Source: a virus
Length of the DNA: 32,110 bases
Reading direction: 5' to 3' (one strand)
Virus record (IMG/VR): IMGVR_UViG_3300006810_000202
Location: 1-32,110 of that record
Shown here in pieces: positions 1 to 32,110 of this stretch; positions within the stretch are counted from its first letter, which is position 1, and every line of letters starts with the position of its first letter. Below the pieces are notes generated by a model. The model was not told the origin of the DNA, did no database searches, and saw nothing but the letters and a program-made list of their open reading frames with translations. The position numbers were made by a program, and so were the translations under genes.

Positions 1-2511
1 AAGAGATTTTGCAAGTTTACATGTATTTGGATTAGCACCAATTTTTGCTGTGTCTTGTGTTTCTATTGTTTGATAAGAAGGAATACCATTCCAGTAATCA
101 TATTGTGTTAGAATATCACCAGTATAGTATTTCTTTTCTCTTGGGAATTCAGTTGTTGTAATTGATTTAGCACCAACAACATGTTCTACAATCTTAGCCA
201 TATGTAAGAATGCATCTCGTGTTCCCATTCTTTGTTCGATTTGTAATCCAGTATTAACTGCATTTTCAAAATACATTCCAGCAGTTTGTACTGTAGCTGC
301 ATTACCACCATATTGAATATCGTGAGCAACTGCATCAACAATATATCCAGTATCTCTTCTGCATTTCTCTTCGCTATATGGAAGTACTTCGAAGTATTGT
401 GATAAGTGATTTAGTACACCAGATTGAACTGTTGCTTTAACACCTTCAATTTCACCAAACGCAGATTGATTTACTGCATTATATGTTGAAAGTGTTGGGA
501 ATTCAACTGGAGGATTAAGTAGCAATGTATTATTAGTAATACTATTTGCAACAATATCAAATAATCCTTCAACTTCATCACCGATTGCTCCACCTGCTGA
601 ACCTGAACTAAAGTCTTGAGATGCAGCATTACCAGAAGATTTTAATCCACCAATATCTGTGTCTTGTACAATAAGGTTAGCACAATCACCAATATGTGCG
701 AATGCAGCAGCAGTTGGTTCTCTTTGGTCGAGAGGTAATACGCTTACAGCATTTTCAAAGTAAAGTTTAGCGTCGTTGATTGTTGCAAAGTTACCACGAT
801 GTTGAGCATCGAATGAGATAGCATCAATTAGATATCCTAAATCTCTTTCGCACTTAGCAACATCATAACTTAATGAAGGTCTGTTTGCAGCTAACCAAGC
901 AGTAATTTCAGCTTGTAAGAATGCTTTATTATTTTGTAATTGAGCTCTACCATTAATACGTTGAGTATTTACTGCGTTATTAGTATAAAGTATTGTGTCA
1001 GCATTGCCAGAACCATTTGTCATGATATCAATGATTTCATCAAATGATGCTTCAGCTGCAGTTTTCATTGTGTCGTCAGATATTGCAGCAACAACTAATC
1101 CTTTAGCATATTTAATTGCTGAAACAGTTTCAGTTAATTGTTCGTTAATTACAGCATCAGCACCTGTTGTACCAATTCTGTATGCAAGTCCGTTAAATAC
1201 TGCGTTGAAGTTTGAACCAGTTAATACATCAGCTTTAACAGCATCAATAATTAAGCCAATATCACGCTTACACTTATCGCCATCAAAGACATAGTATCTA
1301 TCCTTGAGATAGCCTTGTACTTCTTCAATGATAAAGTCTCTGTTACGTTGTAATTGTAATCTTGCATTTGTTCTGTTCGGGTCAAACGAAGCCTTAGTGA
1401 TTGTAGGCATTTCGTCATCTTCAATATTAGTATCATCTAATAAATCAGCAACTGTGTTAATTAAATCATGTACTGCAGTACCGGTTGTAGCATTAGCAGC
1501 AGTTCCACTAGTATCTTGTGTTAGACTATTACCTGAAGTTGGAGTAATAGCTGTTTCTTCAACCACTTGTTTAGCTTTATCAGCCAACCAAGCAAATGCT
1601 TGTCTTGTAGGTTCGCGTTGTTCGTAAGGAAGAATATTAATTGCTTCTCTTAAGCCAGATACATTAGCAGTATCTTCGTATTCAGATAATGTTTTAAATT
1701 GACCTTTTACTTCAAGTGGCAAGACATTGACAGAGCGTTGTTGCTCATAGTCTGCCGATTGAGAATCAAATCTTCTGAAGTAGTAATTAAGTACTTCAAC
1801 TGTATTTTCGTTACCACCATATTCAATATCTCTTGAAACAGCGTCAAGCATAAGACCAACGTCTCTTGTGCATTTCGCTTTACTGTATGGTAAGCCATTA
1901 TATTCTTTTCTAATGTGGTCAATAACACTTGCTTGTAGATTTTCAGTAATACCATCAAGTGTTGCAACAGCAGCTTCCATTCCAGATTCAATAGAAGGTT
2001 CTATGTAAGCTGGTAAGTGGTCTCTATTTTTATCTCTAATAACTTGAGTTGTAATATTAATACCAGCTCTTACAGCTTCACCAACTTCAACACCAGCGTC
2101 TGTTAATGAAGTATCTTGTGTTTGTGCGTTACCAGTTGTAGGTGTTACTGTAATGTCTCTTACAATATTATATGCAACGTTTGCAATATGTTCCCAAGTT
2201 TTAGCTGTTGGTAAAATCTGGTCTTCAGGTAATACAGCAATAGCATTATCATAATACATTCTTGCAAAGTTAACAGCAGCTGCATTAGAGCCGTGTTGTA
2301 TATCCCAAGATATAGCATCAGTTAAGAATCCTGTATCTCTTTCGCACTTAGCAACATCGTAAGTTAATGTTGGGAAGTTTTGAGCAATATATGCTGTGAC
2401 TTCTGCTTGTAAGAATGCTTTATTTAATTGTAATATTTGTCTTGCAGTTGTATGATTTGCTGATACAGAGTTAGTTCCGAAAGTTAATGCGTCAGCAGCT
2501 GTTTCACTATT
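1..2511 (-). pseudogene. Continuation of the giant modular adhesin frame beyond an in-frame TAA (partial, runs off the window)
   Basis: Reading leftward in the same frame as the gene ending at 2512, all 837 codons to the window edge are open; the TAA at 2514-2512 is the only stop. The product continues the upstream protein: five more copies of the Lys-Cys-x-Arg-Asp helical module, with Cys codons near 2345, 1871, 1271, 851 and 362, separated by helical stretches rich in Leu-Pro-x-x-Gln-Arg. The codons after the TAA align with another copy of the module at about 1050-970, where the stop column holds Thr. No late promoter or convincing ribosome-binding site precedes the first in-frame ATG (2259-2257). 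The stretch is therefore either untranslated debris of a recently broken gene, a readthrough extension, or a sequencing error. The true C-terminus is outside the window. Strand and frame are certain; whether it is expressed is not. Confidence 0.8.
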
Positions 2512-5500
2512 TTATAAGATGTCAATAATCTCATCAAATGCAGCATTACTTCTTGTTAAAGCAGTTCCTGTAATATCTGCTTCAGCTGCAGCTTTATCTT
2601 TTAGATAATTGATTGCGCCAACAGTTTCTGTTAATTGCTGTTGATATACTAATTGAGCACCAGCTCCACCTAATCTATATGATAGACCATTAAATACTGC
2701 GTGGTAGTTAGAACCAGAAGCAACATCTCGTCTTACTGCATCTAGTATTAATCCAGTATCTCTAGAACATTTTTCTCCATCAAATATGAAGTAATTATCG
2801 TCAAGATAAGCATTAACTTCAGCAGCTAAGAAGTCTTTATTAGCTTGTAATTGTTCTCTAGCATATTGACCTTGAGAGTTGTAAGTAACTTTTGTAACTG
2901 CATGTTTTTCAACAGATACAAATGTGTGAGTACCACCTGAGCCTGTTCCAACATTAACTGTAATATCATCACCAGCAACTGTTGTAATTTGCATTGGTAC
3001 TCTATAGTTACCATCACCTTTTCTTGGATATGAGTGCTCAGTAGCATCTCCATCTTGAGAACATGTAAATGTGAAGCTATATGGAGCGAACTCGATATAA
3101 TCATCAGTTGTTAAATCATGCCCTGGGATAGTTACTACTGAAATACCTGTTGCAGGGTCATAAGTAGCAGTTGTTGGTGTATAATGAGATACATGAGAAG
3201 CTGGGTCTGGGAATACTAGAACATCACTATCAATACAATTAGCATCAGCTCTAACAAACGTATGAGTTCCACCTGCTCCTGCGCCAACATTCATTGTAAT
3301 TGTGTCTGCAGTAACAGAAGTAATTTTTACTGGTGTTTTATATGCAGGGTGGTGTGATTCTGGATATGCGTGTTCTGTTGCATTACCATCTTGAGCACAT
3401 GTAAATACCACACTCTCTGGTGCAATAGAAACATAATCACCGGCCTCTAAATTGTGTTGACCAATAGTTGCTACGAATACTCCAGTTACTTCATCGTATG
3501 TAGCTGTTCTTGGTGTATATGTTGAGATATACTTAGCTGTTTTAATATTATTAGCTGTTGCCGATACAAATGTATGTGCAGATGTATCAGAAGATGTTCC
3601 AACATTTAAAGTGATTGTTGTGTTAGTTGTACTTGCAACTACTACTGGTTTCTTATATGCAGGGTGTTGTCTTTCGCCTTCGATAGCATTTGTAATTGCT
3701 GATACAAATGTGTGAACTCCGCCACCATTTTCTACAGCTCCAACATTACATTCAATACCTGTTGCTGTAACTGCAGTTAATTTAATCTTTTTCTTATAGA
3801 ATGGATGGTGAGCTTCAGGAACAGTATGTTGTGTAGCGTTATCATCAAGTTCACAAGTAAATGTAATACTATAAGGTGCGATTTCAATCTCATCGCCAAC
3901 TTGTAATTTATGAGCACCAATTTCTGCAGTAAATACTCCAGTCGATGGAACATAAGTAGCACCAGTTGGTGTAAACTGTGTAATTGTAGTTGTAGGATAA
4001 GTATGTTGAGTTGCATTACCATCAGTTGCACAAGTAAATGTTAAACTATCAGGAGCAATCATTATCTCATCGCCGATTTGTAAATCGTGAGAACCAATCG
4101 TTAGTACAGACAATCCAGTTACTGGGTCGTATGTAGCATTTGTAGTTGTATATGTTTTATTTCCACTATTAACAATAGAAACAATTTTGTCAAATGATTC
4201 ATCTGAACGATGTTCAGATGCGTTGTCACTAATACCAATTACATGACTAATTGCATTTGTTAAAGCTGATACAAATGTATGCTCATTAGAACCACCAGTT
4301 CCTACAAAACATACAATTGTTGTTGCTGTAACTGAATGTACTGGACAAGGATGGTTATAATAAGGATGCCCTGGATTTGGAACTGCATCGTTTGTAGGTC
4401 CGCTTCCTGTATCACAACTGAACGTAATACCATCTTCGAGGAATCTTACATAATCACCTGGTTGTAAACTATGTCTACCAATAGTTGCTTCAAATCTTCC
4501 AGTTTCTGGGTCGTATGAAGCATCAGTAGGTGTAAATTGAGAACCAATCTCGTCAGTATTTACACGAGTCTTTAATTCGTTAATTGCGCCAGTTGTTTCT
4601 ACAAGCTGTTCATTAATAACATTATCTGCAAGAGCAGTACCTGAGCGATACGCAAGTCCAGTTTGAATAGCGTTATAGTTAGAACCTGTTAAGATATCAC
4701 GCTCAACCGCAGGTAAGATATAAGATTGAATATCTCTTCTGCACTTGTCTGAGTCATATCTAAAATATGTTTCATCAATATAACCTAATACTAAATCTTG
4801 TAAAAACTCTCTATTATCTTGTAATTGTTTTCTAGCATTACGTCTGTCAACAGGAATATCTGTAGAATCACTCCATGTAATAGCGTCACCTAATACTGAT
4901 ACAGATTTAGGTAATGCTTCAACAAATGTGTGTTGGTCAATAATTGCTGATTTACCAACATTGACTGTAATCTTAGTAGCATTTGCACCAATAACTTCAA
5001 TAGGTGTTCCAGCAGCTGGGTCAGAAGCTCTAGGATATCCTGTTCTTGTTGTATTATTATCTCTATCACAAGTAAATACAAGGCCACCTGTTTTCAGAAG
5101 GACCTTTCTTCCAACAGTTAGACCGTGGCCTGTACCTAGTGTGATAACTGATAACCCAGTTTCTGGGTCATAAGTAGCTGCGGAAGGAGTAAACTGTTTT
5201 CCTTTATTTTCTAAGATTTCTAAAATTTGGTCGTATCCAGCATCAAGTCTTTCAGAAGCAAGATATGAATTGCCGTCAATTAATTCGTTTGTTTGGTCTT
5301 TAAGTCTTCGATAAGCTGCAACTGTTTCGTTATTCTGTTGTTCCATAACAGTTTTTGCAGTAGCCATATAATATGCACGACCTGCAGTAACTGAGTTATA
5401 GTTAGTATCAAACATCATGTCATTTGTAACAGCTGGGATTATGTAATCAGAAACATCCCTACGACAAGAAGCACTATCGTATGCAAAGAACTCATCGTTA

Positions 5501-8334
5501 TTTTCAATCCAATCAATAAGTTCATTAGTAATAAATTCTCTATTGTCTTGGATTAAATTACGAGCTGCAGTGTAAGGAACTGAAGTATCTTTAAAGATAA
5601 TTGGGTTCATATTTTCTTCGCCATACTCTAATACATTGAGTAATTCACCGAAAGAAGTATCAACACGCTCGTTAATTTGGTTATTACCAGATTCAAATAC
5701 ACCTTTGATTCTATCTCTTAAGTATATGTTAGCGCCTTTTGTTTCTTCAAGCTGTTCGCCTGGTACAACATAACTGATTGGAGACCTATAAGTAATTCCT
5801 GCAAGTCTTCCCCAATAGTTAGTGTCGAGTGCGATATCATAACCTGTACCATCAAGTATAATACCTGAATCTCTTAAACATTTTTCTGAATCATACTCTT
5901 GATAACCTAATCCACCGTTTGCTGTATTAGCTGTTAAATAATCGACCATATCGTCGATAATATCATCAGCAGCATTTTCAATTGTATCAGCAAATGCAGT
6001 ATTACCGATAATTGTTGCAGAGGTTGACTTAGGAGCAAAGAACTCGGTAGTACCTTTTGCTCTCATTGAGATGTCACCGAACTGAGTACCTGAGTTGTTC
6101 AGCGTCATTTGTCCACCATTCAATGCATAGAATGCGCATCGTACGAAGATGGATAGAGAACCGATACCGTTAACACCAGCACCGTCTCTTGCAACATAAC
6201 CTAAACCGTTTTGAGTACGAGGTGTGAAACCAAAACATAATACGTAAGTATATAATGAGTCAGTATCTAGTACTCTTCTGTCTGCGAGTACACAACCACC
6301 ACCTCTACCAACTGCTCTGTTCGGGAAGTCGTCAATACCAATACTTTCAACAACACCAACACCACCAGATTCTGATGTTACAGTGTCACCGACTGCAAAA
6401 CCTTTGTTGTTTTTAAGGTTACGAACTCTAATCTTACGATAAGTTGCAATATCTCCAGGAACACCTTTAATTGCGTCTTGTGAGTCGTCCCAAGATAAGT
6501 AACCAACAGCACCAGATGAGAATACAACTTCATCATCAAGATTCCAGTCACCTGTAAGACCTGCTTTTAAAGTAAATTCTCTACCTAAGTCAGCAAGAGT
6601 ACCTTTTGAGTTATATGGATTTAAAGGTGGTTCAACATCTTGTCTTAAGAAGTTAGATAACTGAGTACTATCTCTTAAATATGGAGAACGGAGTAACTTA
6701 GCTCCAGGTCGATATGCGATAGCAAATCCACCCTCTGGGAAGTCAAAGTTATCAACTTGGAAATTTTGATATGAGAAACCTTGTACATAACAACCTGAAC
6801 CAACCAAGATACCATTATTGTTTTCGTATCCTTTTTCTAATTCAATAACAGTTGCATACTGGCCAGCTGTAGAAGTACAAGAACAATCATCAGGTAACTG
6901 AAGATTACCTTTTGTATAATATGTACCTGGACCAACTGAAATATGAACTGCGTTATTAATTGCGTTTCTGTTGAGGTCACCACCAGCTTTTTCTAAACAA
7001 AGTTCGAAAGCTCTTTCAAGTGTTCTAACAGGTTGTAATTGAGTACCTGGATTATCGTCGTCACCTGAACCAGCGTCTACGTGAACTTTAAGTGCTTGAG
7101 CTGTTCTACGAGATATATCATCGTAAAGTGCAGCCATATTGACTTTTTCTGTTTCACCAGTTTTCTCATTTTTAACAGCAAAGAATGATTCATCATCAAT
7201 CGGTGGGTCCATTTCTTTGGACAAGTCCATGTCAAAGTCAACAAGGTCAGAATTTGTTATTGTACCACCATCGAATGCAGAACTTGCTATTTCACCATTA
7301 TCAAAAGTTGAATTAGTAGAACTTAAGCCATCAGCAGATGAACTACGGATTGTCATATCAGTAGCTACAACATTATCCATAGTACCTGTAAATGAAGTAT
7401 TAGATATTGTACCATCGGTGAATGTTGAATCATCAATGGTTGAATTTGTAAGTACTACATTATTACCAGTACCATCGTTAAACTCAGAATCTGTAATAAC
7501 GATATTGTTTGCTGTACCATCATTAAATTCAGATGAAGTAATAATAGAATTATTGATTGTGCCATCATTGAACTGTGAAGATGTCCATATATTATTAGCA
7601 CCAGTACCATTTGAAAAATCAGAAGTTGTAATTGTAAGAGTACGACCATCTGAATTTGTAATTAATCCACCATCAAATGATGATGAAGACATAGTAATGT
7701 TATTAGCTGTACTATCGCTGAGCGCGCCATCTGCAAATGTTGATTGAGTAATCGTAATATTATTTGCAGAACTATCGGTGATTACAGAATCATCAATAGT
7801 AGAATTTGTTAATGCGACATTATTACCTGTGCCGTCATTAAACTCGGAATTTGTTATAATAACATTGTTTGCTGTACTATCATTCAGCTCTGAACTTGTA
7901 AGTACAATGTTATTACCTGTTGAATTTGTAAATCTAGAGTCGTCAATATCAGAGTTGGCAATGTCTAAATCTTCACCAGTTGAAGATACTAATGAGCCAT
8001 TAGTAAATGACGATGATGTAATTGTAATGTTATTAGCTGTGGAATCAAAGATTTCAGTATCTTGGATAGAGCCACGAACAAAGTCTGTATCTTCAATGTC
8101 TGAGTTATCGATACGAACATTATCAAGCGTGGAGTCGCGCATTTGGACGCCAGAAATTGTGCCGCCTGTAATTGTTATACGGTCAAAAACTTCATACTGG
8201 ATTGCTTGAACCAGTTCTTTCCTAGTGATACTACTTGTACCATCGTCACCCTGTACTAGGTTAACAACGACAAATAAATCCTCTGGCCTGGTATTCGCAC
8301 CGGTAATAGGAGGTAATTCTGAAATTTTTGCCAT
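2512..8334 (-). CDS. Giant modular tail fiber / adhesin (1940 residues to the in-frame stop)
   Basis: A probable virion fiber or adhesin reaching from the baseplate to the host surface. Residues 1-50 form an attachment-type N-terminus like those of marine phage fibers. Residues 55-365 are a Ser/Thr/Asn/Asp-rich beta-solenoid with a short period (Asn-Asn-Ile-x-Ile-Thr, then Ser-x-Phe-x-Asp-Gly-Thr). Residues 410-780 look like a beta-helix domain of pectate-lyase style (Asp-Asp-Asn-Pro-Gly-Thr near 426-431, then Gly-Pro-Gly-Thr-Tyr at 468-472). From 810 on, helical modules with a Lys-Cys-x-Arg-Asp core (Cys 819, 957, 1198, 1856; the second has Ser before Cys) alternate with about 105-residue beta modules holding Thr-Phe-Thr-Cys and His-Thr-Phe-Val. 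The ATG follows AAGGGAAAA at a suitable distance, and a late-promoter motif lies 28 bp upstream. Host target and receptor are unknown. The frame continues intact past the TAA, so this may be only the first 70% of the intended protein. Confidence 0.85.
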   Translation of the reverse strand: MAKISELPPITGANTRPEDLFVVVNLVQGDDGTSSITRKELVQAIQYEVFDRITITGGTISGVQMRDSTLDNVRIDNSDIEDTDFVRGSIQDTEIFDSTANNITITSSSFTNGSLVSSTGEDLDIANSDIDDSRFTNSTGNNIVLTSSELNDSTANNVIITNSEFNDGTGNNVALTNSTIDDSVITDSSANNITITQSTFADGALSDSTANNITMSSSSFDGGLITNSDGRTLTITTSDFSNGTGANNIWTSSQFNDGTINNSIITSSEFNDGTANNIVITDSEFNDGTGNNVVLTNSTIDDSTFTDGTISNTSFTGTMDNVVATDMTIRSSSADGLSSTNSTFDNGEIASSAFDGGTITNSDLVDFDMDLSKEMDPPIDDESFFAVKNEKTGETEKVNMAALYDDISRRTAQALKVHVDAGSGDDDNPGTQLQPVRTLERAFELCLEKAGGDLNRNAINNAVHISVGPGTYYTKGNLQLPDDCSCTSTAGQYATVIELEKGYENNNGILVGSGCYVQGFSYQNFQVDNFDFPEGGFAIAYRPGAKLLRSPYLRDSTQLSNFLRQDVEPPLNPYNSKGTLADLGREFTLKAGLTGDWNLDDEVVFSSGAVGYLSWDDSQDAIKGVPGDIATYRKIRVRNLKNNKGFAVGDTVTSESGGVGVVESIGIDDFPNRAVGRGGGCVLADRRVLDTDSLYTYVLCFGFTPRTQNGLGYVARDGAGVNGIGSLSIFVRCAFYALNGGQMTLNNSGTQFGDISMRAKGTTEFFAPKSTSATIIGNTAFADTIENAADDIIDDMVDYLTANTANGGLGYQEYDSEKCLRDSGIILDGTGYDIALDTNYWGRLAGITYRSPISYVVPGEQLEETKGANIYLRDRIKGVFESGNNQINERVDTSFGELLNVLEYGEENMNPIIFKDTSVPYTAARNLIQDNREFITNELIDWIENNDEFFAYDSASCRRDVSDYIIPAVTNDMMFDTNYNSVTAGRAYYMATAKTVMEQQNNETVAAYRRLKDQTNELIDGNSYLASERLDAGYDQILEILENKGKQFTPSAATYDPETGLSVITLGTGHGLTVGRKVLLKTGGLVFTCDRDNNTTRTGYPRASDPAAGTPIEVIGANATKITVNVGKSAIIDQHTFVEALPKSVSVLGDAITWSDSTDIPVDRRNARKQLQDNREFLQDLVLGYIDETYFRYDSDKCRRDIQSYILPAVERDILTGSNYNAIQTGLAYRSGTALADNVINEQLVETTGAINELKTRVNTDEIGSQFTPTDASYDPETGRFEATIGRHSLQPGDYVRFLEDGITFSCDTGSGPTNDAVPNPGHPYYNHPCPVHSVTATTIVCFVGTGGSNEHTFVSALTNAISHVIGISDNASEHRSDESFDKIVSIVNSGNKTYTTTNATYDPVTGLSVLTIGSHDLQIGDEIMIAPDSLTFTCATDGNATQHTYPTTTITQFTPTGATYVPSTGVFTAEIGAHKLQVGDEIEIAPYSITFTCELDDNATQHTVPEAHHPFYKKKIKLTAVTATGIECNVGAVENGGGVHTFVSAITNAIEGERQHPAYKKPVVVASTTNTTITLNVGTSSDTSAHTFVSATANNIKTAKYISTYTPRTATYDEVTGVFVATIGQHNLEAGDYVSIAPESVVFTCAQDGNATEHAYPESHHPAYKTPVKITSVTADTITMNVGAGAGGTHTFVRADANCIDSDVLVFPDPASHVSHYTPTTATYDPATGISVVTIPGHDLTTDDYIEFAPYSFTFTCSQDGDATEHSYPRKGDGNYRVPMQITTVAGDDITVNVGTGSGGTHTFVSVEKHAVTKVTYNSQGQYAREQLQANKDFLAAEVNAYLDDNYFIFDGEKCSRDTGLILDAVRRDVASGSNYHAVFNGLSYRLGGAGAQLVYQQQLTETVGAINYLKDKAAAEADITGTALTRSNAAFDEIIDIL
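2890..5199 (-). repeat. Region of repeated ~105-residue beta modules within the giant adhesin
   Basis: Within residues 1046-1815 I count six copies of a module that runs Thr-Tyr-Asp-Pro-x-Thr-Gly, Thr-Ile-Gly-x-His-x-Leu, Gly-Asp-x-Ile, Phe-Thr-Cys, a Tyr-Pro / His-Pro-x-Tyr-Lys loop, Asn-Val-Gly, His-Thr-Phe-Val. They begin near residues 1046, 1266, 1394, 1453, 1605 and 1717. The third is split by the fourth. The first is separated from the rest by a helical Lys-Cys-x-Arg-Asp module. Similar repeats occur in marine phage structural proteins, but I do not know a precise function. Confidence 0.8.
7240..8172 (-). repeat. Short-period beta-solenoid coding repeat
   Basis: This stretch codes residues 55-365 of the giant adhesin. 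It repeats a unit of about ten residues built on Asn-Asn-(Ile/Val)-x-(Ile/Leu)-Thr and Ser-x-Phe-x-Asp-Gly-Thr. A larger duplication is superimposed: residues 151-183 recur almost unchanged at 271-303, 360 bp apart. Low-complexity Ser/Thr/Asn/Asp content with regular aliphatic residues fits a parallel beta-helix shaft. Long antisense open frames at 7139-7747 and 7778-8209 are by-products of this composition. Confidence 0.8.
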
Positions 8335-8361
8335 TTAGACTTTTCCCTTAATTTATTCTAT

Positions 8362-8369
8362 TATTTATT
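8362..8369 (-). promoter_or_regulatory. T4-type late promoter motif (AATAAATA) before the giant adhesin
   Basis: On the minus strand the octamer AATAAATA, extended to AATAAATAATAG, lies 28 bp upstream of the ATG at 8334, in the 56-bp gap after the S74 fiber gene. It differs from the T4 late consensus TATAAATA by one base. The same motif stands at nearly the same distance before two other genes here, which supports a real signal in AT-rich DNA. It would give a leader of about 20 nt. Confidence 0.55.
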
Positions 8370-8390
8370 AGGTCAGTACCCAACTACCCA

Positions 8391-9488
8391 TTACGAATTT
8401 AACTGATTCTCTAAATCATTTACTTTTTCTTTCAATTCTTTAATCGACTCTAGTAAAAGAGGTATTAATTGCTCATAACGAACTGCTTTGTATGTTTCAC
8501 CATTTCTTTCGTGATTAAATACTACAGTTGGAAGTATTTCTTCTACTTCTTGAGCAACAACACCTGGAATAGTTTCACTAGGTTTGTCTTTATAATTGAA
8601 CATATATCCATTAATTTGACTTATTTTATCTAATGGATTTTGTATAACTTTTAAATTGTCTTTTAATCTTAAATCTGATGCGACATAAGCAGTAATAATA
8701 TCACCAGTTGCTTGAATATTACCAGTAACAGTTAATTCACCTGTCTGGTTAATATTACCAGTAACAGTCAATGTACCAGTATATGTGTCGTTAGCATTAC
8801 TTCTTAAAAAGTCTGTGCTGTCTAAATTATCAAGAGTACTAGCATTAAGACCAGAGTCAAAGTCTGTATCGTTAACCCATAAGCCTGAACTTGAATTATA
8901 TTTTAGTACTTGACCATTTTGTACATTTGTAATTGTAACATCTGAAAGGTCGTTAACAGCTACTGACGATATAACACCTGTTAATTGAGAACCATCACCA
9001 ATAAAATTATTAGCAGTAACATCTTCAGTTACTACAACATTTTCAGTTACAGCTAAATTAGGAACAGTTAATGTTCCAGCACTGGTTAAACTAAGCTTAT
9101 CTGCTCCAGCACCAGTATTAATAATAAAGTTACCACCACTATCTTTTAAACCAACATCCCATGTTAAACTACCGTTAGTAAATTCAATTTGACCGCCGGT
9201 TCCATTAGAAAATGTGGCAGTTGTTTGAGATGCACCATTAACTTTAATTGGACTATTAACTTGAATAGTAGCAGATGCTGTTTCAGACGAAAGCGCGTCA
9301 GTCTGAACATCTCCTAAGAATGTAGCAGCTGTAAAATTACCAGTAATTTGAGCATTACCTTGTGCAGCAGAATCACCAGAACCAGTTGTAATTACGTCAG
9401 TTCTAAAAGCAGTACTGATTTCGTTAGTTTTATCTAGCCATTGCTGAAATGTATCTGATGTCTGTATGTTTGATATATTTTTAGCCAT
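8391..9488 (-). CDS. Tail fiber with C-terminal S74 intramolecular chaperone/peptidase domain
   Basis: A 365-residue fiber protein. Residues 1-40 are a probable attachment segment. Residues 45-265 are Thr/Ser/Asn/Gly-rich beta repeats such as Leu-Thr-Val-Thr-Gly-Asn, as expected of a trimeric shaft. Residues 270-365 form an S74 domain: Ser271-Asp-Leu-Arg-Leu-Lys276 has the Ser/Lys dyad spacing known from endosialidase chaperones, followed by Ala-Gln-Glu-Val at 312-315, Tyr-Lys-Ala-Val-Arg-Tyr near 333-338 and a helical end. In this family the domain drives trimer folding and is then released by self-cleavage, so the mature fiber would end near residue 270. The start overlaps the stop of the preceding gene in TAATG, suggesting coupled translation. 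The receptor is unknown. Confidence 0.9.
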   Translation of the reverse strand: MAKNISNIQTSDTFQQWLDKTNEISTAFRTDVITTGSGDSAAQGNAQITGNFTAATFLGDVQTDALSSETASATIQVNSPIKVNGASQTTATFSNGTGGQIEFTNGSLTWDVGLKDSGGNFIINTGAGADKLSLTSAGTLTVPNLAVTENVVVTEDVTANNFIGDGSQLTGVISSVAVNDLSDVTITNVQNGQVLKYNSSSGLWVNDTDFDSGLNASTLDNLDSTDFLRSNANDTYTGTLTVTGNINQTGELTVTGNIQATGDIITAYVASDLRLKDNLKVIQNPLDKISQINGYMFNYKDKPSETIPGVVAQEVEEILPTVVFNHERNGETYKAVRYEQLIPLLLESIKELKEKVNDLENQLNS

Positions 9489-9673
9489 TACTTGTTTTCC
9501 AGCTTTTCTATTCGCTCATAAATGGAAATTATACTGCGTTTGATTTCTAAAATATCGTCTTGAAGTTTATCTACTTTACGATAATAATTGCGCTCTACTT
9601 TATATTTATTCAGCGCAGCCACATCTGTGTTGAGTACTGCTCCACTATTATTATCTCTTTTTATATTACTCAT
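9488..9673 (-). CDS. Small coiled-coil protein (61 residues)
   Basis: A small, charged protein. Residues 1-30 hold Asn-Thr-Asp-Val-Ala-Ala-Leu-Asn-Lys-Tyr and a Tyr-Tyr-Arg-Lys motif. Residues 33-60 have heptad-like Leu/Ile spacing that predicts a coiled coil. Similar small proteins sit beside fiber genes in marine T4-like phages, but I know no assigned function. An AGGAAT ribosome-binding site overlaps the stop of the preceding gene, and its own stop overlaps the start of the S74 fiber gene (TAATG), so the two are probably made together. It could be a fiber-assembly chaperone or connector, which is inference from position only. The clean start, stop and overlaps make it a real gene. Confidence 0.8.
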   Translation of the reverse strand: MSNIKRDNNSGAVLNTDVAALNKYKVERNYYRKVDKLQDDILEIKRSIISIYERIEKLENK

Positions 9674-9684
9674 ATCATTAATTC

Positions 9685-12600
9685 CTAAGTCAAGGCGATC
9701 GCTCTATAATCCATAAGTGTAGGTGCATTATGAATATTAGATGATAGTAATTCAATCTTGATAGCAAATCTTCTAAATTCTTGGAATGTTCCATTGCTAC
9801 TTGTGTATTCATAAACACCGGCATTTTTATTTGCGTCTGCAATTCTATATCTAAATTCTTTGTAATCTCTAATATTAGTTTTACTACAGAATGTACCAAC
9901 ACCTTCAAATAATTCTAATTCAGTCCATGGCACAGTTTCAAATCCAGCAGAATCAAATGGGCTCTGTGCTCTTATGTAAACTTTAATATCAGTACCCGTA
10001 GGCCTGTACCCTGTTACTATAACATTTATATCTTCAGCATCTAAATCACTTGCTAATTCAACAGTCTTAGAAACAAAGGCAGAAGAATCAGCAGCTGTAT
10101 TTGATAGTGTATATTGATAAGCTAATAGCTTAGATACTTCAATATCAACAAACGGTGATGAAGTTACATTGCTATTATTTTCCATATTAACAATTAAATC
10201 AAATGATTTCGTGCGTGATGGGTCATTTGATTTACTATAAAGAATAACACCTTTTTGATTGTAGTGGTTATTATCATTAAACTGTAAAGGTAAATCGTAA
10301 GTAATGTTAACATTATCAGGCGATACAAATGTTCCTTCAAATGTTGTAGAAGAAACAGAATCATTTATTTGACTAATAAATGGTTGGAAATAACTAATAT
10401 TAATGTTATCAATAGAAGTAATATCTGCAGTCTTAGTACTATCTAATCCTTTAATCGTTTGACCAACTTGGAATGGTCTTGTTGATGTTGCTGAACTTTC
10501 AGTAAGATGCATTGTTGCTGCATTTCTTTTATCTAGATAAGATAATACGCCAACAGTTACTGGTAAGTGGTCTGTACCATTAACAGAAGCAAAACCCCAA
10601 GGACTTGTAAGTGTAAGCTGTACTGCGCTATCAACACTTGCAATTTTATAAATTCCTATATCACTACCATTTGATATTTTAATAAAGTCGCCATCACTAT
10701 AAATTGTATTTAAATCGCCGCCTGAAGTTACTACATTAGAATTTTGTGTAACATTTACTCCATTAGAAGGTGGAGTTGCAACATATACTGGGTCTTCTTG
10801 GTAAATTTTTTCACCAACATTAAATGCTCCAGTAATGTTATTGACCGTTAAGAACTCGTCATCGTTATTTGTAAGTGTAACAGAACCTGTTGAAGCACTA
10901 AAATTAGCACGTCTTAATGTAAACTTCATGTCTTCATCTTGATAAGAAGACCATGCGCTATTATTTGTTGATGTAAAGAGAACGCCATCACCCCAATCTT
11001 GTACGATTGCTGTACCTTGAGTTGTTCCAGGAGTTAAATCAATACCACCAACTTTAGATGTAAATACTAAATAGTTAGGGTCTGAAGCATCAGGCTGTAA
11101 AACAATGGCATATTCTTTTTCAACATCTAATCTAATAGGTGCATCAAATGCAAATGTTGTTGCTACTGAAGCGTCGTCAGACGTAGCACTTGTTAATTCT
11201 GTATGTAATTTATGTACTTTAGAGAATGGTACAATTTGGTTTGTAGGATAACCATTAATAACTTCACGTACTTGTAAAGTAATACCATTCTTTTCTGTTG
11301 CTACACGTTTAAAGAATACATCAACCTCTGATAGATACACAGAGTTTGAACCGCGGCCCATACCTTTCTTAATAAAGAATGTCTGAGCAATTGGGTCACG
11401 ACCTCTAATTCTTCGAATAACGTTTCGAGTCGTTGTAGTTGTGTTGACATCAAAATCTGGAGCACGAGTTGAAGTTGTTAATGCACTTTTCTCAACACTA
11501 AAGTTATATGCACGATATGTAATAAATCCTTTAGATGTAGATGCAGAATCAATACTTGAATATTGGTTAACGTCTGCAATCTCTAATACACGGTCTCCAA
11601 CATAGAATGTTTCAGCTGGAAGATTAAAGACAGCGTAAATATTACCATTTGCATCTGTGCTTACTGATGTAACACCTTTATCTCCAAGTCTTTCAATTCC
11701 ATCAACTGATGACGCTGTAGAACCTGGTATGATATGAGCATTAACATCTTGACCGTCAAAATAGAAATAATGAGGTGTGTTAGGTCTTAAACCGCTCATA
11801 TAAATTTTAATATCACGAGATGCCATGAATGGCTCAAATTCGAAGTTAGATACAAAGTCACCAACAGGCATATTAATAACTGAATCATTAACAGTAATTT
11901 CACTTGTTCTTGTTGTAATTGTTGTAGTTTGTGTTCCAGCACCACGTCTGCCAGCTCTACCTTCGTCTCGGTCAAATGTAGAAGTAGCTGTAGTATCAGT
12001 CATCGGCAAGAATTGCTGGATATTATCAACAAAATCTCTAAAATGACTTGCAAGGTCTATTTCAAGAGTAACAGGGTTTGTAGTTGTATCGTAAGAAGCG
12101 TCATAAGGTGGAGAAATAACACCTTCACCAATATATTTAAAGAAGTTACTTACGCAGTTTCTAAAGTTTGTTGCATAAGGTTGTGTAATAACATCAACAT
12201 TTGAATCTCTTGTTAATGTAGCAACTTTAGGATTAGTAACTGATGGGAAAATAGTACCACTTGTGTTTGATTTATATTTTAAATCAATAGGGAATGTCTT
12301 AACAGCAGGTGTTAAAATCCTTTGATTAAATGGAACTGCTGACCTAAACTCTGGTGAGTTAATATTAGCTAAAGATAAGTTATTAAATGGTTCTACAACA
12401 AATCCATTTTTAAATCTTGATAAGCCATTTTCATCAAGTATTGTTAAGTTTTGTGTATCAGATTCTAATTGATTTAACGAAATATAGTATGCCATGTTAT
12501 CAATCTTTTTCTCAAGATTGTGCATATCTTTCATTCTGTATGCTTTAACACCAGTTGGCGTAATTCTTACAGCATATTCTCTTTTGCGTTGTGTGTCTGC

Positions 12601-15072
12601 ATCTTTAGATGAAAGCGCAGGGTAACCTGGAACAAAAGCAGTTGCAATTACAAGTTTATCGTTTTCAACTTGAGGTGGAACTGGTCTTGCGTTTTCTTTA
12701 CCTTTTACTAATGAGAATTCACCATAAGAATCTGCAACAATAGAATCAATACGAGCTAAATAGTGCTCAATATCTGTTGTAGCACTTTCATTTATTGCTG
12801 GAATTAATGGCGCACCATAAGTTGAGAATGTTGGTTGAGTAACACCAACATCTTGTGTAGCACTTCCTGCGTTTGCACTAGATTCTGTAGCTGAATAACT
12901 TACACCGGATTCTATATCACAGTGAGGTCTGAAGTCAATACACTCCCTAAGGTTATATTGTACCCCTGTGTCACTCACATGAACCGGTATGTCATTTCTA
13001 TCAAGTGTATTCGGATAACTATTAATTGAGAAGAAGTATTCACCAGTGGACGATGAGAGCTCAAAACACTTAATGTTAACTAGGACAGAACCGTCAGCTG
13101 GCTTAGGTCGTCCTGCGATATATTCAATATAAGATAAATCATAATATTGGTCTTTTTGATTTCGTACTAATCTGAAACTACTTGTAAAGTCTGCACCAGT
13201 GGTATCTTTAATTTCTTTAATTTCAAATACATCTGGGAAACCTAAATTATATTGTGTATCTGAAGCTTGCGCATTACCTGAATAAGTAACTTTAACCCAT
13301 GGCTCGCGAATAACTTTGTTATATGAATCTATTCCGGTAGAACCTGTACCAACTAATCTTCTGTTATGGTAAACAAATACATTAGTATTTGCACCAGAGT
13401 CAATGTTGAAATCCATTTGAGAATTATTTAATGATTTTGTTAATCCAGTAACTGGCCATTGAACACCATTATCAGCAATAACTAAAATGTCGTCTTGTTG
13501 ACAATCAAAATCTTCACCAGGATTTGCAGTTAAAGTAATAGCACCACTTGAGTGAGTAGCAGCAACTCTTTGTCGAACTGGAATGAGTGTGTCTGTTAAT
13601 TCAAATACACTACTTAAACCACTATCAAATATTAATGGCTTCTTAGATACTTCTTTTAATTTATTACCAACTTCAACATAACCGTTACCATCAGATACTC
13701 TATCTAAGTTAGTAATTGGTCCACTTAATGCAATATTAGAAAGATAAAGTCTTGTCGGTGTTAAATTAAGCGCAATAGCTGTTCCTATAGTACCATTAGT
13801 ATTGTCTTGTAAAGTAACTGGAGTGTGGTCAATATCAAGTCTGCCGCTAAATCCTGTAACATCTACATAATGCCCATATTCAATACCAATACTTTGGTTA
13901 TTAACTGTTTCTGTACTTTGAATTTGGTCAATTGTAAATGAACGTTCACCTGAATTTTCTATGCGGAAACCTTTAACATAAGCAACACCTTGACCTAATA
14001 ATGCAGTCACTTCAGTATTTGCTGAACCTTCTGGTATTCTGTCATCGCTTGAAACTGGAAAACTTTCTAATACATAGTTACCTGACTCTTCGTATGTTCT
14101 TCGAGCCATTTCTTCACCGAGGATATTATATTGAGAAACATCTCTTAATCCAACCGCGTTACCATTTTGATAACGAATAATTGTAAAGAAATCAGCATCT
14201 GCATTAGCTTCAGTAGGAGTCTTAACAACTAAATTTGGTGTTAATTTTAATCTATCTGCGCCTGGTGCATTTTCGTTTTTAGAACCATACGCGTTATCAA
14301 ATAATGAGTCGTCTTGTAATGCGCTAACTGTTTGTTCTGTTGTTTCAAATCCTACGTTTTTATCTGAAGGAACATCAGAATAGTTTTCTATAATTAATGT
14401 TTGTTCACTAGCAAATACAAAATGACCTTTTTGGAAAATAATACCAGGTGACATTTGAATACCAAATGCTTTACCTACTCTATCACTAGCAGTTGAAACT
14501 CTAACATCTGGAGACGATGCAAAAATTGGTGTTGGATTAGAGCCACTTGGTGATTGAGTACCGCGCTTATATTTGTATAAATCAATACTAAAAGATTCAC
14601 CAGCTGTAAACTGTGTATAGCTTGCTGTTGTATTTAAATATTTAATCCAAAATGTTGATTGAGGATTTTGTTGTGAAGCTACAGAACCTTTACGCGCTTT
14701 AATAATTTGTGCTTGAAGTCCTGAAATAGAGCCAGTGATAATATAAACATAATCTAGTTCAATAATATCACCAGTGGGGTCTTCTATTACAATACGACTT
14801 TCATATTCAGTTGGGTCAAAAGCAGCAGTATCTTCTAATTTTACATAACGTAAATCGTCAATATTATTAAAGGTACATCCTTTTACGATACTACCTTCTT
14901 TAAAAATATTATCGCCAAATTGTTCAATTTGGTTTTGCAGAATACTTTGTAATTGTGTCAACTCACGAGCTTGAACCGCAAATCCCGGCTTGAACAAGAC
15001 GCGATTGAATTGTTTATCTTGGTCGTAATCGTCAAAATATGGCGATTGATTGAGATTTGTGTTAATAGGCAT
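9685..15072 (-). CDS. Large virion structural protein, DUF4815-type N-terminus (1795 residues)
   Basis: A very large structural protein of the type encoded next to gp8 in marine T4-like phages. The N-terminus (residues about 8-65: Gln-Ser-Pro-Tyr-Phe-Asp-Asp-Tyr, Phe-Lys-Pro-Gly-Phe-Ala-Val-Gln-Ala-Arg-Glu-Leu, then a helix rich in Gln) matches what I recall of the DUF4815 family. Near residues 1080-1110 is a conserved block with Pro-Phe-Met-Ala-Ser-Arg-Asp and Gly-Leu-Arg-Pro-Asn-Thr. Near 1220-1330 is another with Asp-Pro-Ile-Ala-Gln-Thr-Phe-Phe and Val-Asp-Val-Phe-Phe. I infer a peripheral baseplate or fiber-network role from the neighbours (gp8, fibers); it is not proven by sequence. The ATG follows AAGGAAAT 13 nt after the gp8 stop, so it likely shares the gp8 transcript. 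Some cyanophage annotations use the name VrlC for proteins at this place; I am not sure it applies. Confidence 0.85.
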   Translation of the reverse strand: MPINTNLNQSPYFDDYDQDKQFNRVLFKPGFAVQARELTQLQSILQNQIEQFGDNIFKEGSIVKGCTFNNIDDLRYVKLEDTAAFDPTEYESRIVIEDPTGDIIELDYVYIITGSISGLQAQIIKARKGSVASQQNPQSTFWIKYLNTTASYTQFTAGESFSIDLYKYKRGTQSPSGSNPTPIFASSPDVRVSTASDRVGKAFGIQMSPGIIFQKGHFVFASEQTLIIENYSDVPSDKNVGFETTEQTVSALQDDSLFDNAYGSKNENAPGADRLKLTPNLVVKTPTEANADADFFTIIRYQNGNAVGLRDVSQYNILGEEMARRTYEESGNYVLESFPVSSDDRIPEGSANTEVTALLGQGVAYVKGFRIENSGERSFTIDQIQSTETVNNQSIGIEYGHYVDVTGFSGRLDIDHTPVTLQDNTNGTIGTAIALNLTPTRLYLSNIALSGPITNLDRVSDGNGYVEVGNKLKEVSKKPLIFDSGLSSVFELTDTLIPVRQRVAATHSSGAITLTANPGEDFDCQQDDILVIADNGVQWPVTGLTKSLNNSQMDFNIDSGANTNVFVYHNRRLVGTGSTGIDSYNKVIREPWVKVTYSGNAQASDTQYNLGFPDVFEIKEIKDTTGADFTSSFRLVRNQKDQYYDLSYIEYIAGRPKPADGSVLVNIKCFELSSSTGEYFFSINSYPNTLDRNDIPVHVSDTGVQYNLRECIDFRPHCDIESGVSYSATESSANAGSATQDVGVTQPTFSTYGAPLIPAINESATTDIEHYLARIDSIVADSYGEFSLVKGKENARPVPPQVENDKLVIATAFVPGYPALSSKDADTQRKREYAVRITPTGVKAYRMKDMHNLEKKIDNMAYYISLNQLESDTQNLTILDENGLSRFKNGFVVEPFNNLSLANINSPEFRSAVPFNQRILTPAVKTFPIDLKYKSNTSGTIFPSVTNPKVATLTRDSNVDVITQPYATNFRNCVSNFFKYIGEGVISPPYDASYDTTTNPVTLEIDLASHFRDFVDNIQQFLPMTDTTATSTFDRDEGRAGRRGAGTQTTTITTRTSEITVNDSVINMPVGDFVSNFEFEPFMASRDIKIYMSGLRPNTPHYFYFDGQDVNAHIIPGSTASSVDGIERLGDKGVTSVSTDANGNIYAVFNLPAETFYVGDRVLEIADVNQYSSIDSASTSKGFITYRAYNFSVEKSALTTSTRAPDFDVNTTTTTRNVIRRIRGRDPIAQTFFIKKGMGRGSNSVYLSEVDVFFKRVATEKNGITLQVREVINGYPTNQIVPFSKVHKLHTELTSATSDDASVATTFAFDAPIRLDVEKEYAIVLQPDASDPNYLVFTSKVGGIDLTPGTTQGTAIVQDWGDGVLFTSTNNSAWSSYQDEDMKFTLRRANFSASTGSVTLTNNDDEFLTVNNITGAFNVGEKIYQEDPVYVATPPSNGVNVTQNSNVVTSGGDLNTIYSDGDFIKISNGSDIGIYKIASVDSAVQLTLTSPWGFASVNGTDHLPVTVGVLSYLDKRNAATMHLTESSATSTRPFQVGQTIKGLDSTKTADITSIDNINISYFQPFISQINDSVSSTTFEGTFVSPDNVNITYDLPLQFNDNNHYNQKGVILYSKSNDPSRTKSFDLIVNMENNSNVTSSPFVDIEVSKLLAYQYTLSNTAADSSAFVSKTVELASDLDAEDINVIVTGYRPTGTDIKVYIRAQSPFDSAGFETVPWTELELFEGVGTFCSKTNIRDYKEFRYRIADANKNAGVYEYTSSNGTFQEFRRFAIKIELLSSNIHNAPTLMDYRAIALT

Positions 15073-15085
15073 TTATATTATTTCC

Positions 15086-16741
15086 TTAAAATTCCAGTAC
15101 AAACTTAAATTCCTCACGAGATAGGTCGGTCCTAGCAAGTGGGAAGAAGTTCTCCATAAAGTAAACTTCACCAGTTTTCTGCATATAATCTGATAGTGTA
15201 ACATTTGAGGCTACCGGACTATTTATATTGATTGTCTGGCCAGTTTCGTTTCTAAATGGTAAGTTTAAATCTAATGGGACATCGTTTGTATTATTTGTAT
15301 GTAATTGACCTGTATTAGCATTATTTGAATATGGTCCTAAATACTCAGCAAGATAAACCGTATTTGCTGATGCATCAACTTCGTGTACTTTTGCACTAAA
15401 TACTGTATCGTTATTACTGTCTACTTGAATAATTGTACTGTTTGCAGATACTTTATTATAGTCATCTGTTACTATTGCAATTCTATTATCAAATATATTA
15501 GCTGTAAACCCTGTATCAAATTCGGGCGAACGTACTATACCTATACCACCATAAGTATTTACATCGCCAATTAATGTATTATCTTCTGCTGTAATATATC
15601 CATAAAAACCAAAATGCTTGCATCTAAATTCGTCGATTAAATTAAATCCATGACCGCCAGGTGGAGATAAACGAGGTCGTATTAACGCACGAACATCTGT
15701 TGTTGTTTCATCTTCCGGTAAAAATGAATTAGCGCCTGGGTCAATAACGCTCGCAACAGCATTAGTATAACCACTTCCTTCGTCTAAAACTGTAACCGAA
15801 GTTATTCTATTATTTACAACATTTGGTATTGCTACTGCGCCTGTACCATCTCCAATTATATTAAGTCTAGGTATAATTTTAAAATTAGCATTACTTTGTA
15901 CACCAGATAAATCAGGTGTAGCTACTCCAGTTAGTAATTCTGCGCCAACTCTAATTTCAGCATTACCTGTAGCTTGATTATAGCTATAATAAGTAATTTG
16001 GAATAATCTAGAAATTCCATTAGATGGATTAGTTGTGTAAATATATTGGCCTGTAAAGTAATTAGTTACAGGGCTCCAATTATCTGAAAACGGTGTTACA
16101 TTTAAAACGCCAGACGCGAATGGTGTCTGAATTAATCCACCTGTATATTCATCATATCCGAAATTATCATCTGGATTTGTTACAACTATATCTGAAATTG
16201 TGCTTGCAGTATTAGCTGATGGGTTATTAGGAGATGGTGTAGGTGTAATTGGCACATAACCAATTGCGTTATAAGAATCAAATTCTAATGAAGAAATAAC
16301 ATACATGTATTTCCAAACATATCCATCAGCAGTTAGATAAATTTGACTAGTATTCGTTGGGTCATAACTAGGTGGTGTACTAGCAGCTCCACCATTATTA
16401 TTGTTTAAGCATTTAAATACACGGTAATCACCCGTATCATTATCGTTTGGACCTACTACTGCATAAAATCTTTGGTCTGTTAAATTAACTGCATCATCAT
16501 ATTCAACATATACTTGACCAACCTGCCAAGGATAGTATTTAATCATAAAATGAATGTCATCTTGAAGTACTTTTTTACCAAAAAGTGTGCGCTCTAAAAA
16601 TCCTGTTTTAGAAGCTTGAGCATCTTCAGGTGAAAAAGTGTCAATACCAGAAACGAAAACATAGTAATCGTTATTAGCAAGGTCATCAATAAATAACCTT
16701 GTTACATCTGTTTTAAAACTATTGCTTAATATTTCTGCCAT
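15086..16741 (-). CDS. 8: Baseplate wedge protein gp8
   Basis: A 551-residue homologue of T4 gp8, a wedge component that binds next to gp6, gp7 and gp10. The first third carries the wedge-type pattern Trp-Gln-Val-Gly-Gln, Tyr-Arg-Val-Phe-Lys-Cys-Leu and Asp-Gly-Tyr-Val-Trp-Lys-Tyr-Met. The last 30 residues (Thr-Gly-Glu-Val-Tyr-Phe-Met-Glu-Asn and Glu-Glu-Phe-Lys-Phe-Val-Leu-Glu-Phe) match the T4 gp8 C-terminus as I recall it. T4 gp8 has 334 residues; the extra length lies mostly in the middle, about 175-370, including a Gly-Ser-Gly-Tyr-Thr loop repeat. A late-promoter motif sits 28 bp upstream. The ribosome-binding site is weak (a GAG about 15 nt before ATG). Confidence 0.88.
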   Translation of the reverse strand: MAEILSNSFKTDVTRLFIDDLANNDYYVFVSGIDTFSPEDAQASKTGFLERTLFGKKVLQDDIHFMIKYYPWQVGQVYVEYDDAVNLTDQRFYAVVGPNDNDTGDYRVFKCLNNNNGGAASTPPSYDPTNTSQIYLTADGYVWKYMYVISSLEFDSYNAIGYVPITPTPSPNNPSANTASTISDIVVTNPDDNFGYDEYTGGLIQTPFASGVLNVTPFSDNWSPVTNYFTGQYIYTTNPSNGISRLFQITYYSYNQATGNAEIRVGAELLTGVATPDLSGVQSNANFKIIPRLNIIGDGTGAVAIPNVVNNRITSVTVLDEGSGYTNAVASVIDPGANSFLPEDETTTDVRALIRPRLSPPGGHGFNLIDEFRCKHFGFYGYITAEDNTLIGDVNTYGGIGIVRSPEFDTGFTANIFDNRIAIVTDDYNKVSANSTIIQVDSNNDTVFSAKVHEVDASANTVYLAEYLGPYSNNANTGQLHTNNTNDVPLDLNLPFRNETGQTININSPVASNVTLSDYMQKTGEVYFMENFFPLARTDLSREEFKFVLEF

Positions 16742-16768
16742 TTTGAATTAGACTCTAACCGTTTTTAT

Positions 16769-16776
16769 TATTTATT
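16769..16776 (-). promoter_or_regulatory. T4-type late promoter motif (AATAAATA) before gp8
   Basis: The minus strand reads AATAAATAATAA in the 42-bp gap between the subtilase gene and gp8, ending 28 bp before the gp8 ATG. It has the same extended form and spacing as the motif before the giant adhesin. It would start a gp8 / large structural protein / fiber transcript. No hairpin terminator was seen in the gap, so readthrough from upstream is also likely. Confidence 0.55.
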
Positions 16777-16783
16777 CCCAGCC

Positions 16784-19051
16784 TCAAGATGTGAAAGAAA
16801 CTTTTTGTCTCGGCCACGCTCTACCTGAAGTCGGTCTTCGTTTAAATGTTGTTTGCGGACTACCACCTGCGATATATTTACCTGTTCCCATACGTACTCC
16901 CCATGGAATATGTACTCTTAAAGGTGGTGTTCCATATAATTCTGTTAAATCAGCTCCACCATTTTGATAATCATTATCAGAAACGCGATTAACGTTACTT
17001 GATGAATATAATTTAGATGATGCTACATTTCCTGCTGGATAAATTGCTGGAGGAGTTTGTTTACTTCCTGCAACATTTGAAAAATTAATTCCTTCCATAC
17101 CTTCACCAATTAAATTTTCTTTTGCTGATTGCACCATTAACTCTTTTAATTGTGCAATACTTGGATATACTCCTCGTTGAGTAAAGTAATGTTCTAAAAA
17201 TACTGTTGCACATCCAGCTGCAACCGGCGCAGCACAACTTGTTCCACTAAAATATCCCCACTTACCATCTAAGAAAGTAGTTGTAGGATATGATGTCCAA
17301 GTATAAGCACCATAAGCAGCAAAATCAATCATTGGACCTCGACTACTATAATCGTCCATTAATCTATTAACGTCGTCTTGTTGACAAGCTGCAATTGTAA
17401 ATTGATTATCTCCACCTTCTACTTCAATTCTAAGTGGATAATATGACGCTTGAGCACCCTGTGTTGAATTAGTAAATTGATTTCTACCATCACCATCTAA
17501 AGTATTTGTTACATAACTAACGCCAGCATCTACTCTTACTGTAGTATTAAATCTTGGGTCTGTTGGACTTACAGCAACATGTGCATTATTACCTGCACTC
17601 TTAAAATGATAAATTCCATTATAGCTATTATATTGAGACATTACTGTATCAAAGAAAGAACCTCGAGATTGGTCAGGAATAGAAATCATCCATTTATCAG
17701 TACTATCTGCAGGGTCTTGGATAACTCTCGGAATAATTAAGTTATCTGCAAATGCTCTATAATCTCCTTGCCAAGAGCTTGTGTCTTTTATACACGAAAT
17801 ATTACCAGTCATAGCTGGATGGAAATCACAAACATAATCATAATTAGTTGTAGCGTCTGGCATTGTAAATGTGACTGTACTTGTTCCTTGACCACTTACT
17901 CCTGGAACATTACTACCTCCAGTAGTTCTGACATATAATGGATGTCCACCAGAAGCTTGGTTGTCAATAATCACAGTATCTCCTGGATTACATACAATTC
18001 CTCTATTATTAATAGGAGAGTTTGCAGATGTTCCTTCGTAAACTCTATCTTCACCAGTAACTATGTACGCGCTTGAACCTGAAGCTGTCATTGTAATATT
18101 CCAGGTTGCTGCTTGGATATCACCACGATTTATTGTTGTTGAATTACCATCTTCATCATAAGCTACAATTTGATTTATATCATCAATAATATAGAATTTT
18201 TCGTGGTCAACACTAGAATATCCCCATGCTCCAGTTACGACTGTTGCATTACGAACACCTGTTGCTGGATTTACTGCTTTAGTAATATGCCACTGAAGTG
18301 CGCCATAATACGCATTAGATACACCATCAGATAAGTATAAAACTCTAAGTGTTGATTTTTTACCCCAACCGCAATACTTGCCGCCAGCTGCACTTAATAC
18401 ACCAATCGCATGAGATGAAAACCAGTCTGAACTAGGATTTGAAACTTGATTGTTACGAGCTGAACTTAATGCTCCGGAAACTGTTGACCATTCCATTGGA
18501 ACAAACTTAGAATTAGTAGAATCCCATTCTTCAAAATCTACATGGTCTTCGTGACCTGCATTACCTGAGAATGGAGTACCTGCTTCAATAGCAACAATAT
18601 CTACATATTCACCAAGGAAATTACTTTTAGTTGCATCTTCAAATTCAGTATCACCAAAAAATCCTATCGGTGGAGTTGCAGGATTTAGTCCTGTGCCATC
18701 TAATTCAAACTCACTGGTAAAATACATATTTGTTCCAGTATAGTCTTTACCATTTTTTGTGCTTGGTGATGATGGTGTATATCTTGTAATGTGACTAACA
18801 TCAGGTCCAGTATATCTTGGAGTTGATGATGGATACGTAATTAAATCAACAACAGGCTTTTCAGGTAAACATTCAATAACTTTATCACTTGTATTTAATT
18901 GAGCCGATTCTTCATCAGTTAATCTCATACATATAATAGCATCCCAAAGGTCAAAGTTATTGACCACTTCCATTCCAGCTGCTTCATTAGCTAAGAACGA
19001 AGCTTCGTCTGTACCTGGTTGGAGGATTACGTTATGAATACGTTTAGCCAT
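16784..19051 (-). CDS. Subtilisin-like (S8) virion protease with inserted cupredoxin domain
   Basis: A 755-residue subtilase-fold protein in a baseplate gene cluster. Residues 1-66 resemble an I9-type propeptide that would chaperone and inhibit the enzyme. The core shows a His box at Ser-Ser-His214-Ala-Ile-Gly-Val, the oxyanion Asn at Ala-Gly-Asn488 and the nucleophile in Gly-Thr-Ser605-Cys-Ala-Ala-Pro. The strand that should carry the catalytic Asp reads Val-Ala-Ile-Glu156-Ala-Gly, so Glu replaces Asp. Residues about 305-421 are an insert with a cupredoxin pattern: His360, Cys408, His411 and Met414, with the C-x2-H-x2-M spacing of amicyanin. Cys354 and Cys420 flank it. No signal peptide or membrane segment is seen, which fits a virion protein released by lysis. 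It starts 3 bp after the gp10-like gene. It might mature virion proteins, cut host-surface proteins, or be a non-catalytic scaffold. Substrate and activity are unknown. Confidence 0.85.
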   Translation of the reverse strand: MAKRIHNVILQPGTDEASFLANEAAGMEVVNNFDLWDAIICMRLTDEESAQLNTSDKVIECLPEKPVVDLITYPSSTPRYTGPDVSHITRYTPSSPSTKNGKDYTGTNMYFTSEFELDGTGLNPATPPIGFFGDTEFEDATKSNFLGEYVDIVAIEAGTPFSGNAGHEDHVDFEEWDSTNSKFVPMEWSTVSGALSSARNNQVSNPSSDWFSSHAIGVLSAAGGKYCGWGKKSTLRVLYLSDGVSNAYYGALQWHITKAVNPATGVRNATVVTGAWGYSSVDHEKFYIIDDINQIVAYDEDGNSTTINRGDIQAATWNITMTASGSSAYIVTGEDRVYEGTSANSPINNRGIVCNPGDTVIIDNQASGGHPLYVRTTGGSNVPGVSGQGTSTVTFTMPDATTNYDYVCDFHPAMTGNISCIKDTSSWQGDYRAFADNLIIPRVIQDPADSTDKWMISIPDQSRGSFFDTVMSQYNSYNGIYHFKSAGNNAHVAVSPTDPRFNTTVRVDAGVSYVTNTLDGDGRNQFTNSTQGAQASYYPLRIEVEGGDNQFTIAACQQDDVNRLMDDYSSRGPMIDFAAYGAYTWTSYPTTTFLDGKWGYFSGTSCAAPVAAGCATVFLEHYFTQRGVYPSIAQLKELMVQSAKENLIGEGMEGINFSNVAGSKQTPPAIYPAGNVASSKLYSSSNVNRVSDNDYQNGGADLTELYGTPPLRVHIPWGVRMGTGKYIAGGSPQTTFKRRPTSGRAWPRQKVSFTS

Positions 19052-19054
19052 TTA

Positions 19055-20389
19055 TTAGCTCTCTAATTTTAATGCGTCGATAGTAACTGTAACTGTTCCT
19101 GCACTTCCTGAATTATTTTGAATTGCTACTGGAACTTCAGTTTCTGAATTGTCTAACCAACCCATAATTGATGGGGTTATTTTAAATGTTGTTGTACCTG
19201 AAGCTGTAGCAATAAATTCTGCAATAACACCAGAACCATCCGACGGGTCTGTTCCTTGTGTTCTACTTGCATCTGCTGTTCTTGCTGCTGTGTCAGAATA
19301 TATTCTAACCCAACACTGTTTGTTTACTGTAACTTTTTGTAATGCGAATGATTTACCTAATGTAGCATATTCAACAGAACCTGAAGAACCATCTGCGATT
19401 GAAGCAGTTGTTTCTGCTTCTGATACACGAGATGCTCCACCTCCGCCGCCACTTGCTGCTGCCCATTGGTAATCGGAACCACTCCATTGTAGGAATTCAT
19501 TGGAACCTGCACCAGATGTATTTAAATGAGAATCAACATCAGCATTTGTATATGTATTTCCTGGTGCTGCAACGCTTAATACTCCATTTGAAGCTGTAAT
19601 ATTAGTACCAGCAATTGCTGTAACAAAATCAGCAATAGTATCTTTCTTTGAAGCATTAGAATCGTTAGCATCAATAAATCCGATACTATCTGCTGCTACA
19701 TCAAGTGTTCCACCTGTTAAACTGTTGAGGTCAGTACCACCGCCTCCGCTACCACCTGAAGCATTAATTGTAATAGTATCTGCATTAGCATCAGTTGTAA
19801 TAGTAACGTTAGAACCAGCTACTAGAGTAAGTGTATCTGTTGAACCATCAGCTACTACACTACTTTGACCTGCAACTGCAATTGTTCCAAATGTATTAGC
19901 AGAAGAGGCTCCACCTCCGCCTCCACCGCTTGCTTGTTCAACCCAAGTATATGTACCATCAGCATTTGTCTTTAATACATAATCAGATGTTTCTGAATTC
20001 GTAACATTATTTGCGTAGACATAGGGAGCAAGAGGGTCTGTATAATTTGTAATTGTACCACCAGAAGTATCTGCTAGAAGCTTTCTCCATGAACCGTGCG
20101 CGTAGTATAGAGCACCAGTATCATGAGCGTGGCCAATTGCTCCGTGATATGTGCCTGGGTTATTAGCAGTTAAAGCAGCGAACGTATCATAATAAAATGA
20201 TACTTTGTGAGGTTTTCCGTATAAATCTAAATTCCCATTGGAATCAAATATGCTGGTAAGTGTCGTGGCATTACCAAAGTTAAAATATATTTCGTTAAAA
20301 TTGTCGTTGACTTTATCGAACGCATTACGTAACGGGTCACCTGACCCATCATTCGCAGATGCTCCGATGTTAATTATTTGCTTGGCCAC
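19055..20389 (-). CDS. gp10-like modular baseplate/fiber protein with polyglycine linkers
   Basis: The 444-residue product begins with a segment (residues 4-38: Ile-Asn-Ile-Gly, Asp-Gly-Ser-Gly-Asp, Lys-Val-Asn-Asp-Asn-Phe-Asn-Glu-Ile-Tyr) that matches the start of T4 gp10, the wedge protein to which the short tail fibers attach. Residues 39-150 are a globular part. Polyglycine linkers at 155-160, about 212-218 and 314-318 then separate Thr/Ala-rich beta segments. The last 100 residues form a domain with Trp-Val-Arg-Ile-Tyr-Ser-Asp and Thr-Ala-Asp-Ala-Ser-Arg that recurs at marine phage fiber tips. The start codon is GTG, fixed by AAAGGAG about eight bases upstream. A late-promoter motif lies 27 bp before it. 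Only the N-terminus is gp10-like, so the name is a partial match. Confidence 0.8.
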   Translation of the reverse strand: MAKQIINIGASANDGSGDPLRNAFDKVNDNFNEIYFNFGNATTLTSIFDSNGNLDLYGKPHKVSFYYDTFAALTANNPGTYHGAIGHAHDTGALYYAHGSWRKLLADTSGGTITNYTDPLAPYVYANNVTNSETSDYVLKTNADGTYTWVEQASGGGGGGASSANTFGTIAVAGQSSVVADGSTDTLTLVAGSNVTITTDANADTITINASGGSGGGGTDLNSLTGGTLDVAADSIGFIDANDSNASKKDTIADFVTAIAGTNITASNGVLSVAAPGNTYTNADVDSHLNTSGAGSNEFLQWSGSDYQWAAASGGGGGASRVSEAETTASIADGSSGSVEYATLGKSFALQKVTVNKQCWVRIYSDTAARTADASRTQGTDPSDGSGVIAEFIATASGTTTFKITPSIMGWLDNSETEVPVAIQNNSGSAGTVTVTIDALKLES

Positions 20390-20415
20390 AGCAGAATCTC
20401 CTTTAAATTATTAAA

Positions 20416-20423
20416 TATTTATT
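20416..20423 (-). promoter_or_regulatory. T4-type late promoter motif (AATAAATA) before the gp10-like gene
   Basis: The minus strand carries AATAAATA followed by TTTAATAATTTAAAGGAG, 27 bp upstream of the GTG start. It overlaps the last codons of the 764-residue gene. Spacing matches the other two AATAAATA motifs on this strand. It would drive the gp10-like and subtilase pair. Confidence 0.5.
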
Positions 20424-22716
20424 ATACCGGTTCGTGGTCGGCAGTAACATAAGTACTATCAACAGTAAAGTTTGTCACTGACGCCTCGAGCGTATTTGTA
20501 TTTGCTCGGTCGAGTGGCGAACCGCTTCCATCGTCATTAAATAGTCGTAAAAATCTTGCCTTAGTGCTTCCATTAATTTCAGCTTTATAGATAAAGTCGC
20601 CGAACATTTTAGAACCAGCAAGGTGAACATTTTCTTTTAATAGTTTTTCGTATTGACTTTTATCAAGAGTTGATTTAATTTGATATGAATACTCTTGATA
20701 AAAATCACTGTCTTGTATTCTCATACCTGATTTATAATAGCTATCAATTGCTGCACTGTTTGCAGTCTGTGTTATATATCCGTCAATATGAGATGAAAAA
20801 TCTTTCCAATAACCTTTATTTTTTCCTTGCTCTTCTGCTGTAACTGTCCCAGCAGCTAATGGTAGTGTTTCATCTGCAGGATTATATAAAGTAGCTTTAT
20901 CACCGGTAATATAAGCAAAACCAGAATTATTAATAGCAACTTCTTCAATATATCCAACTTCGTAAACTGCTCGAGCATCAATTATTGCGTTATCACCATA
21001 AGCACGACTTGAGTAGTCAATAGAAACACCTGCAACATTAAAAGAATCATTATTGGTTCTTATTATATTGTTAAGACCAGTAAATCCATCCCACGAATTA
21101 GGTAAGATATAAAGAACATCATTAACTATATCTATAGAAGTAACTTCTGCTGTTACTCCAGTATTTGCTTCTGTAATAGTTTCACCAACATTAAATAATG
21201 CAGATTGACCTGTATTAGCTAATCTTATTGTTTGACTTCTCTTTTTAAATTTAGAAATTAAATCATCTTTTGCTCTTGCAAAAATATCAAAGTCATAATT
21301 AGCACCTTTATCAATATTTTGGAATAAACTAATTTTACCAATTTCAATATCTGCAATATCAAATGCTTCATCTAATGGAGTACTTAAATTAACTGGGCTT
21401 GCAGTACCTGAGAATGGAGCAGTAGCTTCATAATCAGCAGCATTAAGTTGTGTTGTTAAATGTGGTTGAATTAAATCAGTAATAAGCTCAACAGTTTCTA
21501 CATTAGAAAGTTCTGCAATAACTTGTGTGTTAGCATTTTGTGGACTACCTTCTGGGTAAATTTCACCTGGTGAAGAATCATTAAAAGCTGAAACGTTTTG
21601 TTGAATACCTAAAAATTTTAAATCTATATTTGGATTTCTGTCTAATGTAGATATAGCACGAGATTGGTCAAAACCACCTGTATTTACTTTATTAGTAAAT
21701 TTGACACCAATATTTGTGGCATTTTGACCAATAACATAAGCTTCATTACCGTTAGTATCTCTTAATCTTTCGTATGGTTCAAATTCTTCAGTATTAGAAC
21801 GGTCTGTAATAATAGATTGTTCTGAAACTAAAAGACTTGTATTTGCAACTGTATATCCATAACCACCGCTGTCAATTTCGTATCGCGCAACAGCTGGATT
21901 AATTAAAGAAACTTTAGTAACTATACCTTCACCGCCAACTCCATCGTTTTCATCAGCTTTAATTAAAACATTTTCACCAACAGTACGATTCGGTTCGAAC
22001 TGGTCTGTAACTGTAAATGCACTTAAAGAGCCATTAACAGAACCAAATTCTACAAGCTCTTTATTAATGTTAGTGTAAATAGTATCATATTTTTTAAATA
22101 CACCTTTTACGTTATCGATGTAAATAACAGGTGTAAATCTACCATTAATTAATATTGAATTAATTTTTGTTACTGAAGCTTCAGCTTGTGAAATTGTACC
22201 TGTAATAACACGGTTAATTAAATCTGCGTAAGTATATTCAACACCTAAAGGGCTAGTAAATAGATTATCGTTTGGAACCATCTGAAGGAAATTGCCTTCT
22301 TTCCATTCAGAGTTTGAAGGTTTGAGCATTTTAGTAGATGGATAAACTATTTCAATATCATACTCTTTATAAAATGTTGCAAAGAATAATTCAATACCAG
22401 CCTTAGTACCTTTTCTACGATATAGGTCTAATATATTTTTAACAAGGAATGGTATGATACTTTCTTTTAACTCGAGGTCAGCTAAATATTTGTTTTTATA
22501 GAAAATAAGTAAATCTTTAAGTGTACTATCGATATCTCTATATTCAAAGAATCGACGAGAAACATAAGTTGACTGATTAGAAGATGTTTCCATCCACTTA
22601 TAATAATCACGAGCTAATTGAACCAGTTCAGGCCCATCTTCACGATAGATAGCAGGGAATTGCTGATTAATAAAAAAGCTTATACTTTTTTCTATCTGTG
22701 AATAATCTTCAGCCAT
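20422..22716 (-). CDS. Baseplate-region structural protein in the gp7 position (764 residues)
   Basis: The gene lies directly after gp6, where T4 has gene 7, but I see no clear gp7 similarity. The N-terminal 150 residues are of a type widespread in phage structural proteins: Phe-Pro-Ala-Ile-Tyr-Arg-Glu-Asp-Gly-Pro, Tyr-Tyr-Lys-Trp-Met-Glu, Asp-Ile-Asp-Ser-Thr, Lys-Gly-Thr-Lys-Ala-Gly-Ile-Glu-Leu-Phe-Phe, and Tyr-Pro-Ser-Thr-Lys-Met-Leu. The middle is beta-rich with repeated Val-Gly-Glu-x-Ile / Gly-x-x-Ala turns. The C-terminal part has Tyr-Gln-Glu-Tyr-Ser-Tyr-Gln-Ile-Lys-Ser, which is typical of such proteins. AAAGGAAT precedes the ATG. It most likely fills a wedge role, from order and size only. 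Confidence 0.75.
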   Translation of the reverse strand: MAEDYSQIEKSISFFINQQFPAIYREDGPELVQLARDYYKWMETSSNQSTYVSRRFFEYRDIDSTLKDLLIFYKNKYLADLELKESIIPFLVKNILDLYRRKGTKAGIELFFATFYKEYDIEIVYPSTKMLKPSNSEWKEGNFLQMVPNDNLFTSPLGVEYTYADLINRVITGTISQAEASVTKINSILINGRFTPVIYIDNVKGVFKKYDTIYTNINKELVEFGSVNGSLSAFTVTDQFEPNRTVGENVLIKADENDGVGGEGIVTKVSLINPAVARYEIDSGGYGYTVANTSLLVSEQSIITDRSNTEEFEPYERLRDTNGNEAYVIGQNATNIGVKFTNKVNTGGFDQSRAISTLDRNPNIDLKFLGIQQNVSAFNDSSPGEIYPEGSPQNANTQVIAELSNVETVELITDLIQPHLTTQLNAADYEATAPFSGTASPVNLSTPLDEAFDIADIEIGKISLFQNIDKGANYDFDIFARAKDDLISKFKKRSQTIRLANTGQSALFNVGETITEANTGVTAEVTSIDIVNDVLYILPNSWDGFTGLNNIIRTNNDSFNVAGVSIDYSSRAYGDNAIIDARAVYEVGYIEEVAINNSGFAYITGDKATLYNPADETLPLAAGTVTAEEQGKNKGYWKDFSSHIDGYITQTANSAAIDSYYKSGMRIQDSDFYQEYSYQIKSTLDKSQYEKLLKENVHLAGSKMFGDFIYKAEINGSTKARFLRLFNDDGSGSPLDRANTNTLEASVTNFTVDSTYVTADHEPV

Positions 22717-22732
22717 TCTTTATATTCCTTTA

Positions 22733-24607
22733 TTAATAGCTACTACTTGAATTGCTATTTGTTAATGTTCCAATTGCAGAAGAAGATGATGTTGTACCAG
22801 AAGCTGGTTTTTCATCAAGTAACATATTGACTTGTACATCCTCGTCTCGTATAATAAACACACGACCTTGTGGTGCAGATATGTCACTCTTCTTAGCGCG
22901 AACCATAATTTTAATTGCGCTGCCATCGAATGCTTCAACTTCAACTGTATTTAAAGTCACTACACCTTTAGTATAATCTACTGTTCCAACATTTGGTTTA
23001 AATATTGAAGGATTTGTTATATCATCAATAATAAACATTAAATTACCTAAACCATCATCTTGTATATAAACACATGTTCCATCTACATCAAATGGTGTAC
23101 TCTTTACTGCAGGTTTATATTCACTAAATCCATTTGCTTCTCTAAATGGATATGGTTTAACTAATTCAGTTTCAAATTTAAATGATGGTGTTTCTTTAGT
23201 ATTAACTACTGGACTCCAATCAATAATTGGCATAATAGTTAATGCTGTACTTTGTATTGCAGTATCAACAGCATCAACTTTAGCAGTCAGTTTACTTCCT
23301 CGTAATTTTGTATTAAAATCTTCTAATGTGTTTTCTGAATAATAATTAATTGCAGTTCGTACTAATAGCTCGAGTTCGTCTTTTGATTTTTCTGTACTCT
23401 TATTACTATAAACGATATCAGCAACAACATCTGCATATACAAATTTTGTTTGTACAAATATTGGTTCAATACCTAACGGGCTCTTTTCTGCCAAATAGTT
23501 AATATAAGTATTTGCAAGTGTTGAACTAATACTTGTTGTTTCTGAATCTAAATAAACTGAAACAGCAACACGACCAAATTGAGGTGGGTCAAGCTCTTCG
23601 CCACCATAAGCACTCACTGCTGTAATTTCTGGAAATGCTTGTTGTAATAATATTTCATAATCTTTTGAAGTCACTGCGCGCTCTTGGACTGCTAATGATT
23701 TAGGTGCAAAGTATCGAATAGATTCCATACTTTCGCGCTCTAATCCTCCAGCAGCTGCTGAAATTGTTGTAACAGAAATTGAAGCCCCATCAATAAAACT
23801 TGCGCTAAATGAGTCTGCACCATTTGCTAATTCACCAGATGTAATACGATATCGTACCCTTACATCCTCAAACTCTTCTGGCTGTAAACCAAATTCGTTT
23901 TTACCAAAATAAACTGCATATCTGTTATCTAAATATGGCTCTAAATAAAATACTTTATCGTCTGGTCTAACACCATAAATTGTATTAGCTCGAGTAAAGA
24001 TATTTCTATTTTCTGTTTCTTCAGCATCAACAAATACAACGATAGAGTCTGTATCAACTTCGTCATTAGTTAATTGAACACGAAGAACACCATCGGCGTC
24101 AACAATAAATCCTTCTCTTTGGAACGATGCTAACATTGACCCTTCAAATATTTCAACATTATCTGCTATAAATGTGTCGGGTGCTGTTCTTCGAGCAACG
24201 TATGTTTGATTAGTTACAAATGTAAATAAATCACCTTGATAGTTTGCAGAAAAAGTAGTATAGGTCGGAATAGTAATTGTGCTATTTGTTTCATTCTCAT
24301 CTGTAATTGTAACTTGAACGACAGCTTTAGCAGATTTACGAGACCTTGGAATATAGTTTAATTCTTTTGCATGAGAAACGATAGAGTTCTTTAAGACGGC
24401 CGAGTCAAGAAACATCTCATTCATTGTCATGTTCGTATAATAATTATTTTGAAAAGAGTTGAATGCTAATACATCAAGTAATGCACTCATGTTTGAGCCT
24501 TCAAAGTTATAATCTTTGAATTGCGTCTGCGTCTGCAGATATGCTTTCAGCTGAGTTTTGATAGAATCAAAATCAAGCTCTGTAATTGGAGTTTTTGGAT
24601 TGGCCAT
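22733..24607 (-). CDS. 6: Baseplate wedge protein gp6
   Basis: A 624-residue homologue of T4 gp6 (660 residues), the wedge protein that closes the inner baseplate ring as dimers. The N-terminus has the family pattern: Thr-Glu-Leu-Asp-Phe-Asp, Gln-Phe-Lys-Asp-Tyr-Asn-Phe-Glu-Gly-Ser-Asn-Met-Ser, Leu-Leu-Asp-Val-Leu-Ala, Asn-Glu-Met-Phe-Leu-Asp-Ser-Ala, and Ala-Lys-Glu-Leu-Asn-Tyr-Ile-Pro. Around residues 290-330 is the J-like segment with Glu-Ser-Met-Glu-Ser-Ile-Arg and Ala-Pro-Lys-Ser and then Arg-Ala-Val-Thr-Ser-Lys-Asp-Tyr-Glu. It starts one base after the gp25 stop, so translation is probably coupled. The C-terminal tail is Ser/Thr-rich and disordered. Confidence 0.93.
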   Translation of the reverse strand: MANPKTPITELDFDSIKTQLKAYLQTQTQFKDYNFEGSNMSALLDVLAFNSFQNNYYTNMTMNEMFLDSAVLKNSIVSHAKELNYIPRSRKSAKAVVQVTITDENETNSTITIPTYTTFSANYQGDLFTFVTNQTYVARRTAPDTFIADNVEIFEGSMLASFQREGFIVDADGVLRVQLTNDEVDTDSIVVFVDAEETENRNIFTRANTIYGVRPDDKVFYLEPYLDNRYAVYFGKNEFGLQPEEFEDVRVRYRITSGELANGADSFSASFIDGASISVTTISAAAGGLERESMESIRYFAPKSLAVQERAVTSKDYEILLQQAFPEITAVSAYGGEELDPPQFGRVAVSVYLDSETTSISSTLANTYINYLAEKSPLGIEPIFVQTKFVYADVVADIVYSNKSTEKSKDELELLVRTAINYYSENTLEDFNTKLRGSKLTAKVDAVDTAIQSTALTIMPIIDWSPVVNTKETPSFKFETELVKPYPFREANGFSEYKPAVKSTPFDVDGTCVYIQDDGLGNLMFIIDDITNPSIFKPNVGTVDYTKGVVTLNTVEVEAFDGSAIKIMVRAKKSDISAPQGRVFIIRDEDVQVNMLLDEKPASGTTSSSSAIGTLTNSNSSSSY

Positions 24608-24608
24608 C

Positions 24609-25025
24609 TTATCTTATCCTTTCTAATATTAAATCAAGTGTTATTGGTCTATCAACATTCTTGATATAAAACTGTATGTTTACATTAACTGTGTTATCAT
24701 CATACCTACTACTTGCAGTTACATCTATAATTTCTGCTCTCGGTTCGTATGTTCCTATTGTATCTTTACATCTAGTTTCAATAACTTTTAAAACACCAGG
24801 CGTAATATTTTCAAATAATAATCCTTTTATACCGCCACCAATAAATGGTTGCATTAACCTTTCGCCTGGGTCTGTTAAAATTAAATTTTTAATGCTTTGT
24901 TTAACTGCATCTTCGTCTTTAAGTAAAGCAATATCTTTTGATATAGGACTAATACGCAAATCTTTATGGAAATCAGTATATAAATTCGGCTTTTTAGTAA
25001 CCGGTGTTTTTGTACTTATTGTCAT
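24609..25025 (-). CDS. 25: Baseplate wedge protein gp25
   Basis: A 138-residue homologue of T4 gp25 (132 residues), the small wedge protein that nucleates sheath assembly and is shared with contractile injection systems. It shows the family core: Asp-Phe-His-Lys-Asp-Leu, Asp-Glu-Asp-Ala-Val-Lys-Gln-Ser-Ile-Lys-Asn-Leu-Ile, Asp-Pro-Gly-Glu-Arg-Leu-Met-Gln-Pro, Gly-Gly-Gly-Ile, and the hallmark Glu-Pro-Arg (residues 94-96). The start overlaps the stop of the M15 gene by four bases (ATGA), and gp6 follows one base after its stop. Confidence 0.95.
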   Translation of the reverse strand: MTISTKTPVTKKPNLYTDFHKDLRISPISKDIALLKDEDAVKQSIKNLILTDPGERLMQPFIGGGIKGLLFENITPGVLKVIETRCKDTIGTYEPRAEIIDVTASSRYDDNTVNVNIQFYIKNVDRPITLDLILERIR

Positions 25026-26665
25026 CGTACTATATCTCTTGTATCTAAATGTATATGATTCTTATATATTATTACGCCTTTAAAGCCAGATTTTCTAGCA
25101 TTTTGTGTAAAAACCTCAGTCCAGTCATCTCTTTCAAGAGATGTTCCTAAAGCTGCATTTAATGCTTCTGCAGCTTGGTCTTCTGCACTTTTTGATTTAA
25201 AAGCAGCATCCATTTTAATATCTATAACAAGCCCACTTAGGTGAGCATCATCTGGTCGCTTTTTATATTGAGTATATTCTGTACTAACCCAACCATTTGT
25301 AATAATCATTTTATTACCATAAATTTCTTGTAATCTTTTTAGATAAACTTTAACATCTAAATCTAAATGTGTATATGCAGGAAATCCTAATCTTTCTTTG
25401 TCTTCATCATTTTCTTTTTCTTCAAAAACTTTACCTTCAACACCAAAAGTTCCGTCTGAACCTTTCATTACAGCCATACAATTAGGTAAATTCTTATAAT
25501 CCTCAGCTGTTATTGGTTTAATAGCAACTTTTTCATAACCACTCAAAGATAGCGCATCATCAGATTCCCATATTCTATTTAGGCTATTTATGTCGTCTGA
25601 CCTCTGCTCAGGTGAAAATCTTATTGCTCCATTACGAATTGCTGTAGATGTATTTTGATTTCCAATTGCTTGTAATCTTTTAATTACTCTTTGATATCTG
25701 TTTCCATAATCATCTAATGGATTCTTAATTTCATTTAGTAATGCTTCAACGTTTGTAGCAAGAGCACAAAAACGTGCAACTAAGAATTGCATTGTCTGTA
25801 AATCCATGTAATCAAATAAACTAAAAGCATAATCCATAAACCCTTTGAGTTTATCTTTCATTTTCTTTTGTGTTTCTTCAGTCAGTTCATTACACATACG
25901 CTCTTTACGAGTCATTATATACTTTGTATGAGATTTGTCAATACCTACAACTAAATCTCCTATCTGGTCTAATATATCAAAGTTATCAATAGCATCCATT
26001 ACCTTCTGATAAATCTTAACTACAGAATCAATAATTTTTTCTTGGATTTGCTTCATTAATGCTTCTACAATTTTTTGCTCGATAAATGCTTTATCAATTT
26101 GACCTTCGTATTTTCCTTTTAAAGCAAGAAATTTATTGTATATTGCAATTGCATCTTGGATTAATCCATCGACAACTCCAATTAAATCATAGAACGCATC
26201 AATCTGATTAAACAGATTATTCATACTATTACAGAATCCACCAAGAATACTTTCAGATATATCACCAGTATAGTATTGTTCTAAATCACTAAGTAGTTTA
26301 TCAGGTACTTGGTTTTGAATACCATTGGGTGAATAATTAAAAGCTTCTGCAAAGTCTGCAACTTCAAGAGTACTAATATTACCTTGCTGATATCTGTTAT
26401 TTAATGCAGGATAGTTTGATGTATCATATCCTCTAACTGTACCATTTATATAATTACCTGCTTCATAAACACCATTACCAAATTTGTTTATCATATTAGC
26501 GATTGGATTTTTATCTGATTCAGCAATAATATTATCAGCAAGCTCTTTTGCAAAAACATCAATTTGATTTAATGTATATGAGCCATCAGAGTTTACTGTA
26601 GGACCAGGGTTAATTCTTTGCTTATTAAGATATGTTTGACTTCTTCTGTCTACGCAATGAGCCAT
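25022..26665 (-). CDS. Hub-associated structural protein with C-terminal M15-type peptidase domain
   Basis: A 547-residue protein. Residues 1-330 are mostly helical, with no signal peptide and no family I recognise. A C-terminal domain, about 430-547, carries the M15 signature: Ala-His475-Leu-Ser-Gly-Leu-Val-Ile-Asp482 fits the His-x6-Asp zinc motif, and Ile-His539-Leu-Asp-Thr-Arg fits the distal His strand of the M15_3 type. These enzymes cut peptide cross-links or stems of peptidoglycan. Its place between the lysozyme-less gp5-like spike and gp25 suggests that it opens the cell wall during injection, the task of the gp5 lysozyme domain in T4. The start overlaps the spike-gene stop in TAATG. 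The zinc-ligand reading is from sequence; peptidoglycan as substrate is inference. Confidence 0.82.
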   Translation of the reverse strand: MAHCVDRRSQTYLNKQRINPGPTVNSDGSYTLNQIDVFAKELADNIIAESDKNPIANMINKFGNGVYEAGNYINGTVRGYDTSNYPALNNRYQQGNISTLEVADFAEAFNYSPNGIQNQVPDKLLSDLEQYYTGDISESILGGFCNSMNNLFNQIDAFYDLIGVVDGLIQDAIAIYNKFLALKGKYEGQIDKAFIEQKIVEALMKQIQEKIIDSVVKIYQKVMDAIDNFDILDQIGDLVVGIDKSHTKYIMTRKERMCNELTEETQKKMKDKLKGFMDYAFSLFDYMDLQTMQFLVARFCALATNVEALLNEIKNPLDDYGNRYQRVIKRLQAIGNQNTSTAIRNGAIRFSPEQRSDDINSLNRIWESDDALSLSGYEKVAIKPITAEDYKNLPNCMAVMKGSDGTFGVEGKVFEEKENDEDKERLGFPAYTHLDLDVKVYLKRLQEIYGNKMIITNGWVSTEYTQYKKRPDDAHLSGLVIDIKMDAAFKSKSAEDQAAEALNAALGTSLERDDWTEVFTQNARKSGFKGVIIYKNHIHLDTRDIVR

Positions 26666-28380
26666 TATTCTTCAGCCTCCAACGATTCACAAACTCCTAA
26701 AGCATATCCCAGTGAGAAATAACCGCCCGGTACTATTGAACATCCATGGCTTGCTGGTTGAGGCATTTGAATCCTAGGCATTCCCAATCCGCCTTCTGGT
26801 AATACATTAATATCATATCCTGCTAATGCCTCCAGCGGTGATGTGAGTACTGTAGCAGCAAATCCTGCTCCATTTCCTTGTGGGGCCACAGCACCTGAAA
26901 TTATTCCTGGAGCAGGTGGTGCAATTGGTGTAGAAACACCCGGTGGATTTATTGCAGGTAGTGTTGGAAATGCTGGTGGAGCTACCGGAGCAGTGCCACT
27001 TGGAGCACCAGAGCCTACAGGACCAGTATAAGCCCAAGCAGATAATCCTGCAGTACTAATTCCAAGAGCAGCTATTGTATTAGCAGAAACAGCGCCAGGA
27101 ACTGTTAAGGCTCCAATTTGCCCGGTAGTAGCTAATAGTGCAGCAGTATTAACTGAACCTGCATTCCATAAACCACTGAATGAACCGCTTGCCGAAAGCA
27201 TATTTACAGTTGGTGCGGTAACACTAAATCCTCTAGATGTCTGTGACCCTGTACTTCCAACTACTGGAGTTAGTGATACGGGTGATGTTCCTAATGCAGT
27301 ATTAATAATACTTCCAATTGCATATATGTGCGTATCTGCAGCTGATGTTAAGCGAACTGCTTTATTTGCATAAGCACTAAATGTAAGCATTGCTGTATTT
27401 TTAATATGGCCAGAAACCATATTGATTTGTCTTTCACCTTCGATAGCAACTTCGTTTTTACCAAAAATAGTTACGCTTTCAGCATTACCTTCGATTTTAG
27501 TTGATGCACCACGCATGAACAAGTGGCCGCCAACATTAAGATAAGATTGACCACCCACTGTAACTTCGTTTTCGCCGTGAACAATTCGTTTATAGTTACC
27601 CATAATTTCTTCTGTCTTGTTACCTTTAACATAGACATGAGAATTACCATTAATAGTAACTACTGAATGACCTGATGATTCGTGTTTAGTTCCAATATTA
27701 ACTTCATAGCGATCACCTTGTGCTCTTTCTTTAAATGAGCCTATTGCATCAATTTCAATATATGAACCTGAGTTGTGTGTAATTGTAATACGTTCTGCAT
27801 TTGGAGTATCATCAATTTCAATACTGTGTCTTGCTGTTTCAATTACTCTGTTGTATGGATATTTTGCAGCATACGCTGGTGGTGGTTCATTCCATGTTAC
27901 ATCTGAATCTGGAATTTTTTGTCTTTGTACTGCGTTTGAAAATCTTGGTCCAATATAAGTTGTATCTAAATCTTCAGCTCTTACTAATTTTGATTTTTGA
28001 ACTTGACCCACATCTCTAGGTGCACCCATCATTGATAAAATTTCTGGTTCAAACGGTGGAACAATACCCCACTTTGCTGCTTTAGGGTCGTGCTTTTCTG
28101 TATATTGACCGGGTACTGTACCCAATATCATTGGATGTTGACCTTCATCTCCATCTAAAAACATTCCAAAAACAAATGAATTAATTGGTGGTGGAGCATG
28201 GTTAACATCATAGTTTCCTGCTACACAAATAGCCCAAGGTAATAATGCTGTTGGTATTTCTTCGTTATTTCCATGGATACCAAAAGCACGTACTTGTACT
28301 CGCCCTTGGTTGGACTCATCTAAATTGTTTTCAACTACACCAATGAAAAACATTGGATTTGCTATTCCCATGCCTCTCAT
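26665..28380 (-). CDS. 5: Baseplate hub spike gp5-like, without a lysozyme domain
   Basis: A 571-residue protein. Residues 8-95 form an OB-fold of the gp5/VgrG type (Phe-Ile-Gly-Val-Val-Glu, Gly-Arg-Val-Gln-Val-Arg, Pro-Trp-Ala, Gly-Asp-Glu-Gly-Gln-His-Pro, Leu-Gly-Thr-Val-Pro-Gly). Residues about 180-340 are spike beta-helix, opening with Glu-Thr-Ala-Arg-His-Ser-Ile-Glu-Ile-Asp-Asp-Thr-Pro and continuing with Val-x-Gly and Ile-x-Gly strands. Residues 450-505 are rich in Pro, Gly and Ala. T4 gp5 (575 residues) places its lysozyme between the OB-fold and the helix; here only about 85 residues lie there and no lysozyme motif is seen. The trimeric spike would pierce the outer membrane under the gp27-like hub. 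The start overlaps the hub stop (TAATG). Confidence 0.88.
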   Translation of the reverse strand: MRGMGIANPMFFIGVVENNLDESNQGRVQVRAFGIHGNNEEIPTALLPWAICVAGNYDVNHAPPPINSFVFGMFLDGDEGQHPMILGTVPGQYTEKHDPKAAKWGIVPPFEPEILSMMGAPRDVGQVQKSKLVRAEDLDTTYIGPRFSNAVQRQKIPDSDVTWNEPPPAYAAKYPYNRVIETARHSIEIDDTPNAERITITHNSGSYIEIDAIGSFKERAQGDRYEVNIGTKHESSGHSVVTINGNSHVYVKGNKTEEIMGNYKRIVHGENEVTVGGQSYLNVGGHLFMRGASTKIEGNAESVTIFGKNEVAIEGERQINMVSGHIKNTAMLTFSAYANKAVRLTSAADTHIYAIGSIINTALGTSPVSLTPVVGSTGSQTSRGFSVTAPTVNMLSASGSFSGLWNAGSVNTAALLATTGQIGALTVPGAVSANTIAALGISTAGLSAWAYTGPVGSGAPSGTAPVAPPAFPTLPAINPPGVSTPIAPPAPGIISGAVAPQGNGAGFAATVLTSPLEALAGYDINVLPEGGLGMPRIQMPQPASHGCSIVPGGYFSLGYALGVCESLEAEE

Positions 28381-29789
28381 TATTTGTTATTACCTCTCAA
28401 ATCTGCACCCGCTGTACTCCAATCGTACTTGGTTAATATTAAACCTGTTGTCATGTTACCATCTTCTACATTATTATCTACTGAATTAATTAAATATTTA
28501 CCACTTAATTGTTTGTTCTGGCCCGTTTTACTTGTTATATCGTTATCCATTACATTAACGTTAATAACTTCTCCGGCTTTTAAATCAAGCCTTCCAGAAG
28601 TTAATGCACTAGTTGCAGTAGCTTGTGAGTGGCGAGTATAAAAACTTCTTTTTGCAATTAAATCTCTGTAGTGCTTATCAGGTCTATAATATTCTTGTTT
28701 TAATGGACCTACAAACGAATTTGTAAATGTTCTATAATCTCTTATAAGCATATATTGTTTAGCATTTTTTGATGAAAAGGTTGCATCAATAAATTCTTTA
28801 GTGTGTTTATCGTTTTTAATATTTGCTCTTTTTCCACTCGAATCGTTAAAATCTTTTATGTAATCTTCATATTTGTAATCGTGCTTTTTCGCAGTTCTTC
28901 TCAATATATCAACTTCAAGTATTGAATTATAATATGTACCACCATTCATATCTCCACCGACATCAACTCTATCTGCATTAGCAAAATGACTAAACGCGCT
29001 TATTTGTTGTTCATGCGCATCTGGAGATAAATCTATAAATGCTGAATACTCAAATTTTTTAATAGGGTTTAAGTGTCCGTAATTATAAAGCCATTCATCA
29101 CTTACAAAATAATATCCATCAAACGTTTCAAAAAATCTATATAAAGAACCTTTTGATTGTGATTGACCTATTGTTTGTCTTGCAACAAATTTTAATGCTG
29201 CAGCTGGAGGTAAATCAGGTATCGTTATTGACATATAATCATCTGTCAATTCAAGATAGAATCTACGTTTATCACTTAATGCATATACTTCTGTTTTAGG
29301 AGGTAATTCTTCACCTTTCTTTTTAGTAGTTTTTTTCATATTTTTATCAAAGTTATCTTTGAATAAATCTTTTACTATTGTACTAGCAGCTGTTCTAGAA
29401 AATCCTTTGACAATACTTTTTTTACTTGCTTCAAAACTTGGTTTTGTAATCCAATGTAAAGTATATGCTATTCCTTTTAATTGTTGTCTTATTTCAATGT
29501 CAGAAATTTTGTAAATTTGGCAATTTAATTTTACTTCTGTTTGTAAGTCATAACATAATAAAACTAATTCTAATTGTTCTTCACCTCTCAGCGGTAATTG
29601 TTCTAATAATCCAGTACCATCATAAATGTCTATTGTACCAGATATTGCAGCATTTTGAATTGATTGGTTTATACCAAACGAACCAATCAACGCTGTAATG
29701 TTTTCAGATTTAGCTCCTTCTGCACCAAAAGGAGTTATTTTTGCAGATTTAACATCACAATGAGATGGATTAAATACTCCTTTTTCCAT
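28380..29789 (-). CDS. 27: Baseplate hub protein, gp27-like
   Basis: A 469-residue protein placed directly before the gp5-like spike. It has the hub-type start: Asn-Pro-Ser-His-Cys-Asp, Gly-Thr-Ile-Asp-Ile-Tyr-Asp-Gly-Thr-Gly-Leu, Leu-Arg-Gly-Glu-Glu-Gln-Leu. A strand with Ile-Tyr-Lys-Ile-Ser-Asp follows near residue 107. The middle contains Phe-Phe-Glu-Thr-Phe-Asp-Gly-Tyr-Tyr-Phe-Val-Ser, the hub-domain pattern that surrounds the tube-like ring. T4 gp27 has 391 residues. Similarity is by pattern and position rather than by strong identity, so the role is likely and the symbol provisional. Its stop shares a base with the spike start, as expected for a complex in 1:1 ratio. Confidence 0.78.
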   Translation of the reverse strand: MEKGVFNPSHCDVKSAKITPFGAEGAKSENITALIGSFGINQSIQNAAISGTIDIYDGTGLLEQLPLRGEEQLELVLLCYDLQTEVKLNCQIYKISDIEIRQQLKGIAYTLHWITKPSFEASKKSIVKGFSRTAASTIVKDLFKDNFDKNMKKTTKKKGEELPPKTEVYALSDKRRFYLELTDDYMSITIPDLPPAAALKFVARQTIGQSQSKGSLYRFFETFDGYYFVSDEWLYNYGHLNPIKKFEYSAFIDLSPDAHEQQISAFSHFANADRVDVGGDMNGGTYYNSILEVDILRRTAKKHDYKYEDYIKDFNDSSGKRANIKNDKHTKEFIDATFSSKNAKQYMLIRDYRTFTNSFVGPLKQEYYRPDKHYRDLIAKRSFYTRHSQATATSALTSGRLDLKAGEVINVNVMDNDITSKTGQNKQLSGKYLINSVDNNVEDGNMTTGLILTKYDWSTAGADLRGNNK

Positions 29790-29791
29790 AA

Positions 29792-30049
29792 TTATTCACT
29801 CACAGAAGAAGCAAACTCTCTTTCGAGTTGCCCCAAAAATGTTTTGTCAAACAAATAAATCTCTTTCTTGTTATTGTTTAATGTTTCTTCGTACTCATAT
29901 ATACGATAAGGTTCCCATTCTTCTGGAATAATTCTTTTAATAATAATTTTTGCACCCTGTTCTGTTCGCATAATCACTCTATCTTCTCTACGTAAATAGA
30001 TTGTTCTAAACGATTCGGGTGCTAATAAAATTTCGTCTACTGCTGCCAT
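29792..30049 (-). CDS. Unknown 85-residue protein in the baseplate cassette
   Basis: A small acidic/basic mixed protein with beta-strand pattern in the first 60 residues (Phe-Arg-Thr-Ile-Tyr-Leu-Arg-Arg-Glu-Asp, Lys-Ile-Ile-Ile-Lys-Arg-Ile) and a short helical C-terminus. I do not recognise the family. It lies 3 bases after the gp53 stop and 2 bases before the hub gene, in the same direction, so it is almost surely translated with the baseplate proteins. A role as a small hub or wedge connector is inference from place only. Confidence 0.75.
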   Translation of the reverse strand: MAAVDEILLAPESFRTIYLRREDRVIMRTEQGAKIIIKRIIPEEWEPYRIYEYEETLNNNKKEIYLFDKTFLGQLEREFASSVSE

Positions 30050-30052
30050 TTG

Positions 30053-30427
30053 TTATACCTTCTTCACGTAGTAAATGATGTTATCATCATTGTTAGGGTC
30101 ACGAGTCCAGTCAATAACATCTTCTCCAACTTCACCAGATTGTTCTGTGTATTTTTCTACTAAATAATCGTTGAATGTTTGTGGGTCCATTGGCCACTCA
30201 TGATATGGGTCAATAATATTGTTAGCCATATAAACTAACCAAACATAATCTACTGAACCATAATAAAAATTTGCTATGTCTTCTGCGCGTTCACCTTCTG
30301 AAACTGTATAAGGATAATATAGATATGGATTGTTAGATACAGCACGAACAAAGTTGGAGCGTCTAGAAATATCTCTTACTCTGCGTCCTTCGTATTCGAT
30401 TATTGGAAAATTTTCAAAATATTTCAT
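30053..30427 (-). CDS. 53: Baseplate wedge protein gp53
   Basis: A 124-residue wedge protein. It shows the LysM-like core of gp53: Glu-Arg-Ala-Glu-Asp-Ile-Ala-Asn-Phe-Tyr-Tyr-Gly, Tyr-Val-Trp-Leu-Val-Tyr-Met-Ala-Asn, Ile-Ile-Asp-Pro-Tyr-His-Glu-Trp-Pro. T4 gp53 has 196 residues with the corresponding blocks (Ala-Asn-Ala-Ile-Tyr-Gly, Tyr-Trp-Val-Leu, Asp-Pro-Tyr-Tyr-Gly-Trp); this one lacks most of the C-terminal part. In T4 gp53 joins adjacent wedges to the central hub. The start overlaps the gp48-like stop by four bases (ATGA). Confidence 0.92.
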   Translation of the reverse strand: MKYFENFPIIEYEGRRVRDISRRSNFVRAVSNNPYLYYPYTVSEGERAEDIANFYYGSVDYVWLVYMANNIIDPYHEWPMDPQTFNDYLVEKYTEQSGEVGEDVIDWTRDPNNDDNIIYYVKKV

Positions 30428-31506
30428 TTTAGTCCTGTAATATTGCCTGTATCTTTGTCGGTGTATGCATAATCGTCTTGTGTATGAATTTGGATTTCGC
30501 TAAATCCTATTGTTAATGATACTGCTGCAGGTACACCACCTTTTATAATTTCTGGCATTCCACCTGCACCATAATCTACTGTAACATTACTAATCATTGC
30601 TCTTTTAAATCTCATGAAATGTTTTTCTTGTACACCCAATAAATTTAACTCTACAACACTAGGATATTTTAAAAATGCTCTTTGCAATCCTGCAACGCTA
30701 TCAACACCATCTACTTGAGGTAATGATTTAGCTTTTAAGAAGTTTACAATCTTTGTAATATTTTTGGTGTCGTCTTCGTTTGAAGGATATAAATCCCAAG
30801 AAAAAGTAAAGTTACGCAAGTCAACACCACTAAAGTTTAATGTTTCTTGTGGGTTTACAGTTCTTTCACCAATAACACCCATTGATTTTGCTATCTCTCC
30901 ACTAATAAAGTTACGGCCTAAATAGGCTGCTATAGCTGCAGCTTTATTTGCATCTTGTCCTGCCATTTTCATTAGACCTGTGCTTTGTGCTTTTAATTTT
31001 TCTGCCAATGCTAATGGGTTATCAATAAGGTCTCTACCTATGGTTCTAACACCCTCTAAAAAGTCTTTTGCAACAGCTTTTGCGTTTTCAGCAAAATTAC
31101 CATCTCCATTTAAACTAGCTAATCCACTAGCAACTCTTTCATATAAAAAATCTCTTTCGAATTGATTTACTCTTATGTTTAAACTGTCTGTTAACTGCCT
31201 AGGAAAAGGAAGTTCTATTGCGGTAAAAGAATCTATTTCTGGAATTGCATTAAGTGTATCTACAAATGTATAACCACCCTCATTAAACTCAACATCAGTT
31301 GCGCTAGCACCTCCTACGCCAACCTTATCTCCAACTTTAGTTCTAATAGTATTTACATATGCATTATAATTATAATCTTTAAATTGCATTAAGAGACCGT
31401 GAGGCATTGGCTTCGTAGGAAACGACATATATGCAGTTTCCCCTAGCGGCTTACCATTACCAAAAGCATTTCGTCTTTGTTTAATTAACTCTGGTCTTGC
31501 TGTCAT
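30424..31506 (-). CDS. 48: Baseplate tail-tube protein gp48-like
   Basis: From the ATG at 31506 the protein has 360 residues, like T4 gp48 (364 residues), which caps the hub and starts the tail tube. The C-terminal half has the family pattern Phe-Thr-Phe-Ser-Trp-Asp-Leu-Tyr-Pro-Ser-Asn-Glu-Asp-Asp, then a helix (Ile-Val-Asn-Phe-Leu-Lys), then beta strands ending Ser-Leu-Thr-Ile-Gly-Phe-Ser-Glu-Ile. An upstream in-frame ATG at 31713 would add 69 residues, but it would overlap the oppositely directed head-completion gene and lie above the late promoter at 31548, so I chose 31506. T4 gp54 is related in place and role and is the main alternative name. Confidence 0.82.
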   Translation of the reverse strand: MTARPELIKQRRNAFGNGKPLGETAYMSFPTKPMPHGLLMQFKDYNYNAYVNTIRTKVGDKVGVGGASATDVEFNEGGYTFVDTLNAIPEIDSFTAIELPFPRQLTDSLNIRVNQFERDFLYERVASGLASLNGDGNFAENAKAVAKDFLEGVRTIGRDLIDNPLALAEKLKAQSTGLMKMAGQDANKAAAIAAYLGRNFISGEIAKSMGVIGERTVNPQETLNFSGVDLRNFTFSWDLYPSNEDDTKNITKIVNFLKAKSLPQVDGVDSVAGLQRAFLKYPSVVELNLLGVQEKHFMRFKRAMISNVTVDYGAGGMPEIIKGGVPAAVSLTIGFSEIQIHTQDDYAYTDKDTGNITGLK

Positions 31507-31520
31507 TATAGTCTCGTTGT

Positions 31521-31528
31521 AATAAATA
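31521..31528 (+). promoter_or_regulatory. T4-type late promoter motif (AATAAATA) before the gp4-like gene
   Basis: AATAAATA (extended to AATAAATAGTAA) stands 48 bp upstream of the ATG at 31576, in the right-pointing direction. It differs from the T4 consensus by one base. Only 19 bp separate it from the motif at 31548-31555 on the other strand, and the two face each other. Confidence 0.5.
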
Positions 31529-31547
31529 GTAATTGGACATTTTAGAT

Positions 31548-31555
31548 TATTTATA
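31548..31555 (-). promoter_or_regulatory. T4 late promoter, exact TATAAATA, before the gp48-like gene
   Basis: The minus strand reads CCGTATAAATAATC, with the perfect T4 late consensus octamer, in the spacer between the two divergently placed gene groups. Transcription would start about six bases downstream, giving a leader of roughly 35 nt to the ATG at 31506. It would drive the long baseplate operon (48, 53, 85-residue gene, hub, spike, M15, 25, 6, 764-residue gene), where no other late motif or terminator was seen in the gaps. Confidence 0.7.
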
Positions 31556-31575
31556 CGGAGTTGCGAAAATAGATT

Positions 31576-32037
31576 ATGGCTTATAGAGGGAGATTTAAAC
31601 CCGCAAATCCGCAGAAATACAAAGGAGACCCAACTAAGATTATTTATCGGTCTTGGTGGGAACGAAATGTATTCTCGTGGCTTGATAAACATAAAGATGT
31701 GATATGGTGGCAATCAGAAGAAGTCATTGTTCCGTATAGGTCACCAATAGATGGAAGAGTACATAGATATTTTCCTGATGTTATTGTTCATAAATATGAT
31801 GGAAATGGTAAGAAGCATACTGTAATGATAGAAATTAAACCTTATAAACAAACGCTTCCACCAAATCCTGCAAATAAAAATAAGACACCTACAGGTCGGG
31901 TGTCGCGAAGATATCTTAACGAGGTTAAGAATTATGGAATCAATAGCGCAAAATGGAAAGCAGCTCGGTCATACTGTGCAGACCGCGGTTGGCAGTTTGT
32001 AATTATGACAGAAAAAGACGGAATAGCAGGTAAATAA
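31576..32037 (+). CDS. 4: Head completion protein, gp4 family (nuclease-like)
   Basis: A 153-residue protein of the T4 gp4 (gp50/gp65) head-completion family, needed to finish filled heads before tails join. Marine homologues begin like this one (Arg-Phe-Lys-Pro, Asn-Pro-Gln-Lys-Tyr-Lys-Gly-Asp-Pro). The fold core looks like a PD-(D/E)xK nuclease: Tyr-Phe-Pro-Asp68, then Ile-Glu86-Ile-Lys88, then Gln at 92, after a Tyr-Arg-Ser-x-Trp-Glu helix near 24-29. The C-terminal part has Asn-Ser-Ala-Lys-Trp-Lys-Ala-Ala and a final strand. It probably trims or processes DNA ends at the portal. The stop shares a base with the next ATG (TAATG). Confidence 0.9.
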   Translation: MAYRGRFKPANPQKYKGDPTKIIYRSWWERNVFSWLDKHKDVIWWQSEEVIVPYRSPIDGRVHRYFPDVIVHKYDGNGKKHTVMIEIKPYKQTLPPNPANKNKTPTGRVSRRYLNEVKNYGINSAKWKAARSYCADRGWQFVIMTEKDGIAGK

Positions 32038-32110
32038 TGGCCATCACAAATTACGCAAAATTATTACAAGAAGCAAAAGCAGCTGCAGGTGGTAAAGCAC
32101 ACCGTGGTAC
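32037..32110 (+). CDS. Start of an unidentified gene (25 codons, cut by the window edge)
   Basis: An ATG overlaps the gp4-family stop as TAATG, and the frame stays open to the window edge. The visible part is a probable helix (Tyr-Ala-Lys-Leu-Leu-Gln-Glu-Ala-Lys-Ala-Ala-Ala) followed by Gly-Gly-Lys-Ala-His-Arg-Gly. Coupling to the head-completion gene suggests a virion or assembly role. Too little is visible to name it. Confidence 0.7.
   Translation, partial: MAITNYAKLLQEAKAAAGGKAHRG

Follow-up and report, generated by a model that had tools for sequence, protein, structure and literature searches.

The window, a 32,110-nucleotide stretch of DNA from an uncultured T4-like phage, is a 32 kb fragment without a tape measure gene, and it carries a run of baseplate genes on one strand in which the gene of a gp5-like spike is followed directly by the gene of an M15 protein. 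The positions of the genes and of their domains are given in Table 1. The junction of these two genes reads GAATAATGGCT, that is, a TAATG overlap, and the coordinates, strand and overlap assigned to them in an earlier, sequence-only reading were correct on re-reading.

Table 1 Baseplate genes of the window and features of the spike and M15 proteins
Feature	Position	Strand	Basis or remark
gp48-like tail tube cap	30424..31713	-	phrog_230 1.7e-36; TTG start codon, N-terminal extent unsure
gp53-like baseplate wedge protein	30053..30427	-	Phage_gp53 7.1e-7 (Pfam), phrog_232
gp27-like hub protein	28380..29789	-	phrog_350 2.7e-48; placed like the phiM12 gp27-like gene
gp5-like spike without lysozyme	26665..28380	-	phrog_430 2.7e-57; T4 gp5 in PDB 5e-18
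Spike OB fold, residues 8-96	28093..28359	-	BLASTP to T4 gp5 7-107
61-residue linker at T4 lysozyme position, residues 97-157	27910..28092	-	BLASTP vs T4 gp5
Spike trimer/beta-helix part, residues 158-294	27499..27909	-	BLASTP to T4 gp5 371-541
Spike C-terminal tail, residues 328-571	26668..27399	-	tip-enzyme site of relatives; no enzyme recognised here
M15 protein, 547 aa	25022..26665	-	homology, family profile, structure model
Helical N-terminal region, residues 10-344	25634..26638	-	structure model; phrog_25247 matches residues 73-305
M15-like peptidase domain, residues 393-547	25025..25489	-	family profile + structure model
Val460 codon, site of motif arginine kept in tip-bearing relatives	25286..25288	-	alignment
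His475 codon, predicted zinc ligand	25241..25243	-	conservation in alignments
Asp482 codon, predicted zinc ligand	25220..25222	-	conservation in alignments
His539 codon, predicted zinc ligand	25049..25051	-	conservation in alignments
gp25 wedge protein	24609..25025	-	GPW_gp25 2.2e-12 (Pfam)
gp6 wedge protein	22733..24607	-	phrog_219 6e-139

The gp5-type OB fold and trimer/beta-helix part were both recognised in the window spike by PHROG, PDB sequence and BLASTP comparisons, with the Pfam matches to these parts falling below the curated cut-offs. T4 gp5, the textbook entry enzyme, is alike in both parts and in its gp53 and gp6 neighbourhood, but it holds a lysozyme domain, whereas the wall enzyme recognised in the window is a peptidase encoded by a separate gene. 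Between the two spike parts, the BLASTP alignment left 61 residues in the window protein versus 263, lysozyme included, in T4 gp5; the sequence-only reading had put this gap at about 85 residues, and its shortness held while the figure varies with the domain cuts. That reading had also seen no lysozyme signature in the spike, in agreement with our searches, in which Pfam found no hydrolase domain in the spike and the PDB sequences matched only its gp5 OB and trimer/helix parts. PHROGs named 'baseplate hub subunit and tail lysozyme' matched these two parts only. An enzyme hidden in the tail of spikes without a recognised tip enzyme (here called tip-less) was considered unlikely, as such tails had no enzyme match in the searched domain libraries, and the invariant residues of 17 aligned tails (P131, N159, P196, P198, Y210, G214 and G218) included no Glu, Asp or His.

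The adjoining gene had been proposed to end in a zinc peptidase domain, and family alignments together with profile and model matches to 1LBU bore this out. The HxxxxxxD...H pattern, formed by H475, D482 and H539, was kept in 65/65 distinct rows of 480 aa or longer (counting the window, with identical rows merged first), and in all 34 rows of a second set that included the 19% identical phiM12 protein. The M15 family profile matched 1LBU, a zinc DD-peptidase, with an E of 4.2e-5 and with the motif H and D superposed in the alignment; we take the motif H/D/H to be the zinc ligands of 1LBU. When the predicted model of residues 393-547 (pLDDT 65-93) was compared by VIA, 1LBU was matched with Z 7.4 and rmsd 3.3 over 107 aligned residues, and LysECD7 (6.3), VanX (6.3), ChiX (5.5), LdcB (5.4) and MepA (5.3) were also matched, although a Z below 8 may reflect a common arrangement only. 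An earlier structure model from 14 close sequences was poor (pLDDT 38). Foldseek with the whole chain against the PDB gave nothing at E<=0.001, the window protein alone matched 0 Pfam families at E<=0.01, and a PDB sequence search with the family profile A1 gave nine matches at chance level only. Among 28 aligned family members, PF08291 was matched by 19 and PF05951 (MepK-type) by 11. The helical N-terminal region matched only helical-bundle proteins in VIA (best Z 8.0, a bacterial dynamin), which is no proof of a new fold. The fold and the zinc-ligand pattern are shared with 1LBU, with the M15/MD-clan wall peptidases LysECD7, ChiX, LdcB, VanX and MepA and with the MepK-type PF05951, but in the window's clade a motif arginine is replaced and about 340 helical residues stand in front. 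As judged from sequence and model, the window protein is an M15-type (clan MD) peptidase domain behind these predicted helical residues.

We examined the distribution of this family in 139 IMG/VR contigs. The M15 gene was located by HMM directly before gp25 in 119 of the 120 contigs with room, and the pre-gp25 gene of the 120th ends like an M15 domain by eye; outside the 120, 12 contigs had no gp25 match and 7 had fewer than 240 bases before gp25. Directly upstream of the M15 gene, gp5 was found by HMM in 82/88 contigs, and the remaining six upstream genes were spike-like by eye, two of them also by Pfam. One contig with a frameshift-split M15 gene (L016) was omitted from the alignments and from the arginine count below. 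All 28 family members matched phrog_25247, and the proteins of two groups are close to the PHROG's own. No phage record was matched with the window M15 protein as query; relatives covered to at least 80% were found in 7 Sinorhizobium records (queries phiM12 and L076), and no relative turned up in bacterial genome contigs. Because the baseplate synteny is so strict, use of the M15 protein at entry is likely. In the titles and abstract openings of the CC-licensed PMC literature, we found no description of an M15 enzyme next to the hub of a T4-like phage.

In the Sinorhizobium phages phiM12, phiM7, phiM19 and phiN3, SmphiM12_144, annotated 'peptidase M15', adjoins gp5. The phiM12 genes follow the same order as in the window (gp48-gp53-gp27-gp5-M15-gp25-gp6), with M15 and gp25 separated by a small opposite-strand ORF, and gp25 and gp6 by one ORF. 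The phiM12 M15 protein is homologous along both regions, has the same triad and is about 19% identical to that of the window, which matched it by BLASTP at 2e-10 over residues 83-542, both regions covered; profile A1 matched it at 4e-10, and this phiM12 protein, under the name murein endopeptidase K, was the best viral structure match of the M15 model (2.4e-8). The two phages differ at the spike, which in phiM12 carries a muramidase/lambda-lysozyme-like tip according to the record note and the profile family, whereas none was recognised in the window spike. Furthermore, the phiM12 M15 protein keeps the motif arginine where the window has Val460, and an endolysin is annotated separately in phiM12, about 95 kb away.

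The sequence-only reading had supposed that the wall-cutting function moved from the spike to its neighbour. As stated, this transfer was rejected, since the same M15 gene stands beside enzyme-bearing spikes in phiM12 and in several other lineages. The spike enzyme of these relatives lies at the C-terminal tip, versus the middle slot in T4, and is of lambda-lysozyme-like, GH19-like or GH24 type. Tip family A3 had its best PDB sequence match in the '66 kDa protein' 11mn_A (1.5e-8), with lambda lysozyme ranked below it, and had no match in NCBIfam. A further tip type, in contigs L111 and L145, matched nothing in Pfam, PHROGs or PDB sequences, which gave no support to its SleB-like impression by eye. 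In the gp25+gp6 tree, absence of the tip enzyme took 1 change, nested within enzyme-bearing lineages, with the L111/L145 tip scored as an enzyme (otherwise at least 1 extra change is needed) and with some tip-less labels taken from spikes truncated by the contig start, down to a piece of 76 residues (L136). The branch joining the tip-less phages had 62% SH-aLRT, and the careful tree leaves the fork open, which allows for two losses or for a different order. Since the M15 gene is present beside glycosidase-bearing spikes, it most likely predates the loss. These comparisons suggest that the spike glycosidase was lost rather than moved, and that the M15 peptidase is its older companion.

We propose that the M15 protein is a wall-cutting enzyme of the hub or baseplate, carried in the virion and acting during entry. 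The helical N-terminal part would most likely anchor the enzyme to the hub, and the C-terminal zinc peptidase would cut peptide bonds or cross-links of the host peptidoglycan. That peptides rather than glycan strands would be cut, as had been suggested from the sequence, follows from the enzyme family as a predicted activity. The M15 peptidase would originally have been one of two entry enzymes, the second being a glycosidase at the gp5 spike's C-terminal tip that was swapped among relatives. On the lineage to the window's clade this tip glycosidase would have been lost, so that the peptidase is the sole wall enzyme recognised in this baseplate. We consider this whole reading, a two-enzyme entry device that lost its glycosidase and kept its peptidase, to be fairly probable.

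Such pairing of activities has likenesses elsewhere, among them a precedent in T4's middle slot. The gp5 of Ochrobactrum phage vB_OspM_OC (PhiOC_p064), a member of the T4 superfamily, likewise has an M15_3 domain in the central spike, but there Peptidase_M15_3 and Phage_lysozyme2 are fused after the OB fold, whereas the window's M15 domain is in a separate gene; it has been called a tail-associated lysozyme (PMC7139368). The OB protein of Melnitz had a sub-threshold VanY match. In the gp5-like protein of the Rak2-like phage CBB, which its report presents as spike-type, with a lysozyme at the C-terminus and perhaps also a peptidase domain, the domains lie in one long protein and the peptidase is M23-type, in contrast to the separate M15 gene here (PMC5259590).

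The peptidase may act at entry in a tip-less clade that has kept a glycosidase at another site, be it gp25, the tape measure, a further tail protein or a spike-tail fold that went unrecognised. This is possible because the window, at 32 kb, is a partial sequence lacking the tape measure, because it has a gp25 homologue (an old report of lysozyme activity of T4 gp25 is quoted in PMC5259590), and because family searches gave a false negative, PF00182 failing to detect the chitinase-like endolysin annotated in phiM12; the tip domain of the L111/L145 pair likewise has no name in the libraries searched. However, a Pfam scan of 15 window proteins showed no glycosidase, and the residue pattern of the 17 tip-less tails also speaks against it. 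In seven tip-less records, which are fragments, A3, PF01464, PF07486, PF00182, PF01510 and the phiM12 endolysin had no match, nor had PF00959 and PF18013 in six; PF05838 matched in no control genome and is hence uninformative. We would not expect a retained glycosidase, although it deserves serious attention.

Alternatively, the M15 protein might be the lysis endolysin, or serve both lysis and entry, with its place in the baseplate cluster incidental. A lysis or double role is conceivable because the longer records from tip-less phages yielded no enzyme for lysis, and the seven tip-less records showed no other lysin. M15 endolysins are known in T4-like phages, as in Morganella phage MP1, whose gp101, a 14.5-kDa 'endolysin' matching peptidase M15, stands in the mass-spectrometry table of its report (PMC5384007); the PHROG 'endolysin' family phrog_894 was matched by 18/28 family members, and the endolysin LysECD7 is among the structure matches. 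Against this, the enzyme domain follows about 340 conserved helical residues, the gp5-gp25 position is constant, and phiM12 has its separate annotated endolysin, which together make this reading unlikely. Quite improbable is a baseplate assembly or maturation factor whose domain trims phage proteins or is structural, with entry managed without a wall enzyme from this protein: the strict synteny with hub and wedge genes, the conserved helical region, a weak tape-measure PHROG match in 13/28 members (perhaps mere helical composition) and a contractile phage without recognisable wall enzyme, as described in PMC11948020, would fit it, but the triad kept in every one of the 65 rows, the several peptidoglycan peptidases among the structure matches and the M15 domain beside Phage_lysozyme2 in the OspM_OC spike argue against it.

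Returning to the preferred reading, a lost glycosidase beside a retained peptidase, we compared the pocket motif SxYRS. Its arginine was kept in 24/24 tip-bearing rows, and among 44 tip-less rows it was kept in 5 and replaced in 39. No statistical claim is made on arginine loss with tip loss, because there is one independent pair of rows only. The replacement, about one event, is a hint of altered peptidase specificity. It is rather doubtful, as a further step, that the peptidase was re-specialised after the glycosidase loss, its arginine giving way to hydrophobic or other residues with the zinc site intact, so that the clade would breach the wall using one peptidase whose specificity has changed, perhaps towards an unusual cross-link. 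If true, a large uncultured clade of the T4 superfamily would rely on one re-specialised wall peptidase.

For annotators, the PHROG name 'baseplate hub subunit and tail lysozyme' does not mean a lysozyme in the window spike, and the wall enzyme may have to be sought in the following gene. The results further predict two entry enzymes for the laboratory phage phiM12 and, for the window's clade, a spike that can do without a glycosidase. All these comparisons suggest an entry device of separable parts, in which a constant hub-adjacent peptidase would be joined by a spike-tip enzyme that can be lost, and exchanged even between close relatives.

The minus strand of the window, an IMG/VR virus record of 32,110 bases, carries a T4-superfamily baseplate cluster comprising gp48-like, gp53-like, gp27-like and gp5-like genes, the M15 gene, gp25 and gp6, with more wedge and fibre genes beyond gp6. 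The spike stop and the M15 gene start overlap as TAATG, as the sequence-only reading had it, and the M15 gene overlaps the gp25 start by 4 bases. Compared with T4 gp5, in which 263 residues including the lysozyme separate the OB fold from the trimer part, the gp5-like spike has 61, and searches including Pfam and PDB sequences found no hydrolase domain in it, in agreement with the earlier claim that this spike lacks a lysozyme. Two further observations were that gp53 is apparently split and that a tail-fibre-like protein places a subtilase-type protease within the baseplate/fibre cluster.

Features of the window and of related loci
Feature	Position	Strand	Evidence or remark
gp53, apparently two ORFs	29792-30427	-	
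gp53 part 1	30053-30427	-	phrog_232 positions 2-126
gp53 part 2	29792-30049	-	phrog_232 positions 150-192
gp5-like spike	26665-28380	-	
Spike OB fold	residues 8-96		alignment to T4 gp5
Spike trimer/beta-helix part	residues 158-294		alignment to T4 gp5
M15 protein, 547 aa	25022-26665	-	
Tail-fibre-like protein, 755 aa	16784-19051	-	phrog_15006; subtilase domain Peptidase_S8, 1.6e-11; serine motif GTSCAAP
Shared tip domain	L111:2600-3199; L145:2949-3545		
phiM12 endolysin	163127-163759 (L171:35128-35760)		annotated
Frameshifted M15 gene	L016:5117-6732		two ORFs
Melnitz gp5-like gene pair	L023:4021-7064		
Melnitz gp5-like gene 1			OB fold, partial VanY
Melnitz gp5-like gene 2			OB fold, trimer part, weak C-terminal M15-like match
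OspM_OC 194-aa ORF	L018:8446-9030		weak M15 C-terminal profile match, 7.2e-6

Searched alone against Pfam, the window M15 protein matched no family at E<=0.01. Among 28 aligned family members, 19 matched Peptidase_M15_3, 11 matched Peptidase_M15_2 and all matched phrog_25247 ('peptidase'). A 28-member profile reached the zinc DD-peptidase 1LBU (4.2e-5), a VanY-like carboxypeptidase (0.0015) and hedgehog proteins (from 0.0017). Each match lay in the C-terminal part, and the motif His and Asp were superposed in these alignments. In a model built from 28 sequences (mean pLDDT 74), residues 393-547 matched 1LBU with Z 7.4 over 107 residues at 3.3 A, and LysECD7, VanX, ChiX, LdcB and MepA also matched (Z 6.3-5.3); for a predicted fold, such scores against solved peptidases are moderate. 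Plain Foldseek of the model against the PDB gave no match at E<=0.001, the VanY-like 4MPH being the best enzyme, and the best viral-library structure match was the corresponding M15 protein of Sinorhizobium phage phiM12 (E 2.4e-8). His475, Asp482 and His539 were kept in every one of the 65 distinct rows that reached 480 aa, and in all 34 rows of a second set that included phiM12. These results bore out the proposal of a zinc peptidase domain in the adjoining gene. The model is helical over residues 10-344; C145 and C300 of this region occur in 65/65 rows and C4 in 63/65, the other two being gapped there.

Two gp6-anchored scans, the second confined to the best 80 of 448, gave at least 139 distinct contigs. 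As placed by HMM among the matches listed, the M15 protein preceded gp25 in 119 of the 120 contigs that have 240 bases or more ahead of gp25; in the 120th, L125, the ORF before gp25 resembles the M15 domain end by eye. Where the M15 gene had 400 codons or more and over 200 bases of upstream sequence, gp5 lay immediately upstream in 82 of 88 by HMM, among the matches listed, and the other six had short upstream ORFs resembling spike ends (Pfam enzyme matches in two). Among 50,697 phage records, seven (four Sinorhizobium phages) were at least 80% covered by the phiM12 protein or that of contig L076. The gene order of phiM12 is that of the window, except for extra small ORFs at the M15/gp25 and gp25/gp6 gaps. 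No M15-type gene was found in the gp5-gp25 interval of Caulobacter Cr30 or Stenotrophomonas DLP6. One contig has a frameshifted M15 gene, whether natural or an assembly error.

Many M15-bearing relatives have an enzyme-like domain at the spike C-terminus. Such tip enzymes on gp5-like spikes are already known, since the CBB gp5-like protein is said to bear a C-terminal lysozyme (PMC5259590), and gp5 is described as strongly divergent in a pelagimyophage paper (PMC7029224). An 11-member profile of lambda-lysozyme-like tips matched 1AM7 (2.5e-7), with a '66 kDa protein' as best PDB match (1.5e-8); GH19-like and GH24 lysozyme (6.3e-18) tips also occurred. The phiM12 tip is of the lambda-lysozyme-like type, as its record notes a muramidase and the near-identical phiN3 is in the profile. 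A tip domain common to contigs L111 and L145 had no PDB sequence match, nor, for L111, any in Pfam or PHROGs, and is possibly an undescribed hydrolase. In the gp25+gp6 tree, the sister rows L089 and L098, and likewise L102 and L108, differ in tip type (lambda-lysozyme-like or GH19-like), a pattern suggestive of tip-domain swapping. The GH19-like tips of L098 and L108 are 31% and 34% identical to the phiM12 endolysin (6.8e-10 and 3.3e-12), as if domains were exchanged between lysis and entry modules. The spikes of the window and of its clade showed no recognisable tip enzyme.

The M15 motif of 1LBU and 4MPH contains an arginine, which we take to function in substrate binding. It was kept in 24/24 tip-bearing rows and in 5/44 tip-less rows (L069, L073, L075, L117 and L165), and was absent from the other 39, including the window (Val460). 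Based on the tree position of L073/L075 and L117/L165, these sequences suggest that the tip was lost first and the arginine afterwards; the association of the two losses is a lead only, because it comes from a single independent pair of rows.

The sequence-only reading had the wall-cutting function seemingly moved from the spike to its neighbour. Trees of gp25+gp6 with 69 rows and, in a careful version, 75 rows, rooted on six other T4-like phages, suggested otherwise: in both, absence of the tip enzyme required one change and was nested in enzyme-bearing lineages. On this history, the M15 gene predates the loss of the spike enzyme and took nothing over from the spike. Two tip losses are possible, because the branch uniting the tip-less phages has only 62% SH-aLRT in the 69-row tree and the careful tree has an open fork among two tip-less and two lambda-type groups.

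It seems unlikely that the M15 protein is a lysis endolysin, or serves both lysis and entry, and is merely encoded in the baseplate cluster. M15 endolysins are known in T4-like phages, such as Morganella phage MP1 (PMC5384007), and searches of seven tip-less records for another lysin came back empty (PF00959 and PF18013 searched in six). This absence is weak evidence, given that the records are fragmentary, that the PF05838 search lacked a control and that PF00182 failed to pick up the phiM12 endolysin. However, an endolysin is annotated separately in phiM12 (annotation covered: 78-178 kb plus the baseplate region), and gp5 of Ochrobactrum phage OspM_OC (PMC7139368) carries an M15 domain after its OB fold, together with Phage_lysozyme2. 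The Melnitz and Cr30 spikes gave weaker, sub-threshold M15-like matches. Methylophilales phage Melnitz has two adjacent gp5-like genes, and OspM_OC has a short M15-like ORF two genes past its M15-bearing gp5.

A gp25 homologue is encoded in the window; T4 gp25 has reported lysozyme activity (PMC5259590), and a contractile phage with no recognisable wall enzymes is described in PMC11948020. We favour, as probable, the reading that the M15 protein is a wall-cutting entry enzyme, and rate it no higher because of the weakly supported single-loss branch and the reported gp25 activity. The M15 gene would already have been present beside an enzyme-bearing spike, and later loss of the spike enzyme would have left the M15 peptidase, so that the window probably encodes a former two-enzyme device minus its spike-tip glycosidase.
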